The notes beneath the pieces were generated by a model. That model saw only the letters and a program-made list of their open reading frames with translations, was not told the DNA's origin and made no database searches. From contig JACAEM010000031.1 of NCBI GenBank assembly GCA_013388855.1, positions 186,001 to 250,000 on the forward strand: DNA of 64,000 nucleotides, in the 5' to 3' direction. Both the position numbers and the translations under genes were made by a program. Below, piece after piece: positions 1 through 64,000 of the stretch (the stretch's first letter is position 1; each line of letters opens with the position of its first letter). The DNA comes from Chloroflexota bacterium. GTDB lineage: Bacteria > Chloroflexota > Anaerolineae > Anaerolineales > Villigracilaceae.

Positions 1-2
1 GC

Positions 3-116
3 GCTCAGGCGCTGGGTGATTACGAAGCGTTGATCGAGGCGAAACGTAAGGTGCTGCGCGTTCATTTGCCATCGGTAAAGGATGCGGCGAAGTTGGCGGA
101 GGCTCTGAGCGAGTAA
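3..116 (+). CDS. C-terminal end of an unidentified protein (5' end outside window)
   Basis: An open frame enters from the left edge and stops at TAA 114-116, giving 37 residues (AQALGDYEAL... to ...AEALSE). The segment is charged and helical in character, with no recognisable motif, so no function is assigned. The frame has no internal stop and is followed by a rho-independent terminator about 120 bases downstream, which fits the end of a transcription unit. The alternative, a chance open frame, cannot be excluded from so short a piece. Confidence 0.5.
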   Translation, partial: AQALGDYEALIEAKRKVLRVHLPSVKDAAKLAEALSE

Positions 117-157
117 AAAGATTGGCAAACGCTCTGTTGCAATCCTTCCTAAAAACC

Positions 158-194
158 TTTGCGCAGCGCGCAAAACCGGCGGTAGAGACCGCCG
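158..194 (+). other. Two successive perfect hairpins in an intergenic leader or trailer
   Basis: TTTGCGC (158-164) pairs with GCGCAAA (168-174). CGGCGGT (177-183) pairs with ACCGCCG (188-194) around an AGAG loop. Together with the terminator at 239-270 they make a three-hairpin region of about 110 bases between the first gene and the ABC solute-binding gene. It could be a structured 3' end or a small RNA. I do not recognise a known riboswitch in it. Confidence 0.35.
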
Positions 195-238
195 AGTACG
201 CCTGAAAAATCTTTGCAATCGATCAATCGGCAAGCCAG

Positions 239-270
239 AATCGGTGGTCAACTTGGCCACCGATTTTTTG
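239..270 (+). terminator. Rho-independent terminator
   Basis: AATCGGTGG (239-247) pairs with CCACCGATT (257-265) and is followed by a T run (264-269). It ends transcription coming from the gene that stops at 116. The remaining 271-403 is AT-rich and presumably holds the promoter of the next gene; I see no convincing -35/-10 pair there. Confidence 0.8.
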
Positions 271-403
271 TTTTGCTTTTTGCAGACTTACAATTCAGAG
301 TAAAGATGTGAGATTTGACACGAAAAAGCGGAAAATCTTCACTTCTTAATTCGGTTCACCTTCGTCATAATTCCGCCTACTTTTCCAAAGGAGTCAACTC
401 GTA

Positions 404-1423
404 ATGAAATACAAAACCACACTGCTTATCCTTGTCTTTGCCATTCTCCTCGCCGCGTGCGGTTCGCCCGCCGCGACCGCCGTCCCTGTGACGGAAGCCG
501 CGGCAACGGAACCCGCCGCGGAAGTACCGACCGAAGCGCCCGCTGCGGCGGAACCCGTCACCCTCAAGATTGCCGTCCTGCCCATCATTGACGCGCTTCC
601 CATGTACGTGGCGCAGCAGGAAGGTCTGTTCGACAAGCATGGCGTCAAGGTCGAGTTCGTCCCTGTTGCCTCCGCGCCCGAGCGCGACCAAATCCTCGCC
701 GCAGGGCAGGCGGATGGCACCATCAACGAAACGCTGGCGGTGATGGTGTTCAACAAGGAAACGATTCAAATGCAGGTCGTGCGGTATGCGCTCCGTCCCA
801 CCGAAGGGCATGGTCATTTCTTCATCCTTGCCTCGGGGCAGAGCGGCATTGCCGACGTGAACGGTCTCAAAGGCGTCGAGATTGGCGTTTCGCAGGGAAC
901 GGTCATCGAGTACGTCACCGAACGCATTCTTCAGGCTGAAGGCTTTGCACCCGATGAAATCAAAACCATCGCCGTCCCCAAAATCCCCGACCGCATGGCT
1001 CTGCTTGCCTCGGGCGAGTTGAAGGCTGGTGTCATGCCCGACCCGCTGGCTTCGCTGGTTGTGGCGCAGGGCGGCGTCATTGTGGCGGACGATTCCAAAT
1101 ATCCCGAATACGGCTTCAGCGTCCTCTCCTTCCGCAAGGCGGTCATTGACGAGCATCCCGACGCGGTGAAAGGCTTCCTCGCCGCCCTCGAAGAGGCGAC
1201 CGCGCTCCTCAACGCCGACCCCGTCAAATACCGGAACCTCCTCAGCGAACAGAACCTCGTCCCTGCGCCTCTGCTGGAAACTTATCAGGCGCCTATCTTC
1301 CCTGAGGCTAGCGTCCCCACCGAAGCCGAATGGCAGGATGCGCTGAACTGGCTCAAGGAAAAAGGGATGCTGACCGCGGATGTCTCGTATGCCGACTCGG
1401 TCAATGCCTCGCTTCTTCCCTAA
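404..1423 (+). CDS. ABC transporter substrate-binding lipoprotein, NMT1/THI5-like (SsuA/NrtA type)
   Basis: This 339-residue protein has a lipoprotein signal peptide with lipobox LLAAC near residue 19, then an Ala/Pro/Thr/Glu-rich linker that tethers it outside the membrane. The folded part begins near VTLKIAVLPIIDALPMYVAQQ, the usual opening of NMT1/THI5-like periplasmic-binding domains, whose members bind thiamine precursors, aliphatic sulfonates, nitrate or bicarbonate. The ATPase and permease of the same importer type follow after one small gene, so they probably form one system. The ligand cannot be told from sequence. It has its own terminator at 1472-1513. The start ATG is preceded by AAAGGAG at 388-394. 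Confidence 0.85.
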   Translation: MKYKTTLLILVFAILLAACGSPAATAVPVTEAAATEPAAEVPTEAPAAAEPVTLKIAVLPIIDALPMYVAQQEGLFDKHGVKVEFVPVASAPERDQILAAGQADGTINETLAVMVFNKETIQMQVVRYALRPTEGHGHFFILASGQSGIADVNGLKGVEIGVSQGTVIEYVTERILQAEGFAPDEIKTIAVPKIPDRMALLASGELKAGVMPDPLASLVVAQGGVIVADDSKYPEYGFSVLSFRKAVIDEHPDAVKGFLAALEEATALLNADPVKYRNLLSEQNLVPAPLLETYQAPIFPEASVPTEAEWQDALNWLKEKGMLTADVSYADSVNASLLP

Positions 1424-1471
1424 CCGGAGCCTGATTCGGTTTCGATTGACCTTTTCCTCCTCCTGAACCAT

Positions 1472-1513
1472 CGAGACACGGAGAATGTATAATCTCCGTG
1501 TCTCGCAGTTTTT
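1472..1513 (+). terminator. Rho-independent terminator, possibly attenuating the ABC operon
   Basis: CGAGACACGGAGA (1472-1484) pairs perfectly over 13 bp with TCTCCGTGTCTCG (1493-1505), followed by CAGTTTTT. It lies between the binding-protein gene and the rest of the transporter genes, a common place for a partial terminator that makes the binding protein more abundant than the membrane parts. The loop holds TATAAT (1488-1493), which could also serve as a -10 box for the next gene. Confidence 0.75.
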
Positions 1514-1521
1514 GAAATCCC

Positions 1522-2106
1522 ATGAAAGAACAGCGCCTGTTCCCTTTCCTCGTCCTTGCGTTGTTGCTGGCATGCCGCGCTGTCGGTGTGCCGGGTCAGC
1601 CGCGCGCCAGCCTGGTCGGTTACGATTTTGATGGACAATCTCCTCAGGTTCCCACCGGCGACCGTTCTGCCCCGGGTCATGTTTTCATTCACAAGTATCC
1701 GTTCACGGCGGGCGGATATGTGACCGGGCTGTCCTATCTGAACGATAGCGATGGCGGGAGCGAATCGTTTGTCCTGCTTATCCTTCGTCCGCAGGATGAC
1801 GGCTGGCTGGTTGTTCATTATCTGGACATCGCGGGCGACGACGAGCCTCAGGCAAAAACCGGAGTGACCACCATTGATTTTCCGACCCCGTTGCGCGTCG
1901 AAAAGGGAGATATTTTTGGACACTGGCAGTTCGACTACACAGGTCCCATTCCAATGAACTTGGAGGATTCCGCAATCGAAGGGCTGAGTTTTGGCAAGTC
2001 CGGCTTTATCCCATCGGATGTGCATCCCGGCAGTGTCATTGCAAGGGAGGGCTTTTCCGGCGGGCGGGATTATTTCATCAATCTGTCATTTCAATCTGAG
2101 CCATGA
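1522..2106 (+). CDS. Small exported lipoprotein of unknown function in the ABC transporter operon
   Basis: The 194-residue product starts with a short basic stretch and a hydrophobic segment ending in a lipobox-like LALLLAC (Cys near residue 18). The rest looks like one beta-rich domain with no catalytic motif that I recognise. Its stop overlaps the ATG of the transporter ATPase by four bases (ATGA), so the two are translationally coupled and it probably serves the transporter or shares its regulation. A role as an accessory surface lipoprotein is inferred only from position. Confidence 0.7.
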   Translation: MKEQRLFPFLVLALLLACRAVGVPGQPRASLVGYDFDGQSPQVPTGDRSAPGHVFIHKYPFTAGGYVTGLSYLNDSDGGSESFVLLILRPQDDGWLVVHYLDIAGDDEPQAKTGVTTIDFPTPLRVEKGDIFGHWQFDYTGPIPMNLEDSAIEGLSFGKSGFIPSDVHPGSVIAREGFSGGRDYFINLSFQSEP

Positions 2107-2870
2107 TTGCCGTTCGGTCTCTCGCATTTGGTTATTCCTTGCAGCCGCCTCTTTTCCATTCTTTTGACTGGGCGGTCAAACGCGGCGAGACATGGGCGGT
2201 TCTCGGTCCCTCCGGCTGCGGCAAGACGACGCTGTTATACCTGCTGGCGGGCTTGCGCCTCCCAGTCAGCGGGAGCATCGAGATTGACGGCGAGCGGCTC
2301 ACGCGTCCGCGCCCGCACAGCGGACTGATTTTGCAGGATTACGGCTTGCTTCCCTGGTCCACCGTGCGCGAAAACGTGGAATTGGGTCTGCGCCTGCGGA
2401 AATTCTACGGCGCCGACGGCAAACATGCCCCCCGTTCCTTCCAGCCGAAGAAGAGCGTGGAATACTGGCTCGAACGTTTGGGCATTGCCGATATTGCCGA
2501 TGCCTATCCCTCCCAAATCTCCGGCGGACAGCGCCAGCGCACCGCCATTGCCCGCACCCTCGTCCTCGAACCCGACCTTTTGCTCATGGACGAACCCTTC
2601 TCCTCGCTGGATGCCGTCACGCGCGAAGACCTGCAAGCCCTCACGCTTTCCCTGTGCGCCGAGCAGGGCTTGACGCTGGTTGTCGTTACTCATGCCATCG
2701 AGGAGGCGGCTGTGCTGGGGAGGAAAATCCTTCTGCTCGATGCGCCTCCCAACCGAACGGCAAAGGTCTTCGAGAATCCAACCGCAGGGAGTGCGGGTCA
2801 GCGCGAAAGCAAGACGTATCAGGAATTGTGCAGCCGATTGCGCCGGGAGATGCAGCATGAAACGGCGTGA
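2103..2870 (+). CDS. ABC transporter ATP-binding protein (nitrate/sulfonate/taurine type)
   Basis: A 255-residue nucleotide-binding subunit. It carries Walker A GPSGCGKTT near residue 37, the Q-loop ILQDYGLLPW typical of the SsuB/TauB/NrtD group, signature ISGGQRQRTAIAR, Walker B LLLMDEP, the D-loop SSLDAVTRE and the switch histidine in VVVTHAIEEA. It is coupled by ATGA to the upstream lipoprotein and overlaps the permease start by 14 bases. It energises import of the ligand captured by the lipoprotein at 404-1423. The protein is complete and of normal length. Confidence 0.93.
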   Translation: MIAVRSLAFGYSLQPPLFHSFDWAVKRGETWAVLGPSGCGKTTLLYLLAGLRLPVSGSIEIDGERLTRPRPHSGLILQDYGLLPWSTVRENVELGLRLRKFYGADGKHAPRSFQPKKSVEYWLERLGIADIADAYPSQISGGQRQRTAIARTLVLEPDLLLMDEPFSSLDAVTREDLQALTLSLCAEQGLTLVVVTHAIEEAAVLGRKILLLDAPPNRTAKVFENPTAGSAGQRESKTYQELCSRLRREMQHETA

Positions 2871-3597
2871 CGTTCTGCTGGCGGCGGTCACCTTGCTGGC
2901 GGTGTGGCAGGCGGCGGCGATGATTGTAGACCTGCCCATCCTGCCACCGCCGCTGGAGGTGCTGGGCGTCTTTTTCCGTGAGTTGCGGCGGGACTTGCTC
3001 GTCCATTTTGCGGTCAGTTTGTGGCGGGTGAGCGCGGGGATGACGCTGTCGGTGTTGGCGGCGGCTCCGGCGGGGCTGGCAATCGGCGGGTCCAAAAAAT
3101 TGAACCGCTTCTTTTCGCCGTTCATCTATTTGTTGTATCCCATCCCCAAAGTCGTCCTTGTGCCTGTCGTCATCCTCTTTCTGGGAATCGGCGATATGGC
3201 GAAGATCGTCATCCTGTTTTTGATTTTGTTTTTCCAGATACTTGTGCTTGTCCGCGACCAGGCATCGGGACTCCCGCCGCAGTTGATTCAGAGTCTGCGC
3301 AGTCTCGGCGCGGGGCGGCGGGCGCTGTTTCGCTTTGTGTATCTGCCTGCGAGTTTGCCCGCGATACTCACTGCACTGCGTCAATCCATCGGCACGGCGG
3401 TGGCGGTGCTGTATGTGACGGAACTTTCCGCCACCAGGTATGGGCTGGGTTATTACATCTACTTCAAGGGAAGTACCCTGCTTGATTATCCTGCCATGTA
3501 CGCGGGCGTGGTTGCCATGTCCATTTTGGGGTTGGGCATGTATTTCGCGGTGGATTGGGCGGAGCGGACGTTGTGCAAGTGGAAGTTCGTTGGTTAG
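2857..3597 (+). CDS. ABC transporter permease (SsuC/TauC-like)
   Basis: The product is 246 residues long from MKRRDVLLAAV. I chose this ATG because it overlaps the ATPase end, as is usual in this family, whereas a longer reading would run deep into the ATPase gene. It has about six membrane segments. The EAA-type loop that contacts the ATPase is visible as LIQSLRSLGAGRRALFRFV, followed by YLPASLPAILTALRQS. This pattern belongs to binding-protein-dependent permeases of the nitrate/sulfonate class. It is the last gene of the operon. Confidence 0.92.
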   Translation: MKRRDVLLAAVTLLAVWQAAAMIVDLPILPPPLEVLGVFFRELRRDLLVHFAVSLWRVSAGMTLSVLAAAPAGLAIGGSKKLNRFFSPFIYLLYPIPKVVLVPVVILFLGIGDMAKIVILFLILFFQILVLVRDQASGLPPQLIQSLRSLGAGRRALFRFVYLPASLPAILTALRQSIGTAVAVLYVTELSATRYGLGYYIYFKGSTLLDYPAMYAGVVAMSILGLGMYFAVDWAERTLCKWKFVG

Positions 3598-3650
3598 TCA
3601 GAGGGTCGGATAGTCCGATGGTTAAGTGGTCGGTCGAAAATCATTCGAGT

Positions 3651-3679
3651 ATAAGACTATAAGACTATGAGACTATAAG
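3651..3679. repeat. 8-bp tandem repeat (ATAAGACT, 3.6 copies)
   Basis: ATAAGACT, ATAAGACT, ATGAGACT and ATAAG follow each other without spacing. The array overlaps the 3' end of menA on the minus strand: the last codons and the TAG stop (3665-3667) lie inside it. The flanking 3598-3650 contains GTCGGATAGTCCGATGG, also repeat-like. Slippage here would change the MenA C-terminus. Confidence 0.7.
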
Positions 3680-4555
3680 CCCGATTGCGAACCACAAACT
3701 AAACACTAACGCGGTCTGACCCGTGAGCGCAAGCGCCAGGTTCAGCGGGCGTCCTTTTTGGGTCAATACGATTTTTGCGGCTCGATAGGCAAGGGGCAAT
3801 GAGAGCCATGCCAACATCGCCGTCCAGGGAATCAAACCGCCCCACGCGGCGATGGGCAAAACCAGATACGCAATGACCATGCAAAGCAGATATTCCATCT
3901 TCGTTCCCTGCTCGCCAAGTCTCACTGCCAGGGTATGTTTGCCCGCCTTGCGGTCATTTTCGAGGTCGCGTAGATTATTCACCACGAGGATTGCGGTGAT
4001 GATCAGACCGGGAGGGAGGGTCATCCACCACACCGCGGGGGTGACAAAACCCGCCTGGAGGTAATATGTCCCTGCCACCGCCGCGAGACCGAAGAAGATA
4101 AAAACAAAGATGTCGCCCAAGCCATAGTAGCCGAGGGGGAACGGTCCGCCGGTGTAGGCGATGGCGGAGACAATCGCCGCAATTCCCAGAACGATGATGA
4201 TCCACCCGCCAAGCCATGCAAGGTATAACCCGAGGAATGCCGCCAGTCCGAAGACGACCGCCATGCCGATTTTTACTTCTTGCGGAGAGAGCATTCCCGC
4301 CTGCGTCACGCGCGTGGGACCCAGCCGCTCCGCCGTGTCGGTGCCGCGCTCGAAATCGAACACGTCATTGGCGAGGTTGCTCCCGATTTGCAAAAGCAGG
4401 GCGGTCAACAAACAAACCAGCGCGGCGTCGAGACGAAAATATCCGTCATGCCATGCCAGCGCCGCGCCCATCACCACTCCCGCCGTGGCGGCGGGCAGCG
4501 TGCGCGGTCGGCTTGCCACTATCCAGGCGTTCCAATTCAAAGCGGATGATTTCAC
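3665..4555 (-). CDS. menA: 1,4-dihydroxy-2-naphthoate polyprenyltransferase
   Basis: A 296-residue UbiA-family integral membrane prenyltransferase with about eight to nine membrane segments. It joins a polyprenyl chain to dihydroxynaphthoate to make demethylmenaquinone. The first Asp-rich motif reads NLANDVFDFERGTD and the second NNLRDLENDRKAGK; the text PTRVTQAGMLSP and the N-terminal SRPRTLPAATAGV are typical of MenA rather than UbiA or chlorophyll synthases. Translation most likely starts at GTG 4555, with GGAG nine bases upstream. It is divergent from menG, so two menaquinone steps share one intergenic region. The C-terminal codons lie in a tandem repeat. Confidence 0.92.
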   Translation of the reverse strand: MKSSALNWNAWIVASRPRTLPAATAGVVMGAALAWHDGYFRLDAALVCLLTALLLQIGSNLANDVFDFERGTDTAERLGPTRVTQAGMLSPQEVKIGMAVVFGLAAFLGLYLAWLGGWIIIVLGIAAIVSAIAYTGGPFPLGYYGLGDIFVFIFFGLAAVAGTYYLQAGFVTPAVWWMTLPPGLIITAILVVNNLRDLENDRKAGKHTLAVRLGEQGTKMEYLLCMVIAYLVLPIAAWGGLIPWTAMLAWLSLPLAYRAAKIVLTQKGRPLNLALALTGQTALVFSLWFAIGLIVS

Positions 4556-4599
4556 AAGAATTTGCTCCGTCGGTGAAATTCAATTCGGGCAGTATAACG

Positions 4600-4605
4600 T
4601 ATAAT
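4600..4605 (+). promoter_or_regulatory. -10 box for menG in the menA/menG divergent region
   Basis: TATAAT at 4600-4605 lies 23 bases before the menG ATG, leaving room for a short leader with GGTGA just before the start. No clear -35 box was seen. The opposite strand has TATAC-type boxes in the same 73-bp gap that could serve menA. Confidence 0.5.
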
Positions 4606-4628
4606 TGACGAACTCAATCAGGTGACTT

Positions 4629-5339
4629 ATGACGCAATTGACAGGTAACGAACGAGCAAAATACGTCCAGGGGATGTTTACGCGTATTGCCAGACGATAC
4701 GATTTGATGAACCGACTCATGACAGGCGGGCAGGACATCCGCTGGAGGAAGCGCGTCATCGAACTGGCGCGGCTCGACGACAACGCCTCCCTGCTGGACC
4801 TCGGAACCGGCACCGGCGACCTGGCGCGGGAGGCGCTTTCGGCGTTTCCCAAAGCCCGCGTGGTGGGAGCAGACTTCACGTTGGAGATGATGCGCGTGGG
4901 GTGGAGGAACAGTCCGCTCGATTTTTCCGCGGCGGACGCGCTTCAACTGCCGTTCCCCGATTTTTCGTTCGATGCGGTAGTCTCCGGCTTCCTCATGCGT
5001 AACGTCGTGGATTTGCGAAAGGCGTTGGAGGAGCAGTACCGCGTCCTAAAACGCGGCGGACGAATCATCATCCTCGACACGACGCGCCCAAAGAAAAACA
5101 TCCTTTCGCCGTTCATCTGGGTTCACATGCACGTTATCATCCCCGCGCTGGGAGGTCTGCTCACCGGCTCACGCGACGCCTACCGCTACCTGCCCGAAAC
5201 GACCGAAGGGTTTGTCACTGCGGAAGACATGGCGGCGCGCATGGAAAAGGCTGGATTTCAAAACATCGGTTTTCAACGGTTTATGTTTGGCACGATTGCC
5301 ATCCACTGGGGAGAAAAACCCTCGGGAGCGGAGGAGTGA
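4629..5339 (+). CDS. menG: Demethylmenaquinone methyltransferase (UbiE/MenG family)
   Basis: A 236-residue SAM-dependent class I methyltransferase that carries out the last step of menaquinone synthesis. The opening RAKYVQGMFTRIARRYDLMNRLMTGG is the family hallmark. The SAM-binding motif I is LLDLGTGTGDLA, followed by VVGADFTLEMM, and the later motif is VLKRGGRIIILDTTRP. The enzyme is complete. Its gene is divergent from menA, which supports a menaquinone role over ubiquinone. The next gene starts one base after its stop, so a small operon continues downstream. Confidence 0.93.
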   Translation: MTQLTGNERAKYVQGMFTRIARRYDLMNRLMTGGQDIRWRKRVIELARLDDNASLLDLGTGTGDLAREALSAFPKARVVGADFTLEMMRVGWRNSPLDFSAADALQLPFPDFSFDAVVSGFLMRNVVDLRKALEEQYRVLKRGGRIIILDTTRPKKNILSPFIWVHMHVIIPALGGLLTGSRDAYRYLPETTEGFVTAEDMAARMEKAGFQNIGFQRFMFGTIAIHWGEKPSGAEE

Positions 5340-5340
5340 A

Positions 5341-5679
5341 ATGACCGACCTTGCCGCCGAAAAATGCGGCCCCTGCCGGGGCGGCGAGCCGCCCCTCACC
5401 GCCGCCGAAACCGCCGCCTTGTTGCCGCACATTCCGAACTGGCAGGTGCTGGAACAGGACGGCATCCTGCGTCTGCACCGCGTTTTCAAATTCAAGAATT
5501 ACGCTCAAGCCGTGGACTTCACGAACAAGGTTGCCGCCCTTGCCGAGCAGGAAAATCATCATCCGCTGATTGTGCTGGAATGGGGAAAGGTCGCCGTCCA
5601 ATGGTGGACGCACGTGGTGAAGGGTTTGCACCGCAACGACTTCATCATGGCGGCAAAGACGGATGAACTCTTCGGCTAG
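5341..5679 (+). CDS. phhB: Pterin-4-alpha-carbinolamine dehydratase
   Basis: The 112-residue product has the compact PCD/DCoH fold. The signature is seen as KFKNYAQAVDFTNKVAALAEQ, then ENHHPLIVLEWGKV with the active-site His pair, and a final His in VVKGLHRNDFIMA. The family dehydrates 4a-hydroxytetrahydropterin and so recycles the cofactor of aromatic amino acid hydroxylases; many bacteria have it without such a hydroxylase, where it is thought to serve pterin or molybdopterin metabolism. No hydroxylase lies in this window. The N-terminus has an extra CGPCRGGE segment. Confidence 0.88.
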   Translation: MTDLAAEKCGPCRGGEPPLTAAETAALLPHIPNWQVLEQDGILRLHRVFKFKNYAQAVDFTNKVAALAEQENHHPLIVLEWGKVAVQWWTHVVKGLHRNDFIMAAKTDELFG

Positions 5680-5689
5680 TGATGTACCC

Positions 5690-6568
5690 ATGCAGGGAAA
5701 ACTATCGCGCCGCGATTTTCTAAAGTTGTTGAAAGTGGGGGCAGTTGACCTGGTTTTGCTCATGGCTGGCGGAGGCGGATGGAGTTTCCTCGTTGAACCG
5801 AATTGGATAAAGGTTGAACATGTCAACCTGAAATTGCCGCGTCTCGCACAAGTCTTTTCCGGCATCCGCATCGCCCAGATCAGCGATATTCACATGGGGG
5901 GATGGATGAATGCCAGACGTCTCCAGCGGGTCGCCGATCTGATCGTGGAACAAAAGCCCGACCTGCTGTTGCTGACTGGTGATTTTCTGGTCGGTCACAT
6001 CTTCGATAAAAATTCCGAAAGTTATCTGCAGGACCTGGTTGATATTCTCTCGCCGCTGGCAAAATCCATGCCCTCCTTTGGCATTCTCGGAAACCATGAT
6101 TATTGGACGAACCCCGGCGCGGTGCGCGAGATGTTGAAGTTGGCTGGCATCGTGGAATTGACCAATGCTGTTTTCACGGTCTCGCGCGGGGATGCGAACT
6201 TGCACCTGTGCGGCGTTGACGATGTTTGGGAGGGAGAGGTTCGGCTGGATGATGTCATCGCGAAATTATCAACCGACGGTGCGGCGATTCTTTTGTCGCA
6301 TGAACCCAACTTTGCTGATCAAAGCGCGGCGGCAGGGCGTTTCGATTTACAGGTTTCCGGACATTCGCACGGCGGGCAAGTGGTGTTTCCGTTTTATGGC
6401 CCGCCCATTCTCCCTTATCTGGGGCAGAAATATCACACTGGCTTGTATCGGGTTGGGAAAATGTTCCAATACACCAATCGTGGCGTAGGGATGATCGATC
6501 CGCCGGTGCGATTTAATTGTCCGCCGGAAATTACTTTATTCGTTCTTGAACCTGCTTATGATGCTTGA
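5690..6568 (+). CDS. Tat-exported metallophosphoesterase
   Basis: A 292-residue calcineurin-like phosphoesterase. The N-terminus QGKLSRRDFLKLL followed by a hydrophobic stretch is a twin-arginine signal, so the enzyme acts outside the cytoplasm. Metal and catalytic motifs appear in the usual order: DIHMGG, GDFL, GNHDYW, a histidine in LLSHEPN and GHSHGGQV. It resembles the YaeI/YkuE group, some of which act on lipid-linked substrates; the substrate here is unknown. I prefer ATG 5690, which puts the RR pair near the start; ATG 5663 would overlap phhB by 17 bases and is the alternative. Confidence 0.85.
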   Translation: MQGKLSRRDFLKLLKVGAVDLVLLMAGGGGWSFLVEPNWIKVEHVNLKLPRLAQVFSGIRIAQISDIHMGGWMNARRLQRVADLIVEQKPDLLLLTGDFLVGHIFDKNSESYLQDLVDILSPLAKSMPSFGILGNHDYWTNPGAVREMLKLAGIVELTNAVFTVSRGDANLHLCGVDDVWEGEVRLDDVIAKLSTDGAAILLSHEPNFADQSAAAGRFDLQVSGHSHGGQVVFPFYGPPILPYLGQKYHTGLYRVGKMFQYTNRGVGMIDPPVRFNCPPEITLFVLEPAYDA

Positions 6569-6793
6569 CCGTCTGTTGCGAGCTTCGGGGAGATGCTCGA
6601 GTATCTGATGTCGTGGCTTCCATGGCATCGGAAACAGCAATGATGCGGGCTTCGATATATACACTTTGTCTGGCAATATCTTGTCAAAAACAGAGCTTGC
6701 AGATGGCTGAAACGGAATTGAAGTACTCCGCGTCCCTTATTGATCGGCCGTTCAATTATCCCCTGTAGATATGGTGTTTCCGTCAATTTGTCG
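6569..6793. other. Intergenic, no feature recognised
   Basis: These 225 bases separate two convergent genes. I find no good stem with a T run, no repeat and no convincing open frame, so termination here may depend on Rho. Confidence 0.4.
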
Positions 6794-8371
6794 TTAAGCG
6801 ATTTTTTCGGAATCCTTCTTTGCCAATGCATATCGGATCAACCAATGCCAGATCTTCAATGCCCAAAATTGATTTCCCAAAACACCGAGGATTCCCCCCA
6901 CAATACCATCGAAAAAATTGGGAAGAGGGGGAAGCGGCATGGCGGGACCAAAATCCACCTCTCGACCATCAATGGAGAAAGTGTACCGCCCGATCCTTTC
7001 CACCCGAGGCCTGGATTCAAGCCATCGGCGGATTTCCTCCCTTTGAGCTTCGGTCCACTGATGCGGCAGGTCGGAGGTGGCCTTGAAATCGGCGACCTCT
7101 GTCAGGTCCAGGAAGAGACGTTTCTGTTGCGGGGTCAGGGATTTTGTTTCCGAGAAGAACGCCACATCAGGATCGACATGCACCAGCGGCTTTAACCACA
7201 AGCGATTGACGCTCGTGCGGAGTCCGTTGAGCATACTGGGGGTCGTCTGGTTATAGAGCAGATAGCTATAAAATCTGGAATCCCAAAAGTTCGCTACATC
7301 TGCGCCAACGCGAATGGCATCGCAAACGCCGAGCGCCGGCAGGATGGGCGTCCCGCAAAAAAGCAGGTACGCATTTCCCGCCGCCTCCCGCATGACCTGA
7401 AGCCCTCGGCGGAACGCGGTCTCGCGGGGAATATCTTCATGGCGTTTGCCGGGTTGAGCTCCCGCGGCGAGAAAATCGAGTTTGAGGTAGTCAAACCCCC
7501 AGCCGCGAATCTTGCGGATTAGTTCCCTCAGCCATTTGATGACTTCGGGGTGGGTGGTATCCAGGGCATACATTTCGGCAGACCATTCGAAACCTGCCAC
7601 ATATGGTTTTCCACTCAAGTCGTGCAATAACCAGTCAGGGTGATTTTTGTAGATGCTGGAGTGCTTGCTCACTGCCAGTGGAGCCAGCCATAAACCGGCT
7701 TTTCGCCCGGTGGCTTTGATCTTTGCCGCAATTGCTTCCATGCCTGAAGGAAATTTCTCGTTTGGTTCCCAATCTCCCGTGCTGACCTGCCAGCCGTCGT
7801 CGATCTGGAATACATCGAATGGGAGGTCTCCCAGCCCATTCAAGGCTTTTGCAAGGTTGTTTTCATTGATGTTGTTATACAGACTGTACCACGAACACCA
7901 CACGCGCGGATGTTCCTGGACGGTGACTCGCCCAAATCGCTGACCGAGCAGTTCCGCATACTTCTCGAAAAGGTTGATTTCCTCTCCGCGTCCCACAAAC
8001 CACTCGCCGCCACCGGATTCGTACCATCCCTGCAATTGCCCCTCGCGGACAGCGACATGTGCGTTCAGTTCAAGCGCTCCGAGAAAGAGGATGCTTCCAT
8101 CTTCCAATTCCACGGCGCCCAGCCAGGAACCGTTTGGGTGCGGATACCGCGCATAGACCGGGTCGGTCTGCCGGCTGTGGAAGGAGGTCGGTTTCATGAC
8201 AGGCAGTTCACGGATGGGGTCGGTCCATGCGGTTAGCGACCAGGATTGCCAGCCGTGGCGGTAGAAGCTTTTCGGAGGCTGAGACAGGCTCAGGTGCAGG
8301 GAAGAGGCGGTGACGATTTTTGTGTCCCCGGTTTGGGGAAGGGAGTCGGATTGGAGATGAAGAGTCGGCAT
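6794..8371 (-). CDS. Alpha-galactosidase-like glycoside hydrolase, family GH36/melibiase
   Basis: The 525-residue enzyme has an N-terminal beta domain and a TIM barrel starting near VWCSWYSLYNNI. The barrel contains FDVFQIDDGWQ, then YLKLDFLAAG, whose Asp is the expected nucleophile, and AIRVGADVANFW, whose Asp is the expected acid/base. No signal peptide is seen, so it is probably cytoplasmic and acts on imported alpha-galactosides. I chose the ATG at 8371 with AGGA upstream. A longer reading to 8422 would cover the ileS promoter (8397-8425), which argues against it. A hydrophobic C-terminal stretch (GIVGGILGVLG) is unusual for the family. Confidence 0.87.
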   Translation of the reverse strand: MPTLHLQSDSLPQTGDTKIVTASSLHLSLSQPPKSFYRHGWQSWSLTAWTDPIRELPVMKPTSFHSRQTDPVYARYPHPNGSWLGAVELEDGSILFLGALELNAHVAVREGQLQGWYESGGGEWFVGRGEEINLFEKYAELLGQRFGRVTVQEHPRVWCSWYSLYNNINENNLAKALNGLGDLPFDVFQIDDGWQVSTGDWEPNEKFPSGMEAIAAKIKATGRKAGLWLAPLAVSKHSSIYKNHPDWLLHDLSGKPYVAGFEWSAEMYALDTTHPEVIKWLRELIRKIRGWGFDYLKLDFLAAGAQPGKRHEDIPRETAFRRGLQVMREAAGNAYLLFCGTPILPALGVCDAIRVGADVANFWDSRFYSYLLYNQTTPSMLNGLRTSVNRLWLKPLVHVDPDVAFFSETKSLTPQQKRLFLDLTEVADFKATSDLPHQWTEAQREEIRRWLESRPRVERIGRYTFSIDGREVDFGPAMPLPPLPNFFDGIVGGILGVLGNQFWALKIWHWLIRYALAKKDSEKIA

Positions 8372-8396
8372 ACAAGCGATTATCCTGCGAAAGTCG

Positions 8397-8425
8397 TTGA
8401 CGGTCAAATGGAGTTGTGGCATAAT
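8397..8425 (+). promoter_or_regulatory. Sigma-70-type promoter of the ileS T-box leader
   Basis: TTGACG (-35, 8397-8402) and CATAAT (-10, 8420-8425) are 17 bases apart. Transcription would begin near 8432, just before the stem I sequences of the T-box leader. Confidence 0.7.
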
Positions 8426-8437
8426 TTCGATAAAGGC

Positions 8438-8692
8438 AGTGAAGGGAACGAGTAGGTCTGTCGGGACTGTCAGCGAGCCTGATACAGTGAGAGCAGGTCA
8501 GAAACGCAGATCGAAAATCATCTCGGAGCCGCGAGCCGAAAACAGAGTAAGCAAGCCGGAGTTGTTCTCCGTTACCGGAACAGGATGATGTTAGTCGTCC
8601 AATGAGTGTCCCGCCGAGCCTCAAACGGCGAGTGCGGGAAATCAGAGTGGTACCGCGGGAATTCTCTCGTCTCTGTTGAGATGAGAGTTTTT
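8438..8692 (+). ncRNA. T-box riboswitch leader of ileS
   Basis: The T-box sequence AGAGTGGTACCGCGGGAA (8644-8661) matches the conserved element that pairs with the acceptor end of uncharged tRNA. It is followed by a terminator: CTCTCGTCTC (8664-8673) pairs with GAGATGAGAG (8678-8687), then TTTTT. Stem I opens with AAGGGAACGAGTAG near 8440, and the distal loop element GTGAGAGC follows. A likely specifier ATC (Ile) lies in GAAAATCATCTC near 8514-8525. When tRNA-Ile is uncharged the terminator is replaced by the antiterminator and ileS is expressed. Confidence 0.93.
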
Positions 8693-8703
8693 GTTTTAAG
8701 TTT

Positions 8704-8762
8704 GAAGGCTGGCAGGTTGGAAGGCTTGAACGTTATCACCTGCTAAGCTGTAAACCTGCACT
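8704..8762 (+). repeat. Dispersed intergenic repeat, copy A (in ileS leader)
   Basis: About 58 bases here resemble 24175-24233. Shared blocks include GGTTGGAAGG or its variants, TTGAACGTT and TGTAAACCTG. The copy sits between the T-box terminator and the ribosome-binding site GGAGGT of ileS. Confidence 0.6.
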
Positions 8763-8775
8763 TGACGGAGGTCGA

Positions 8776-11700
8776 ATGTTCAAACCTGTAAGCCCCAAGC
8801 TCAACGTAACTTCGATGGAAGAAGGAGTGCTGAAGTTCTGGAAGCAGCGCGAGATCTTCAAGAAGACCGTCGAGCAACGCGTAGGCGGACCCGAATACGT
8901 GTTTTACGAGGGGCCGCCGACTGCCAACGGAAAGCCCGGTGTGCACCATGTGCTGGCGCGTGCGTTCAAGGATATGTTTCCGCGCTATAAGATCATGCGC
9001 GGCTATCATGTTTCGCGCCGCGGCGGGTGGGATACGCATGGTCTGCCGGTCGAGATCGAAGTAGAAAAGCAGCTTGGCTTCACCAACAAACAACAGATCG
9101 AAGAGTACGGCATCGACAAATTCAACGAACTTTGCAAGAAGTCCGTCTTCACCTACATCCAGGATTGGGAAAAACTCACCGACCGCATCGCCTTTTGGGT
9201 GGACCTCGAGGATGCCTATGTGACCTATACCAACGACTACATCGAGTCGGTCTGGTGGATCTTGAAGAATTTCTGGGATAAAGACCTGCTCTTCAAGGGA
9301 TATAAGGTCGTGCCATATTGTCCGCGCTGTGGGACGCCTCTTTCCGACCATGAGGTCGCCCTCGGGTACGACGAGGCGACCGACCCCTCGGTCTTCGTTC
9401 GCATGCCGCTGGTCGACAAGCCGGATACTTCCCTGCTGGTGTGGACGACCACTCCGTGGACACTGCCCGGCAACGTGGCTGTGGTCGCACACCCCGATGT
9501 GGAGTATGTGACGGTCGAGCGTGAGAACAACGGCACGAAGGAGAAATTAATCCTTGCGCAGGCATTGGTTGAAAAGGTGTTTGCTGGCGATGAGGTTAAA
9601 GTCCTTGAAACATTCAAGGGTAAGAAGCTCAACGAACTGAAATATCATCCGTTGTATACCTTCCTGCCTGTGGATAAGCCCGCCTACTACGTGGTGATGG
9701 GAGACTACGTTACCACCGAAGATGGTACGGGTCTGGTCCACACTGCTCCGGCGTTCGGTCAGGAAGATATGGAGACTGGTAAAAAATTCGACCTGCCCGT
9801 CTTGATGACCGTTGCACCGGACGGCACTTTCATACAAGATGTGACCCCATGGCGCGGCGTCTTTGTCAAGGAAGCCGACCCGATGATCATCGAAGACCTG
9901 CGCGCGCGCGGGTTGCTTTATAAGTCTGAAGCATACACACATACCTATCCGTTCTGCTGGCGTTGCAAGACACCGCTGCTGTATTACGCGCGTGAATCAT
10001 GGTACATCCGCACGAGCGCCTACCGCGACCGTCTCGTGGAATTGAACAATACCATCAACTGGGTGCCTGAGCATACCAAGGAGGGGCGCTTTGGGAATTG
10101 GCTTGCCAACAACATCGACTGGGCGTTGAGCCGCGAACGGTATTGGGGCACGCCGCTCCCGATCTGGGAATGTGAATCGTGCAAACATCGTGAAGGCGTC
10201 GGCTCGGTCAAGGAACTTTCCGAAAAAGCCGGGCGCGACCTGAGCGATCTCGATCTGCACCGCCCATACGTGGACCAGGTTCATTGGAAGTGTTCGGAAT
10301 GCGGCGGACAGATGTCGCGCGTGCCGGACCTGATCGATGTATGGTTCGACTCGGGCTCGATGCCTGTGGCGCAGTGGCATTATCCGTTCGAGAACAAGGA
10401 AAAATTCGAATCACAATTTCCTGCCGATTACATCTGCGAAGCAGTGGATCAAACGCGCGGCTGGTTCTATTCCCTGCACGCCATCAGCACCCTGTTGTTC
10501 AACGAAGTCTCGTTCAAGAACGTCATCTCGCTGGGCTTGATCCTCGATGGCGATGGCTTCAAGATGTCCAAGAGCAAGGGCAATATCATCGCTCCCTGGG
10601 ACGTGTTGAACGTCCACGGCGCGGATGCTTTCCGCTGGTATCTCTACACCGCAACCCCGCCAGGGAACGAGCGCCGCTTCTCTTCCGACCTGGTGGGCGA
10701 GGTCATCCGCAGTTTCACACTCACGTTGTGGAACGTTTATTCATTCTTTGTGACCTATGCTAATCTCGACAAACCCACCGTTACCACTCTGCCCATAGCG
10801 ACCAGTGACTTGGATCGCTGGCTGCTCTCCGAACTCAATGTACTCGTCCGTAACGTAACGGAAGCATATGAACAGTACGATGTGCCGAATGCAACGCGCC
10901 CGATTGAAGCGTTCGTGGAAAAATTATCCACGTGGTACCTGAGACGATCCCGCCGCCGCTTCTGGAAGTCGGAATCTGATTCCGATAAACAAGCCGCCTA
11001 CTCGACCCTGTACACGGCTCTCGTCACCGTGGCGAAACTGCTGGCTCCCGCCATGCCGTTCCTTGCGGAAGAAATGTACCAGAACCTCGTCCGCTCGGTG
11101 GATGATACCGCGCCTGAATCGGTGCATCTTGCCAAGTGGCCCGAGGTATTACCCGAGATGATCGACGAATCCCTCAACCGCGACATGGATCTGGTTATGA
11201 AGCTGGTATCACTCGGACATTCCGCCCGCCAGAAGGCGAATCGCAAAGTTCGTCAGCCGCTGGCGGAAGTGGCATTCTCGCTTGGCAATGCCAATGAGCG
11301 CAAAGCGGTTGAAACTCACGCAGACCTGTTTATGGATGAATTGAACGTGAAGAAAGTCCGTTTGCTGGATGCTTCCACGGAGGCGCTGTCGCACACAGTC
11401 AAGCCGCTACCCAAGCAGTTGGGGCAGAAATATGGCAACAAATTCCCGGCAATCCAGAAGGCGATATTGGCGATGAATGCCGAAGACGTTGCCCGCACGC
11501 TAATGGCGGGTCAGCCGCTGAAAGTGACGCTCGATGGTGCAGTCTATGTCGTCCTGCCCGAAGAAGTGGAAGTGAAGGCACAAGCGAAGGAAGGTTTTGC
11601 GGTGGCGGAAGATGGTCCGTATGTGGCGGCGCTCGTCACCGAACTGACGCCTGAGCTGATTCAGGAAGGGTTGGCGCGTGAGTTCGTCCGCCGCGTACAG

Positions 11701-11919
11701 GACCTCCGCAAGAGCGCCGACTTGGATGTCGCCGATCGCATAGAATTGTTCGTTGAAGCCTCCGCGGGCTTGAGGTCCGCGATCGAGGCGCACAGGGACT
11801 ACATCACTGCCGAGACGTTGACATCCACTCTTGTGTTTGGTCAACCGCCCGCCGAAGCACCTGTCGTCGAAGATGCATTTGATAGTGAGGCAGTTAAGGT
11901 GGGATTGGTCAAAAAATAG
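8776..11919 (+). CDS. ileS: Isoleucyl-tRNA synthetase (type 2-like)
   Basis: A 1047-residue class I synthetase that charges tRNA-Ile. The HIGH-type motif reads HHVL (residues 57-60) in GPPTANGKPGVHHVLAR, and KMSKS occurs at 596-600. The editing domain includes WTTTPWTLPGN. The wording KPGVHHVLAR, as in Bacteroidota and other type 2-like enzymes, and the C-terminal extension without a clear zinc finger suggest the eukaryote-like type 2 class, which is often insensitive to mupirocin; that property is inferred. Two CxxC pairs in the middle (CPRCG, CESCK/CSEC) may bind zinc. GGAGGT lies three bases before ATG 8776. Expression is controlled by the T-box upstream. Confidence 0.97.
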   Translation: MFKPVSPKLNVTSMEEGVLKFWKQREIFKKTVEQRVGGPEYVFYEGPPTANGKPGVHHVLARAFKDMFPRYKIMRGYHVSRRGGWDTHGLPVEIEVEKQLGFTNKQQIEEYGIDKFNELCKKSVFTYIQDWEKLTDRIAFWVDLEDAYVTYTNDYIESVWWILKNFWDKDLLFKGYKVVPYCPRCGTPLSDHEVALGYDEATDPSVFVRMPLVDKPDTSLLVWTTTPWTLPGNVAVVAHPDVEYVTVERENNGTKEKLILAQALVEKVFAGDEVKVLETFKGKKLNELKYHPLYTFLPVDKPAYYVVMGDYVTTEDGTGLVHTAPAFGQEDMETGKKFDLPVLMTVAPDGTFIQDVTPWRGVFVKEADPMIIEDLRARGLLYKSEAYTHTYPFCWRCKTPLLYYARESWYIRTSAYRDRLVELNNTINWVPEHTKEGRFGNWLANNIDWALSRERYWGTPLPIWECESCKHREGVGSVKELSEKAGRDLSDLDLHRPYVDQVHWKCSECGGQMSRVPDLIDVWFDSGSMPVAQWHYPFENKEKFESQFPADYICEAVDQTRGWFYSLHAISTLLFNEVSFKNVISLGLILDGDGFKMSKSKGNIIAPWDVLNVHGADAFRWYLYTATPPGNERRFSSDLVGEVIRSFTLTLWNVYSFFVTYANLDKPTVTTLPIATSDLDRWLLSELNVLVRNVTEAYEQYDVPNATRPIEAFVEKLSTWYLRRSRRRFWKSESDSDKQAAYSTLYTALVTVAKLLAPAMPFLAEEMYQNLVRSVDDTAPESVHLAKWPEVLPEMIDESLNRDMDLVMKLVSLGHSARQKANRKVRQPLAEVAFSLGNANERKAVETHADLFMDELNVKKVRLLDASTEALSHTVKPLPKQLGQKYGNKFPAIQKAILAMNAEDVARTLMAGQPLKVTLDGAVYVVLPEEVEVKAQAKEGFAVAEDGPYVAALVTELTPELIQEGLAREFVRRVQDLRKSADLDVADRIELFVEASAGLRSAIEAHRDYITAETLTSTLVFGQPPAEAPVVEDAFDSEAVKVGLVKK

Positions 11920-11967
11920 GTTTGGTGTGTCGTGGTATGCCATCCTGTACTCCATAAATAAAGTTGA

Positions 11968-11998
11968 AAGGCGCATCGAAAGATGCGCCTTTTCTTTG
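11968..11998 (+). terminator. Rho-independent terminator of ileS
   Basis: AAGGCGCATC (11968-11977) pairs with GATGCGCCTT (11982-11991) around a GAAA tetraloop, followed by TTCTTT. Confidence 0.85.
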
Positions 11999-12034
11999 TA
12001 TAATTGTTTTATATTCTTGTTGAGGTGATTCGAA

Positions 12035-12760
12035 ATGACTAGACTTCCACTGTGGGCGCGGAAAATGTTTGCGAACGGCGTCCATCTTTTTACAGCGACC
12101 GGGGCGGTGTGGGGCTTCCTGACGTTGGTTGCCATCTGGGAGGGGAACATCAAGCTTGCCGTGGTGTACATTATTATTGCCATGTTCGTGGATGGGTTTG
12201 ATGGATTGCTTGCCCGCTGGCTGGATGTAAAGACCTATGCCAGATGGGTCGATGGCGGCTTGATGGACAATATTATCGATTTCATCACATATGTTGTCGT
12301 TGCGTCGCTGTTGTTGATCAGGGTGCCGAATCTGATGCCGGAGGGGCTCGAAATGGCCGCGGCACTATCAATCCTGTTGACCTCCGCGTTCCAGTTCTCG
12401 CAGGTTGAAGCAAAGACCGATGGCACGCAGTCATATTTCTTCAAAGGCTTTCCTTCCGTGTGGAATTTTCTTGTTTTATATATGATGCTTTTGGGGCTGA
12501 ACCCGTGGATCAATTTTGCAGTGTTGATGATTTGCAACGTGCTTGTGTTCGTGCCAATCAAGTTTCTCTATCCCACGCGGAATAACCGCCTTCGCCGGTT
12601 CACGCTGGCGTTCTCATATCTCTACGGTGCGCTGGGAGTGTGGGGGTTGCTTCAATATCCGAATGTGCCGGAGTGGGTGGCACCGGCTTCCGGGCTCTAT
12701 GTCGTTTACTATGTTGTGATGAGTCTCTTCCCCGGATTGGGCGCGCCAAAAACAGCCTGA
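12035..12760 (+). CDS. CDP-alcohol phosphatidyltransferase, phosphatidylcholine synthase-like
   Basis: The 241-residue membrane protein has about seven to eight hydrophobic segments. The CDP-alcohol motif reads DGFDGLLAR, then twelve residues, then GGLMDNIID; the wider spacing between AR and the second half, and the text LMDNIIDFITYVV, resemble bacterial Pcs, which joins choline to CDP-diacylglycerol. Other family members remain possible, so the exact head group is not certain. GAGGTGA lies seven bases before ATG 12035. An acetyltransferase gene starts one base after its stop codon. Confidence 0.8.
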   Translation: MTRLPLWARKMFANGVHLFTATGAVWGFLTLVAIWEGNIKLAVVYIIIAMFVDGFDGLLARWLDVKTYARWVDGGLMDNIIDFITYVVVASLLLIRVPNLMPEGLEMAAALSILLTSAFQFSQVEAKTDGTQSYFFKGFPSVWNFLVLYMMLLGLNPWINFAVLMICNVLVFVPIKFLYPTRNNRLRRFTLAFSYLYGALGVWGLLQYPNVPEWVAPASGLYVVYYVVMSLFPGLGAPKTA

Positions 12761-12761
12761 T

Positions 12762-13196
12762 ATGGTTATCGAAAAGGTTTCTGAAGTCACCGAGGAGATC
12801 GTCAAGTCGGTCGCAAAGTTGATTCCGCAGCTGGGCGTTCAAAAGGCTCCTCCAACATGGGATGAATTGAATCTCCTTGTCCATTCGGAAGCCTCTACGT
12901 TGTTAATTGCCCGATACCCGGATGAAATGGGTGAAATCGTCGGAATCCTGAGTTTGACGATTTATCGCGTGCCAACGGGAATCCGCTCCATCGTGGAGGA
13001 TGTGGTCGTGGATGAGAACATGCGCCGGCGCGGTATTGCCGAAGCCATGATGCTACGCGCCATCGATCTGGCGAAAGAAGCCGGCGCGAATGGTGTGGCG
13101 CTCACCTCCAATCCGAGGCGTGAGGCGGCGAATAAGTTATATCAATCCATGGGATTTCAACAGCGGGAAACGAATGCATATTTTTATAAGTTTTAG
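12762..13196 (+). CDS. GNAT-family N-acetyltransferase
   Basis: A 144-residue single-domain protein. The acetyl-CoA motif A is IVEDVVVDENMRRRGIAEAMM with the expected R-R-x-G-I/A loop, and the C-terminal LYQSMGFQQRETNAYFYKF is typical of GNAT enzymes. The substrate cannot be predicted. It follows the phosphatidyltransferase gene after one base and is probably co-transcribed. The intergenic region after it (13197-13434) holds no recognisable terminator or gene. Confidence 0.85.
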   Translation: MVIEKVSEVTEEIVKSVAKLIPQLGVQKAPPTWDELNLLVHSEASTLLIARYPDEMGEIVGILSLTIYRVPTGIRSIVEDVVVDENMRRRGIAEAMMLRAIDLAKEAGANGVALTSNPRREAANKLYQSMGFQQRETNAYFYKF

Positions 13197-13434
13197 ATGA
13201 GAAATCCGGTTACACCTGTTGTCATGTTATGTGGTCTTTTTATCTGCACTTTAAAAAATAAAGCCTTCAAATCTCAAGATGGCGATTTGCTTTGCGGCGG
13301 TTAAGTTCGCCTTGTATTAACCGCTTCCTCTCCCCCGACAGCATCATCCCTGACCTGTCCGACGCAAACCTTCCATTATTCCGTTAAGTTTCAAATATCC
13401 CAGTAACCCTTGACGCCCCCTGCGGGTTAGAATT

Positions 13435-14433
13435 TTATTTTTGCCTCAAAAAACTTCCCGCCCGCACGAAACTATCTCTCAACGACCATTTCTCCTGCAG
13501 GTCATCGATGTACACACCGTTGTTGCCGCGCGAGGCGTGGATGACCCTCCAGCCGCCGAGCGAGACTCCCACATGGGTGACCTTGCGCCCGCTCCCGCCT
13601 TCGCCGAAGAAAAACAGGTCGCCCGTTTCGTACGGCGGCTCCACGGGAAATGCAGCTTGGTACTGCATGTCGGCGTCGCGTGGGATGTCCACTCCCACCC
13701 AGCGGTGCAGAAGCCGCGCAAATCCCGAGCAATCGATGCCGTTGCCGCTCGTGCCGCCCCACAGATACGGGACGCCGATCATGCGCATGGCATCCGATGC
13801 CATGCATGTTCGCTTCTCCTGCACATCGGAGGGAATGCCTGCCAGCGAGCGCAACCTGGAGGAACGCATCCAGCCGGAGCGATGCGCCTGCACCCGCGCC
13901 CAGTCATCGTTGATCTCCTGAAGCACAACGCCCGTTCCACTCACTAGGCGGGTGAGGACGGGGCTGGACTCCTCGGGATGGGTGTGCAGTTCGGTCGAAG
14001 GCGTCAGCACCAGATGAGTGGCGGCTGGGGCGGGTCCCTCGCTGAGATAGGGACGATATACCCAACCCAGGTACCCGTCCGTCTGCCGGGTGAAGACCCA
14101 GTTGTCCTTTTCGTCGAGCACCTCCAGCGTCGTGCCGTACGTCAACTCGCTGGAGAGAGGCATATTGAATGTGGGGCGCTCGTACAAACCGGTCAGGCTG
14201 GTCGCCACGTGGACGAATTCATGTGTCCCGGCGTCAAGCACGCGGATCAACGCGGTATCCAGCTTCAGGTTAGGGAAGAGCCGATGCAACTCCTCCAGTT
14301 GCGACCGATCCAGCAGGCGTCCGCTCAAGGTCACGGTGCTGTTCTTAAGTTCCTGAATCTCGACCTCGAACACAGAGGTGCGCTGATCGTTTTCTTTGGC
14401 AAGCCGGGCAAGGGTGGATTGAATGTCGGTCAT
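13435..14433 (-). CDS. NlpC/P60 endopeptidase with SH3-like domains (YkfC-like)
   Basis: The 332-residue protein has an N-terminal region with two SH3b-like segments (about residues 60-190) and a C-terminal NlpC/P60 domain. The catalytic Cys is in GIDCSGFARLLHRW, the His in KVTHVGVSLGG, and the third polar residue in VIHASRG. This layout matches gamma-D-glutamyl-L-diamino acid endopeptidases such as YkfC, which trim murein peptides. No signal peptide is present, as in cytoplasmic recycling enzymes. The Ala-Glu epimerase gene lies nearby (15324), and the two reactions follow each other in murein-peptide breakdown. The start codon is six bases from a TAGAAT box. Confidence 0.88.
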   Translation of the reverse strand: MTDIQSTLARLAKENDQRTSVFEVEIQELKNSTVTLSGRLLDRSQLEELHRLFPNLKLDTALIRVLDAGTHEFVHVATSLTGLYERPTFNMPLSSELTYGTTLEVLDEKDNWVFTRQTDGYLGWVYRPYLSEGPAPAATHLVLTPSTELHTHPEESSPVLTRLVSGTGVVLQEINDDWARVQAHRSGWMRSSRLRSLAGIPSDVQEKRTCMASDAMRMIGVPYLWGGTSGNGIDCSGFARLLHRWVGVDIPRDADMQYQAAFPVEPPYETGDLFFFGEGGSGRKVTHVGVSLGGWRVIHASRGNNGVYIDDLQEKWSLRDSFVRAGSFLRQK

Positions 14434-14439
14434 GGGTCG

Positions 14440-14463
14440 ATTCTACACGATTTGTGTTACGAT
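14440..14463. promoter_or_regulatory. Two divergent -10 boxes in a 36-bp intergenic region
   Basis: On the minus strand TAGAAT (plus coordinates 14440-14445) lies six bases before the NlpC/P60 ATG. On the plus strand TGTTACGAT holds an extended -10 (TACGAT 14458-14463) six bases before the hydrolase ATG at 14470. Both would give transcripts that begin at or next to the start codon. Confidence 0.5.
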
Positions 14464-14469
14464 TCTTTC

Positions 14470-15240
14470 ATGCCATACATTGGAATCAACAACGTACACC
14501 TGTATTATCAGTCTTATGGGGAGGACATCCCGGATCGGACTCCCATTGTGCTGATCCACGGTTCGACAATTGACAGCCACACCGATTGGGACTCCGTTGC
14601 CCCCGCCCTTGCAACGCACTACAAAGTCTTTACGCCTGACTGCCGCGGACACGGCCGGTCGAACAACCCGCGCATGAGTTACTCCTTCAAGGAATTGTCG
14701 GATGATATCGCGGCATTTGTGCGCACGCTGGGATATGAAAAGGCGCATATCATCGGTCACAGCAACGGCGGGAACGTGGCGCTGGTGACGGCGGTGGAGC
14801 ATCCCGAAGTAACACAGACCTGCATCCCGCAAGCCGCGAACGCTTACGTGACCCGCTACCTGATCGAACGTGAGCCGAAGGTCTTCGACCCCGAACGTGT
14901 GGCGCGCGAAGCGCCCGAATGGCGGGATGAGATGATTGCCTTGCACGGTGAAGTGAACGGAAAGGAATACTGGCGCGACCTGCTGTGGCTGACGATGAAG
15001 GAGATTCTCTCCGAGCCGAATTATTCTCCCGCCGACCTCGCCCGCGTAAACGTGCCGATGCTGGTCATCATGGGCGCTGATGACCCGGTCAACGCGCCGG
15101 ACAAACATGCCCAATACATCGCCAAGCACGTCCCGAATGCTGAGTTGTGGATTCCCGAACAAACGGGGCACAATGTTCATCATGAACGGAAAGACGAATG
15201 GCTGGTGAAGGTGTTGGATTTTTTGAAGAGGCGAGGGTAG
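14470..15240 (+). CDS. Alpha/beta hydrolase
   Basis: The 256-residue protein starts at MPYIGINNVHLYYQ. It has the oxyanion region VLIHGSTIDS, the nucleophile elbow GHSNGGN (Ser98), an acid in GADDPVNAPD, and the base His in EQTGHNVHHE, so the triad is complete. The substrate is not evident; esters, epoxides or amides are all possible. It lies between the NlpC/P60 gene (divergent) and the Ala-Glu epimerase, so a peptide-related role is possible but unproven. No ribosome-binding site is seen, and the -10 box lies only six bases upstream. Confidence 0.87.
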   Translation: MPYIGINNVHLYYQSYGEDIPDRTPIVLIHGSTIDSHTDWDSVAPALATHYKVFTPDCRGHGRSNNPRMSYSFKELSDDIAAFVRTLGYEKAHIIGHSNGGNVALVTAVEHPEVTQTCIPQAANAYVTRYLIEREPKVFDPERVAREAPEWRDEMIALHGEVNGKEYWRDLLWLTMKEILSEPNYSPADLARVNVPMLVIMGADDPVNAPDKHAQYIAKHVPNAELWIPEQTGHNVHHERKDEWLVKVLDFLKRRG

Positions 15241-15323
15241 CAGGCAAAATACTTCTTGTTGTTTGTGGCTTCGATGGGTTCTGCGAAAACAACAGAACTA
15301 CTCCACCGCCGATATGGGATGAT

Positions 15324-16331
15324 ATGAAACTTCACTGGGAACCGATCACACTCGACCTGAAAACGACCTTCCGTGTCGCGCACGGTGCAAGCGACCAGCG
15401 TCATAATGTGCTGGTCCATCTGGATGAAGGGGTGGGGGAAGCCGCAGCCGTGCCATACTACGGCGAGACACAGGCAGGCATCATCGAATACCTCCGGTCC
15501 GTGCCGGATCTAGGCGACGATCCATTTGACATGGATGCCATCCTTGCCAGGCGACCTCCCGGTTCACGCGCGGGGCGCGCCGCCATTGATGAAGCGCTCC
15601 ACGATTTGTGGGGAAAGAGATTGGGTCAGCCTTTGTACAAACTGTTCGGTCTGCGCCCGAACCGCCTGCCGCTGACTTCCTTCACCATCGGCATGGATGA
15701 GCCCGCAGTGATGGCGGAACAGGCGAAGGCGTCGGGATATCCGATTCTCAAGGTCAAATTGGGAAGCGGGAGGGATGAAGACATCCTTGCCGCCATCCGC
15801 CACGTGACAGATGCCCAGTTACGAGTCGATGCCAACGCTGGTTGGACGCGCGAGCAGGCGCTTCAACTCATCCCGCGCCTGGCGGGCTACGGTCTGGAAT
15901 TCATCGAGCAGCCGCTTGTCGCGGAAGATGTGGAGGGATATTTCTGGCTGAAGGAGAAGTTGCGTACACTGAAAGTGACAGTTCCCATTTTCGCTGATGA
16001 GAGCGCTAGGACCTCCCGCGATGTGGCGAAGCTGGCTGGCGCCATCGATGGTGTGGTGGTCAAGCTCATGAAGAGTGAGGGTATCCGTGAAGCCTTGCGG
16101 ATGATCCATGCGGCCCGGGCGCACGAAATGCAGGTCATGGTGAGTTGCATGGTCGAGTCGTCGGTGGGAGTGACCGCCGCAGCGCACCTGGCTCCGCTGT
16201 GTGACTACGCTGATCTGGATGGACCCCTGCTCATCAGGAATGATCCATACCGGGGCTTGCGGTATGAAGGCGCCACATTGACCCTGCCGGACGCTCCCGG
16301 TTTGGGGGTGGAGCGCAGATGGAAAATATAA
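15324..16331 (+). CDS. L-Ala-D/L-Glu epimerase (enolase superfamily)
   Basis: The 335-residue enzyme has the enolase-superfamily layout. A KxK motif in PILKVKLGSG supplies one catalytic Lys and VVVKLMKSEG the other. The three metal ligands are the acids in RVDANAGW, FIEQPL and FADES. The combination of KVKLG and DANAGW fits muconate-lactonizing-like dipeptide epimerases, which convert L-Ala-D-Glu from murein into L-Ala-L-Glu. The neighbouring NlpC/P60 enzyme makes this dipeptide. The start at 15324 follows a very short overlapping frame (ATGGGATGA at 15314). The stop overlaps the terminator stem. Confidence 0.87.
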   Translation: MKLHWEPITLDLKTTFRVAHGASDQRHNVLVHLDEGVGEAAAVPYYGETQAGIIEYLRSVPDLGDDPFDMDAILARRPPGSRAGRAAIDEALHDLWGKRLGQPLYKLFGLRPNRLPLTSFTIGMDEPAVMAEQAKASGYPILKVKLGSGRDEDILAAIRHVTDAQLRVDANAGWTREQALQLIPRLAGYGLEFIEQPLVAEDVEGYFWLKEKLRTLKVTVPIFADESARTSRDVAKLAGAIDGVVVKLMKSEGIREALRMIHAARAHEMQVMVSCMVESSVGVTAAAHLAPLCDYADLDGPLLIRNDPYRGLRYEGATLTLPDAPGLGVERRWKI

Positions 16332-16359
16332 GAGCCGGAGGCATTGCCTCCGGCTCTTT
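16331..16359. terminator. Bidirectional terminator between convergent genes
   Basis: AGAGCCGGAGGC (16331-16342) pairs perfectly with GCCTCCGGCTCT (16346-16357) around ATT. It separates the epimerase from the convergent gene that ends at 16381. The T run on the plus strand is short. Confidence 0.7.
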
Positions 16360-16380
16360 GCATTATTCAATTGTACTGGG

Positions 16381-16791
16381 TTATGAGATCGCCCGGCTTT
16401 GATAGAACTTTCGAACATGGGCAATCATCTGATTCATGGTCATCTTGTCTGCCGGCTCGGATTTCAATACCCGATCCTGCATATTCTTCTGTTTCCTCAA
16501 GGCTTTCTCGAACTCGATCTTGGCTTCGCCGGGACCCATGACGAAGATCGAGTCGACATCTTTTATCTTGGAAATGACTTGTTGATAGTACTTGGCTAAC
16601 TGCATTCTATACCGGTCATTTTTGCGCAGTTCCAAATCTCCTTTTTGGTTGAGCTTTCCGCCAAGTTGTGTGCCGCCTGAAAAGTGGGCGGGTGGTTCGA
16701 TGTTGGAAAGGATTACATCGATCTTCTCATTCTCGTACCAGATGATATACGCCTGTTTATGGTCAATCCATAGCCCAACGTTTCGATCCAT
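16381..16791 (-). CDS. Conserved hypothetical protein resembling a domain of bacterial eRF1-like proteins
   Basis: A 136-residue soluble protein opening with VGLWIDHKQAYIIWYENEK and containing SIFVMGPGEAKIEFEKAL. These two phrases recall small bacterial proteins related to archaeo-eukaryotic release factor domains, in which the GPGEAK segment lies in the L7Ae-like part. I recognise the pattern but not a defined function. The gene stands alone, with a strong AAGGAGGT site eight bases before the start, which suggests good expression. Confidence 0.6.
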   Translation of the reverse strand: MDRNVGLWIDHKQAYIIWYENEKIDVILSNIEPPAHFSGGTQLGGKLNQKGDLELRKNDRYRMQLAKYYQQVISKIKDVDSIFVMGPGEAKIEFEKALRKQKNMQDRVLKSEPADKMTMNQMIAHVRKFYQSRAIS

Positions 16792-16891
16792 ACTACCTCC
16801 TTGTCTAGGTTTGAGTTGTTAATGTGCCGGTTGGTTCCCCTGTTCCAGTTATAGCACTTTTGGCGGCAAAATTCAAACGGTTCTCATCTGT

Positions 16892-17467
16892 TTATAATTT
16901 TGGGAATACTGCACCGACCTTCTCCATGTAGGAACGATACTGGTCTCCGAATTGTTCCAGCATAAGTTGTTCTTCCGCTTTGACGCGCAAGAAATAGAAG
17001 GGGATGAAGACTGCCAGGCTTGCCAGCCCGGCGATCCAGTTCTGCAGGAGAAGCGCCTGCGCCGCCGACCACAACCACTGCGAAGCATACATCGGGTGGC
17101 GGATCACGCCATAGATGCCGCGTGTGATCAATTCGTGTTTCTCGCGGATCTCCAGCGTGGGGGACCAGTTTAGTCCCAAGTCGGCGTGGGCGCGCCAGAA
17201 GACGATGACCGCTCCCGCAATCAGGGCACCACCGGTCCATCCCGCCCAGGCGGGTAGTTGGTACCTGGCAAAGTCCAGCCAATCCGTCGCGGCGTAGATA
17301 ATCGGCAGGATGAACATGCCGATCCACAGCAGGAAAAGGAACCATTTCTCCTGCCCGGTCACTCGACGCTCGCTCATTTTTTCCGCCTTGCGCTTCTGAT
17401 TCAGCGGTGCGCGGATGACGATCTCGGCGAGCATGGCGAGAAAAAAGACGATAGTGTAGATGTCCAT
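16892..17467 (-). CDS. Isoprenylcysteine carboxyl methyltransferase (ICMT/PEMT)-family membrane protein
   Basis: The 191-residue protein has about five membrane segments. The conserved cofactor region reads LITRGIYGVIRHPMYASQ, followed by FYFLRVKAEEQLMLEQFGDQY, matching ICMT-like and phospholipid methyltransferase-like enzymes that bind SAM within the membrane. In bacteria these usually methylate lipids or remain uncharacterised. The Pcs-like gene at 12035 is another lipid head-group candidate, but the two are far apart. It lies nine bases downstream of the DUF4342 gene and is likely in the same operon. Confidence 0.82.
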   Translation of the reverse strand: MDIYTIVFFLAMLAEIVIRAPLNQKRKAEKMSERRVTGQEKWFLFLLWIGMFILPIIYAATDWLDFARYQLPAWAGWTGGALIAGAVIVFWRAHADLGLNWSPTLEIREKHELITRGIYGVIRHPMYASQWLWSAAQALLLQNWIAGLASLAVFIPFYFLRVKAEEQLMLEQFGDQYRSYMEKVGAVFPKL

Positions 17468-17476
17468 TGGGCGAGA

Positions 17477-17731
17477 TCAACCTTCTACTTTTTCCACGAC
17501 CACCGTGGCTTCTGTGACCAGCGCGGCAATGGCGCCGATGGCGGCAAGCTGCGGCGCAAGCAACGCCCCGACCACGCCGAACGTCAACGGGATCTCGAAA
17601 ACGGTCCTGCCTTCCTTGTTCTTGATGGTAATGCGGCGGATATTTCCCTCGTTGACCAGTTTCTTGATGCTGGCGATCAACTCCTCGCCATTAATCTTGA
17701 ATTCTTCCGTGCGGACTTTTTCTTCAGACAT
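17477..17731 (-). CDS. DUF4342-family protein
   Basis: An 84-residue protein with an N-terminal helical and beta part (EEFKINGEELIASIKKLVNEGN, IRRITIKNKEGRTVFEIPLT) and a small hydrophobic C-terminal half that could be one membrane-associated hairpin. The phrase NIRRITIKN... FEIPLTFGV is typical of DUF4342, whose function is unknown; some family members also carry an N-terminal UBA-like part. GGAGG lies six bases before the ATG. Confidence 0.8.
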   Translation of the reverse strand: MSEEKVRTEEFKINGEELIASIKKLVNEGNIRRITIKNKEGRTVFEIPLTFGVVGALLAPQLAAIGAIAALVTEATVVVEKVEG

Positions 17732-17783
17732 GAGGACCTCCAGATGGTGACAATCTCATGTTGTATTGTACGCTGGATCGCAG

Positions 17784-18932
17784 TCAGGGTTGCTGGATTT
17801 GGTCATTCGGATAGTCATATAACAAACCATACGAATCGAGTATCCCTTGGAATGCCTGCCTGCCATCCGCCAGTGCTTTTTCCCGCCACTTGGTCTCTGT
17901 CGGGAAATACAGTTCCTTGAATTCGCAGTGAATTTTTTCCGCTGTTCTGCTGTCTGTGGCGCCATGCCAGTGGAGTTGATTCTCGAGGACCATCGCCCGA
18001 AGACTGCGGATGCGCGCCGGGAGCGAATCGCCGAACGTTCCAAATTCGAATCCGCAGGCGAAGAGGCGTTTGTCTGGAAAATGTGCATTTCGTAGCCGGT
18101 AGAAATATTCCCCCATGTCGCCGCTGATGGCGTAGAACTCCTCGACGTTGATTTTCTGCACGAGCGGGTAGTTGAACCTTTTGGAAAGTTCGTCGGAGGA
18201 GGACGGATCGAGCGGCGGGACAATGACGCTCATCTGGTAGCGCGGTCCATAGCCTGTGTGCATGTCCATTTGGACGATGGTTGGATATTCCTCCAACGCG
18301 CGGCGGTAGAGTATCATCGCCACGCGGGTGTTTTCTTCATAGTCCGTGCCGCCGTGGTAGAAACCGTTGGGTGTGTGGTGCTGTCCGAGCAGGGTGGCGG
18401 TGGTGAGGGTGGGGATACCTGAGATGAAAATGTGTTTGACTACATTGCCCCAAAAGCGGAGGTTTTCAAGCCCAAACGATTCGAGCCCGCGCTGCGGATT
18501 GAGGAAATCTTTTAACCGTAGAAATTCGGGATTGATGGCGGGGTCGAAGTCCCCGTCGAAGACGAAGTTGCGGTTGAGGTCCACGTTATGTTCGTTGACC
18601 TTGCGATGATGCTTCATGCCCCAAGGGTTCATGGCATGAAGCAGGAGCAAGCCCGTGTTTTCCGGGTTCAGGCGCGGCACGAATTCCTCGATGAAAACCT
18701 TCATCATCGCGGAACCCACGAATCCCTCAATGCCGTGTTCCGCTGTTGAGACGATGACCAGGTTTTCCCTGCGGCGCGGATGTGCCCACAGCCAATCGAT
18801 GCTGAGGTCGGGGAAGTCTTTTAACGGATGTGTCTCCAGTTGGGTCGAATGCCAGCGTTGCCGGATCAGGCTGAGACTGCGCAGGAAGCGTGTGCGCGAG
18901 TCCTCGTATGATTCAGGGAAGTGGTCATCCAT
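17784..18932 (-). CDS. DUF2817 (M14-like) metallopeptidase
   Basis: The 382-residue protein, starting at MDDHFPESYEDSR, resembles zinc carboxypeptidase-like DUF2817 proteins. Visible features are STAEHGIEGFVGSA (candidate zinc His and Glu), NPWGMKHHRKVNEHNVDLNRNF with the M14-like N-D-L-N-R-N string, and QMDMHTGYGP with a further His. The Glu in FEFGTFG could be the catalytic acid. The ATG lies in TAATG, overlapping the stop of the upstream transporter by one base, so the two are coupled. A peptide cleaved by this enzyme and a substrate of the carrier are likely linked. Confidence 0.83.
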   Translation of the reverse strand: MDDHFPESYEDSRTRFLRSLSLIRQRWHSTQLETHPLKDFPDLSIDWLWAHPRRRENLVIVSTAEHGIEGFVGSAMMKVFIEEFVPRLNPENTGLLLLHAMNPWGMKHHRKVNEHNVDLNRNFVFDGDFDPAINPEFLRLKDFLNPQRGLESFGLENLRFWGNVVKHIFISGIPTLTTATLLGQHHTPNGFYHGGTDYEENTRVAMILYRRALEEYPTIVQMDMHTGYGPRYQMSVIVPPLDPSSSDELSKRFNYPLVQKINVEEFYAISGDMGEYFYRLRNAHFPDKRLFACGFEFGTFGDSLPARIRSLRAMVLENQLHWHGATDSRTAEKIHCEFKELYFPTETKWREKALADGRQAFQGILDSYGLLYDYPNDQIQQP

Positions 18933-20380
18933 TAGTACGGTCCAAAATTGATCGCCACTGCGATCCCCAAAAACGCGGCAGTCGCCAGTAGAACCCACAG
19001 CCAGAGTCTCGCCGTCCAGCGAATCCATTTGGGGTAGCTGACGACGGTCAGCCCGAGGCTGATGAGCAGGACCGGGTTGGTGGGATAGGCAAGGTTGGAG
19101 AAGCCGTCGCCGAAGATGTAGGCGAGGACGGCGGTCTGGCGAGTGACGCCGATCAGGTCGGCGAGGGGCAGAACGATGGGCATCATCAGGAAGGCTTTGG
19201 CGGAACCTGAGGCGATGAAGAATTCGATGACGAGCGCGAGGGCATAAACCACGAGCGCGGCGGGGAACGCGCCGAGTTGCGTGAACGGTTCCGCCGCGGC
19301 GTGCAGGATGGTGTCGGTGACGCCGCCGCTGTCAATGATATAGCGGATGCTTGCCGCCATGAGGATGAGTGGCACGGAGGGAGCCAGGCCGCCCCAGCCT
19401 TCGAGTAGTCCCTGCCAGACTTTTTTGCCGCCCGCGCCGGAGAGGAAACCCGCGCCCAGCCCGCCGATAAGGAAGAGGATGCCGACGATGGGCAGGGCGT
19501 AATCGGAAATCGCTGGAATAAAGGGACCCGACAGCATGACCGCCAGAATGAAAAGCAGGAAGACGCCGAAGAAGTTCATGGCGCGGTTTTGCTTCGGGTT
19601 TTCTTCGATGAAAGAGGCATCCACCGCTTTGTATTTTTCGCGTTCGGCGTTGTCCTCCTTGTGAACGAGGGAGGCTTGAGGGTCCTGGTCAATTTTGCGA
19701 GCGTAGGCGGAGAGGAAGAGCATGAAAATCAGGTAGATCACGATAAAGGCAAGGATGCGAAGCCACGCGCCCGAAGGGAAGGGAAGTCCCGCCAGTTGCT
19801 GCGCTACGCCGAGGGTGTACGGATTCGAGATGGCGGTGGAGAATCCCATGTTGGTGGCAAGGATGGACATGCCCAAGCCGACAAGCGCGTCCCAGCCGAG
19901 GGAGTAGGAGAGGGCGATCATGACCGGCACGAGCAGGACGACCTCCTCAAAAGTGCCGAGGGTTGCTCCAAGAAGCATGAAAGCAAGGGAAACAATCCAC
20001 AGAAGCGTATATTTCCGGTCTCGGAAGCGGCGCACGATGCGGCCGATGAAGGCGCGCAGGGTGCCGGTCTTATCCATGACGGCGAAGGCGCCGCCCGCAA
20101 AGAACAGCACCACGATGATGACGATGACGGTCAACCCGCTGGGACTGCCAAGCACTTCGATGGGCGCAACGAACCAGCGCCAGATTGGATATTCGGGCTT
20201 TTCAACGAAATGAAACGAGTCCGGGTCGATGGACTCGCGTCCATCCACTTCGAGGCGGGCGTATTGTCCCGCCGGGACGACCAGCGTAAGCATTCCCGCG
20301 ACCAGCATCAGGACAAACAAAATAACGAGCGACTGAATGAACGCTTGTTTTCCGATCTGTGCACCTGCCTTTTGTTCCAT
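18932..20380 (-). CDS. YfcC-family (basic amino acid/dicarboxylate-type) membrane transporter
   Basis: A 482-residue carrier with about twelve membrane segments. The texts GTFEEVVLLVPVMIALSYSLGWD, NMGFSTAISNPYTLGVAQQLAGLP and IASGSAKAFLMMPIVLPLADLIGVTRQTAVLAYIFGDGFSN are hallmarks of the YfcC/ArcD2-like family in the AbgT-IT superfamily. Members are thought to carry C4-dicarboxylates, amino acids or short peptides. The coupled peptidase downstream favours an amino acid or peptide-derived substrate. The protein is complete. Confidence 0.88.
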   Translation of the reverse strand: MEQKAGAQIGKQAFIQSLVILFVLMLVAGMLTLVVPAGQYARLEVDGRESIDPDSFHFVEKPEYPIWRWFVAPIEVLGSPSGLTVIVIIVVLFFAGGAFAVMDKTGTLRAFIGRIVRRFRDRKYTLLWIVSLAFMLLGATLGTFEEVVLLVPVMIALSYSLGWDALVGLGMSILATNMGFSTAISNPYTLGVAQQLAGLPFPSGAWLRILAFIVIYLIFMLFLSAYARKIDQDPQASLVHKEDNAEREKYKAVDASFIEENPKQNRAMNFFGVFLLFILAVMLSGPFIPAISDYALPIVGILFLIGGLGAGFLSGAGGKKVWQGLLEGWGGLAPSVPLILMAASIRYIIDSGGVTDTILHAAAEPFTQLGAFPAALVVYALALVIEFFIASGSAKAFLMMPIVLPLADLIGVTRQTAVLAYIFGDGFSNLAYPTNPVLLISLGLTVVSYPKWIRWTARLWLWVLLATAAFLGIAVAINFGPY

Positions 20381-20418
20381 GGTTGGCTCCTGTGAAATTC
20401 TGCCGCACCGACAAGTGA

Positions 20419-20991
20419 CTACTCAAACCATTTTTCGTCCAGAGGGGTCCATTCATCCGATTGGTCGGCGCGTTGGTCCCAATTTTCCTTCCCACTCCAT
20501 GAGTCGATCTGGATCGCGTACACTGATGTGGCGCGCAGTTCCTTGTCCGTGATCTCGCGATACTCTTTCCCTGCCGTCATGGCAGGGAAATATTTGCCGA
20601 TCAAGCCATACAATAATCGCCGCGCCTCTGCCGGATCGGTCACGACCCTCGCTGTGCCGAAGACGACAACGCTCCGATATTGGAGGGAAAACTCGAGCGC
20701 CACGTTGGATGGGAGCAATTTCCCCAATTCGCTCGCCTCCAGGCTGACCTTTGGGTTGCTCTCGATATTGGAGCGGATTCTCCCCGCGATATTGGAGTGA
20801 AAGGCGATCTGGTGGTTCTCCTCGTCGAACCAGAACGTGGTGGGATTGATGAACGGCTGACCGTCAATGGATGTGGCAATGTGGCCGACCCTGGCTTCCT
20901 TGAGGAAAGCGCGGACCCAGTCATCGTCTTTGGCAAGATGCGGTCTCCGCTGGAACGCGGCGGGCGGCTGTCCAATGTAATCGCGTGACAT
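20419..20991 (-). CDS. Pyridoxamine 5'-phosphate oxidase-family flavoprotein
   Basis: The 190-residue protein has the split-barrel FMN fold seen in NimA-like proteins. Supporting texts are VGHIATSIDGQPFINPTTFWFDEENHQIAFHS, RIRSNIESNPKVSLEAS and VVVFGTARVV, where the first segments line the flavin pocket. A redox or detoxifying role with FMN or F420 is typical; the substrate is unknown. It begins one base after the stop of the upstream membrane protein gene and belongs to the same minus-strand unit. Confidence 0.85.
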   Translation of the reverse strand: MSRDYIGQPPAAFQRRPHLAKDDDWVRAFLKEARVGHIATSIDGQPFINPTTFWFDEENHQIAFHSNIAGRIRSNIESNPKVSLEASELGKLLPSNVALEFSLQYRSVVVFGTARVVTDPAEARRLLYGLIGKYFPAMTAGKEYREITDKELRATSVYAIQIDSWSGKENWDQRADQSDEWTPLDEKWFE

Positions 20992-20992
20992 G

Positions 20993-21577
20993 TTATTTCA
21001 ACACCCGTTTATAAATGACCAGTTGCAGATAGACCATGACCAGTCCCAGACCAATTGCAACTGCCCAATTCAGGACGCTGAAGGTAAAGAACGCCTGTTG
21101 CAGGAAGAACATCGCCGCGCCGAACATCAACCCGCTGATAAGCGACACCTCGACTGCCTGATAATAGGAGACACTGTTTGTCTTGTATTTTGAGGGGAGC
21201 GTGCTGGTCTTCCAGCGAAACGCCTGGAGGAGCGCCGGGTTCTGGCTCGTGGCAAAATCCTTGATCTGGTTCATCGCCAGCATGGACTCGTACCAGGCGG
21301 AGCGGAGGCGCGCCAATTGCATCACCGTGGATGTGCCCAGCATGGTCAACAGAACGAACAATCCGCTGAACATGATCTTCACCGTTTGTGTGAAGGTCTC
21401 GGCATCGAAGAGTTGCGTGCCGAACAGCGCCGCGATCAGCGATCCCACCGCGATCATATAGAAGGAGGAGACACGGGCACGGTCTTCGTTTGCCTGCGTG
21501 GCAGTCTGTGAAATGTAATTGTATTCTGCCGCAAGCAGTTCATCCAACTCAATGGGGAGGGCTTTTTTCTGTGCCAT
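20993..21577 (-). CDS. Hypothetical membrane protein with four predicted membrane segments
   Basis: The 194-residue product starts at MAQKKALPIELDELLAAEYNYIS. Residues from about 38 to 85 form two hydrophobic segments, and about 135 to 190 form two more, with a charged central part (RSAWYESMLAMNQIKDFATSQN). I do not recognise a named family. The start is supported by a TATAAT box six bases upstream and by the lack of similarity-like composition before it. It may be the first gene of a minus-strand unit that continues with the flavoprotein. Confidence 0.7.
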   Translation of the reverse strand: MAQKKALPIELDELLAAEYNYISQTATQANEDRARVSSFYMIAVGSLIAALFGTQLFDAETFTQTVKIMFSGLFVLLTMLGTSTVMQLARLRSAWYESMLAMNQIKDFATSQNPALLQAFRWKTSTLPSKYKTNSVSYYQAVEVSLISGLMFGAAMFFLQQAFFTFSVLNWAVAIGLGLVMVYLQLVIYKRVLK

Positions 21578-21583
21578 GCGGCG

Positions 21584-21589
21584 ATTATA
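21584..21589 (-). promoter_or_regulatory. -10 box (TATAAT) six bases before an ATG
   Basis: On the minus strand TATAAT is followed by CGCCGC and then ATG (21577). The spacing predicts a transcript that starts at the codon. No ribosome-binding site is present. Confidence 0.5.
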
Positions 21590-21639
21590 CCTTTCCGTCT
21601 GCCCCGACTCAATCTTTCCATATGATTTGCCCGAAAATA

Positions 21640-21660
21640 AGAGCCTCTCTGCGAGGCTCT
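21640..21660 (-). terminator. Terminator of the M29 aminopeptidase gene
   Basis: AGAGCCTC (21640-21647) pairs with GAGGCTCT (21653-21660). Read on the minus strand the stem is followed by TATTTTC. Confidence 0.75.
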
Positions 21661-21684
21661 TTCGATGTTCTGTACCGAGCGATC

Positions 21685-22944
21685 CTACACGTCGAACGCC
21701 CATTCGCCAGCGCGCATAACAGGTTCGCGTGTGCCGTCCTCTTTGATCCCGTCGATGTCCATTTGCGGGGAACCGATCATGAAATCCACATGGTTGATGC
21801 TGACGTTCCCCCCGGCAGCCACGAATTCCTGCTCGGTCAGTTCCTCGCCTCCGGTGAGTGTGAAGCGATAGGCGCGTCCAATGGCGATGTGGCAGGAGGC
21901 GTTCTCGTCGAAGAGCGTGTTGTAGAAAAGATGTCCGCGTTGGGCAATGGGCGAACTGGCAGGGACGAGTGCCACCTCCCCGAGGCGAGTCGAGCCCTCA
22001 TCGGTATCAACCAGTTTTTGCAGGATGGACTCGTTCTTCTTCGCATGAACCTTGACGATCCTGCCGTTCTCGAAGGTCACGCTGAAATCCTCGATCAGGC
22101 TGCCGCCGTACGAAAGCGGGAAGGTCGCGCTAACCGTCCCCTCTGCGCGATGACGGTCGGGCAGGGTGAAAACCTCTTCAGTGGGCATGTTGGCGGTGAA
22201 GACCACGCCATTCTCTGCCAGCGACTGGGCGCTGATCCATTTATGTCCGCGCGGCAGTCCCAGGGTGAAATCGGTGCCGGGACCTTTGTAATGTAATCCC
22301 GAATATCCTTTGGATTGCATGTAATCCGAACGCTTTTTCAGATTCCGGATGTGTTCCTGCCATGCCGCGACCGGGTCGGGCTGGACGGCGCGCGTGGACT
22401 CGAAGATGGCTTTCCACAGTTTTTCCTCCGCCTCCTCCGGGTTCAGGTCGGGGAAGATCTTTGCCGCCCATGCCGGGCTTGCCGAGGCGACCACACACCA
22501 GTTAATCGCGTTGCGGCTGACCAGCATGCTGATCTCCTGGTAATTCTGCAGGTGAGACTTTTGCATGGCGCTGAGACGTTCCGGATCCAGACCGGCGTAC
22601 ACATCCGGGTTGTTGGCATAAATGGAAAGCAGCGCATCGCCATTCTTGAACATGTCCAGGATGGCATTGACGTGGAATTTCGGATATTCGCCGAGGGATT
22701 CGGCGGGCGCATGTTGCACGCGGATGCGATTCATCTCTTCGTCGCCCCAGATCACCTCCACGTAACGGGCTCCCGCCGCATAGGCGGCTTTTGTCACTTC
22801 ATGGACGAGGGCGCGTCCGGCAGGGGGAACCCCGCGTGAAGTGGCGTTCGTGATGATCAGCCTTTGCCCTGCACGCAGATTCAAGCCCACTTTCACAATG
22901 GCTTCAGCGTATTTTCTAAGAAGTTCCTGGTGATTAGCGTCCAT
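21685..22944 (-). CDS. M29-family aminopeptidase (AmpS/thermophilic aminopeptidase)
   Basis: A 419-residue metallopeptidase of the M29 family. Conserved parts are VGLNLRAGQRLIITN, GARYVEVIWGDEEMNR, FTANMPTEEVFTLPDRHRAEGTVSATFPLSYGG and the C-terminal metal region with FENGRIVKVHAKK, GEVALVP, FYNTLFDENASCHIAIGRAY and NHVDFMIGSPQMDIDG. The H, E and D residues in these bind two metal ions. The enzyme removes N-terminal residues from peptides in the cytoplasm. ATG 22944 has AGGGA seven bases upstream, so I prefer it to an upstream in-frame codon. It has its own terminator. Confidence 0.93.
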   Translation of the reverse strand: MDANHQELLRKYAEAIVKVGLNLRAGQRLIITNATSRGVPPAGRALVHEVTKAAYAAGARYVEVIWGDEEMNRIRVQHAPAESLGEYPKFHVNAILDMFKNGDALLSIYANNPDVYAGLDPERLSAMQKSHLQNYQEISMLVSRNAINWCVVASASPAWAAKIFPDLNPEEAEEKLWKAIFESTRAVQPDPVAAWQEHIRNLKKRSDYMQSKGYSGLHYKGPGTDFTLGLPRGHKWISAQSLAENGVVFTANMPTEEVFTLPDRHRAEGTVSATFPLSYGGSLIEDFSVTFENGRIVKVHAKKNESILQKLVDTDEGSTRLGEVALVPASSPIAQRGHLFYNTLFDENASCHIAIGRAYRFTLTGGEELTEQEFVAAGGNVSINHVDFMIGSPQMDIDGIKEDGTREPVMRAGEWAFDV

Positions 22945-23045
22945 GAAAGGGTCCCTTCGTTTGTTTTTTTGCAAGTATAGCACGAACCTGCGGATGGGAA
23001 TTTGTGTTATATACAGCGCAAATCATCTTTTTTTCAGGAGTCCTC

Positions 23046-24176
23046 ATGCTTTCCATTGAAAAAGTGGATACTGGCAACAAAGCGCAGGTAAAACGATTTG
23101 TGGAACTTCCTGTTCGGCTATATAAGGATTGCCCGCAATGGGTGCCGTTACTCAACGTCGATGCCTATACTTATCTAAACCGCAAGAAGCATCCCTTCCA
23201 TGAACATTCGGATGTGGATTTTTTCCTGGCTGTACGTGACGGGAGGGATGTCGGTCGCATCGCCGCCATCGAAAACAAACCGTTCAACGAATATCACAGG
23301 ACGAAGAAGGCAAATTTCTATTTCTTCGATTGTGAGAACGATCCTGAAGCCGCGGCGCTGTTATTCGACGCCGTCTTTGACTGGGCTCGAAAACGCGGTT
23401 TGACCGAGGTGGTCGGTCCCAAGGGCATGGGCCCGCTGGATGGGTACGGTATTCTGGTCTTCGGTCATGAACACCGGAACACCATGACCATGCTGAATTA
23501 CAACCATCCCTACTACCAACAACTGGTCGAGGCGCTGGGGTTCACAAAAGAGGTGGATTTCGTTTCCTGTTATCTGCCTGCCGATAAATTCCAGGTCCCC
23601 GAGCGCGTTGAGCGGATCGCGCAACGCGTCATGCAGCGTGGCGGACTGCAGATAAAGCACTTTAAAAACAAGAAAGAATTAATTTCCTGGGCGCCGCGCA
23701 TTGGCAAGGCATACAACGAAGCGTTCGTCCGGAACTGGGAATATTATCCGCTTACCCAGCGCGAGATCGACTTTGTGGTGGATAACATCATGACCATTGC
23801 CGACCACCGCCTCATCAAGATCATCGTGCACGGTGAGGACGTGGTGGGATTCCTGTTCGCGTTCCATGATGTTTCGGTGGCGCTTCAACGCGCCCGTGGA
23901 CGGTTGTTCCCGTTTGGGATTATCGACATCCTCCTTGAGATCAGGCGCACGAACACGGTCGCGATCAATGGCATGGGAATCCTGCCCGAGTTTCAGGGGC
24001 ACGGCGGCAATGCGATCCTCTACTCGGAAATGGGACATACCCTGCTGGGGTTCCAGCAATTCTCTCACGTGGAAATGACCCAGGTGGCGGAAACCACTGA
24101 GCAGATGCGCGCCGATCTTAAGAATCTGAACGGCGTGGAATATAAAAATCATCGCGTGTATCGTAAAATCGTTTGA
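23046..24176 (+). CDS. GNAT-like acyltransferase of about 376 residues
   Basis: The protein begins MLSIEKVDTGNKAQVKRFVELPVRLYKDCPQWVPLL and continues with HPFHEHSDVDFFLAVRDGRDVGRIAAI, a first GNAT-like half. A second half includes VVGFLFAFHDVS and INGMGILPEFQGHGGNAILYSEMG, which has the acetyl-CoA loop pattern Q-G-H-G-G-N-A. The family is widespread but uncharacterised; a role in N-acylation is inferred. AGGAG lies just upstream of ATG 23046, supporting this start. The gene is alone on the plus strand, followed by repeat copy B. Confidence 0.75.
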   Translation: MLSIEKVDTGNKAQVKRFVELPVRLYKDCPQWVPLLNVDAYTYLNRKKHPFHEHSDVDFFLAVRDGRDVGRIAAIENKPFNEYHRTKKANFYFFDCENDPEAAALLFDAVFDWARKRGLTEVVGPKGMGPLDGYGILVFGHEHRNTMTMLNYNHPYYQQLVEALGFTKEVDFVSCYLPADKFQVPERVERIAQRVMQRGGLQIKHFKNKKELISWAPRIGKAYNEAFVRNWEYYPLTQREIDFVVDNIMTIADHRLIKIIVHGEDVVGFLFAFHDVSVALQRARGRLFPFGIIDILLEIRRTNTVAINGMGILPEFQGHGGNAILYSEMGHTLLGFQQFSHVEMTQVAETTEQMRADLKNLNGVEYKNHRVYRKIV

Positions 24177-24233
24177 AAGTTGGAAGGTTGCTAGGTTTGA
24201 ACGTTCCAACGCTTAACTTGTAAACCTGTAAAC
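24175..24233 (+). repeat. Dispersed intergenic repeat, copy B
   Basis: About 59 bases resemble 8704-8762, sharing TTGAACGTT and TGTAAACCTG in the same order. The copy starts within the stop codon of the acyltransferase and ends nine bases before the next ATG. It contains the palindrome GAACGTTC (24199-24206) and outer arms AGGTTT/AAACCT. Confidence 0.6.
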
Positions 24234-24241
24234 GAAAACCC

Positions 24242-24778
24242 ATGAAACATCCGCTTGAATTTGTACCGCTTGAAAACCGCCGTCGCCTGTTCCTCACGTT
24301 TCTTACGCTGACCCTGAGCCTGTTCGGCGTGTTCGGAATGTTGGACCAGCCGTTGCGGACTTCCGCTGCGCCGGACGGGATTGTTTCTTTCGAGTTGGCG
24401 CGTACCTCCGAAAACGCGGAATCCATGCTTTCCTCCTGGTCAGAGGCGGGGAAACTCAACGCGGCGTTCGGTCTTGGCATCGATTATCTTTTCATGCCGT
24501 TGTATGCCTTCGCTCTGGCATTCGGTACATTGCTCGCGGCAGAGAAACATTCAGGGTGGGTCAGGTCCCTCGGCGCGGCGGCAGGTTGGGGGGCGTTTGC
24601 CGCGTCGTTGTTCGACGCGGTGGAGAATTTCGCGTTGTTCCGTATCCTGTTGGGCGCGTACGAATCGTCGCATCCCGCGCTTGCCGCGGTTTGCGCCATG
24701 ATCAAGTTCGGTTTGTTGTTCCTGGGGGTGGGGTATGCGTTGACGGGGTGGTTCCTGCCGAAGCAGGGAACGAAGTAA
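24242..24778 (+). CDS. Hypothetical membrane protein with about four membrane segments
   Basis: The 178-residue protein has an N-terminal hydrophobic segment (LFLTFLTLTLSLFGVFGML), an extracytoplasmic loop rich in Ala, Ser and Glu, and three further hydrophobic segments, with the phrase SLFDAVENFALFRILLG between two of them. I do not recognise a family. It converges with the histidine kinase gene, leaving only six bases between their ends. No ribosome-binding site is evident and the repeat copy B forms its leader. Confidence 0.7.
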   Translation: MKHPLEFVPLENRRRLFLTFLTLTLSLFGVFGMLDQPLRTSAAPDGIVSFELARTSENAESMLSSWSEAGKLNAAFGLGIDYLFMPLYAFALAFGTLLAAEKHSGWVRSLGAAAGWGAFAASLFDAVENFALFRILLGAYESSHPALAAVCAMIKFGLLFLGVGYALTGWFLPKQGTK

Positions 24779-24784
24779 CCCGCG

Positions 24785-27055
24785 TTAGCCGATCTGAAAA
24801 TGGATCTCCGTTCCGAAAACGGCGGTTTCACCGCCTTTCGGGTCGCTCAACGGCAGCATCACATGGAAATGGCTGCCGGGGAAGTTGACTTCATCGTAGC
24901 CCTGGCTTTCCACCCAGATGCGCCCACCGTGCGCCTCGACGATGCCTTTGGAGAGCGCCAGCCCCAGCCCTGCGCCGCTCCCTTTGAATCGGGTTTTGCT
25001 GGTGGAATGTTTGGAGAGTTCGCCTGGCTGGTAGAACTTGCTGAAAATGATGTCGCGCGAAGCCGGGTCCACGCCCACGCCCGTGTCGCTGACGATGAAT
25101 TCGACCCCGCCGTTTGGCAGGTCCGAGTTTTGGGCGGCAAAGACCCTGGCGGTGATATTGACCTTGCCTTCGTCGGGGGAGAACTTGATGGCGTTGTTGA
25201 TCAGGTGTTGGAAGAGTTTCTTCAGTAGGTTGGGGTCGGCTTTGAGCATGGGCAGCGCCGGGATGTTGATGGTGAGGGTTTGCTTGCGCTCCCGGAAGGT
25301 CTTTTCCAGTTTCTGACAGACTTCTTTGATGAGGATTCCCGTATCGACCGGGGTGAGGTGAAGTTGCAGAGTGCGCGTGTCGATCTGGGCGATGTCGAAC
25401 ATCGAGTCCATGATCTCGTGCAGGCGCTTGGTGCCCTTCGAGATGCCTTTGAGCATCTCGTGTGCCTCAGGCGGGAGGCTCTGGTCTTCGATCAACATCT
25501 CGGTATAGCCGATCATGGTGGTAAGCGGCGTGCGGAGTTCGTGCGAGGCGATGCTGATGAAATCGGACTTGGTCTGGTCGAGCCGTTCGAGGTCGCGGTT
25601 GGCTTTGTCGAGCGAGCGGTATGCCTGCCGCAGTTCGTTGTTGAGTTGTACCAGGTTGTCGACGAGACGGGCGTTCTCGAGCGCGACCGCCGTCTGGTTT
25701 GCCAGCGCTGAGAGAGTGACCAGATCCTCGGCGGTGTAGCGATTGCCGCTGATTTTCGCGCCGAGGGCGAGCAAACCGATCCATTCGCGCTTGGAAAAGA
25801 TGGGCAGGTATACCTCGGCTTCAAGGAAGTTAAACCACTCGCGTTCGGCGGTGGAGACCGGTCGAAATGCCGGGAGCAGGTCCAGGTCGTATTGAAGAAG
25901 CGGGCGTTGTTCCTGCACCAGTTGTTTGACGACAGGGTGTTCGCTTGTCAGGTTCATCACCTTGATTTGTCGTTCACCGGGGTTGCGCACAGCGCGCAGG
26001 CGATATTCCTTTTCTCCGTCTTTGTTCAACTCGGAGTCTACGAGGAAGAGAAAACCACGCGTAATGTCCATCGCCTCGATGATGAGCCCCACGGCGACAT
26101 TTGCCAGCCTCTGCATGTCGAGGATGTTACTGATCTGTTCGCTGTAGGCATGCAGGGTCTTGCTCGGATGGAATTCCTGCAGGTTGTACCATTTGTTGAC
26201 CAGGCGGCGCACTGCGGACAGCAGGGGGGTGAAGATGAACGATAGCACCAGTGCGATGCCCGCGCCGACCAGCAGTTCGTTGTAGTTCGGCAGGGCATTG
26301 AACACGGCGCGTGAGGCCAGCGAACCGGCAAGATAGAAGCCCACGATCACGAGCGTGGTGATGATGTAGGTCAACACGCGCCGCGCCACTTCGCGCAAGT
26401 CCGGCGGGTCGTGCGTGACGATGATCAGCGCCGCCAGCACCGCTGCCCCCAGTCTCACGAAATTGCCCGGGATTGGGAATCCCGCCATGATGAACAGGTC
26501 ATTGACCAGGATCAACAGAAAAGCGGGTGTCCAATAGTTCAGCCGGTTCCGGTAAAGCGGCAATTTCGATTTCGAGTAGGCCGAACGCACGTTGAAGAAC
26601 GCGGCAACTGTGAAAACCGCCCAACCGACCATCGCCCACAGAGGGGCGAGGCGTTCGAGGGTGAGCGAAACATTCCCGTTGGTCCAAATCACCTTGCCCA
26701 GCCCCAGCAGATTTGGCACGATGACGACGAATCCCAGCGCCCAGAACGCGCCGATACCGAGCCAAAAGCGCATGTCCCGCCGGGTGAAGGTAAGGATCGA
26801 AAGGAGCAAGATGAATGCCAGTGCCAGCGCGCCATAGATCTGAAAATCGACCGCCACCCGATTGATGATCGGCCAACGCCCGCCGCGCCATAATGCCTCG
26901 CCCGCCGTGATGACCAGCGCCAGCATAACATAGCCGCTGAACAAATGAGCGGCAGTTTCCTGTCCGGTACGACGTTGTTGCAGGGTTGCAAGCACAGGCA
27001 GGTACAACGCCGCCAAAACCAGCAAAAGGATCAGGTTGAAACTCTGGGGTGACAT
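24785..27055 (-). CDS. Membrane sensor histidine kinase with GAF domain
   Basis: The 756-residue protein has seven to eight N-terminal membrane segments (residues 1-270), a GAF-like sensor domain (about 310-480), a short coiled coil (NELRQAYRSLDKANRDLERLDQ), a HisKA domain with the phosphorylated His505 in SIASHELRTPLTTMIGY, and an HATPase domain with the N box HLINNAIKFSPDEG, G1 DTGVGVDP and G2 GSGAGLGLALSKGIVEAHGG. The membrane part resembles 7TM sensor modules. No response regulator is adjacent, so it is an orphan kinase. TATACT lies eight bases before the start codon. Confidence 0.9.
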   Translation of the reverse strand: MSPQSFNLILLLVLAALYLPVLATLQQRRTGQETAAHLFSGYVMLALVITAGEALWRGGRWPIINRVAVDFQIYGALALAFILLLSILTFTRRDMRFWLGIGAFWALGFVVIVPNLLGLGKVIWTNGNVSLTLERLAPLWAMVGWAVFTVAAFFNVRSAYSKSKLPLYRNRLNYWTPAFLLILVNDLFIMAGFPIPGNFVRLGAAVLAALIIVTHDPPDLREVARRVLTYIITTLVIVGFYLAGSLASRAVFNALPNYNELLVGAGIALVLSFIFTPLLSAVRRLVNKWYNLQEFHPSKTLHAYSEQISNILDMQRLANVAVGLIIEAMDITRGFLFLVDSELNKDGEKEYRLRAVRNPGERQIKVMNLTSEHPVVKQLVQEQRPLLQYDLDLLPAFRPVSTAEREWFNFLEAEVYLPIFSKREWIGLLALGAKISGNRYTAEDLVTLSALANQTAVALENARLVDNLVQLNNELRQAYRSLDKANRDLERLDQTKSDFISIASHELRTPLTTMIGYTEMLIEDQSLPPEAHEMLKGISKGTKRLHEIMDSMFDIAQIDTRTLQLHLTPVDTGILIKEVCQKLEKTFRERKQTLTINIPALPMLKADPNLLKKLFQHLINNAIKFSPDEGKVNITARVFAAQNSDLPNGGVEFIVSDTGVGVDPASRDIIFSKFYQPGELSKHSTSKTRFKGSGAGLGLALSKGIVEAHGGRIWVESQGYDEVNFPGSHFHVMLPLSDPKGGETAVFGTEIHFQIG

Positions 27056-27063
27056 CGCCGCAA

Positions 27064-27096
27064 AGTATACTCGAAATCAAACAAGAGGGTTATCAT
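27064..27096. promoter_or_regulatory. Divergent -10 boxes close to two start codons
   Basis: On the minus strand TATACT (plus coordinates 27064-27069) is eight bases before the kinase ATG (27055). On the plus strand TATCAT (27091-27096) is six bases before the GH13 ATG (27103). The intergenic region is only 47 bases. The plus-strand box is the weaker of the two. Confidence 0.4.
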
Positions 27097-27102
27097 TACG
27101 TC

Positions 27103-29919
27103 ATGCGCATCACACGAACCTCCCGCGACACCTATCGATTTACTTCGGATTTCTTCCGCCCGGATGGCGGCGTGACTTTTCAGGATTACGCCTCCGCCCG
27201 CAGGTTTGCCGCCCAACTATCGGCGCATCGGACTCAGCCGGTGCCCGCCTCCGATATTTACGCGATGCAACTTATCGACGAGGCGCTGCGCGCGCTGGTG
27301 AAGCATTTTGCCCCGCCGGCAGTCATGACGGCCGCGGTCACACACGCCGACGAAAGTCTGGGGCCTGATTCAGTCGTGGCAACGCAGAAGAAATTTATCT
27401 CAGAATTCCCGCCCGAGACGATTTACCGCGGCGATGAGAAAGTCGACGAATACATCAGCAAACTCACCAATGGGCGCATCCAGACCGTGGAGGAGTTGAT
27501 CTATGTCTTCACGCACAATTCCAACCCGGCAGTACATCCGATCCTTGATTTGGTGGACGACGAGCCATTGGAGCCGACCGCGTACAAGAGCCTCATTGCG
27601 TCATTGAATACGTTCTTTGCCAAAATTGCGAAAGAGGATGCTGGACCCGGCGGGGGGGAATCGTTGTTCGAGATCCTGCGCGCCCCGGCGGAGGCTGCAC
27701 CGTATTCACTGGAAGGTCAACTGCAATTTATCCTCGATAAGTGGGGGCATCTGCTCGACGAGAGCTTTGTAGCGCGCATCATCCGCGGTATGGACTTTTT
27801 GCGCGAGGAGGTCATCCGCAGGAATTTGGCGCACGGCGATTTCAAACCCGAAATTCCCGCGCCTGCTTACAGCGGCGGCGAATATGCCGAATATGAACGC
27901 TATAGCCCAGATAAAGATTGGATGCCGCGTTTGATTCTCATCGCAAAGAATTCCTACGTCTGGCTCGAACAACTCTCCCGCAAATACGCACGCTGGATCC
28001 AGACCCTCGACCAAATCCCCGATGAAGAACTCGACCTCCTGCAACAGCGCGGCTTCACCGGGCTGTGGCTCATCGGTCTGTGGGAACGTTCGCGCGCCAG
28101 CCAGCGCATCAAGCAGAGGATGGGCGACGCGGATGCCGTCGCTTCGGCATATTCGCTCTACTCCTATGACATCGCCGCCGACCTAGGCGGATGGTCTGCG
28201 CTCGAAAACCTGCGCGCCCGCGCCTGGCAGAGGGGCATCCGCCTCTCGGCAGATATGGTCCCCAACCACATGGGCATTGACTCGAAGTGGGTCATCGAAC
28301 ATCCCGATTGGTTCTTGTCGCTTCCGTATTCGCCGTATCCTTCGTATTCGTTCAAATCCGAAAATCTTTCCGATGACATTCGCGTGGGAATCTATCTCGA
28401 AGATCATTATTACGACAAGACCGATGCGGCGGTCGTGTTTCAGCGCCGCGACCATCACACGGGCGATGTGCGCTATGTCTATCACGGCAACGACGGCACC
28501 TCCTTTCCTTGGAACGACACCGCGCAACTCAACTACCTTAAAGCCGAAGTGCGCGAGGCGGTCATTCAAACCATTTTGCACGTGGCGCGCAACTTCCCCA
28601 TCATCCGCTTCGACGCGGCGATGACGCTGGCGAAGAAGCACATTCAACGCCTTTGGTTCCCCGAACCCGGCGCGGGCGGCGCGATTCCGTCCCGATCCGA
28701 GCACGGCATGACCAGGTCCGAGTTCGATGCGCTCATGCCGAACGAGTTCTGGCGCGAGGTGGTGGATCGCGTCGCGGCGGAGGTCCCCGATACCCTGCTC
28801 CTCGCCGAGGCGTTCTGGCTGCTTGAAGGCTACTTCGTCCGCACGCTGGGGATGCACCGCGTCTATAATTCCGCCTTCATGCACATGCTGCGCGATGAGG
28901 ACAACGCCAAATACCGCCTGGCAATCAAGAACACGCTGGAGTTCGACCCCCAAATCCTCAAGCGTTACGTCAACTTCATGAACAACCCGGACGAAAAGAC
29001 CGCCATCGAGCAGTTCGGCGACGGCGACAAGTATTTTGGAGTCTGCACTGTGTTGGCGACTTTGCCCGGTCTGCCCATGTTCGGTCACGGACAAATCGAG
29101 GGCTTCCGCGAAAAATACGGGATGGAATTCCGTAAGCCCAAATGGGACGAGACGCCCAACGAAGGGCTGATTGCCGGCCACGAATGGAAGATCTTCCCGC
29201 TTCTTCACCGCCGCTATCTGTTCGCCGACGTGGAGCATTTCTTCCTCTACGACTTCTACACCCCAAACGGCTCTGTGGACGAAAACGTCTTCGCCTATTC
29301 CAACCTCTTCAACGACGAACGCGCGCTCGTCCTCTACCACAACCGCTTTGCCGAGACCCGCGGCTGGATCAAGACCTCCGCCGCCTACCTCGATAAAGCC
29401 ACCGGCGACCTGCGCCAGAAATCCCTTGCCGAAGCATTAGGCTTGCCCTTTGAAGGCTACGTCATCTTCAAGGATTACGTTACACACCTGGAGTACATCC
29501 GCTCGTGCGAGGAACTCTGGAGCAAGGGACTCTACGTCGAACTGCACGCCTACCAGCATCACGTGTTCATGGATTGGCGTTTCGTGGACGATCCGCGCTG
29601 GGGCGACATTCACTCCGCATTGAGCGGCGCGGGTGTTGCCTCCATGCAAGGAAGATTTGATGAGATGTTTGGTAAGAATGAGGAGGCGATTGTAAAAGAG
29701 GTGAAGGTTAAAAAACCGAGGAAAAAAGCGGAAAGTGGAAAGAAGAAAGTAGTAAGTGCCAGGAAAGCCGCGACCACAAAGGTTGTAAAAGAGACAAAGA
29801 AAACTCCCGCCAAAAAGAAGACCGAGACAACAAAGACCACGGTTAAGAAAACATCTGCCAAGGGAACAAAGACCAGGGTATCTAAGAAAACAGTTCAGAA
29901 GAAGAGTTCAGCGAAATAA
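27103..29919 (+). CDS. GH13 alpha-amylase-family enzyme with a lysine-rich C-terminal tail
   Basis: The 938-residue protein has an N-terminal domain of about 300 residues, a GH13 barrel and a basic tail. Barrel markers are LRARAWQRGIRLSADMVPNHMGID, IIRFDAAM with the expected nucleophile Asp504, LLLAEAFW with the acid/base Glu569, and MNNPDEKT with Asp630 in place of the usual NHD. It probably acts on alpha-glucans; hydrolase or transglycosylase is open. Residues 867-938 hold about 26 lysines with Ala, Thr, Ser and Val, resembling histone H1-like tails, and no acidic balance. The tail is in frame with no stop, so it is real protein. No signal peptide is seen. Confidence 0.87.
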   Translation: MRITRTSRDTYRFTSDFFRPDGGVTFQDYASARRFAAQLSAHRTQPVPASDIYAMQLIDEALRALVKHFAPPAVMTAAVTHADESLGPDSVVATQKKFISEFPPETIYRGDEKVDEYISKLTNGRIQTVEELIYVFTHNSNPAVHPILDLVDDEPLEPTAYKSLIASLNTFFAKIAKEDAGPGGGESLFEILRAPAEAAPYSLEGQLQFILDKWGHLLDESFVARIIRGMDFLREEVIRRNLAHGDFKPEIPAPAYSGGEYAEYERYSPDKDWMPRLILIAKNSYVWLEQLSRKYARWIQTLDQIPDEELDLLQQRGFTGLWLIGLWERSRASQRIKQRMGDADAVASAYSLYSYDIAADLGGWSALENLRARAWQRGIRLSADMVPNHMGIDSKWVIEHPDWFLSLPYSPYPSYSFKSENLSDDIRVGIYLEDHYYDKTDAAVVFQRRDHHTGDVRYVYHGNDGTSFPWNDTAQLNYLKAEVREAVIQTILHVARNFPIIRFDAAMTLAKKHIQRLWFPEPGAGGAIPSRSEHGMTRSEFDALMPNEFWREVVDRVAAEVPDTLLLAEAFWLLEGYFVRTLGMHRVYNSAFMHMLRDEDNAKYRLAIKNTLEFDPQILKRYVNFMNNPDEKTAIEQFGDGDKYFGVCTVLATLPGLPMFGHGQIEGFREKYGMEFRKPKWDETPNEGLIAGHEWKIFPLLHRRYLFADVEHFFLYDFYTPNGSVDENVFAYSNLFNDERALVLYHNRFAETRGWIKTSAAYLDKATGDLRQKSLAEALGLPFEGYVIFKDYVTHLEYIRSCEELWSKGLYVELHAYQHHVFMDWRFVDDPRWGDIHSALSGAGVASMQGRFDEMFGKNEEAIVKEVKVKKPRKKAESGKKKVVSARKAATTKVVKETKKTPAKKKTETTKTTVKKTSAKGTKTRVSKKTVQKKSSAK

Positions 29920-29928
29920 CTTTGCTTC

Positions 29929-29954
29929 CCGGCGGTCTCTGACCGCCGGTTTTT
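29929..29954 (+). terminator. Rho-independent terminator of the GH13 gene
   Basis: CCGGCGGTC (29929-29937) pairs with GACCGCCGG (29941-29949), loop TCT, followed by TTTTT. Confidence 0.88.
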
Positions 29955-29979
29955 ATTAAAGTCTAGTTTGGAGCGAGCC

Positions 29980-30075
29980 TTGAACCTCAAACTCTATTCC
30001 CTCACCCTACTCGTCTTTCTCGGCATCGACCCGGCCTGGCAGAAGAGGGAACAGCAGGTTATTTTCCTCCGTTAA
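29980..30075 (+). CDS. Possible small or truncated gene (31 residues)
   Basis: A TTG with GGAG six bases upstream opens a frame that reads NLKLYSLTLLVFLGIDPAW... and stops at TAA 30073-30075. It has a hydrophobic stretch of about nine residues. The reading ends inside the 3' end of the convergent TIR-linked gene. It could be the remnant of a longer gene cut off when the TIR genes arrived, a small membrane peptide, or chance. I have no family for it. Confidence 0.2.
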   Translation: MNLKLYSLTLLVFLGIDPAWQKREQQVIFLR

Positions 30076-30949
30076 ATTGGATAACTCTGAAATTATCAAA
30101 ATTAACTGCGCCATTTTGGGCTTGAATGACCAAAGTCCAGAGTAGTCCAGCCCAGGTCTCGTCATAACGGTTTCGGAATTCGAGCGTTTCAGTTAAATCT
30201 TCCGGATCCCAGATTACGTTAAGGATTTCGCCGTTTGGCAGAATGGCAAGCAATAGGGTATAAACTTTATCTGATACTACAGATAAAGTTCCCAAATATC
30301 CTCCCCAAATGTAATCCGGACCGTATATGTCTGTAATAGGCGTGGTACTGTTTTCTATATATATGCCGAACCGCCTAAATGGGTCAGTTCCATAAGAGCC
30401 AAAATTCAAATAAACCAGAAAAGTGGATCTTCCTATGAAATTGAAGTCAATGAGAACGCCTTCATTGTCGGAGAAATCCGACGGATACCATGCGCCGTCA
30501 TAGTTGTCGTTGCCGTTAATTTCCATTACACCATTCTCGATCTTTCCGGCTTGGACATTCCAATCACTTTCCGATGGATTGTCAAAGGTATCGACTTGGA
30601 TTATTTGTACATCATTCAAGTATCGTGCGAGAATATCTGGCGCAGGAATATTGGGCTCTACAGACGCTTCTGCTTCCACGGGTGCGTCGGTCGGTGTGCC
30701 TGACGCCGTTTCTGTAGGCGCGGCAACCGTCAAAGTTGGACTGCTCAGACTGGCGCCAGTAACCGGTACTGGGCGTGTGTATAGCCTGTAGCCGCCCCAT
30801 ACAGCCCCGAATGCCAGGACGCATATCGCCATGATAACTCCAGCGGCAAAGATCCATCGGGCGGGTTGGTTTTTGGTCTTCGAATTTGCAGAGACGGATG
30901 TGGATGGTGAGCGCCCTGCTGTTTCCCCCTTGGAGAATGAACGCTTCAT
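30059..30949 (-). CDS. Membrane-anchored protein with LamG/jellyroll-like domain, partner of TIR protein
   Basis: The 296-residue protein has a basic N-terminus, one membrane segment (residues 32-54), a Thr/Ala/Glu-rich linker and a beta-rich extracytoplasmic domain (VDTFDNPSESDWNVQAGKIE, GVLIDFNFIGRSTFLVYLNFG, TWAGLLWTLVIQ, VNFDNFRVIQ) that resembles concanavalin-like LamG or 3-keto-glycoside hydrolase-type folds. The ATG at 30949 overlaps the stop of the TIR gene as ATGA; ATG 30955 is an alternative start. The coupling suggests one functional pair: TIR inside the cell and a sensor outside. No catalytic residues are recognised. Confidence 0.75.
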   Translation of the reverse strand: MKRSFSKGETAGRSPSTSVSANSKTKNQPARWIFAAGVIMAICVLAFGAVWGGYRLYTRPVPVTGASLSSPTLTVAAPTETASGTPTDAPVEAEASVEPNIPAPDILARYLNDVQIIQVDTFDNPSESDWNVQAGKIENGVMEINGNDNYDGAWYPSDFSDNEGVLIDFNFIGRSTFLVYLNFGSYGTDPFRRFGIYIENSTTPITDIYGPDYIWGGYLGTLSVVSDKVYTLLLAILPNGEILNVIWDPEDLTETLEFRNRYDETWAGLLWTLVIQAQNGAVNFDNFRVIQFNGGK

Positions 30950-31374
30950 TTCCATGGTTTGTTTTTTTCAATATAAAAATCAATAGCAGCCCTCAGGGCA
31001 GTTAAGCCAGCATCCTCATCGGTGCGAAGATCAACATACTGACGGGTGACCAACCGGAGGGGAAGCGAATCGTCCTCATCGCCTTTTATCAGTACAGGAA
31101 ACACGCGTTTATTGAATTGATCTGCATAGGTGATTTCGCGTCGCACCCATTCAGAATTTTTCGAATCGGGTGACAGGATCACGATCACAGCAAATGCCCT
31201 CTTGAGAGCGTCTTCGATGGATTGTTCCCATGCGGCAGTGCCTGGGATCAGTTTTTCATTGTCCACCCATACTTTGAATCCCTGATCGCGTAAAAAGAAC
31301 GCGATTTTTTGCATTGCTTCCTTATCTCTGCGGCTGTAACTGATAAAGATTGATTCTGTGGGTAAATTAGGCAT
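30946..31374 (-). CDS. Stand-alone TIR-domain protein
   Basis: A 142-residue protein consisting of one TIR domain. It has the box 1-like IFISYSRRD, the loop KVWVDNEKLIPGTAAWEQSI, VIVILSPDSKNSEWVRREI with the candidate NADase Glu80, and RVFPVLI. In studied TIR enzymes the equivalent Glu cleaves NAD+. The protein has no membrane segment, but its gene is coupled by ATGA to a membrane-anchored protein. AGAGG lies upstream of the ATG. Sequence similarity to the TIR domain at 32999 is high, including the invariant PGT and SEWVRREI texts. Confidence 0.9.
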   Translation of the reverse strand: MPNLPTESIFISYSRRDKEAMQKIAFFLRDQGFKVWVDNEKLIPGTAAWEQSIEDALKRAFAVIVILSPDSKNSEWVRREITYADQFNKRVFPVLIKGDEDDSLPLRLVTRQYVDLRTDEDAGLTALRAAIDFYIEKNKPWK

Positions 31375-31437
31375 GTTGCCTCTTTCTTATTATACGGTAA
31401 AGGTGACTATTAAACACCGATAGACATGACTAGAACG

Positions 31438-31522
31438 CGTCTCAAAAAAACTTGCTTGACAAAAGTCCTCAAATTACGAGGAAAATCTGGCAATTTGAGG
31501 CACTTTTACTATTTTTGAGATG
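31438..31522. repeat. Long imperfect inverted repeat between two TIR genes; includes the upstream gene's terminator
   Basis: The inner arms are AAAAGTCCTCAAATT (31461-31475) and AATTTGAGG followed by CACTTTT (31492-31507), pairing with one bulge. The outer arms are GTCTCAAAAA (31439-31448) and TTTTTGAGAT (31512-31521). On the minus strand the inner stem is followed by ACTTTTGTCAAGCAAG and a T run, so it should terminate the propeller-TIR gene. The length and outer repeat also fit a MITE-like element. Confidence 0.6.
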
Positions 31523-31526
31523 ACTT

Positions 31527-32999
31527 CTAATTTCCCCATCTTGGCTGATAATCGCAATAATTGTTGTTTGTTAGTTGCCGCAGGTCGGAACCGTCCACGC
31601 GCATGATGAAGATTTCGCAGGAATTCTGATCTTTGCCGGCCACATTGGTGTAACCAGTGAATGCGATCCATTTCCCATCAGGAGAGACGCTGGCGCCCTG
31701 GGCATTGAGCCCGATTTCTGAAACCCGCCGCAACCCGCTCCCATCTGTGTTCATGAGGTAGACATCGTGCGCAAAGGGACCGCCCTGATCGAAAGAGATC
31801 AGATTATTTACCGACCAATCGCTTCGTCCGCGTGTCTCAATGGTGTCGTTAACCACCTTGGGGTTGAGTTCGTTTATATCCATGATATAGAGCTTGTTCT
31901 TGTCATCTTTCCCCATTGCGAAAAGGACCTGTGTCCCGTCTGGAGACCACGTGCCGTCGTGCACATCCATGCCTGATTTGCTGAATAGCTCTTCCTGAGC
32001 GGTTCCATCCCGGCTCATGATCCAAAGTGAAACGGCGCTGTTTCCAGAGCGGTAATGGAAAATAATATCTGTGCCGCTGGGAGAGATTTCAGGGGAACCG
32101 AGCGCCTTGCCCAAAAACGTGAGTTGCCAGTTCCTTCCATCGGAAAGCTGCATCTCGTAGATCTCTGAAGTTTTGCTGTCACCGACCACGTACACAATAC
32201 TATTTCCGTCCGGGGAGAGGGATGCGTTATAGGATGCCAGATTGGAATTGGTGAGTTGCCGCCAGTTTGAACCATCCCCGTTCATGATACAGACTTCATC
32301 GCCGTTGATCCCGCAGGTGTACACGATCTTACCAGTGGGTTGATCCGGGTCATTGGCGGGTTCCGTTTCGGTGATTACCGGGTCGATCTCCGGCGTGGTC
32401 GCCGTTTCGGTTGCAGTGATGCGGTCCCCGATAAAGCGCACGGTAAAAAATCCGCCTGCAATGCAGAAAATGCCGACCAACGCGATCAGGGCGGGGATGG
32501 CATATTTTTTCCAGTCGCTTGTGACACCCGGTTTGGAGGCGGTCGGTCGTTTCAGGTTGACCTGACTCTGGGTGGCGATCTCCCTCTTGACCTCGACATA
32601 GTCCTTGATGGCGAGCGCCAACTCATCCAGCCCGGATTCGAATTTGGTGCGCAGATCCACGCGCTGGTGATTGGTGAGGCGCAGAGGCGTGGATGTGTTG
32701 TCGTCGCCTTCGATCAACACCGGGAAGATACGCTTGCGGTGCTGTTCTCCGAAACTGATCTCCCGCCTCACCCATTCCGAATTGTTTGATTCCGGGGAGA
32801 GAAGCACGATGATCCCCGTTGCGCCGCGGATTGCTCTTTCGATTTCGCGCTCCCAGGTAGGTGTCCCCGGGACCAGGTTTTCCACATCCACCCAAATATT
32901 GATGCCGCGCTCGCGCAACTCCCGAATGATCCGTCTTTGTTTAACGGTATCTTCGCGGCTATAGCTCATGAAAAAATACGGGGCGGGGGATGTGCTCAT
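31527..32999 (-). CDS. TIR domain - membrane segment - TolB-like beta-propeller protein
   Basis: The 490-residue protein has an N-terminal TIR domain (residues 8-140) with FFMSYSRED, INIWVDVENLVPGTPTWER, SEWVRREI (candidate catalytic Glu80) and RIFPVLIEG. A membrane segment follows at 167-190, then a Thr/Pro/Glu-rich linker and a propeller of TolB/WD40-like repeats (SPDGNSIVYV, SPSGTDIIFHY, SPDGTQVLFAM, SPDGKWIAFTG). This puts TIR inside and the propeller outside, as in a transmembrane receptor. ATG 32999 with GGAGAGAGGT upstream is preferred to a TTG at 33017. The TIR domain is closely like that of the neighbouring 142-residue protein. Confidence 0.9.
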   Translation of the reverse strand: MSTSPAPYFFMSYSREDTVKQRRIIRELRERGINIWVDVENLVPGTPTWEREIERAIRGATGIIVLLSPESNNSEWVRREISFGEQHRKRIFPVLIEGDDNTSTPLRLTNHQRVDLRTKFESGLDELALAIKDYVEVKREIATQSQVNLKRPTASKPGVTSDWKKYAIPALIALVGIFCIAGGFFTVRFIGDRITATETATTPEIDPVITETEPANDPDQPTGKIVYTCGINGDEVCIMNGDGSNWRQLTNSNLASYNASLSPDGNSIVYVVGDSKTSEIYEMQLSDGRNWQLTFLGKALGSPEISPSGTDIIFHYRSGNSAVSLWIMSRDGTAQEELFSKSGMDVHDGTWSPDGTQVLFAMGKDDKNKLYIMDINELNPKVVNDTIETRGRSDWSVNNLISFDQGGPFAHDVYLMNTDGSGLRRVSEIGLNAQGASVSPDGKWIAFTGYTNVAGKDQNSCEIFIMRVDGSDLRQLTNNNYCDYQPRWGN

Positions 33000-33066
33000 G
33001 CGGCGACCTCTCTCCAAAGGCGTATCAATAAATTATAGGATAAAAACGGAAATAGGTAAACAATAA

Positions 33067-33098
33067 AACAGCCCTCTGAGTTTTCTCAAAGGGCTGTT
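33067..33098 (-). terminator. Terminator of the PilZ gene
   Basis: AACAGCCCT (33067-33075) pairs with AGGGCTGTT (33090-33098), with inner GAG/CTC pairs. On the minus strand the stem is followed by TTATTG. It separates the PilZ gene from the TIR gene upstream of 33018. Confidence 0.75.
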
Positions 33099-33101
33099 GT
33101 T

Positions 33102-33494
33102 TCATTCTTCGATTTCCTCGGGGCGCCTCGGCGGGTAGTTGGGCGCCTGTCTGCGAAATTCGTAATTATTCATGACGGCTTCGATGATCGCCTTTTGCCT
33201 CTCCGCAACGACCCTGAATTCCAGACCCACATTGAAATATTCCGGGCTGATATCCTTCTGACACCACACCACACGCGTGGGCAGGGCAATGGATTCATCT
33301 TTGATACCCGGCAGTTCAGGCAATTGGATGGAAATCATCAACTCCCTGTTCACCTCCATACTTTGGTCGCTGATCACCATGGCGCCGATCAGGTTCATAT
33401 CCCCAAGATACCCAATCAACTTTCCGTTTTGCAGGTCGTACACCTGCGAATAGGACATCAGGTCTTTGCGCGGTTGTCTGCGTCTTTCCTGCAT
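33102..33494 (-). CDS. PilZ-domain protein (c-di-GMP-binding candidate)
   Basis: A 130-residue protein. The N-terminal motif RRRQPRKDL supplies the R-x-x-x-R of PilZ domains, and the second motif is seen as GDMNLIGAMVIS (D/N-x-S/N-x-x-G type), where G and S/N would close over the cyclic dinucleotide. It is short, with no attached domain, so it probably acts as an adaptor. ATG 33494 has GTGGAG upstream; GTG 33506 is an alternative. The second motif has N in place of S at the first polar position. Confidence 0.85.
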   Translation of the reverse strand: MQERRRQPRKDLMSYSQVYDLQNGKLIGYLGDMNLIGAMVISDQSMEVNRELMISIQLPELPGIKDESIALPTRVVWCQKDISPEYFNVGLEFRVVAERQKAIIEAVMNNYEFRRQAPNYPPRRPEEIEE

Positions 33495-33596
33495 ATGGGT
33501 CTCCACTCATAGTTTACATGACTTGAGGGCTAAAATCAATTCTGCAAGTGTCTTAAAATCTTTCGGCGCTGTGGCATCTGTGGTTAAATCGACGCC

Positions 33597-34340
33597 ATGC
33601 GATGGATATATCTTTCCCCTCACCTTGATGATGCCGTGCTCTCTGCCGGTGGGTTGATCTACGAACAGACCAGAGCGGGCATTCCCGTCGAGATCTGGAC
33701 CTTTATGTGCGGTACCCCGCCGGAGGATGACGGCAACTCCCCGTTTGCGCAGTTGCTCCATGCCCAGTGGGGGTTTTCCTCCGCCGAGGAGGCGGTTCGG
33801 GAACGGCGGCTCGAAGATAAAAACGCCGCGGCAATTGTCGGTGCAAACGTCGTCCATTTCGATTTTCTAGATTGTATCTACCGGCGCGGCAAAGACGGCG
33901 AATGGTTGTACTCTGCAATCTCGATCCCGCCTGTGGAAGCGGATACAGGCATCCCTGCCCGAATTGCGGAGACGATTTCCGCCCGCCTCCAGCCGGATGA
34001 TGTGCTGGTCTGCCAACTGGCGGTCGGTTCCCACGTGGATCATGTCCTCGTGCGGATGGGCGCGGAACTGCTTGGAAAACCTCTCCTGTACGATATTGAC
34101 ATCCCGTATCTGTTCTATACTCCGGGGGAGTTGGCGCCAAAATCCGCCGGGATGAAGGAAAGCGTTCATTCCATAACGGAATCAGGTCTACAGTCCTGGC
34201 AGGAGGCGATTCTTGCCTACAAATCCCAGATTTCGACCTTGGGGGAAGCGCTGGAGACGCCCGAAAAGGCGAGGGCGTCCATCCGTTCTTACTGGGGGGA
34301 ATACAGGGGAATCCGCCTGTTACAATCTGTTACAGTTTAG
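33597..34340 (+). CDS. PIG-L family deacetylase
   Basis: The 247-residue enzyme opens with the zinc motif LSPHLDDAVLSAGGLI and has a second His pair in AVGSHVDHVLVR, the usual zinc site of LmbE/PIG-L amidases that deacetylate N-acetylglucosaminyl compounds. No signal peptide is present. Neighbouring genes give no clue to its substrate. The start is seven bases after a TTAAAT box, with no ribosome-binding site. The next intergenic region (34341-34472) has a hairpin TTTGTCCCGC/GCGGGACAAA at 34429-34451. Confidence 0.9.
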   Translation: MRWIYLSPHLDDAVLSAGGLIYEQTRAGIPVEIWTFMCGTPPEDDGNSPFAQLLHAQWGFSSAEEAVRERRLEDKNAAAIVGANVVHFDFLDCIYRRGKDGEWLYSAISIPPVEADTGIPARIAETISARLQPDDVLVCQLAVGSHVDHVLVRMGAELLGKPLLYDIDIPYLFYTPGELAPKSAGMKESVHSITESGLQSWQEAILAYKSQISTLGEALETPEKARASIRSYWGEYRGIRLLQSVTV

Positions 34341-34428
34341 ACATATGAGCATCCAGTCTCTTGTATTGGTACATAAATCGTGATATATTATGCCCGCTCT
34401 ACGGGAGAGAAAACCCGTGATTTAAAAA

Positions 34429-34451
34429 TTTGTCCCGCGAAGCGGGACAAA
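34429..34451. repeat. Perfect hairpin before greA
   Basis: TTTGTCCCGC (34429-34438) and GCGGGACAAA (34442-34451) are perfect inverted repeats with loop GAA. No T run follows on the plus strand, so it is not a clear terminator. It is about 20 bases before the greA start. Confidence 0.45.
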
Positions 34452-34472
34452 ATCTTATAGCAGGGTAGAAAG

Positions 34473-34940
34473 ATGCCTAACAATTTTTTAACCAAAGAGG
34501 GATACCAAAAACTCCAGGATGAGTTGGAATATCTGCGCACTGCCAAGCGGCAGGAGGTCGCCAACCGTCTGCACGAGGCCATGGAAGGCGGGGAACTGAT
34601 CGAGAATGCCGAATATGAAGCCGCTAAGAATGAGCAGGCTTTTGTGGAAGGGCGCATCCAGGAGTTGGAGGTGCTGCTTGCCTCGGCAAAGATCATCGAC
34701 GAGAACGGCAAGAAGAAAAGCGACACTGTTCAAATCGGCTCGAAAGTGACCATCAAAGAAGGTAATTTCGAAGCCGAGACCTTCACCATCGTCGGCGCGG
34801 CGGAAGCCAATCCGCGCGAAGGCAAGATCTCGAATGAGTCGCCCATTGGCAAGGCGATCCTGAACCATAAAGTAGGCGACAGCGTAAAAGTCGAGACGCC
34901 CGGCGGCACATATAATGTTAAAATCATAAAAATCGGTTAG
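34473..34940 (+). CDS. greA: Transcription elongation factor GreA
   Basis: A 155-residue factor with the N-terminal coiled coil (FLTKEGYQKLQDELEYLRTAKRQEVANRL, then EGGELIENAEYEAAKNEQAFVEGRI) that reaches into the RNA polymerase channel and stimulates transcript cleavage. The acidic residues in GELIENAEYEAAK correspond to the tip that coordinates Mg2+. The C-terminal domain contains GEISNESPIGKA-like text. The protein has normal length. It stands between the PIG-L gene and lysS and has its own terminator. Confidence 0.95.
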   Translation: MPNNFLTKEGYQKLQDELEYLRTAKRQEVANRLHEAMEGGELIENAEYEAAKNEQAFVEGRIQELEVLLASAKIIDENGKKKSDTVQIGSKVTIKEGNFEAETFTIVGAAEANPREGKISNESPIGKAILNHKVGDSVKVETPGGTYNVKIIKIG

Positions 34941-34961
34941 TCACAGGAGCGACCTGTATTC

Positions 34962-34999
34962 CCCCGCGCGCCTGCGACGCAGGATGGACGCGGGGTTTT
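34962..34999 (+). terminator. Rho-independent terminator of greA
   Basis: CCCCGCG (34962-34968) pairs with CGCGGGG (34989-34995), with an inner CCTGCG/CGCAGG stem, followed by TTTTATTTT. Confidence 0.85.
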
Positions 35000-35053
35000 A
35001 TTTTGTATTCCCTTCTCCCGGCGGGGTATTGTCCGCGAAGGGTGGAAGGGATG

Positions 35054-35102
35054 AGGATGAGGAGAATTTACACTCATCCTGACCCTCTCCCTCGGGAGAG
35101 GG
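35054..35102. repeat. Dispersed repeat with two hairpins in the lysS leader
   Basis: AGGATGAG (35054-35061) pairs with CTCATCCT (35073-35080). CCCTCTCCC (35083-35091) pairs with GGGAGAGGG (35094-35102). The CCCTCTCC/GGAGAGGG core recurs at 62551-62571 in the serS leader. The element lies directly before the lysS start codon at 35114. Confidence 0.6.
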
Positions 35103-35113
35103 GGAGATTTGAA

Positions 35114-36631
35114 ATGGCAGAATACACCTCACTCGAAAAAATTCGTTTGCAAAAACTGGAAGAACTCCGCGCGGAAGGCATCGAAGCCTACCCGACGCGC
35201 GCCAAGCGGACGCATACATCCGCCGAGGCGATTGCCGAATTTGAAGCCAAGGAGAAAGATGGAGGCGAAGTCAGAGCCGCGCTGACAGGGCGCATTCGCG
35301 CCGCCCGCGCCATGGGCAAGGTATCCTTTGCCCACATCGAAGATGGGGCAGGGAAGATCCAGCTTTTCTTTCGCACGAACGAGATTGGCAAAGAGCGGCT
35401 GGATTTTTTCAACAGGATGTTCGACATCGGCGATTTCATTCAGGCGGAGGGGGTCATGTTTCGCACCAAGACCGGGGAAGCGACGCTTCACGTCCATGAC
35501 TTCCGCCTGCTCGCCAAATCTGTGAGTCCTCTTCCCGCCGCCAAGGACGAGACCCTCGAAGATGGCACAGTCGTTCGCCACGCCGCGTTGGAAGACCCTG
35601 AACTGCGTGCGCGCCAACGCTACGCCGACCTGGCGGTCAATCCTGAGGTGCGCGAGACGTTCCGCAAGCGGGCGCGAATCATCAAGGCCCTGCGCGAATT
35701 CCTCGATAACAGGGGCTTCCTCGAGGTCGAGACTCCCATCCTCCAGCCGTTGTACGGCGGCGCGGCGGCACGTCCGTTTGTGACGCACCACAACGAACTG
35801 GAGCAGGATATGTATCTGCGCATCTCGTTCGAGTTATATCTGAAAAGATTGCTTGTCGGTAATCTGGAGCGTGTTTATGAGATCGGACGGGACTTCCGCA
35901 ATGAGGGTGTTTCCTTCAAGCACAACCCCGAATTCACGCAATTGGAATTCTATTGGGCGTATGCTGACTATTTGCAGGTCATGGAATTGACCGAGCAGAT
36001 GGTCTCATATACGGCTCAACAGGTGCTCGGAACCATGAAAATCAAATACAAAGAGCACGAAATCGATCTGACCCCGCCGTGGAAGCGGCTGGAAATGCGG
36101 CAGGGGATTCTTGAAACCTCCGGTATCGACATTGCCGAACATAAGACCGCCGATGAACTCTTCAAAGCCATTGTGACGAAGCACCCGAACACGACGCCTG
36201 ATCCGCATGCGACGCGCGGTAAGTTGATCGACTTTCTGCTCAGCGAATTTCTGGAACCGACTCTCATCCAACCAACCTTCCTCTACAACTACCCGCGCGA
36301 CATTTCTCCGTTGGCGAAATCCATCCCCGGCGACGCGCTGACAGTGGAGCGCTTCGAAGGGTATGTGGCTGGATTTGAGTTATGCAACGCCTTCACGGAG
36401 TTGAACGATCCGCTCGACCAGGAACAGCGCTTCCTTGAAATGGGACGCGACTATGCCGCCGATGATGAAGAAAAACACCCAATGGATGAAGACTATCTGC
36501 GCGCCATGCGTTACGGTATGCCCCCCAATGGTGGATTTGGCATGGGTGTGGACCGTCTTGCCATGTTGTTGCTCGACAAACATTCCATCCGCGAAGTATT
36601 GCTGTTTCCCGCGTTGCGAAACGAAGAGTGA
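35114..36631 (+). CDS. lysS: Lysyl-tRNA synthetase, class II
   Basis: A 505-residue class II synthetase that charges tRNA-Lys. The N-terminal OB-fold anticodon domain covers about residues 55-170 (LTGRIRAARAMGKVSFAHIEDGAGKIQLFF). Motif 2 is seen as VYEIGRDFRNEGVSFKHNPEFTQLEFYWAYAD and motif 3 as GFGMGVDRLAMLL. ATG 35114 is preceded by GGGGGAG; the leader contains a dispersed repeat rather than a T-box. The terminator is at 36638-36671. The protein is complete and unremarkable in length. Confidence 0.96.
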   Translation: MAEYTSLEKIRLQKLEELRAEGIEAYPTRAKRTHTSAEAIAEFEAKEKDGGEVRAALTGRIRAARAMGKVSFAHIEDGAGKIQLFFRTNEIGKERLDFFNRMFDIGDFIQAEGVMFRTKTGEATLHVHDFRLLAKSVSPLPAAKDETLEDGTVVRHAALEDPELRARQRYADLAVNPEVRETFRKRARIIKALREFLDNRGFLEVETPILQPLYGGAAARPFVTHHNELEQDMYLRISFELYLKRLLVGNLERVYEIGRDFRNEGVSFKHNPEFTQLEFYWAYADYLQVMELTEQMVSYTAQQVLGTMKIKYKEHEIDLTPPWKRLEMRQGILETSGIDIAEHKTADELFKAIVTKHPNTTPDPHATRGKLIDFLLSEFLEPTLIQPTFLYNYPRDISPLAKSIPGDALTVERFEGYVAGFELCNAFTELNDPLDQEQRFLEMGRDYAADDEEKHPMDEDYLRAMRYGMPPNGGFGMGVDRLAMLLLDKHSIREVLLFPALRNEE

Positions 36632-36637
36632 TTCGCA

Positions 36638-36671
36638 GGGCGGATGACATCGTGCTCACGCCGCCTTTTTT
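36638..36671 (+). terminator. Rho-independent terminator of lysS
   Basis: GGCGG (36639-36643) pairs with CCGCC (36661-36665), followed by TTTTTT. The ribosome-binding site GGAGAGGAG of the next gene follows directly. The stem is short, so some read-through is likely. Confidence 0.6.
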
Positions 36672-36686
36672 GGAGAGGAGAGTACC

Positions 36687-37175
36687 GTGCCCGGATTAAC
36701 CCCTGATGTTGCGCGAAAGATTCATGAACTGATCCATAACAAGCAAATACTCATGGCAATCCAACTCTACCGCGATGCGACCGGGGTCGGGCTTGCCGAA
36801 GCGAAGAAAGCCGTTGAAGAGATGGCTCAAATCGAATCCACAAAGCCTCCCTCCGATGTGCGGGATTTCGACAACCCGGTTCTAGAGGGCAGGATCAAAT
36901 CCCTGCTTGCCAAGGGAAAGAAGATCGATGCGGTCAAAATCTATCGTGAAGAATACGGCGTCGGTTTGAAAGAAGCCAAGGATGCGGTAGAGCGGATGGA
37001 GTCCTCCATGCGGCCCGACCCCGCCTCCATGAGTTATCCCTACGAATCCGCAATCGGCAGCGATCCCTTTACGGATGATGAGGCGACATACGGACGCCGG
37101 GTCGTTTTTGCGGCGGCGGTTGTTTTTGCCATTGTGTGCGGGCTGGCGGCTTTCCTCTTGATGATGAATTTCTAA
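36687..37175 (+). CDS. Membrane protein with two L7/L12 C-terminal-like repeats
   Basis: The 162-residue protein contains two copies of a helix-loop-helix like the C-terminal domain of ribosomal protein L7/L12. These are ILMAIQLYRDATGVGLAEAK (residues 21-40) and KIDAVKIYREEYGVGLKEAK (79-98), each followed by an AVE-M helix end. A Pro/Ser-rich stretch and one C-terminal membrane segment (137-160) follow, so it would be tail-anchored. The L7/L12 CTD contacts translation factors; whether these repeats do the same is unknown. Translation starts at GTG with GGAGAGGAG upstream. It is followed after one base by a DUF3054 membrane protein. Confidence 0.8.
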   Translation: MPGLTPDVARKIHELIHNKQILMAIQLYRDATGVGLAEAKKAVEEMAQIESTKPPSDVRDFDNPVLEGRIKSLLAKGKKIDAVKIYREEYGVGLKEAKDAVERMESSMRPDPASMSYPYESAIGSDPFTDDEATYGRRVVFAAAVVFAIVCGLAAFLLMMNF

Positions 37176-37176
37176 C

Positions 37177-37563
37177 ATGCCCACATCAATCCGGCTTTTG
37201 ATCCTTGGGGATATTCTGGCGATTGCCCTGGTTACTTTTGTCGGTTTTGCCACCCATGGCGAAGCGGACCTATCTTTCCTGCCGCGCATGGCAGCCTCAT
37301 TCTTTCCAGTGACGGTCGCGTGGTTTCTGCTCGCTCCCTTTCTGGGGCTTTTTCAACGGGAACTTACCTCCACTCCAAAGCAACTCTGGCGACCTGCGCT
37401 AGCGATGGTCTTCGCCGCGCCGTTTGCCGCTGTCCTGCGCGGATTTCTCCTCAATGCTCCGATTATCCCGATCTTTGCCGTGGTGTTTGCCTCTACGTCG
37501 GCGTTAGGAATGTTCCTCTGGCGCGGCATCTATGTTCTCTTGTTGAACCGTAGAGAGCAATAA
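37177..37563 (+). CDS. DUF3054 membrane protein
   Basis: A 128-residue protein with four predicted membrane segments. The opening LLILGDILAIALVTFVGFATHGE and the phrase FFPVTVAWFLLAPFLGLF, then WRPALAMVFAAPFAAVLRGFLLNAPIIPIFAVVF, are typical of DUF3054, whose function is not known. The gene follows the L7/L12-repeat gene after one base, so the two are co-transcribed. Confidence 0.82.
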   Translation: MPTSIRLLILGDILAIALVTFVGFATHGEADLSFLPRMAASFFPVTVAWFLLAPFLGLFQRELTSTPKQLWRPALAMVFAAPFAAVLRGFLLNAPIIPIFAVVFASTSALGMFLWRGIYVLLLNRREQ

Positions 37564-37658
37564 CCGTCGTTCTTCTTTCATCGTTTATTCTCGTGTTCCT
37601 CGCGCCTCGCCCGCGCTCACGTCATGAGCAGGGTTCGCGGTGAAACTTTATACAGTGA

Positions 37659-37664
37659 TAAAAT
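37659..37664 (+). promoter_or_regulatory. Extended -10 box before the sigma factor start
   Basis: TGATAAAAT carries an extended -10 (TAAAAT 37659-37664). It lies seven bases before ATG 37672, so the transcript is predicted to start at or near the codon. Confidence 0.45.
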
Positions 37665-37671
37665 TATCCCA

Positions 37672-38283
37672 ATGAACGAACAAGCCCTTATCCAGGACGC
37701 GCAAAGCGGCAATCTTGATGCCTTCAACACGCTTGTCCTCCATTATCAGGACAGTGTGTTCAACACCGCGCTCCGCATTCTCGGCGATGACGATCTTGCC
37801 GCCGATGCCACGCAGGAGGCGTTCATTTCCGCCTTCAAAAGCATCGCATCCTATCGCGGCGGGTCGTTCAAAGCCTGGCTGATGCGCACGGTGACGAACG
37901 CCTGCTACGACGAACTCCGGCGTCAGAAGCGCCGCCCTACCACCCCGCTTGAGCCCGACACCGATGACGGCGAGGAAATGGATTCCCCGCGCTGGCTCGC
38001 CGACCCAAACATGACCCCCGACCAGCAAGCCGAAGCCGACGAACTCGAACACGCCATCCAACACTGCCTCGACAACCTCCCCCTCGAATTCAAGACCGTG
38101 GTTGTCATGGCGGATATTCAAGGCATGGATTACACCGAAGTCGCCTCCTCCATTCGGGTGCCGCTCGGCACCATCAAAAGCCGCCTCGCCCGCGCCCGCC
38201 TGCGCTTACGAGAATGTTTGGCAGGTTTCGAGGAACTTTTGCCTTCATCCTTTCGTCTTGAAGTGGAGGGCCGTGCCCAATGA
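37672..38283 (+). CDS. ECF-type RNA polymerase sigma factor (sigma-24/RpoE-like)
   Basis: The 203-residue protein has region 2 in DAFNTLVLHYQDSVFNTALRILGDDDLAADATQEAFISAFKSIASYRGGSFKAWLMRTVTNACYDELR and region 4 in DNLPLEFKTVVVMADIQGMDYTEVASSIRVPLGTIKSRLARARLRLRECL. It directs RNA polymerase to stress-type promoters. Its stop overlaps the anti-sigma gene by four bases, and the product of that gene should hold it inactive. ATG 37672 is chosen over an upstream in-frame codon because it starts the region 2 domain and is near a -10 box. Confidence 0.94.
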   Translation: MNEQALIQDAQSGNLDAFNTLVLHYQDSVFNTALRILGDDDLAADATQEAFISAFKSIASYRGGSFKAWLMRTVTNACYDELRRQKRRPTTPLEPDTDDGEEMDSPRWLADPNMTPDQQAEADELEHAIQHCLDNLPLEFKTVVVMADIQGMDYTEVASSIRVPLGTIKSRLARARLRLRECLAGFEELLPSSFRLEVEGRAQ

Positions 38284-38984
38284 AACCGCGTGATATAGAA
38301 CTCCTCTCTGCTTATCTGGACGGACAACTCAGTTCGTCCGATTCTGCGCGCCTGGAGTCTCGCCTCAAAACAGAACCGGAACTTGTCTCCGTCATGGACG
38401 ATTTACGCACCGCCCGGGGCTACCTCCGTCAACTGCCCAAGCGGCGCGCCCCCCGCAACTTTACTCTGACGCGCAAAATGGTGGGACAAAACCCGCCCCT
38501 GCCGCGCACCTACCCTGTCTTCCGCTTTACCACGGCGATTGCCACCCTGCTGTTCTTCCTCACCTACGGATTGAACGTCCTCGCCCCGCGATTTGCCTCC
38601 CAGCCCGTTTATGGCATGGGAGGCGGCGGAGGCGGGGACGTTGAGTTGTATTCCGCCGAGGCGCCAGCCATGGCAGAGCCAGCCGCAACGGAAGCCCCCG
38701 CCGAGGCGCCTTCAGTCGAGATGGTTCCCGCACCAACCATGCAGGCTGAATCCACACCGGCGGCAGACACTACCCGCGAAATGGAAACCCCCGTGGCCAA
38801 AGAAGGCGCGGAAGAGGCGGCGGGGAGCGCCCTGACGCAGGATCAGCCTCAGGCGTTGCCTGAACCGCAGCCGATTCCTCCGCTGGTGCCTGTCCTCTGG
38901 CAGTATATCCTGCTAGGGGTGGCGTTCCTCGGCGCGGTCCTGATGGCGGTAATGCGCCGGGCATCTGCCAGACGCTGGAAATGA
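38280..38984 (+). CDS. Membrane-anchored anti-sigma factor
   Basis: A 234-residue protein coupled to the sigma gene by an ATGA overlap. The N-terminal 70 residues (LLSAYLDGQLSSSDSARLESRLKTEPELVSVMDDLR) match the helical anti-sigma domain; no zinc H-x3-C-x2-C is present. A membrane segment follows near residue 82-100, then an Ala/Pro/Glu-rich linker, and a second hydrophobic segment near the C-terminus (LWQYILLGVAFLGAVLMAVM). It should release the sigma factor on an envelope signal. The C-terminal membrane segment makes it a two-pass protein, less common among these factors. Confidence 0.88.
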   Translation: MKPRDIELLSAYLDGQLSSSDSARLESRLKTEPELVSVMDDLRTARGYLRQLPKRRAPRNFTLTRKMVGQNPPLPRTYPVFRFTTAIATLLFFLTYGLNVLAPRFASQPVYGMGGGGGGDVELYSAEAPAMAEPAATEAPAEAPSVEMVPAPTMQAESTPAADTTREMETPVAKEGAEEAAGSALTQDQPQALPEPQPIPPLVPVLWQYILLGVAFLGAVLMAVMRRASARRWK

Positions 38985-38988
38985 CCCT

Positions 38989-39022
38989 AAGCGACAGTCA
39001 CCAATAAGGTGACTGTCGCTTT
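38989..39022 (+). terminator. Rho-independent terminator, abutting the Nudix start codon
   Basis: AAGCGACAGTCACC (38989-39002) pairs over 14 bp with GGTGACTGTCGCTT (39008-39021). Only two bases separate the stem from ATG 39024 of the next gene. The T run is short. Confidence 0.7.
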
Positions 39023-39023
39023 A

Positions 39024-39518
39024 ATGCTTATGGTCCACACCGAATTCAAATTCTGCCCGCGTTGCGGATCGGCTGTACTGTATGAAGAAAAGTATGGAAA
39101 AGTGCGACCCGTCTGCCCGCGCTGCGGGTGGATTCATTTTATCGACCCGAAGGTCGCCGCGGCTGTGTTGGTCGAAAAGGAAGGGTGTGTGCTTCTGGTG
39201 CGGCGTGTGAACGAACCCTTCCGTGGTTTGTGGACCCTGCCCGCGGGATTCGTCAATGGTGGCGAGGACCCGGCTGAGGCGGCTGCGCGCGAATGTCTGG
39301 AGGAGACGGGCTTGCATGTCCGCGTGACGCGTGTGCTCGATGTCGTGGCGGGGCGCGAACATCCGCGCGGCGCGGACTTTGTCATTGTCTATCATGCGGA
39401 ACTTTTGGGAGGGGAACTTCGTCCAGACGACGATGCCGACGCCGCCGAATGGTTCCCGCTGTCTGCTCTTCCGCCTCTTGCGTTTCGCGCCACGCAGAAG
39501 GTCTTGTCGGGGCGGTGA
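39024..39518 (+). CDS. Nudix hydrolase with N-terminal zinc ribbon (NudC-like)
   Basis: The 164-residue protein has an N-terminal zinc ribbon, Cys at 11, 14, 31 and 34 (CPRCG...CPRCG), and a Nudix box starting at Gly75: GFVNGGEDPAEAAARECLEE, with the Glu and Arg residues that bind the metal. It could hydrolyse NAD-like or ADP-sugar-type nucleotides; the zinc ribbon resembles NADH pyrophosphatases but the SQPWPFPQS-type motif is absent. No ribosome-binding site precedes the ATG because a terminator hairpin occupies that space. ATG 39030 is an alternative start. Confidence 0.88.
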   Translation: MLMVHTEFKFCPRCGSAVLYEEKYGKVRPVCPRCGWIHFIDPKVAAAVLVEKEGCVLLVRRVNEPFRGLWTLPAGFVNGGEDPAEAAARECLEETGLHVRVTRVLDVVAGREHPRGADFVIVYHAELLGGELRPDDDADAAEWFPLSALPPLAFRATQKVLSGR

Positions 39519-39619
39519 AAATCCCCCTTTCGGCATACTGAGATTCCCTACCTAAAATAAATTCATGCTTGTATAATCTGTCGCTATTCAACTCGGAGAT
39601 GATAAAAAAAGGAGATGCC

Positions 39620-40294
39620 ATGAAAATTCGCAGTTCGGTCTTTTTCCCGTTTCTCGCATTGCTTGTCTTTGTCATTAGTGTGGGATGTCTGTGCACAGGC
39701 CTGACAGGCGGCGAGCCGACCCAGGCTCCCCCTGTGCAACAGCCGACACAGCCGCCGGTCCAGCAGCCGACGCAGGCCCCGGTACAACAGCCCACCCAGC
39801 CTCCCGCCACGGAAGCGCCTGTCAACAACAACAATAGTGGCTGGGTTACTTTCACCGATCAGAAGGGATTCTTTGTGATCGAAGTGCCTGCGGATTGGAA
39901 TTATCAGCAAACCGCCGACACGGAGAATGAGTATTATTACATCGATACCTTCACATCACCCGACGGCGGGGCGGTGATCGAGAGCATCGTGTACAACGAT
40001 GGGACCCCGTTCAAGGGTTCACAGAATGGTCAGTTTGCCCTCTACATCCTGAATAAGTTCTATAGCAAGACCGGCCGCGAGGGCGACATCCGCATTTCGG
40101 ATGACCAGATTATGAAGGATGGTAGCGAGCGTCTAACCTGGACATCGAAGGAAGGCAAGTATTCAGGCATTTCCTATTTTGAAGTGCGGGACAGTTACAA
40201 CTTCCTGATGTTCACTGTAAACTGGGGCAACGACATGCAGGAAACGTATTTCGATACCCTCAACACCGTCATCGAAAGTTACCGCCTTCCGTAG
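39620..40294 (+). CDS. Lipoprotein with Gln/Pro/Thr-repeat linker
   Basis: A 224-residue protein with a signal peptide and a lipobox-like VISVGC. The following linker repeats a Q-P-T-Q-x-P-V unit about four times. The folded domain (SGWVTFTDQKGFFVIEVPADWNYQQ, DGGAVIESIVYNDGTPF, SERLTWTSKEGKYSGISYFEVRDSYNFLMFTVNWG) looks like a beta-rich surface domain related to PsbP/DUF1795-type folds, but that is only a resemblance. GGAG lies six bases before ATG 39620. It has its own strong terminator. Confidence 0.8.
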   Translation: MKIRSSVFFPFLALLVFVISVGCLCTGLTGGEPTQAPPVQQPTQPPVQQPTQAPVQQPTQPPATEAPVNNNNSGWVTFTDQKGFFVIEVPADWNYQQTADTENEYYYIDTFTSPDGGAVIESIVYNDGTPFKGSQNGQFALYILNKFYSKTGREGDIRISDDQIMKDGSERLTWTSKEGKYSGISYFEVRDSYNFLMFTVNWGNDMQETYFDTLNTVIESYRLP

Positions 40295-40313
40295 GCAACC
40301 CGCTCGAATCATC

Positions 40314-40345
40314 GGGACCGGCGCAAGCCGGTCCCATCTTTTTTT
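40314..40345 (+). terminator. Rho-independent terminator of the lipoprotein gene
   Basis: GGGACCGGC (40314-40322) pairs with GCCGGTCCC (40327-40335), loop GCAA, followed by ATCTTTTTTT. Confidence 0.9.
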
Positions 40346-40361
40346 GAGCAGACGGTTGTGC

Positions 40362-40367
40362 TACAAT
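40362..40367 (+). promoter_or_regulatory. Extended -10 box six bases before the MEMO start codon
   Basis: TGCTACAAT gives an extended -10 (TACAAT 40362-40367). ATG 40374 follows after six bases. No ribosome-binding site is present. Confidence 0.5.
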
Positions 40368-40373
40368 CATTTT

Positions 40374-41240
40374 ATGAGTACGATGCTCGACGTTCGACCC
40401 TCGCCGATTGCGGGTCAATGGTATGACAACAATCCCAAAACACTGGCCCGCAACGTGGATGAATACCTGAATCGCGTCCAACTTCCCGAACTGGCCGGAG
40501 AGGTGACGGCGGTCATCGCGCCGCACGCGGGGCATCTCTACTCCGGCGCGGTGGCGGGATACGCCTTCGCGGCGCTTCGCGGGCGAAGCCCGGACCTGGT
40601 CGCCGTTATCTCACCGATGCACCACCCCTATTATGAACCGTTGATCACAACCGTCCACGACGCCTATTCCACGCCGCTGGGAATCATCCCCGTAGACAAG
40701 GACGCCCTGACCGAACTGGATGTCGTTCTCCAATCCGAACTTGGTTTCGGGCTTGCCGCAGTGCCTCGTGACCGCGAGCACTCGCTTGAGATCGAACTGC
40801 CCTTCCTGCAACGCATCTTCCAGAACGAATGGAAACTGCTGCCCGTGATGGTACGCGCCCAGGACCGGCGCGTCTCGCAGGGATTGGGCAGAGCGCTTGC
40901 CGGTGTTCTGCGCGGCAGGAACTTTGCTCTCGTCGCCAGCACAGACCTCTCCCATTTTTACGACCAGAACACTGCCGCTGTTTTGGACGCTGAGATGCTG
41001 CGCCGCTTCGAGTCCTTCGATCCCGATTCCATCTTCGAAGCCGAACGGACAGGCAAAGGTTTTGCCTGCGGTCATGCCGCGGCTGCCGCGGTGCTTTGGT
41101 CCGCGCGTGAACTGGGCGCGGACACGGTGAAGATTCTGTATCACGCCACCTCCGGCGATGTGACGGGCGATTATTCCTCCGTGGTGGGGTATGGCGCGGC
41201 GGCGATCCTGAAAACAGGTCAGGAAACCCATACTCAGTAG
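40374..41240 (+). CDS. MEMO1-family protein (AmmeMemoRadiSam system protein B)
   Basis: A 288-residue protein of the MEMO family, related to extradiol dioxygenases. The opening VRPSPIAGQWYDNNP and the text VIAPHAGHLYSGAVAGYAF are hallmarks; VISPMHHPYYEPL and ALVASTDLSHFYDQ supply further conserved His and Asp residues that form the metal-like site. In many genomes it occurs with an AMMECR1 and a radical SAM protein, but neither is in this window. Its function is unknown. The gene begins six bases after an extended -10 box and is followed by priA. Confidence 0.92.
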   Translation: MSTMLDVRPSPIAGQWYDNNPKTLARNVDEYLNRVQLPELAGEVTAVIAPHAGHLYSGAVAGYAFAALRGRSPDLVAVISPMHHPYYEPLITTVHDAYSTPLGIIPVDKDALTELDVVLQSELGFGLAAVPRDREHSLEIELPFLQRIFQNEWKLLPVMVRAQDRRVSQGLGRALAGVLRGRNFALVASTDLSHFYDQNTAAVLDAEMLRRFESFDPDSIFEAERTGKGFACGHAAAAAVLWSARELGADTVKILYHATSGDVTGDYSSVVGYGAAAILKTGQETHTQ

Positions 41241-41248
41241 TTTCACGA

Positions 41249-41254
41249 TACAAT
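41249..41254 (+). promoter_or_regulatory. -10 box seven bases before priA
   Basis: TACAAT (41249-41254) is followed by CCAAAAG and then ATG 41262. No ribosome-binding site is visible. Confidence 0.45.
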
Positions 41255-41261
41255 CCAAAAG

Positions 41262-43721
41262 ATGACAGTCTTCGTTCAAATCGTGGTCAACGTGCCTGCC
41301 GTCGCGGGTGTTTTTGATTATGCCGTCCCTGAATCTCTTGCGGGGAGGGTGGGGGTGGGGCATCTGGTCATCATTCCCTTCGGGAAACAGTCTGTGCAGG
41401 GCGTCATCCTGCGGTTCGTGGATCAGCCATCCGTGCGGGAGGTGAAAGAGATCATTGAACTCGTCGACCCTGAACCGGTGCTGACACAGGCGCAGGTCGC
41501 GTTGGCAGAGGTGATGGCAGAGTCCACGTTGATGCCGCTGGCGTCGATTGTCAGCTTATTCCTGCCGGTGGGTTTGAACCAGCAGGTGGATACGTTGTAC
41601 GAGATTCGAGGGGCAGAAGCGGGAAATCGAGGAGGGGAACAACCGGTAAGAGAAGTCAGCCCCAAAACCCAGCGTCAAACTGTCGAAGACCGCATCCTGA
41701 GTCTGCTGCGTCTGCGCGGTCCCTTGCGCGGGCGGCAGATCGACGCGCATTTCGCCAGGGTGGATTGGCGCAGGGCGGCGCAATTTCTCGTGCGGAAGGG
41801 CGTGCTTTCGGCAAAGAGCATCCTGCCTCCGCCGCGGGTGAGGTCGAAGTATATTCGCGTGGCTCAACTTGCGGTCCCGCCGGAAGCGGCGGAAGCGGCG
41901 ATGGAGTCGCTTGGAACAAAACAAACGCTTGCGCGCAGGCAATCCGCTTTGCGATTCCTCATCCAACAGCCGGAGCCGATTAACCTGTCGTGGGTCTATG
42001 CCCAGAGCGGCTGCAACCTTGCCGACCTCGAGTCTCTTGAAGAACGCGGCTTGATCCGATTGTTCGAGAACGAAGTGTTCCGCGACCCGCTTCAAAAAGT
42101 CGAAGCCGGAAGGTCGAAAACCGGAAGCGTCCTCGAACTCACCCCTGAACAGGATTTTGCGTTGAAAGAAATCCACAAAGCGCTCATGTCTCCCGATGCG
42201 GGCAAACCTTTCCTCCTGCAAGGCGTCACCGGCTCGGGCAAGACCGAGATTTACCTGCGCGCCGCCGAAGAAGTCATCCGGCGCGGCAGGCAGGCGCTCA
42301 TCCTCGTTCCTGAAATCGCGCTTACCCCGCAGACTGTGCGCCGCTTTGTGAGCCGCTTTCCCGGACAGGTGGGGCTGGTTCACTCGAAACTTTCGGAGGG
42401 CGAACGCTACGACACCTGGCGGCGCGCCCGCGCAGGCAGCCTGAAGGTCGTCATCGGCGCGCGCAGCGCCTTGTTCGCGCCCCTGCCGGATATCGGTCTC
42501 ATTGTCGTGGATGAATGTCATGACTCATCCTTCCACCAATCTGAGCCGCCGTTTTATCATGCGGTGCAGGCGGCGCAGGAGTACGCGCGGCTGTGCGGCG
42601 CGGTGTGTGTGTTAGGCTCCGCCACGCCGACCGTCCTGCAACGTCATCAGGCGGATATGAGGCAGCTTCGGCGGTTGGATCTGCCCAGGCGGATCGTCGA
42701 GGTGGGATTGCCCCCCGTCCACATCGCGGACATGCGCGAGGAACTGAAAGCGGGTCAGCGCGGGATTTTCAGCCGGCTCCTGCTCACGGAACTTGAATCC
42801 ACACTGAAACGCGGCGAGCAGGCGATCCTCTTCCTCAACCGGCGCGGAACTGCGACGTATGTTTTCTGCCGCGACTGCGGTTACGTGTTGAAATGTCCCA
42901 ACTGCGAAACGCCGTTGACCTTCCACACGGATGAGAAGGAACGATTGCTTTGCCATCAATGTGGATACGAACGCCAGAAACCGAAGACCTGTCCGCAATG
43001 CGGCGGGAAACAAATCCGCGAATATGGACTGGGCAGTGAAAGAGTGGAAGCGGAAGTGAATCAGTTATTCCCCAAAGCGCGAACGTTGCGCTGGGATTGG
43101 GATACCACCCGCCAAAAAGACGCGCACGAAATGATTCTTACACACTTCGCAAACCACAAGGCAGACGTGCTGATTGGCACGCAGATGCTCGCCAAGGGGC
43201 TTGACCTCCCGATGGTGACTCTCGTCGGAATCGTGCTGGCGGATGTCGGTCTGCACCTGCCCGATCCGTTCGCGGGGGAGCGCGTATTCCAAGTGCTGAC
43301 GCAGGTCGCCGGGCGGGCGGGGCGCGGTGAACGCGGCGGGAAGGTGGTCCTGCAAACTTTTGACCCGGAGCATCAGGTCATCCAATCTGCGGCGAAGCAT
43401 GATGTGAACGGGTTTTACGAATACGAATTGGAGGGGCGCCGGCGGCTGGGATATCCGCCGTTCACGCGTTTGGTGAGGCTCGAATTTCGAAGCGAGGACC
43501 AGGAAGCGGCGGAGAAGGAAGCGAAACGGGTGGCGGAGAAACTGTCCGCTTTCCGCTCAGCCTCTTCCGCGATCATCGGTCCCGTCCCATGTTTCTTTGC
43601 AAAGGTCGGCGGCTCTTATCGCTGGCAGATTGTCCTGCGCGGGTCGAATCCGAAAGAGATCGTACGCGGTTTGCGGTTGGAGGGCTGGCGTGTGGAAGTT
43701 GACCCCATCAGTTTGTTATGA
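41262..43721 (+). CDS. priA: Primosomal protein N' (PriA helicase)
   Basis: The 819-residue superfamily 2 helicase restarts stalled replication forks. It has an N-terminal DNA-binding part, Walker A in GVTGSGKTEIYLRAAEEV (about residue 325), the box II VVDECHD (DECH rather than the usual DEAH/DEEH), and helicase motifs such as GSATPTV and TQMLAKGLDLP. Zinc-binding Cys pairs occur as CRDCGYVLKCPNC and CHQCGYE...CPQCGG. An insertion of about 30 residues with Gly/Arg/Gln near residues 110-140 is extra. Its last bases overlap the next start (ATGA). Confidence 0.95.
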   Translation: MTVFVQIVVNVPAVAGVFDYAVPESLAGRVGVGHLVIIPFGKQSVQGVILRFVDQPSVREVKEIIELVDPEPVLTQAQVALAEVMAESTLMPLASIVSLFLPVGLNQQVDTLYEIRGAEAGNRGGEQPVREVSPKTQRQTVEDRILSLLRLRGPLRGRQIDAHFARVDWRRAAQFLVRKGVLSAKSILPPPRVRSKYIRVAQLAVPPEAAEAAMESLGTKQTLARRQSALRFLIQQPEPINLSWVYAQSGCNLADLESLEERGLIRLFENEVFRDPLQKVEAGRSKTGSVLELTPEQDFALKEIHKALMSPDAGKPFLLQGVTGSGKTEIYLRAAEEVIRRGRQALILVPEIALTPQTVRRFVSRFPGQVGLVHSKLSEGERYDTWRRARAGSLKVVIGARSALFAPLPDIGLIVVDECHDSSFHQSEPPFYHAVQAAQEYARLCGAVCVLGSATPTVLQRHQADMRQLRRLDLPRRIVEVGLPPVHIADMREELKAGQRGIFSRLLLTELESTLKRGEQAILFLNRRGTATYVFCRDCGYVLKCPNCETPLTFHTDEKERLLCHQCGYERQKPKTCPQCGGKQIREYGLGSERVEAEVNQLFPKARTLRWDWDTTRQKDAHEMILTHFANHKADVLIGTQMLAKGLDLPMVTLVGIVLADVGLHLPDPFAGERVFQVLTQVAGRAGRGERGGKVVLQTFDPEHQVIQSAAKHDVNGFYEYELEGRRRLGYPPFTRLVRLEFRSEDQEAAEKEAKRVAEKLSAFRSASSAIIGPVPCFFAKVGGSYRWQIVLRGSNPKEIVRGLRLEGWRVEVDPISLL

Positions 43722-45130
43722 AAGGTGCTCTTGTGAAACGAATAATTCGATCTCTCCCCATTCTGTTGCTGGTGATGTTCGCTTTGCCGGCGCCCGCGCG
43801 CGCCGACGTGGCGCCGCCCGGACAGCCGGGCGGTTCCAACCCGGAACCCGGTGTGGAGTTTACGCAGGTGCGCATGGTCGCGGAGGCGGTCGTGCTCGAA
43901 GTGTTGGCAAACACGCCGCAGAACAGCCTCGCCCAGGCGCGGGTCAACGCGGATTTCACCATGCGGAACCTTGGTGATACAGCAGAGAGCATGGGTGTGC
44001 GGTTTCCGCTCAGCGCAAACAACGGGTTCGGGAAATTTCCCGAAATCAAGGATGTGAGTGTCAAGGTGGATGGAGTCACGGTCTCGACGCGCCGCATCAT
44101 GCAGGAAGACCCGGTTTGGGGTGATGAGCCGGTACCATGGGCAGAGTTTGACGTGATTTTCCCTCCCGGGCAGGATGTGAACATTCAGGTGACGTACCTG
44201 CTTGAAGGCGAGGGAGAATATCCATACGTCTCCTTCGATTATGTATTCCACACCGGCGCGGGCTGGAGGGACACGATCGGCTCGGCGGACCTGATCGTCC
44301 GGTTTCCGTACGAGGCAAATACGTACAACGTGCTTTTCGATGTGCACACCGGCTGGTCATATACCACACCGGGCGGCGTGGTCGACGGACGGGAAGTTCG
44401 ATGGCATTTTGATGAATTGGAACCGGAGCGTGAAAACGATTTTCAAATCTCTGTTGTCATGCCTTCGGTGTGGCAACAGACGCTGAAGGAACAAGCCATC
44501 GTGCAAGCCAACCCGAACGATGGGGAGGCGTGGGGGCGGCTGGGCAAACTCTACAAAGAGATGTATTTCTTCCGGCGCGGCTATCGCTACGATGCGGGCG
44601 GCGGCGAACTATTCCAACTCAGCATTACCGCATACGAAAAATCCCTGGCGCTTCTGCCGGACGACGCGCTCTGGCACGCAGGTTTTGCCGAACTACTGGC
44701 TGTCCATTCCTACTATGCTTCGCAGGATGGATTGGACACCCGCGCCGAGATGGTGTGGTCGATGCAGGAGATTCAGCGCGCACTCGAACTTTCTCCGAAC
44801 GACCCGAAGGTACAGCAGATTGCCGAGAGTATCTATTATTTCTTCCCGGACGGCGTCCAGAAATTGGAAAGCGGATATGACTATCTTTGGCTGACTGCCA
44901 CACCGGGTCTTCCCACGCCGGAGCCGACATTCACGGAACCGAGCGCCGCGCCCCCGGCGGCGACTCCGCCTCCTGCCGCGGAGACAACCGTCCCTGTACC
45001 TGTAGAAGAAGCGACTTCAACGTCCATCCCTGCGCCGGAATCTCCGGCTGCTCCCCTGTGCGGCTCCGCTTTTCTCCTCCCGCTTGGGTTGGTCTGGCTG
45101 GCGCGCCGCAAAACCAGCCGTTACAGGTGA
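43718..45130 (+). CDS. Exported protein with beta domains, TPR-like region and C-terminal sorting-type tail
   Basis: A 470-residue protein with a Sec signal peptide (IIRSLPILLLVMFALPAPARAD). Residues about 40-250 form an immunoglobulin-like or DUF4424-like part, followed by a TPR-like helical part (EAWGRLGKLYKEMYF..., LWHAGFAELLAVHSYYASQ). A Pro/Thr/Glu linker precedes the tail PLCGSAFLLPLGLVWLARRK, a hydrophobic segment with a basic end similar to PEP- or GlyGly-CTERM sorting signals. It is coupled to priA by ATGA, which is probably an accident of genome compactness. GTG 43733, with AAGGTG upstream, is an alternative start. Confidence 0.72.
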   Translation: MKGALVKRIIRSLPILLLVMFALPAPARADVAPPGQPGGSNPEPGVEFTQVRMVAEAVVLEVLANTPQNSLAQARVNADFTMRNLGDTAESMGVRFPLSANNGFGKFPEIKDVSVKVDGVTVSTRRIMQEDPVWGDEPVPWAEFDVIFPPGQDVNIQVTYLLEGEGEYPYVSFDYVFHTGAGWRDTIGSADLIVRFPYEANTYNVLFDVHTGWSYTTPGGVVDGREVRWHFDELEPERENDFQISVVMPSVWQQTLKEQAIVQANPNDGEAWGRLGKLYKEMYFFRRGYRYDAGGGELFQLSITAYEKSLALLPDDALWHAGFAELLAVHSYYASQDGLDTRAEMVWSMQEIQRALELSPNDPKVQQIAESIYYFFPDGVQKLESGYDYLWLTATPGLPTPEPTFTEPSAAPPAATPPPAAETTVPVPVEEATSTSIPAPESPAAPLCGSAFLLPLGLVWLARRKTSRYR

Positions 45131-45131
45131 A

Positions 45132-45170
45132 TCATTTGCTATAATCAGTTCGATAACCCCAAAGGAGAAT
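45132..45170 (+). promoter_or_regulatory. Extended -10 promoter and ribosome-binding site of the DUF6159-like gene
   Basis: TGCTATAAT (TATAAT near 45138-45143) is followed by a 33-base leader with AAAGGAG just before ATG 45176. This contrasts with the leaderless promoters elsewhere in the window. Confidence 0.5.
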
Positions 45171-45175
45171 GACTT

Positions 45176-46072
45176 ATGCAATCTTTTTCGCGCGGCTGGT
45201 CGTTTCTGAAGCAAGCCTGGAGCATGGCGTTCAAGGATAAAGACCTGCTCAAGCCATCCATTATTGCCCTGGTTGTGGGCATGGTCGTTTCGGTCATTGG
45301 AATCATCCCCATAGCCATTGCGGGAATTCTGCTCGGCGACTCGTCCATCGGGCGGATTGTCCTTGGCGTCATGGGCGCGATCCTGGTCTTTGTACAATTT
45401 GTGGTGACTTATGTGTTTTCCGCCATGACTGTGTACCTCATTTATGGCTATCTCGCAGAAGGCGATGGTCGCATGGATAAGGCGTGGAGTATCGTGCGCC
45501 GCGACTTTTTCGACATCCTGACCCTTGCCGCCGCTTCGACGGTTGTGAATTTGCTCAAGAATGCCGCCAATCGAAACCGGCGGGGCGGCTTGGCGGCGGG
45601 AGTGGTGCGCGGCGCGGCAAATCTGTTGGAGGCGTTGTGGACGGAGGCTTCCTACCTCATTCTGCCTGCCATGGTGATCGATGACCTGAACCTCAAGGAT
45701 GGAATGCAGAGGATTCTGAAGATCACCAAGGAGAATTTACTGCTCATCGGCATCAGCACGGTCGGCGTCCGCTGGGTGACCGGGCTGATTGGTTTTGTAT
45801 TCGGTTTTGGTGGGCTGCTGCTCGCATTTGCTATTGGCGGCGGAGGGGTGTATCTGGCAGGCGGTATCAATGCGCTTTCGATTGTTGGAATCGTCATCGG
45901 CGCGCTGATCTTCTTCACGCTTGTGATGATCGCCAGTGTGATTAATTCCTATACGTCCACCGCCTACCACACCTGCCTGTATCTCTGGGCGCGCGAGGTG
46001 GAAAAGGCTCAATCCGCCGGTAGCTCCGTCCCCGTGATGGCTCCAGCTCCTCTGGCGGCAGTTTTAGGATAA
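45176..46072 (+). CDS. DUF6159-like multi-pass membrane protein
   Basis: The 298-residue protein has five to six membrane segments. The opening FSRGWSFLKQAWSMAFKDKDLLKPSIIALVVG and the mid-protein SYLILPAMVIDDLNLKDGMQRILKITKENLL fit the DUF6159 family of uncharacterised membrane proteins. A central basic loop (KNAANRNRRGGLAAGVVRGA) may face the cytoplasm. No enzymatic motif is seen. AAAGGAG supports the start. Confidence 0.75.
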   Translation: MQSFSRGWSFLKQAWSMAFKDKDLLKPSIIALVVGMVVSVIGIIPIAIAGILLGDSSIGRIVLGVMGAILVFVQFVVTYVFSAMTVYLIYGYLAEGDGRMDKAWSIVRRDFFDILTLAAASTVVNLLKNAANRNRRGGLAAGVVRGAANLLEALWTEASYLILPAMVIDDLNLKDGMQRILKITKENLLLIGISTVGVRWVTGLIGFVFGFGGLLLAFAIGGGGVYLAGGINALSIVGIVIGALIFFTLVMIASVINSYTSTAYHTCLYLWAREVEKAQSAGSSVPVMAPAPLAAVLG

Positions 46073-46079
46073 GATGTGT

Positions 46080-46105
46080 GGAGCAGGGTCTGCTACGCCT
46101 GCTCC
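46080..46105 (+). repeat. Hairpin before the phosphoribosyltransferase start
   Basis: GGAGCAGG (46080-46087) pairs with CCTGCTCC (46098-46105). No T run follows. It sits just upstream of ATG 46106 and could act on translation or be a weak terminator for the preceding gene. Confidence 0.4.
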
Positions 46106-46117
46106 ATGAGGATCATC

Positions 46118-46630
46118 ATGCAACCACGACAACCCCGCCGCGAATTGATCAGCTGGGAGGAGGTGGATCGCCTTATCGACCACCTCATCCCGCAATTTCG
46201 TCGTGAATTCACCGCGATGGTGATAATCACGCGCGGCGGAATCATTCCTGGCGGTTTGCTTGCCGATGCCATGAATATCACACACATCCTCACGGCGGCG
46301 GTGGATTTTCCTGCGCAATCCGCCAGCGAAAAGTCAAAATTAATGGCATGGCCCGAGTTCATCCAATTCCCTGCCGACGACAAACTGCGCGGCAGACCCA
46401 CCCTCATCGTCGACGATGTCTGGGGATCGGGGCGGACGATCACCGCGGTGAAGAATCGTGTCTCCGCGGCGGGCGGATTCCCCGAAACCTGCGTCTTGCA
46501 CTTCAATCCGTATCGCAACCTGTTTGGGCATGCCCGTCCTGATTATTTTGCCGCCACCACCGACGCCTTTATCGTCTATCCGTGGGAAGTGGACCGCGGC
46601 ACCGACCGGGTGTTGCTGGGCGACCTGTAG
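46118..46630 (+). CDS. Phosphoribosyltransferase-fold protein
   Basis: A 170-residue type I phosphoribosyltransferase. The PRPP-binding motif is TLIVDDVWGSGRTITAVKNRV, with an earlier FTAMVIITRGGIIPGGLLAD loop for the pyrophosphate side. The base is unknown; a regulator-like or purine-salvage role is possible. It lies just before a Crp/Fnr gene (two bases), so the two are probably co-transcribed. ATG 46118 follows AGGA; ATG 46106, four codons upstream, is an alternative. Confidence 0.85.
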   Translation: MQPRQPRRELISWEEVDRLIDHLIPQFRREFTAMVIITRGGIIPGGLLADAMNITHILTAAVDFPAQSASEKSKLMAWPEFIQFPADDKLRGRPTLIVDDVWGSGRTITAVKNRVSAAGGFPETCVLHFNPYRNLFGHARPDYFAATTDAFIVYPWEVDRGTDRVLLGDL

Positions 46631-46632
46631 AG

Positions 46633-47322
46633 ATGAAAACGGTCGAAACGAAACTTTCCCAACGGGTCAAAACATTACGGGAGAATGCCTATTTCAACGA
46701 CCTCTCCGAGAGTCTGCTCAATGATATTGCGATGCACACCACATTGCATGAATACCAGCGTGGCGACGTGCTCATGTGGGAGGGTGATCCATGCAATGGA
46801 CTGCACATCATGGAGCAAGGAAGCGCCAAGATCTACCGCATCTCCCCGCAAGGCAGGCAGTACATCGTTCGCATCCTGCAGGAGGGTGATACCTTCGCCG
46901 AAGTCCCCGCCTTCGACGGCGGCATGAATCCCGTCAATGTGGAGGCGCTGGAGACCTGTCGGGTTTGGGTGATCGAAAGCGAAAAACTGCGTGCGCTTGT
47001 GCTGGCGCATCCCACTTTCGCTCAAAAAGTGCTGGTCAACTTCGGCGAGATGTTGCGCGGCATGGTGCGCATGGTCAGTGAGATGGCGTTCTATCAGGTC
47101 ACACATCGTCTGGCGCGCCTGATCAGCGAGATACCCGGCGATTCTGTCCGCGGTCCGCACTGGACGCAGGAGCAGCTTGCGGCGCGGCTTGGCACCGTCC
47201 GCGAAGTGGTTGCCCGCTCTCTGAAGGAACTGGAGCGCAGCGGCGCGATCCGCATCGAAGATCGGAAGATTCAGATTGCCGATCCGCTTCTCTTGCAGGA
47301 ATGGACGCATCCTGACAGCTAA
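46633..47322 (+). CDS. Crp/Fnr-family transcriptional regulator
   Basis: The 229-residue protein has a cyclic nucleotide-binding-type N-terminal domain (LHEYQRGDVLMWEGDPCNGLHIMEQGSAKIYRIS, then GDTFAEVPAFDGG) and a C-terminal winged helix (HWTQEQLAARLGTVREVVARSLKELERSGAI). The recognition helix carries R-E-x-x-x-R (REVVAR), as in E. coli Crp, which reads TGTGA half-sites. It has no N-terminal Cys cluster, so it is not an Fe-S Fnr. A perfect TGTGA-N6-TCACA site sits in the nrfHA promoter in this window, a plausible target. The ligand is not known. Confidence 0.92.
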   Translation: MKTVETKLSQRVKTLRENAYFNDLSESLLNDIAMHTTLHEYQRGDVLMWEGDPCNGLHIMEQGSAKIYRISPQGRQYIVRILQEGDTFAEVPAFDGGMNPVNVEALETCRVWVIESEKLRALVLAHPTFAQKVLVNFGEMLRGMVRMVSEMAFYQVTHRLARLISEIPGDSVRGPHWTQEQLAARLGTVREVVARSLKELERSGAIRIEDRKIQIADPLLLQEWTHPDS

Positions 47323-47360
47323 AAGACCCTGACGGTTTTCAGACCATCAGGGTCTTTTAG
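47319..47360. terminator. Bidirectional hairpin terminator between convergent genes
   Basis: CTAAAAGACCCTGA (47319-47332) pairs perfectly over 14 bp with TCAGGGTCTTTTAG (47347-47360). It lies between the Crp/Fnr gene and the convergent lipoprotein gene. Confidence 0.8.
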
Positions 47361-47398
47361 CTGGATGCGACTCTTTCCAAGCCGGTCATTGCTTCCGC

Positions 47399-47842
47399 TT
47401 AAGAGAGCGCCTCGAACTCTGAGACTGTGAAATACAACTCGTCGTCCGCGGCTTCCGTGATGAAGTCGATGCTAACATCCACGGGGAAGCCATAGGTTTC
47501 ATCGTATGTCACAGTGACCTTGTCCGCCGCACCGCCGAGATCAGCCTCCAGTTCGGCAAACAGGTGGTCGATGGTCGCGAACTTGCTGAAATAATCGCGG
47601 GTACTGTCGTCGAGTGGATTCCCGCTTTGGTACTCCATCGAAACGATTTCACCATCCTTCACCTCGATGATGAGCGGCATATCTTGGGTGAAGATGCAGA
47701 AGCATCCCACGAACAGGTTGAATCGATAGTGGGAAATATTTGCATCCTGCCACTTTTCCTGGTTGCGTTCAAATTCGCTTTTACCAAGCCCGGAACAGGC
47801 GGTCAAAACGATGGCGAGAAATAACAGTAATAACTTTTTCAT
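47399..47842 (-). CDS. DUF6174-like lipoprotein
   Basis: The 147-residue protein has a lipoprotein signal (MKKLLLLFLAIVLTAC). The domain contains ISHYRFNLFVGCFC and ATIDHLFAELE with DKVTVTYDETYGFPVDVSIDF, which fits DUF6174, a family of unknown function. AAGGAG lies eight bases before ATG 47842, supporting this start over a more upstream ATG. It is the last gene in a minus-strand run with copper-related genes, but no functional link is visible. Confidence 0.8.
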   Translation of the reverse strand: MKKLLLLFLAIVLTACSGLGKSEFERNQEKWQDANISHYRFNLFVGCFCIFTQDMPLIIEVKDGEIVSMEYQSGNPLDDSTRDYFSKFATIDHLFAELEADLGGAADKVTVTYDETYGFPVDVSIDFITEAADDELYFTVSEFEALS

Positions 47843-47900
47843 GGTGCAATCTCCTTCTGTTGCCTGACGAACACACATGGAAAAATGTTCCCCAAAATAA

Positions 47901-47937
47901 AAGCCCTCTGCCGGTGATTACCGCAGAGAGCTTTTTT
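47901..47937 (-). terminator. Terminator of the PCu(A)C gene
   Basis: An imperfect stem AAGCCCTCTGCCGGT pairs with ACCGCAGAGAGCTT around GATT. On the minus strand it is followed by TTATTTT. The region separates the copper chaperone gene from the DUF6174-like lipoprotein gene. Confidence 0.7.
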
Positions 47938-47959
47938 CTGCCCTTGTCCTGAATAAAAA

Positions 47960-48409
47960 TTACATGTCGTCGTGCTCCTCTTCCGGAGCGCCTTCCTTTA
48001 CCTGGACATGTACTGTGATATCTTCATAGTTTTTGAAGTGCAGGACGATGTCGAACTCATCATCGATTTTGAGGTCCTGTTTGAGGTTGATAAGCATGAC
48101 GTGCAGACCGCCGGGTTCGAACGCGATATCGGCATATGCCTCGAGGGGAAGGGACGGGATCATATGCATCTGCATGACATCACCATCCATTTTGCTCTCG
48201 TGGATTTCCACCACTGCCGCCACATCGGATGACGCGCCAATCAATTCATCTGGGGTCGAATCGTGGTTGTGGAGTTCGAAATACACGCCTCCATTTCCGC
48301 CCTGTGCGGCTGGACGCGCCCACGCGTTATGCACTTCGATCCCTTTTTCTCCTCCACAAGCAGTCAGCAAGAGGATGGAGACAAGTGCAACAAACAATAT
48401 TTTTTTCAT
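47960..48409 (-). CDS. PCu(A)C-type copper chaperone lipoprotein
   Basis: The 149-residue protein has a signal peptide with lipobox-like LLTAC (Cys18) and one beta-sandwich domain. The copper motif H-x10-M-x21-H-x-M is complete: His70, Met81, His103 and Met105. Extra Met residues at 74, 79 and 83 lie nearby. PCu(A)C proteins hold Cu(I) or Cu(II) outside the membrane and deliver it to oxidases or other cupro-enzymes. The C-terminus is acidic and His-rich (EEEHDD), which may help binding. It lies 35 bases downstream of the DeoR-NosL regulator gene, so both should be co-regulated. Confidence 0.92.
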   Translation of the reverse strand: MKKILFVALVSILLLTACGGEKGIEVHNAWARPAAQGGNGGVYFELHNHDSTPDELIGASSDVAAVVEIHESKMDGDVMQMHMIPSLPLEAYADIAFEPGGLHVMLINLKQDLKIDDEFDIVLHFKNYEDITVHVQVKEGAPEEEHDDM

Positions 48410-48444
48410 ATCTTAATCTCCCATTGTCAAAATTTTTGATTCTG

Positions 48445-48987
48445 TCACCCAAGCAGGAATTGGATGGCTTCTTCCATACTGGCAAGTTTCCCGCCAAAGC
48501 CGCTCTGGAAACGCAGGGCTTCCAGTCGGGAGCCAAATGTCAAAATGGTCGGTACACAACACACGTTTAGGTCGCACCCGGTCAGGTAGATCGCCTGATT
48601 GGCGCTGATCATATGACCGTGCAGGAAATCCATCGTCATGGATTGCCAGATTCCTCTGGATTGTGTTTGCAACATCAGACCGCAATGAGCGCAACACGCG
48701 TTTTTTTGCTCGCCACTGGCGAGATGGACTATGAAAACTTTTCTCCCAACAGTGGACTTCCCGCACATCGCGCACGGATTTTTGACCAGTTCCGGTTCGG
48801 TATCTGCCAGTGCCGCGCTGCCATGCCTTTTTCGGACGTGCCCCATTTTCTCAAGCCGGTTGAGATCGCGGTGAATGGTCATGGTCGAAACAGAAAGCGC
48901 TTCGGCCAATTCCTGAATGGACGCACTGCCTTCTTTTTTCAGCCGCTCCAGTATTCCTTTTTCTCTGTCTGTGAAGGATTTGTTCAT
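48445..48987 (-). CDS. DeoR-type HTH fused to NosL-like Cys-rich metal-binding domain (candidate copper sensor)
   Basis: The 180-residue protein has an N-terminal DeoR-type winged helix (residues 8-58: GILERLKKEGSASIQELAEA, then STMTIHRDLNRLEKMGHV) and a C-terminal domain. The C-terminal part has Cys72/75, Cys98/99/102, Cys138 and Cys143/144, then QSMTMDFLHGHMISANQAIY and SGFGGKLASMEEAIQFL. That text resembles NosL (Cu(I)-binding) proteins, with Met118 in the same sort of place. The domain pairing is unusual: NosL proteins are normally exported. The downstream PCu(A)C gene supports a copper-sensing repressor. The upstream region has several ATATAAC half-sites. Confidence 0.8.
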   Translation of the reverse strand: MNKSFTDREKGILERLKKEGSASIQELAEALSVSTMTIHRDLNRLEKMGHVRKRHGSAALADTEPELVKNPCAMCGKSTVGRKVFIVHLASGEQKNACCAHCGLMLQTQSRGIWQSMTMDFLHGHMISANQAIYLTGCDLNVCCVPTILTFGSRLEALRFQSGFGGKLASMEEAIQFLLG

Positions 48988-48991
48988 GGAA

Positions 48992-49035
48992 GTTATAATT
49001 TGTTATATATAACTAAATTTCACGAAATATAACAA
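48992..49035 (-). promoter_or_regulatory. Operator candidate: repeated ATATAAC half-sites before the DeoR-NosL gene
   Basis: TTGTTATAT (49000-49008) and ATATAACAA (49027-49035) form an inverted repeat spaced by 18 bases. GTTATATATAAC (49002-49013) is a perfect 12-bp palindrome, and a further GTTATA lies at 48992-48997. The sites cover the likely promoter, five bases or more before ATG 48987, as expected for autoregulation. Confidence 0.6.
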
Positions 49036-49070
49036 TCTTACTACGCTTTGTCAAGTTGGTTTTGGGTGAC

Positions 49071-49104
49071 AAAAAAAAGACGCTTTCCGTTTGGGAAAGC
49101 GTCT
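49071..49104 (-). terminator. Terminator of nrfHA
   Basis: AGACGCTTTCC (49078-49088) pairs with GGAAAGCGTCT (49094-49104) around GTTTG. On the minus strand it is followed by a run of eight T (49071-49078 on plus). Confidence 0.9.
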
Positions 49105-49122
49105 CTCTACTGGTCAGAATTT

Positions 49123-50475
49123 TTACTTTGCAGGAGTTGGCTTGGGATCCATCTTGTCGTAAACGCCAGTCTCCAGCAGGGTCATATCGTTCACGGATTG
49201 TGCCGCGAGCATCTGTGCCTGCCTTGCCAGATTTGTGGATTCAGCCAGAATTTTGAGCGCATACTCAGGGTTGTGGAAACCTGTGCTGTTCTCCGCGGAG
49301 ACAAAGTCCCACATGAATTGCGCCTTGCGATGCAAGTTTCTCGCCTGGTCGAGTAATGCCGCATCAGCGTTTGGGTTGGCGGCGGCAAGTTTTATAGCGT
49401 TGATGGCGTCAATGATGGCGTTCTCGGTGTCGATCTTGATGTTGGCAACCTGTTCCTGGATCAAATTCACCCGTCGGACGACATATTCACTGTCGGTGTG
49501 GCACTGTCCGCAGGCTTGCTCAGGGTTGAGCAACGGGCTATGGACATCGTGTGATGAAAATTTCGCCGCGCCTTCGCTCACGTAGGGCATATGGCAATCC
49601 GAGCAGGAGACACCCGCATTGTAGTGTGTGGAACCAGCGGTGAAAAATTCATATTCGGGATGCTGGGCCTTGAGCATGGGAGTCTTGGCATCAGGATATT
49701 CCCAATCCTTGAATCCAAGTTCTTCATAATACTCAATGATTTGATGAATCTCGGTCCCATTTGCCCAGGGGAAGGTCAGGTATTTTCCGTCGCCCTTGAA
49801 ATAATACTCCACATGACAGTTGGCGCACACAACTGTCCGCATTTCCTGGCGGGTGAAATCTTCCCAATGCTTACCTTGTGCTTCAAGAGCTTCGTCCAAT
49901 GCAGGGTTGGTGACAATTAACCGCATCGTCCCGGCCTCATGACAGTTTGCACAGCCGATCGTATTGTTGATGTTGGGAGTCATCTCGTTGAACGACATTT
50001 TATCGTAGGCTTCCATGCCTATTTCGGTCCACAGCCCCGGATTGTCGGAGGACTTACACGAGTAACAGGTGGCAGGCGTATGCTTGGGGTCTTCATCGTT
50101 GAGATTTAGGCGCTTGGTGGCACGCACATCCTCCAGCGCGTTCATGTGACCACGGTCGTCGTTGTAGTCCTTACTGAATGGATAGCCCCAAAAGAGAATA
50201 ACCTGACGCGGGTCTTTTTCCAGCCACGAGAATTGAGATGAACCGGCGTACGTTGTATCGATGTTATTGGTCTTGGTCTTCTGAAGTGTAGACCATTGAT
50301 TCGGGAAATTCTGTCCCCACAGAGAGGAATCAGGCTCCATGGCCTTGATCTCCACTAATTGCTGAAAGGCGCGTTCCTGGGGCGGCTGATTTTTCATGAA
50401 CACCAGCACGCCGACCAGAACAGCCGACAACAGCACAATGATGCCAGCCAAAATGATGGTTGTGTACTTCTTCAT
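49123..50475 (-). CDS. nrfA: Cytochrome c nitrite reductase, catalytic subunit
   Basis: A 450-residue pentaheme enzyme that reduces nitrite to ammonium with six electrons. It has a membrane-spanning signal anchor (residues 8-27), the Lys-coordinated active-site heme CYSCK (137-141), and four CxxCH motifs at 175-179, 217-221, 291-295 and 322-326. The conserved Arg in GTMRLIV, the Tyr in HVEYYF and the KAQHPE string (Lys269, Gln271, His272; Ca2+ and substrate side) are present. The N-terminal helix is retained, so it may be membrane-attached. NrfH lies directly upstream in the operon. Confidence 0.97.
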   Translation of the reverse strand: MKKYTTIILAGIIVLLSAVLVGVLVFMKNQPPQERAFQQLVEIKAMEPDSSLWGQNFPNQWSTLQKTKTNNIDTTYAGSSQFSWLEKDPRQVILFWGYPFSKDYNDDRGHMNALEDVRATKRLNLNDEDPKHTPATCYSCKSSDNPGLWTEIGMEAYDKMSFNEMTPNINNTIGCANCHEAGTMRLIVTNPALDEALEAQGKHWEDFTRQEMRTVVCANCHVEYYFKGDGKYLTFPWANGTEIHQIIEYYEELGFKDWEYPDAKTPMLKAQHPEYEFFTAGSTHYNAGVSCSDCHMPYVSEGAAKFSSHDVHSPLLNPEQACGQCHTDSEYVVRRVNLIQEQVANIKIDTENAIIDAINAIKLAAANPNADAALLDQARNLHRKAQFMWDFVSAENSTGFHNPEYALKILAESTNLARQAQMLAAQSVNDMTLLETGVYDKMDPKPTPAK

Positions 50476-50499
50476 GGATGCATTTCTCCTTGATAAAAA

Positions 50500-50988
50500 T
50501 TATTTGACGGGATAGAGAGTCGAATCTTGATAGGGAACGCCCGATGCGCCGCGTGCACCATGCGAGACGTTGCGGTGACAATCCCAGCAATAACGACCGA
50601 ACGGTTGTGCCCCCATCACCACGCTCTCAACGGTCTCCTGATGACAACGGATGCAATTCTCCTGAATGATTTCCTTGGTCTTCTCGCTTGCACGAATGGC
50701 GACCGGAATATTTCCGGTCGTAAAGGCATATACATCTTTTGCGCCCTGACGACCCTTTTCAAGGTAATAGGCAACAAAATTTTCGTGGGGCAGGTGACAA
50801 TCCACACATTCGGTCCATTTCTCATGCGGTGCGTGGTACCAATTCTCATATTGCGAGTCCATCACGTGGCAGTTGGCACAGGTCTCCGGTGCACTGCCTC
50901 CGTAAGCGGGTGCATCGGTCACGAATACAAACGCTCCCAAGGCGATGACCGCCGCGGCAATTGCTATAATGAAAGGATTTTTCAGCAT
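50500..50988 (-). CDS. nrfH: Cytochrome c nitrite reductase small subunit, menaquinol-oxidising
   Basis: A 162-residue NapC/NirT-type tetraheme protein. It has one N-terminal membrane helix and heme motifs CANCH (37-41), CVDCH (61-65), CIRCH (112-116) and CWDCH (134-138). It takes electrons from menaquinol and passes them to NrfA. The first motif continues CANCHVM, where the Met is the unusual ligand of heme 1 in NrfH. The gene starts the nrfHA operon, 23 bases before nrfA, and its promoter holds a Crp-type site. menA and menG in the same window fit a menaquinone pool. Confidence 0.96.
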   Translation of the reverse strand: MLKNPFIIAIAAAVIALGAFVFVTDAPAYGGSAPETCANCHVMDSQYENWYHAPHEKWTECVDCHLPHENFVAYYLEKGRQGAKDVYAFTTGNIPVAIRASEKTKEIIQENCIRCHQETVESVVMGAQPFGRYCWDCHRNVSHGARGASGVPYQDSTLYPVK

Positions 50989-51020
50989 TCATTCACCTTT
51001 ATTTATGAGATCAGCTGAAT

Positions 51021-51062
51021 TTTATACCAAGGTTATCTAAATTGTTGTGACTTTAGTCACAA
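51021..51062 (-). promoter_or_regulatory. nrfHA promoter with Crp-type activator site near -40
   Basis: TTGTGACTTTAGTCACAA (51045-51062) is a palindrome with perfect 8-bp arms, of the TGTGA-N6-TCACA type. On the minus strand it is followed by an extended -10, TGG then TATAAA (plus 51021-51026). Counting a start about seven bases further, the site is centred near -40, the class II activator position. The 26-base leader then holds AAGGTGA before the nrfH ATG (50988). Confidence 0.75.
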
Positions 51063-51202
51063 ACGGCCTGAAATAATTAAGAATAGGATAAATTTACTCC
51101 AATTCGGGCTGGTAAAAAAGTGACGATTGTCATTTCTGGAAAAGACCCTCTTCTCTCAAACCTGCCCCCGTTATAGACATATTGTCTCCCCGGCTCATAC
51201 TG

Positions 51203-52366
51203 CTATTTTGACGCGTACAATCGTCCCTTCCATGTCACCCCTTTGCGCGTCAGCACCCTCCATGCGGAGGTAAACATCATCGCCCCGAACACCGCTGCCC
51301 CCAGCGGAGTGGTTACCGCATACCACCGGGAGATTTCCATTTTTGCCGCGGTCCTGGCACGCGCATAGATCAAGTATACCCATACCAGCAGCGATTCAAT
51401 GATGGTCCCGGCAGCCATCCACCCGCCTCCGGTCCGGTACCAGATGAGTCCCAGGAGGGGCCAGACAGGGAGGAACAGCGATGCCATTATCGCCAGAAAT
51501 GCGCCAAACACCCCCAGCGCCAGCAACGATGGCTGATCACGTAGTCCGAGGTAGATATTCTTTGTCCAGCCTTCCCACATCTCGGGCAGGGATGTGTACA
51601 TGCGCGTACGTACGATTTTCATTCCATCCGCCACTACCAGACGATACCCCTTCCATTTCACCTGTTCCGAAATTGCCTTGTCTTCCACAATGCTGTCTTG
51701 AACACTTGCATGCCCGCCAATTGCATCGTAGACCGAACGTTTGATGAGGATGAACTGCCCGTTGGCGATGGCATCCTTCCGTTTCGGGTCGTTGACTTTA
51801 CGCGGTGAGAACCCAACCGATAACGCGGTCATCACCAGCGGCATGACGATCTTTTCCCAGAAGGAGCCAAGCACTTGGAAGGTCATAATGGTGAACATGT
51901 CCGCGTTGGTCTCCATCGCTTTGGCGTAGCACGAAGAGAGTGTTGCGGGGGAGAGGAACGTATCCGCATCGACAAAACAAAGCCATTCGCCGCGTGCATT
52001 GGCTGAGGCTTGGAACAAGGCATGAGGTTTGCCTGCCCAGCCCGCGGGTAGGTCTGAGCCGCCGATGGGACGGAGACGTGAATCCGTCAAAGCAATATTC
52101 TTCAGGATGAGGGGAGTCGAATCTGTCGAACGGTCATCCAGAACGATCACTTCTACGTTGGGGTAATCCTGTCCCAGTGCCGCCTCCACGCAGGCGCGGA
52201 TATTGCGCTCCTCGTTGCGCGCAGGAATGCAGATCGATATCAACGGTGGATTTTGCGGAGGAGGAGACGGCTCAACGACAACATCGAGATGATACTGGTC
52301 GTGCAGCCAGTAAATGACGAAGATACCGCCGATGAACAGCGCGGTTGAAATAATAAAGCAGGCCAT
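51203..52366 (-). CDS. Family 2 glycosyltransferase, membrane-bound
   Basis: The 387-residue protein has an N-terminal membrane segment and a GT-A domain: ISICIPARNEERNI, VIVLDDRSTD, FVDADTFLS (DxD), and VEDKAISEQVKWKGYR (ED and QxxRW-like). Two to three C-terminal membrane segments follow (ALGVFGAFLAIMASLFLPVWPLLGL; MAAGTIIESLLVWVYLIYA). This matches CrtQ/HpnB-like transferases that act on carotenoid or hopanoid-type lipids, but the acceptor is not clear. It starts only three bases after the SbcC-like gene. Confidence 0.85.
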   Translation of the reverse strand: MACFIISTALFIGGIFVIYWLHDQYHLDVVVEPSPPPQNPPLISICIPARNEERNIRACVEAALGQDYPNVEVIVLDDRSTDSTPLILKNIALTDSRLRPIGGSDLPAGWAGKPHALFQASANARGEWLCFVDADTFLSPATLSSCYAKAMETNADMFTIMTFQVLGSFWEKIVMPLVMTALSVGFSPRKVNDPKRKDAIANGQFILIKRSVYDAIGGHASVQDSIVEDKAISEQVKWKGYRLVVADGMKIVRTRMYTSLPEMWEGWTKNIYLGLRDQPSLLALGVFGAFLAIMASLFLPVWPLLGLIWYRTGGGWMAAGTIIESLLVWVYLIYARARTAAKMEISRWYAVTTPLGAAVFGAMMFTSAWRVLTRKGVTWKGRLYASK

Positions 52367-52369
52367 GAA

Positions 52370-54931
52370 TCAGAGGACGTGCAGAATGGAACCGCGCTCG
52401 GTCTTTTCGACTTCGATGCGATTGGGAAAGGCATCCTTGAGTTCGTCGAGATGAGTGATGACGAGTATTTTGGCGAAATCGTTTTTCACGAGATTGATGG
52501 CTTCGATAAGACGCTGTCGCCCCTGTACATCCTGTGAACCGAAACCCTCATCGATGACCAGCGTTTGCAGGCGCGCGCCTTTGCGCTGCGCCAGGATTTC
52601 GGAAAGCGCCAGCCGGATCGCAAAGTTGACACGGAAGGCTTCACCGCCCGAATACATTTCGTAATCGCGTATGCCTGCCGCATCGCTGATTTGGATGTCG
52701 AGCGTTTCCTTGAGATCCTCACGCCGTTTATCTTTGTATTCCGCCTGGGTCACGAAGCGGATGGACATTTGCCCGTCGCTCAGGCGGTCGAGCAATTCAT
52801 TGGCTTTGGTCTCGATTTGTGGAAGCGCCTGTTCGATGAGTAATGCCGGGACGCCGTCCTTGCCGAAGGCGCGCTCGAGCGTCTTGTGCTGAACGATCCG
52901 CTTTTGTAATAGTTCGCGTTCCTTCTCAAAATCCACTTTGCGGGCGCGCTGGATTCGGAGAACATCCACCCGCTGTCTTGCGCCGCCCAATTCACTGCGT
53001 GTTTTGTTCTCCTCCTCTCGAAGTTTGAACAATTCGCGTTCCGCCGCGTCGAGATTGGGCGCTTGTGACTCTGCTTCCTTCAAAGCCAGAAGCGCTGCGT
53101 CGTATTCTTTTTTCTGTTCTTCAAATTCTTCTTGTCTCTTTCTTCTTTCCTCTTCGATGCTTTCAATTTCGGCTTCGATCTGCCTGCTCACTTCCCTGGC
53201 AGATTTCAAATTGCTATGTTCTTCCTCCACGCTTCGCAGTTCGCCTTCTTTTTTGCGAGCATTATCGTGTGCCGCCGCGTCGTAGCCGAGTCTGGCGAGT
53301 TCCTTGTCGAGTTTGGCGAGCTGCTTTTGTTCCTCAACCGCGTACTTGCCGTTTTCCAGCAATTTTTCCACTTCCTTCAATCGTTTCCTGCCGGTTGTTT
53401 CCCATGCTTTGATGCGCGATTGCAAGGAGTCCAACCGTTCCTTGAGTTGCGAGACCTCGCTCGTGTAGCGGACGCGTTCGTTTTCAGCGGAGGCAAGTTT
53501 TGCAATCTGCGCTTCGGAATCGGCAATTTGATTTAAGATTTCAGCGGACTCTTTTTGATTGGCGCGATACCGGTCGCCTTTTTGTCTGCCTTCCTCTTCC
53601 AACTGCCTGAGCGTGGACTGGCGGTGTTCCGCGCTCAATTCCTGCCCGCACAGGGGACAGGTCGCACCGTCGGCGGATTGAAGCGCCTCGATTCGCTTTT
53701 TGAGTTGGTTCATCTCTGATTTAAGGGTCTCATTCTCCACCTTGAGCGCGGCTTGACGTTCGCGCTTGGCGTTGCGTTCAGTTTCAAGCGCGGTGCGGTG
53801 AGATATTTTGTCTTCTGTTGCGTGTAGTAAATTGGCAGCGTTTTCGATCTCGACGCTCAAGCTGTCAACCATTGAAGACTGATTGCCAATCCCTTCCTCT
53901 TCAGTCAGTAATGTTCGTTTTTCTTCTTCCAAGCGAGCCTTCTCGGCGGCGATCTTCTCCAACAGGGGAGCGCGGTCCTTTTCATGTTCGTGGAATTGTG
54001 AGGCAATTTTGTTCCACTCCTCCAATTCTTTGCGCGTCTTTTGCCACGCCTTGTACGCGGATTCGATCTCCGTGGCGCGGTTAACGAGATCGGCGTAGGA
54101 GGCGCGATCCGCTTCTTTGGCGGCGAGACGACTTTCCAGCGACACAAGAGCCGAGCGGGTGCGTTCGAGTCCGGCTTGGAGCGTTGCGGTCAATTTGCGC
54201 TGTTCGTTCAACAAGGCGGCATTCTTCTTGATATTTTCCAGAACAGATTCCTGCGCGGCGCGTGTGGAAGCCAATTGATGGAGAGCGGCTTCGAGTTCCG
54301 CCAGACGCGCTTTGCGCGTTTCTTCTTCTGCAAGTTCTGCGTCGATCTCCGCGATGCGCCCGTCGATCTCATCCACGTCGTGTTCGATGGCTTTGCGCTT
54401 TTCGGCGGTGCGGTTTTTGTATTCCTCCCATACCTCCAGCCCGAGGATGTTGCTCAGGACTTCCTTGCGTTTTCCGGCGTTCTGTTGCGTGAACTGATCT
54501 GCCTTGCCTTGGAGAAAGAAGGATGCATTGACGAAAGTCTCGTAATCGAGCCGCAGGGTCTGTTCGATGCGCGCCTGTGTATCGCGCGTGGTCTTTTCGG
54601 TAAGCGGACGCCACGCCTTCTCGCCTTTGACCTGAAATTCGAGCACCGTACTTTTGTTGCGCGGCAGAGTACGCTGGACTCGATAGGTATTGCCCTCGTA
54701 CTCAAAAGTCAATGCCACTTCTGCGGCTTTGACATCGGGATGGATGTTGATGACCTCGCTGCTTTTACCGCGCGCCTCCCCGAACAACGCCCATGTGATG
54801 GCATCGAGCAGGGATGATTTACCCGCGCCATTATGCCCGGAAATGCAGGCGAGATCGAACGCGTCGAAATCGAGTTCGACCGTGTCGCGATAGGACAAAA
54901 AGCCCGAGATGCGCAGATGAAGGGGAATCAT
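52370..54931 (-). CDS. SbcC/Rad50-like SMC ATPase
   Basis: The 853-residue protein has Walker A in ISGHNGAGKSS (residues 31-40), long coiled coils on both sides of a zinc hook CPLCGQE (about residue 423), signature YSGGEAFRVNFAIRLALSEI and Walker B LVIDEGFGSQD. The family works with an SbcD/Mre11 nuclease to process DNA ends and hairpins. No sbcD gene is adjacent: the genes on either side are a glycosyltransferase and a mucin-like protein. Its partner must lie elsewhere or may differ. The start at 54931 is at the left end of a divergent pair. Confidence 0.92.
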   Translation of the reverse strand: MIPLHLRISGFLSYRDTVELDFDAFDLACISGHNGAGKSSLLDAITWALFGEARGKSSEVINIHPDVKAAEVALTFEYEGNTYRVQRTLPRNKSTVLEFQVKGEKAWRPLTEKTTRDTQARIEQTLRLDYETFVNASFFLQGKADQFTQQNAGKRKEVLSNILGLEVWEEYKNRTAEKRKAIEHDVDEIDGRIAEIDAELAEEETRKARLAELEAALHQLASTRAAQESVLENIKKNAALLNEQRKLTATLQAGLERTRSALVSLESRLAAKEADRASYADLVNRATEIESAYKAWQKTRKELEEWNKIASQFHEHEKDRAPLLEKIAAEKARLEEEKRTLLTEEEGIGNQSSMVDSLSVEIENAANLLHATEDKISHRTALETERNAKRERQAALKVENETLKSEMNQLKKRIEALQSADGATCPLCGQELSAEHRQSTLRQLEEEGRQKGDRYRANQKESAEILNQIADSEAQIAKLASAENERVRYTSEVSQLKERLDSLQSRIKAWETTGRKRLKEVEKLLENGKYAVEEQKQLAKLDKELARLGYDAAAHDNARKKEGELRSVEEEHSNLKSAREVSRQIEAEIESIEEERRKRQEEFEEQKKEYDAALLALKEAESQAPNLDAAERELFKLREEENKTRSELGGARQRVDVLRIQRARKVDFEKERELLQKRIVQHKTLERAFGKDGVPALLIEQALPQIETKANELLDRLSDGQMSIRFVTQAEYKDKRREDLKETLDIQISDAAGIRDYEMYSGGEAFRVNFAIRLALSEILAQRKGARLQTLVIDEGFGSQDVQGRQRLIEAINLVKNDFAKILVITHLDELKDAFPNRIEVEKTERGSILHVL

Positions 54932-54962
54932 TCTATGGCGTACCCTGTATATGATGATGGAT

Positions 54963-54968
54963 TATAAT
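54963..54968 (+). promoter_or_regulatory. -10 box nine bases before the mucin-like gene
   Basis: TATAAT (54963-54968) is followed by CGAACCATC and then ATG 54978. No ribosome-binding site is seen. The position predicts a very short or absent leader. Confidence 0.5.
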
Positions 54969-54977
54969 CGAACCATC

Positions 54978-55457
54978 ATGGCTGAATCTTCCGATGTACG
55001 CGCCCGACGCCGCCTCACTTTGATTATCATCACACTTGCAACGATTCCCTGCTATTGCATCGGCTGGATCGCGATGGTGCTTGCGCCCGACCCGGCTGAA
55101 CTTACCCCGACTGCAACGCTGACCTTGACGGTGACATCCGGTCCCACGGCGACCGGAACGCTTCAGATCCCAACCCTGAGCCTGACTCCGTTAATTGTTA
55201 CCGGGACCATCACCAATACGCCCACCCTTACCCCGACATCGACCCTTACACCGACCCCCACGTTGTCCCATACGCCATTCCAGCCTGCGACGAACACATT
55301 TACGCCCACCCTCACCTCATCCATGACGCCGTCAATCACGCCCACTTCGACGTGGACATCCTCTCCCACCAATTCGCCCACGTTCACTCCGTCGATAACA
55401 CTTACACCATCTTCTACCTCCAATACCCCCACTCCGTCCATTACACCCTTCCCATAA
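54978..55457 (+). CDS. Thr/Pro-rich mucin-like membrane-anchored protein
   Basis: The 159-residue protein has an N-terminal membrane segment (LTLIIITLATIPCYCIGWIAMVL) and then about 120 residues of Thr, Pro, Ser and Leu in loose repeats such as TPTLTPTSTLTPTPT. This would form an extended, possibly glycosylated stalk outside the cell, with no folded end domain. I prefer ATG 54978 because a -10 box lies nine bases upstream; ATG 54951 is an alternative. It ends one base before the first M42 peptidase gene. Confidence 0.7.
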   Translation: MAESSDVRARRRLTLIIITLATIPCYCIGWIAMVLAPDPAELTPTATLTLTVTSGPTATGTLQIPTLSLTPLIVTGTITNTPTLTPTSTLTPTPTLSHTPFQPATNTFTPTLTSSMTPSITPTSTWTSSPTNSPTFTPSITLTPSSTSNTPTPSITPFP

Positions 55458-55458
55458 A

Positions 55459-56520
55459 ATGGCAGATATTCTCCCCTTCCTGAAATCAATGCTGTCAGTT
55501 TCGGGTCTTTCAGGTTATGAAGCTCCCATTGCCAGGGTCATCAAAGAGAAATGGGACACACTGGTCGATGAAACGAGCATGAGCCGCGTGGGCTCCCTGC
55601 ATGGACTTAAGAAAGGTTCCGGCAAATCGCCGCGCCCTTCTATCATGATCGCCACCCACATGGATGCCATCGGCATGATGGTTTCGAAGATCACGGATGG
55701 CTTTCTGCATATCACGAATGTCGGCAGTATCGACGTACGCGTCCTGCCCGGCGCACAGGTGACAGTCCATGCAAGCAGCGGCGAGGAACTGCCCGGCGTG
55801 ATCGTCATGCCGCCTGCGAGATTGCTGCCCGAGGAGGCCGGGAACGGCGTGCTGGAAATCCGGTATTTGCTGGTGGATACGGGATTGTTGCCACGCGATG
55901 TGGAGAAAAAAGTTAAAGTCGGAGATTTGGTTTCGTTTGCAAACGAACCGCTCGAATTAGCTGGCGAGATTATCTCCGGGCATACACTCGATAACCGCGG
56001 CTCTGTTGCGGCGTTGACGGTATGTCTGGAGGAATTACAGAACAAATCCCATGTATGGGATGTGTGGGCAGTGGCCACCGTACAGGAGGAGACGAGCTAC
56101 CTCGGCGCATATACTTCGGCATTTGCGCTTCGTCCGCAGATCGCCATCGCCGTGGATGGGACATTCGCGAAAGGTCCGGGCGCGAACGGTTGGCAGACCT
56201 TCCCGATGGGGAAAGGCGTTGGCCTGTGCCTCGGCCCGAACATGCATCCTTTTCTCCATGCCAAACTCAAGGAACTGGCGGACAAGCTTGAGATTCCCTG
56301 GTTTTTGGATGTGACGCCTGCCCACTCGTATACAGACGCCTATCCCATGCAGACCACTGCCGAGGGGATTCCCACTGCACTGATCGAATATCCTCTTCGC
56401 TACATGCATACGCCGGTGGAGGCAGTGGCAGTCAAAGATATTCAACGTGTGGGGCGCCTGCTGGCTGAATTCATTGCTTCCCTTGAAGCGGACTTTGTCG
56501 AATCGATCGTTTGGGAATAG
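55459..56520 (+). CDS. M42-family aminopeptidase (first of three)
   Basis: A 353-residue M42 glutamyl/leucyl-type aminopeptidase that removes N-terminal residues from peptides in the cytoplasm. Metal-site texts are MIATHMDAIGMMV (His, Asp), GHTLDNRGSVAAL, ATVQEETSYLGA (general-base Glu pair), IAVDGTFAKG (Asp) and YMHTPVEA (His). The family forms large tetrahedral dodecamers. It follows the mucin-like gene by one base and is the first of three M42 genes with an S51 peptidase between the second and third. Unlike the others it has a lid part TPAHSYTDAYPMQTTAEGIP. Confidence 0.92.
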   Translation: MADILPFLKSMLSVSGLSGYEAPIARVIKEKWDTLVDETSMSRVGSLHGLKKGSGKSPRPSIMIATHMDAIGMMVSKITDGFLHITNVGSIDVRVLPGAQVTVHASSGEELPGVIVMPPARLLPEEAGNGVLEIRYLLVDTGLLPRDVEKKVKVGDLVSFANEPLELAGEIISGHTLDNRGSVAALTVCLEELQNKSHVWDVWAVATVQEETSYLGAYTSAFALRPQIAIAVDGTFAKGPGANGWQTFPMGKGVGLCLGPNMHPFLHAKLKELADKLEIPWFLDVTPAHSYTDAYPMQTTAEGIPTALIEYPLRYMHTPVEAVAVKDIQRVGRLLAEFIASLEADFVESIVWE

Positions 56521-56525
56521 CCACC

Positions 56526-57575
56526 ATGCCCGCCTTTGGAAATGCTCAACTCAGATTGCTTGAAAAGCTGACGAATGTCATTGCGGTCTCTGGCGATGAG
56601 GCGGAAGTCCGCAAGATCGTTCTCGAGGAGATCAAGCCCCATGTAGACGATGTCCGGGTGGACGCGTTGGGGAATGTGCTGGCGATCCGCTCCGGGCGGG
56701 GAAGGAACCGCACGCGCGTCATGGTGGATGCGCACATGGATGAGGTCGGCTTTATGATCGTAGCCGATGACGGTGAGGGCATCTATCGCTTTGAAACAGT
56801 GGGTGGCATGGATGTCCGCCATCTGGTTGGAAAGCAGGTATTTGTTGGCAGGGAGTACACGCCGGGTGTGATCGGTGGGAAACCCGTCCACCTGATGGAC
56901 AGCGAAGAACGCACCCGCAAGGTCCCCCCGGAAAGCCTGCGAATCGACCTGGGTCTGGGGGGCAAGGCAAAGGTCGGCGACCGCGCCGGGTTTGCGACCA
57001 AATTCCGCCGCGTCGGTCCATCCATCCTGGCGAAATCGATTGATGACCGTATCGGAATTGCCATATTGATCGAATTGGTCAAACATTCGCCGCCGAATAT
57101 CGACCTATGTGCGGCATTCACCGTGCAGGAGGAGATCGGTCTGCGCGGCGCGAAAGTGGCGGCGCAACATTTCGACCCGGATATGGCAATCGCTGTGGAT
57201 TCGACTCCCGCCAACGACCTGCCCGCGTTTGACGGCAGCGAGAACGTGAATTACAACACGAAGCTGGGATTGGGTCCCGCCATCTACATTGCGGACGGTT
57301 CGACCCTTCACGACCCGCGGCTGGTTCGCTTTCTCAGGGAGGTGGGCGATGCTGAAAAGATTCCCTATCAATTCCGCCAACCGGGCGGTGGAGGTACGAA
57401 CTCGGGCGCGATCCAAAGAGCCCTGGCTGGGATCCCCTCTGTATCGGTCTCCGTCCCGCATCGTTACACTCATTCACCGGTCAGTGTCGCCCGCGTGGAC
57501 GATTGGAAGAATACCCTTGCCCTGCTCCATGCCGCGCTGAAGAAAATCACACCATCTTTGCTCGCTGCCCGGTAA
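56526..57575 (+). CDS. M42-family aminopeptidase (second of three)
   Basis: The 349-residue enzyme has MVDAHMDEVGFMI (His, Asp), SIDDRIGIAILIEL, FTVQEEIGLRGAKVAAQ (Glu pair), IAVDSTPAND (Asp) and HRYTHSPVSV (His). It is closer to the third copy (58365) than to the first. It begins five bases after the stop of the first copy. The lid text GGGGTNSGAIQRALAGIPS is of normal type. The three copies may differ in residue preference. Confidence 0.92.
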   Translation: MPAFGNAQLRLLEKLTNVIAVSGDEAEVRKIVLEEIKPHVDDVRVDALGNVLAIRSGRGRNRTRVMVDAHMDEVGFMIVADDGEGIYRFETVGGMDVRHLVGKQVFVGREYTPGVIGGKPVHLMDSEERTRKVPPESLRIDLGLGGKAKVGDRAGFATKFRRVGPSILAKSIDDRIGIAILIELVKHSPPNIDLCAAFTVQEEIGLRGAKVAAQHFDPDMAIAVDSTPANDLPAFDGSENVNYNTKLGLGPAIYIADGSTLHDPRLVRFLREVGDAEKIPYQFRQPGGGGTNSGAIQRALAGIPSVSVSVPHRYTHSPVSVARVDDWKNTLALLHAALKKITPSLLAAR

Positions 57576-57605
57576 ATTCTTGCCTGCTCACTTTATAGGT
57601 GTTGA

Positions 57606-58316
57606 ATGAACGGATTAATTGCTCTTGTCGGCTCTGGCGAATATCTGCCCGTGATGGAAGATGTGGACCGCCACCTGCTTGCCAGCCTGAATCTGAATGG
57701 ACAGAGACCCCGCGTTGTTTGTCTTCCGACCGCGGCTGGGCAGGAAGGCGATGAAAGCGTCAATCGCTGGTCGCGTATGGGCGTGGAACATTTCCAAAAA
57801 CTTGGCGCGGAGGTGACTGCACTCCGCATCATCAATAAGGAGACTGCGAACGACCCTCAGCACGAGTCTATGCTGGAGCGTGCAGACCTCATCTACTTCT
57901 CCGGTGGCAATCCGCAATACCTGCACGATACCTTGCAAGGGTCACTGGCATGGACCGCCTTGCAGAAGGCGTGGAGCCGGGGCGCGGTGTATGCGGGCTG
58001 CTCGGCGGGCGCGATGATACTGGCGAAACGCATCCCGAGTTTTCGTCTGTTTGGAACAGTGGATGGCTTCGGCATTGTGCCTGCGCAGTACATCATGCCG
58101 CATTTTGATGCCATTCCAGCCATGTTCAAGCCGCTCATCTCGGTGTTGAAGTCGCGGCTCAAAAAAGGCGAGCGCATGATCGGCATAGACGAAGATACCG
58201 CCCTCGTGGGACGCCTCGGCGGCGGATGGAAAGTCATGGGCAAAAGCAGAGTGCATGTCTTTACGCACAATGGAAACCAAACCTACGAAAACGGACAACC
58301 CGTCCCGCTGGATTGA
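57606..58316 (+). CDS. S51-like/cyanophycinase-type peptidase (class I glutamine amidotransferase-like fold)
   Basis: A 236-residue protein with the nucleophile elbow GCSAGAM (Ser133), VCLPTAAGQEGDES, LIYFSGGNPQYL (oxyanion region), and GIDEDTALV, which fits peptidase S51 and cyanophycinase-like proteins. Known relatives are alpha-aspartyl dipeptidase PepE and cyanophycinases that cut Asp-containing peptides. No signal peptide is present. It lies between the second and third M42 genes and so is probably part of a cytoplasmic peptide-breakdown unit. Confidence 0.85.
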   Translation: MNGLIALVGSGEYLPVMEDVDRHLLASLNLNGQRPRVVCLPTAAGQEGDESVNRWSRMGVEHFQKLGAEVTALRIINKETANDPQHESMLERADLIYFSGGNPQYLHDTLQGSLAWTALQKAWSRGAVYAGCSAGAMILAKRIPSFRLFGTVDGFGIVPAQYIMPHFDAIPAMFKPLISVLKSRLKKGERMIGIDEDTALVGRLGGGWKVMGKSRVHVFTHNGNQTYENGQPVPLD

Positions 58317-58364
58317 ACACTGAGTGACACAACCATTCAACTAATTGACCAGGAACCTACACTG

Positions 58365-59369
58365 ATGAAAAAACTCCTCAAGCAGCTCACCGAGACCTTT
58401 GGACCTTCCGGCTACGAAGAAAGCATCCGCAAGATTGTGATGGCGGAGGTCAAGCCTTTTGCTGACGAGATTCGGGTGGACGCGCTCGGCAACCTAATCG
58501 CCCGGAAACGACCGGCGAAGGCAACCAAAGAGGCAAAGAAGGTCATGATTGCCGCCCACATGGACGAGATTGGTCTCATGGTTAGTCATGTCGATGAGAA
58601 AGGCTTCGTCCGTTTTTCGCCCATCGGCGGCGTGTTTAGAAGATACGTGGTCGGTGGACGCGTCCAATTCCTGAACGGGGTGCAGGGTGTAATTGGATAT
58701 GACCGTCTGGATAACATGAACGAACTCCCCACGCTCGACAAGGTCTACATCGATGTTGGCGCGACGAGTAAAAACGATTGTCCTGTGAAAGTAGGCGATG
58801 TCGCTGCGTTTGACCGACCCTTCACCGAAATGGGGAGTCGCCTTGTCGCCAAATCCATGGACAACCGCGTAGGCGTGCTGGTTGCCATTGAGTCGTTGCG
58901 CGCGTTGAAATCCACGCCGCACGATGTATATTTCGTGTTCACCACACAAGAGGAGGTTGGCGTGCGCGGCGCAGGCACCTCTGCCTACGGCGTCGATCCC
59001 GACATCGGCATTGCCGTTGACGTAACCCCCTCCGCCGATACGCCCAACGCGCTCAAGATGGATATGGCGTTGGGCAGAGGTCCGTGTGTCAAGATCCAGG
59101 ACCCTGGGGCGATCTCAGACCCGCGCGTTGTCAAATGGATGATCACCGCCGCGGAGAAGAACAAGATTCCCTATCAACGGGAGGTTCTCCTGCTTGGCGG
59201 CACCGATGCCCGCGCGATCCAGATCACACGTGCCGGTGTCCCCTCAGGATGTATTTCCGTTCCCGTTCGATATGTGCATTCGCCGTCTGAAATGGTGGAG
59301 TTTTCCGATGTGCAAAACTCGGTCAAACTTCTGACTGCGCTTCTACGCACCCCGATCGATCTGGGATAA
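58365..59369 (+). CDS. M42-family aminopeptidase (third of three)
   Basis: The 334-residue enzyme has MIAAHMDEIGLMV (His, Asp), KSMDNRVGVLVAI, FTTQEEVGVRGAGTSAY (Glu pair), IAVDVTPSAD (Asp) and RYVHSPSEMVEF (His). The lid is GGTDARAIQITRAGVPSG. AGGA lies ten bases before the ATG. The next gene, a solute-binding lipoprotein, starts directly after its stop. It and the second copy probably arose by duplication. Confidence 0.92.
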   Translation: MKKLLKQLTETFGPSGYEESIRKIVMAEVKPFADEIRVDALGNLIARKRPAKATKEAKKVMIAAHMDEIGLMVSHVDEKGFVRFSPIGGVFRRYVVGGRVQFLNGVQGVIGYDRLDNMNELPTLDKVYIDVGATSKNDCPVKVGDVAAFDRPFTEMGSRLVAKSMDNRVGVLVAIESLRALKSTPHDVYFVFTTQEEVGVRGAGTSAYGVDPDIGIAVDVTPSADTPNALKMDMALGRGPCVKIQDPGAISDPRVVKWMITAAEKNKIPYQREVLLLGGTDARAIQITRAGVPSGCISVPVRYVHSPSEMVEFSDVQNSVKLLTALLRTPIDLG

Positions 59370-60614
59370 ATGCTCCATACCATTCGACTCCTCATTCTTG
59401 CAGGATTGCTGTTTAGTGCGGGATGCTCCTCCCTTCCCCCGCTTCCTCCCACAGCGACATCTGTTCCCGTCAAGGAAGCCACTTCCACGCCCCAGCCTGT
59501 TCCGACCCAAACTGGGTCTTCCCAACCCCAGGCGCGTATCCTGCGCATCTGGTTTCCGCCGCGTTTCGACCCAAATTCCGGCACCGAGGCGGCGAACCTG
59601 CTCAAACAGAGACTTCTCGATTTCGAGACTCGCCACCCAGGACTCAAGGTCGAGGTCCGTATCAAAGCTGAGGAGGGTGAGACAGGCCTGTTGAATTCGC
59701 TATCCATCACGAACATCGCGGCATCATCCGCCCTGCCTGACCTTGTGGCGTTGCCTCGTCCCGCGCTTGAAGCCGCGGCATTGAAGGGGCTCCTGCATCC
59801 CGTCGACGGATTATCCACTATATTGCAGGATCCAAACTGGTACGGGTATGCGCGTGAATTGGGACATATTCAAAATATCGGCTATGGCTTACCGTTTGCG
59901 GGTGATGCCATGGTTCTGCTGTATGGCTCGGAGATCGAAGACGGGGTTACGTGGGAGAATATCTTCACTAACAAGAATAGATTATCTTTTCCGGCAGCCA
60001 ACCCACAGGGATTGTTCGGACTGTCACTGTATATTTCTGCTGGCGGTGAGATTGTGGATTCAAACGGTCTGCCCACGCTGGATCAAGAGGCTCTGACGAA
60101 AGTCCTTGTTTGGGTGCAGGAGGGTCTATTTGCCGGGACTCTATCGCCCTCATTGAGGAACATATCTACAGAAGAGCAGGTCAAATCAGCGTATCGTGCG
60201 GGTGATGCAGACATGGCAATTGCCTGGGCGTCGGACCTCCCGGCTTTTGGGTTCATCGCTCCGGTGCCCGGGTTGGGTGGTGTTAGTCATTCGTTTGCAA
60301 CAGGATGGGTTTGGGCGCTGGCAGGTTCCAATCCGGAACATCAACAAGTAGCGATTGAGCTTGCGGAATATCTGATCGAGGATGATTTTCTTGCGGCGTG
60401 GCTGCGCAATGACGGCTTTCTTCCCGTCCGCTTGTCCACAGGCGATCCGGCTGTGTCTTCCATCTTTGACCCGGTCATTGAGTCGGCGCAGGTGATCCCC
60501 TCCAATTCTGTGCTACAGGTACTGGGGCCGCTCATGCAGGAGGCGTTGATCCGCGTGTTAAACGGCGAACAACCCGAAACCGTGGCGGGAAGCGTGGTCG
60601 AAAAACTGAAATGA
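59370..60614 (+). CDS. Extracellular solute-binding lipoprotein, family 1
   Basis: A 414-residue ABC-type binding protein with a lipobox-like LLFSAGC near residue 19 and a Pro/Thr linker. The folded part contains ARILRIWFPPRFDPNSGTEAANLLKQRLLDFETRHPGLKVEVRIK, typical of family 1 sugar- or oligosaccharide-type binding proteins. No permease or ATPase lies beside it. It starts immediately after the M42 stop (TAA then ATG), so it is co-translated with the peptidases. The ligand could be a peptide or a sugar; the family name favours sugars. Confidence 0.85.
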   Translation: MLHTIRLLILAGLLFSAGCSSLPPLPPTATSVPVKEATSTPQPVPTQTGSSQPQARILRIWFPPRFDPNSGTEAANLLKQRLLDFETRHPGLKVEVRIKAEEGETGLLNSLSITNIAASSALPDLVALPRPALEAAALKGLLHPVDGLSTILQDPNWYGYARELGHIQNIGYGLPFAGDAMVLLYGSEIEDGVTWENIFTNKNRLSFPAANPQGLFGLSLYISAGGEIVDSNGLPTLDQEALTKVLVWVQEGLFAGTLSPSLRNISTEEQVKSAYRAGDADMAIAWASDLPAFGFIAPVPGLGGVSHSFATGWVWALAGSNPEHQQVAIELAEYLIEDDFLAAWLRNDGFLPVRLSTGDPAVSSIFDPVIESAQVIPSNSVLQVLGPLMQEALIRVLNGEQPETVAGSVVEKLK

Positions 60615-60652
60615 GCTGACTGCCAGAGGGGATGCATTAAGAATCGGCTTGT

Positions 60653-61171
60653 TTAAGTCCATGCCCACAGCATCCATAAGACAATCATCGAGATGCCGAT
60701 CACAAACCTTGCGCCGAATGCCCAGCCCCAGCCGATCATGTAGGCTTTGGTGGAGGCGATGGCGGCGTCTCGATTCTTGAGCCTGTTTAGCTCGGCAAGG
60801 AACAACCCCAGCGGCGCGGCAAAGAGACCAATCAACGGTGTGAAGAAAATGCTGGCGACAATCCCCACTCCGAATGCAAGGAGAATGGAACTCCACGGAA
60901 CAAAATGGTCGCGCATTTTGCGGGCGATAATGATGTTATCAATGATATTTCCGCCGATCATCAGGGTGGTGATGATGGCAAAGGCAAGCCAGTCCCAGCC
61001 GGTCATGAGCGCGCGTGAACTTTGGATGAGCGCATAGACCAGTGTGGCAAGCCACATGACCGTGAGGCCGGGAAAAACCGGCACGATCAGACCGACCAGC
61101 CCGATCAGCAGCACGAAGAGGGTGATGGTTTCGAGAGCGATATCGAAGATAAAAATGAGCCAATCGGGCAT
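60653..61171 (-). CDS. DUF456 membrane protein
   Basis: The 172-residue protein has four to five membrane segments. The conserved parts IGLVGLIVPVFPGLTVMWLATLVYAL and GVGIVASIFFTPLIGLFAAPLGLFLAEL identify DUF456, whose function is unknown. It lies 18 bases after the serS gene and may be co-transcribed with it. Nothing in the sequence shows a catalytic role. Confidence 0.85.
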   Translation of the reverse strand: MPDWLIFIFDIALETITLFVLLIGLVGLIVPVFPGLTVMWLATLVYALIQSSRALMTGWDWLAFAIITTLMIGGNIIDNIIIARKMRDHFVPWSSILLAFGVGIVASIFFTPLIGLFAAPLGLFLAELNRLKNRDAAIASTKAYMIGWGWAFGARFVIGISMIVLWMLWAWT

Positions 61172-61189
61172 GGTTTTCCTTTTGGAGAC

Positions 61190-62461
61190 TTACGGTTTGA
61201 TGACGTCCACGCCGCCCATCCACGGGCGGAGGACTTCGGGTACCATGATCGAGCCGTCCGCCTGCTGGTAATTCTCCATGACGGCGATCAGGGTACGGGG
61301 TAGACCGAGCCCCGATCCATTCAGGGTGTGGAGCAGGCGTACCTTGCCGCCGTCTGCCGGGCGATACTTAATATTCGCACGACGCGCCTGGAAGTCGCGA
61401 ACGTTCGAGACGGACGACACTTCCAACCATTCGTTGCACCCCGGCGCCCAGACTTCAATATCGTAGGTGATGGCTGAACCGAAGCCAATGTCGCCCGTGC
61501 AAAGCTGCTTGACGCGATAGATCAGTCCCAGCGCGGCGCAAGTCGCTTCGGCATCTTCGCGCATCTTTTCGAGCAGGGCGTCCGAATCTTCCGGCTTGGC
61601 ATAGATATACATTTCAACCTTGTCGAACTGATGTCCGCGTTTGATGCCGCGCACATCGCGTCCTGCGCTCATTTTCTCGCGCCGAAAACAGGGAGTGTAA
61701 GCGGTGTACATCAGCGGCAGTTGCGCCTCGTCGAGAATCTCGCCCATGTGCAGACCTGTTAGCGGAACTTCAGCGGTCGGTACGAAGTACAGCTCCTCTT
61801 CGTGATCCTTGTACAAGTTGTCGGCAAACTTGGGCAATTGTCCCGCGCCGAAGACGGTGTCGTACTTCACCATGAAGGGCAGATATTTTTCGGTATAGCC
61901 CTGGCGGATATGCAGGTCAAGCATGAAGGCGATCAGGGCGCGTTGCAGTCGTGCGCCCACGCCGCTTAGTACGTAGAAGCGCGAGCCGGTGATCTTGGTG
62001 CCGCGTTCGAAGTCGATGACGCCGAGCGCGGGTCCGAGGTCCCAGTGAGGTTTGGGCTCGAAGTCGAATTCAGGGATTTGTCCGACCGTTCGAAGAACAA
62101 TGTTTTCCTCTTCAGATGCGCCGACTGGCGTGCGTTCATCGGGGATGTTGGGCAGGGCGCTGGTCAATGCTGTTAATTCCGCCTCCACACCTGCCACTTC
62201 TTTGTCGAGCGCGGCGATCCTGTCGCCGACCTCACGCATGGCAGCGATCTTCTTCTCGCGTTCTGAGGCATCTTTCATTTTGCCAATTTCTTTGGAGACG
62301 GCATTGCGCTCTGCTTTGAGCCGCTCCACTTCAGTGAGAAGATTCCGGCGTTTTTCGTCCAGCCTGAGGATGTCATCGACAGAAGTCGATTCCATTTGGC
62401 GATTTCTGAGCGCCGTGCGAATAAGGTCGGGATTTTCGCGGATCAGATTGATATCCAACAT
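61190..62461 (-). CDS. serS: Seryl-tRNA synthetase
   Basis: A 423-residue class II synthetase. The N-terminal coiled coil (residues about 30-110: [28 protein letters not shown]) binds the long arm of tRNA-Ser. The catalytic domain has motif 2 in [31 protein letters not shown] and motif 3 in [23 protein letters not shown] 62461 starts [15 protein letters not shown], the usual N-terminus. A T-box leader and a strong promoter lie upstream. GGAGGT is close to the ATG. Confidence 0.96.
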
Positions 62462-62479
62462 ACTGCACCTCCGTGCGGA

Positions 62480-62770
62480 ATAGAATACGCCCCCGGTCCA
62501 TTTGCAGGACGAGGGGGCGTCTCGTGGTGCCACCTGCTTTCATTATTACCCCCTCTCCTGTTGGGAGAGGGCCGGGGTGATGTCTTTTCACGGCAATAAT
62601 CTCAGACTTGCGCTGTAACGGGCGCTCGCGTCCCTCTTACGGCAGCGGATTCGCGTGCCCCTGCGAGGGAGACGTGGCGAAGGGGATTTCACCGCTTAAC
62701 CTGCCGCTTCTCACCAGCCAGCGACTCTCTGAAAGGGAGGGCGGTTACTTGTCTTCGCGCGGTCTTGTTG
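62480..62770 (-). ncRNA. T-box riboswitch leader of serS
   Basis: On the minus strand the T-box reads AGGTGGCACCACGAG (plus 62521-62535). A terminator-type stem follows: ACGCCCCC and GGGGGCGT (plus 62487-62494 and 62513-62520). Stem I starts with GAAGACAAGTAA, and the distal loop part GGTGAGAAGC is present. A likely specifier TCC (Ser) lies in GTGAAATCCCC. Stem III is ATTATTGCC pairing with GGTAATAAT, and its tip carries the CCCTCTCC/GGAGAGGG dispersed repeat. The T run after the terminator is weak, so control may be partly translational. Confidence 0.88.
62551..62571. repeat. Dispersed repeat inside the serS T-box leader
   Basis: CCCTCTCC (62551-62558) pairs with GGAGAGGG (62564-62571), followed by CCGGGGTGATG. 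The core is shared with 35083-35102 upstream of lysS. It occupies the apex of the predicted stem III. Confidence 0.6.
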
Positions 62771-62776
62771 GGCGTG

Positions 62777-62804
62777 ATTATACACTCCCCAGGAAGAGTG
62801 TCAA
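62777..62804 (-). promoter_or_regulatory. Promoter of the serS leader
   Basis: On the minus strand TTGACA (plus 62799-62804) and TATAAT (plus 62777-62782) are 16 bases apart. Transcription would start near 62770, at the T-box stem I. Confidence 0.8.
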
Positions 62805-62924
62805 GAATCAACCATCAGAGGAGATGAAGATTGGATGCGGTGTCAGCATTCGGCCGGTTGGACGCGTTGATTTTGTCCAAAAAGCGGCGCGTAAGTTGTG
62901 GTATATTTTGGATAGGAGTCAACC

Positions 62925-63602
62925 ATGAACGAACGTATCTTGATCATTGAAGATGACCAACAGATTCTAAAGCTGCTTCAGCGCGGTCTGGCATACGAAG
63001 GATACACCGTGGACACCGCAACCGATGGACGCATGGGTTTAATTCTGGCGCGCGACCATACTCCTGATATTGTGATTCTGGATTGGATGTTACCCGGCAT
63101 GGACGGGCTGGAGGTTTGTCATCGTTTGCGCACGGGCGGCTCCATCCCGATCCTGATGCTTACCGCCAAGGATACCGTGCAGGACCGTATTCAAGGATTG
63201 GATGCGGGCGCGGATGATTACATGATCAAGCCGTTCAATCTCGACGAATTGCTGGCGCGTGTTCGGGCCTTGTTGCGCAGAACTCAGCCGGAGCGCGTGC
63301 CGGTCTTGAAGTTTGCCGACCTTTCGCTGGATACCGGCTCGCGGCAGGCATCGCGCGGCAATCGTTCCATTTCGTTGACTGCCAAGGAATATGAACTGCT
63401 CGAGTTGTTTCTGCGTCATCCCAAGCAGGTGTTGACTCGTGAAGTGATCTTTGACCGTGTGTGGGGGTACGATTTCGGCGGCGAAAGCAATGTGCTTGAA
63501 GTGTATATCCGCTACCTGAGACAAAAGCTGGAAGGTGAAGGGGAAGCCCGCCTTATTCATACCGTGCGCGGGGTGGGGTATGTCCTGCGCGAAAATCCGT
63601 AA
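62925..63602 (+). CDS. OmpR-family response regulator
   Basis: The 225-residue regulator has a receiver domain with acidic Asp10/Asp11, phosphorylated Asp53 in [12 protein letters not shown], Thr80 and Lys102 in MIKPFN, and a winged-helix DNA-binding domain ([31 protein letters not shown], then [32 protein letters not shown]). The protein is complete. AGGAG lies seven bases before the ATG and TATATT lies upstream. It is followed after 27 bases by a histidine kinase, its likely partner. Confidence 0.95.
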
Positions 63603-63629
63603 TCTGTTGTTTTCCGGTTCCATTCTGTA

Positions 63630-64000
63630 ATGTCATTGCGCCTCCGACTGACCTTGTTGTATTCAACACTGACGGGAGGCGTTTTGCTTGTTTTTGCTGC
63701 GGCGGTTATTTACGTTTTCAATGCCTTGTTGTTCAACCAGATCGACAATACATTGGAAAGTTCGGCGTATATCATCATCCGTGAGATGAAGATGACCTCA
63801 TTGGGCAGGGTTGAACCTGACCTGTCTTCCGCGGACATCAATTCGGATGTTTCGGTGCAGGTATGGGGATTGGACAACGAACTCCAGTCAAGCCTACGCC
63901 TGCCCGAAGGTTACTATGACAGGCCGTTCGACCGCGTGGGGTTGCGGGAAAATAACCCGGTCTATCGCGAGATAAGCAATAACGGAAAACATTTGCGGGT
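63630..64000 (+). CDS. Histidine kinase, N-terminal part (cut by window end)
   Basis: The frame opens at ATG 63630 with SLRLRLTLLYSTLTGGVLLVF and reads on to the window edge, 123 complete codons. The first membrane segment is followed by an extracytoplasmic sensor part (LFNQIDNTLESSAYIIIREMK). This is the usual opening of two-component sensor kinases of the PhoR/BaeS type. The catalytic domains lie beyond the window. It follows the OmpR-type regulator in the same operon. Confidence 0.85.
   Translation, partial: MSLRLRLTLLYSTLTGGVLLVFAAAVIYVFNALLFNQIDNTLESSAYIIIREMKMTSLGRVEPDLSSADINSDVSVQVWGLDNELQSSLRLPEGYYDRPFDRVGLRENNPVYREISNNGKHLR

Follow-up and report, generated by a model that had tools for sequence, protein, structure and literature searches.

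A DeoR-NosL fusion protein encoded beside a PCu(A)C copper chaperone gene in Chloroflexota, a probable YcnK-type copper-responsive repressor

Results

A DeoR-NosL fusion gene lies upstream of a copper chaperone gene

The window, by which we mean the whole 64,000-nucleotide stretch of Chloroflexota DNA that was analysed, carries an open reading frame that begins with an ATG at position 48987 and stops at position 48445 on the minus strand, the strand being a detail missing from the preliminary description of this locus. The reading frame encodes a protein with an N-terminal winged helix and a C-terminal NosL-fold domain (Table 1). The DeoR type that had been proposed for the winged helix was confirmed by the Pfam HTH_DeoR profile, which scored 59.5 bits against a cut-off of 21. 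It had also been stated that the gene is located upstream of a gene for a PCu(A)C copper chaperone (PCuAC), and both the gap between the two genes and their common strand were found to agree. This is the only PCuAC gene in the window's genome, where one COX2 match was also detected. Further downstream, a gene for a DUF6174 lipoprotein is possibly the third gene of the operon; tblastn detected it in 4 of 12 related loci (L031, L033, L034 and L037). On the other side, nrfA and nrfH, encoding the ammonia-forming cytochrome c nitrite reductase, occupy positions 49123-50988 on the same strand as a separate upstream unit. Elsewhere in the window, an open reading frame with a long Thr/Pro-rich repeat tail (54951-55457) has similar counterparts in L031, L036 and L037.

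Table 1. Features of the fusion locus, with positions numbered along the window.
Feature	Position	Strand	Basis or remark
DeoR-NosL fusion (putative repressor) gene	48445..48987	-	ORF, 180 aa
DeoR-type winged helix, residues 8-63	48799..48966	-	Pfam HTH_DeoR, E 2.7e-16
NosL-fold domain, residues 67-178	48454..48789	-	profile and AlphaFold-model matches
C72-x2-C75 codons	48763..48774	-	aligned with NosL CxxC; C72 in 52/53, C75 in 53/53
C98-C99-x-H101-C102 codons	48682..48696	-	C98, C99, H101 and C102 each 53/53
C143-C144 codons	48556..48561	-	each 53/53; C144 aligned with NosL Met of PMG/AMG
PCu(A)C copper chaperone lipoprotein gene	47960..48409	-	Pfam PCuAC, E 1.2e-32; 35 bases downstream
DUF6174 lipoprotein gene	47399..47842	-	Pfam DUF6174, 1e-32; internal ATG start chosen by eye
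Sigma-70-like promoter	49026..49054	-	TTGACA (49054-49049), 17-nt spacer, TATATT (49031-49026); 11/12 matches
Operator-like half-site TGTTATA	49028..49034	-	overlaps -10 box
Inverted half-site TATAACA	49001..49007	-	20 bases from first half-site
Third half-site TATAACT	48991..48997	-	10 bp from second, direct repeat
Hairpin and T-run, terminator-like end of nrfHA unit	49071..49105	-	-23.4 kcal/mol, z -6.1

The C-terminal half is a diverged NosL domain

The likeness of the C-terminal half to NosL, for which a comparison with Pfam and with structure databases had been suggested, was borne out by the family as a whole. Taken alone, the window protein matched Pfam NosL at residues 123-173 with E 5.3e-4 and 20.8 bits, under the cut-off of 24, and its gene went unreported when its own genome was searched in six frames with the NosL model. 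The same model matched all 13 members of an alignment of the family (A1), the window protein among them, at E <= 0.01, with a best value of 5.6e-8. A blind search of 301 genomes of the phylum gave NosL matches in 16 genomes, and five fusion genes came out over the cut-off (G126, G018, G055, G080 and G209), that of G209 only together with its in-frame neighbours. Pairwise hhalign comparison of the C-terminal profile with canonical NosL proteins of the same phylum (12 of 13 NosL loci, L056 being left out) aligned the full domain with E 4e-13, and in a profile search of the PDB the second half of the domain was matched by the NosL structures 7osf (E 1.6e-5) and 7og7 (E 3.1e-5). An AlphaFold2 model of the fusion protein, built from 12 alignment rows, reached a pLDDT of 88.2 and a pTM of 0.67. 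Foldseek matched residues 67-178 of this model to 7og7 with E 9e-6, and a second structural aligner superposed the same residues on 7og7 with Z 15.2 and an rmsd of 2.1 over 112 residues. Because all 13 family members match, and the blind search, hhalign and the AlphaFold2 model point the same way, the NosL domain is real despite the sub-cut-off score of the window protein. The family-wide profile matches, the blind search of 301 genomes and hhalign also led us to reject a chance similarity. The fusion of the two domains, as first described, is thus upheld by profile matches and model fold alike.

Structures of the organomercurial lyase MerB also appeared in the Foldseek search from E 1.4e-4 onwards, over about 200 columns and with an overall rmsd of 10.7 A and more. 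They were absent from the best 50 matches of the second structural aligner, which is no argument against a likeness to MerB, and no MerB profile was present among the Pfam matches listed (25 of 37). PDB sequence searches matched NosL chains and helix-turn-helix chains separately (among the best 60 of 92 matches in the second search), and no solved winged-helix-NosL regulator was found among the PDB matches listed for the sequence and Foldseek searches.

A NosL chaperone is extracytoplasmic and has a signal peptide or lipobox, whereas the fusion protein starts with the winged helix and has no signal peptide. In addition, of the chaperone motifs CxxCGM and PMG only CxxC is kept, with CGK in place of CGM and CC in place of PM. 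Judged by its sequence, the domain is to be classed as a diverged NosL-fold domain and not as a NosL chaperone.

A set of cysteines is conserved throughout the family

Conservation was scored in 53 sequences, namely the window protein, the 12 first homologues and 40 proteins from neighbourhoods fetched later and aligned by script; close homologues among them are not independent, and two (L122 and L142) come from one genome. Residues C75, C98, C99, H101, C102, C143 and C144 proved invariant, and C72 was replaced only once, by Val in L141. The preliminary description had placed all cysteines correctly and seven of them are conserved, but it also counted C138, which is a Cys in the window protein only (1/53). 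For this reason C138 was rejected as a ligand and is no longer counted in the site that had been proposed. The Met of the NosL PMG/AMG motif, whose place is taken by C144, is presumably a copper ligand, and we infer that the NosL site may have been rebuilt with thiolates for the cytosol.

Distribution of the fusion

A search with the single protein matched 67 of 400 genomes of the phylum at E <= 1e-5. Near-full-length matches were limited to 11 genes in 10 genomes; the remainder covered the helix-turn-helix end, the longest extending to residue 119. When the class was searched with an alignment, the fusion was found in 47 of 396 genomes at E <= 1e-25, with 49 genes in total. A scan of genome contigs contributed a single extra relative, from a named Chloroflexi MAG (L031). 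Plasmid searches returned full-length matches only in records labelled Stenotrophomonas, which hold one homologue (L043, CP031730.1, labelled Stenotrophomonas rhizophila). This homologue lies in a metal island, surrounded by genes whose annotations refer to Hg, Cd, As and Cu. Since the other plasmid matches to the 11-kb stretch around it were seven records from Bacillus-like genera and Enterococcus, the label may not show the origin of the gene, and a Stenotrophomonas source is doubtful. Viral contigs scanned with the alignment contained no relative, and phage records gave 23 partial matches, none of which covered 80%.

Copper-delivery genes recur next to the fusion gene

It had been proposed that related genomes be surveyed for the same fusion beside PCuAC, CopA or CopZ genes, and such neighbours were indeed found. 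With an HMM built from these same loci, PCuAC was detected in the fetched flank of 39 of the 53 loci, within 1.3 kb in 37 of them; the fetched flank of the other 14 contained none, some of the contigs being short. The orientation of PCuAC varies, from downstream on the same strand to divergent (for example L040, L107 and L112) or convergent (L042). Clusters of recurrent neighbours, typed by Pfam from one or two members each, comprised YtkA-like proteins (13 loci), SCO1 (8 loci) and SURF1 (5 loci). Another recurrent neighbour, a 473-aa protein encoded downstream in 13 loci (for instance L108, 2834-4255), has membrane stretches and cysteine motifs by eye and gave no Pfam match. In L041 the gene for a CopC-CopD protein is found 2.5 kb from the fusion gene, and in L043 genes with CopC and CopD annotations are no more than 4 kb away from it. 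As for CopA and CopZ, a second fusion copy (L042, G387 C133) follows csoR, a copZ-like open reading frame recognised by eye and a CopA-type ATPase gene, and is itself followed by a convergent PCuAC gene and a gene for a DsbD_2-cupredoxin protein. The window's genome encodes one CsoR, on another contig (C46) and 1.5 kb from a CopA-type ATPase.

PCuAC also occurs beside nrfHA without the regulator, in four relatives (G120, G112, G005 and G064). In G120, which belongs to the same genus, the PCuAC gene directly follows nrfA, with neither regulator nor dyad, so the regulator seems to be an accessory that a PCuAC gene may or may not have.

A conserved dyad overlaps the putative promoter

The nrfHA unit ends in a terminator-like hairpin with a T-run, which a consensus terminator scan did not list, and on this account the regulator gene would have a promoter of its own; two promoter-like sites were found in the 1-kb region, where 1.1 were expected. 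Read-through from nrfHA as the only promoter was rejected, given the hairpin and the promoter-like site in between. The stretch 48992-49035, singled out earlier for binding assays, covers nearly all of a conserved dyad together with the -10 box and is a putative operator. In the seven closest loci, which share one inherited neighbourhood and are not independent, the three-part layout of half-sites scored 16-21 out of 21; of 2000 shuffles, none reached the score in six of these loci and five did in the other.

Across the family, the dyad TGT[TG]A[TC]A-N20-22-inverse was present upstream of 25 of the 53 homologues, compared with 1.13 expected in shuffles, and 28 upstream regions had no dyad at the threshold. 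The first loci had served to define the half-site, which makes the 40 fetched later a fairer test, and 15 of these carried the dyad where about 0.75 were expected (sum of the listed shuffle rates). Among 22 dyads with both arms scoring at least 6 of 7, the arms agreed at variable position 4 in 17 (permutation p 0.005, with phylogeny not corrected for) and at position 6 in 14, no more than in permutations (p 0.24). A stricter form of the pattern had a single match in the window's genome, at the promoter of the fusion gene. It occurred in 5 of 10 genomes with the fusion gene and in 0 of 10 genomes of the same family without it, the latter hand-picked from the single-protein search of 400 genomes. 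Two matches fell away from the fusion gene (G387 C107 and G372 C119), and the pattern read backwards also gave two. Upstream of the plasmid homologue no dyad was present at the spacing used, and half-sites were found there at another spacing.

Discussion

Proposed mode of action

The fusion protein probably turns a copper-delivery gene on or off in response to how much copper is available. In the reading that we prefer, and to which we assign a probability of roughly 0.6, it would be a YcnK-type copper-responsive repressor of the DeoR family, with copper as corepressor of a copper-delivery operon. A dimer, or a higher oligomer, would bind the dyad and repress its own operon, made up of the regulator, PCuAC and perhaps the DUF6174 gene. 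Cytosolic Cu(I) would bind a thiolate site in the NosL domain, in which Cys144 would replace the NosL Met, and would thereby stabilise the DNA-bound form of the repressor. When copper is scarce, the repressor would leave the DNA and the chaperone that delivers copper to cytochrome oxidase would be made, whereas copper excess would be handled by the separate CsoR-CopA locus.

The direction of the response is argued from YcnK of Bacillus. As given in excerpts of the respective papers, YcnK represses in a Cu-dependent manner and uses its helix-turn-helix domain to bind upstream of ycnKJI (PMC8424229), and it belongs to the DeoR family and represses uptake in copper excess (PMC10991351). Copper as corepressor appears likelier because expression of the YcnK operon rises when cells are starved of copper and falls when they are copper-replete, according to an excerpt of PMC12154828. 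The opposite direction, put forward in the preliminary description, holds that Cu(I) on the Cys cluster frees the DNA; PCuAC would then be induced to serve as a protective copper binder in the periplasm. We consider this model rather unlikely, and the release of DNA on Cu(I) binding doubtful by the analogy with YcnK. It has a precedent in CsoR and CopY, well-known Cu(I)-thiolate repressors that release DNA on binding copper. It also agrees with an excerpt of PMC13344008 in which YcnK is called a Cu-dependent repressor, yet cytosolic Cu+ is "proposed to antagonize" it. Moreover, the one homologue in a csoR-copA cluster (L042) would fit copper excess as well and counts against copper as corepressor. 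Induction by copper is, however, at odds with the lowered expression and the repression ascribed to YcnK at high copper (PMC12154828, PMC10991351, both in excerpt), and the recurrent neighbours that could be typed are delivery or oxidase-assembly genes. According to an excerpt of PMC7558416, a higher copper supply can in some cases make up for missing oxidase copper chaperones, which then matter particularly at low copper. The same excerpt reports that adding copper fails to rescue a Paracoccus pcuC (PCuAC) mutant, so the role of PCuAC need not be confined to low copper. Because the YcnK literature and the PCuAC data are mixed in this way, the sign is argued by analogy only.

The cysteines might instead serve to sense another thiophilic metal, such as Zn or Hg, or the thiol redox state through a vicinal disulfide between C143 and C144, the copper context being incidental. 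C72/C75 together with C99/C102 are, by eye, spaced as in a treble-clef zinc site, and an excerpt of PMC4999995 describes the NosL/MerB fold as two fused TRASH-like treble clefs, descending from such. The match of the model to MerB, an Hg binder, and the metal island around the plasmid homologue point in the same direction. We nevertheless hold such a sensor to be improbable, as NosL, the closest match of the domain, is a Cu(I) chaperone, and most of the loci (39/53) have a PCuAC copper chaperone gene nearby. A purely structural zinc domain in a DeoR-type repressor that is constitutive or otherwise controlled would account for the CxxC...CxxC spacing seen by eye, but a four-Cys site leaves C98 and the C143-C144 pair, all three invariant, without a role, and we regard it as very improbable.

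If the corepressor reading is true, a copper-limitation regulator of PCuAC, and perhaps of SCO1 and SURF1, would exist outside Bacillus. YcnK itself is a little-studied regulator of copper acquisition, and the family offers a way into copper sensing by a cytosolic NosL fold and into the direction of the response. A broader scheme, in which the whole family would be a copper-limitation switch for copper delivery to the oxidase, Cu(I) being sensed through the NosL fold after exchange of Met for Cys, and in which MerB would descend from such a sensor, is a long shot.

Comparison with known systems

Among openly licensed PMC papers, none combined DeoR with NosL and copper or DeoR with PCuAC, and none combined "NosL domain" with helix-turn-helix. 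In the excerpts available of openly licensed papers that name both YcnK and NosL, NosL appears in other connections, and PMC2928746 mentions DeoR proteins in passing only.

The NosL copper chaperone (PDB 7og7 and 7osf) resembles the C-terminal domain over its whole fold, with the CxxC motifs aligned. It differs from the fusion protein, which lacks a signal peptide, is joined to a winged helix, has Cys144 for the Met of PMG/AMG and carries the further conserved cysteines 98, 99, 102 and 143. MerB, the organomercurial lyase, is composed of an N-terminal winged helix and a NosL-like catalytic domain, and thus shares the domain order as well as the Foldseek match. Unlike the proposed regulator, it is an enzyme and not a known DNA binder, and the rmsd over the whole alignment is large. 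An excerpt of PMC8261052 reports hardly any overlap that could be aligned between MerB and its relatives of this fold. CsoR is, like the protein proposed here, a cytosolic copper-responsive repressor, but its family is unrelated to the DeoR-NosL fusion and it is encoded separately in the window's genome.

By architecture, operon position and copper context, the fusion protein is to be grouped, by analogy, with YcnK of B. subtilis. The C-terminal domain of YcnK is presumably NosL-like, and on that assumption both proteins combine a DeoR helix-turn-helix with a NosL-like domain. The NosL model matches the B. subtilis control genome, but also Haloferax volcanii. In excerpts of the published descriptions, YcnK is a DeoR-type repressor whose gene lies inside a copper-handling operon (ycnKJI) that is repressed in a copper-dependent manner, and its size is similar, the gene measuring 573 bp in B. 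amyloliquefaciens. The fusion gene, in turn, has a PCuAC gene 35 bases downstream, a promoter-like site and a dyad that may be its own operator. The two differ in their partners, which are ycnJ and ycnI in Bacillus and PCuAC here, with YtkA, SCO1 or SURF1 in some relatives; they also belong to different phyla, and the likeness is drawn from published descriptions. The suggestion of a new copper sensor, made for the protein at the outset, is not supported, because YcnK is already known as a DeoR-type copper-dependent repressor. All in all, the comparison extends a known kind of regulator, that of YcnK of Bacillus, to another bacterial phylum.
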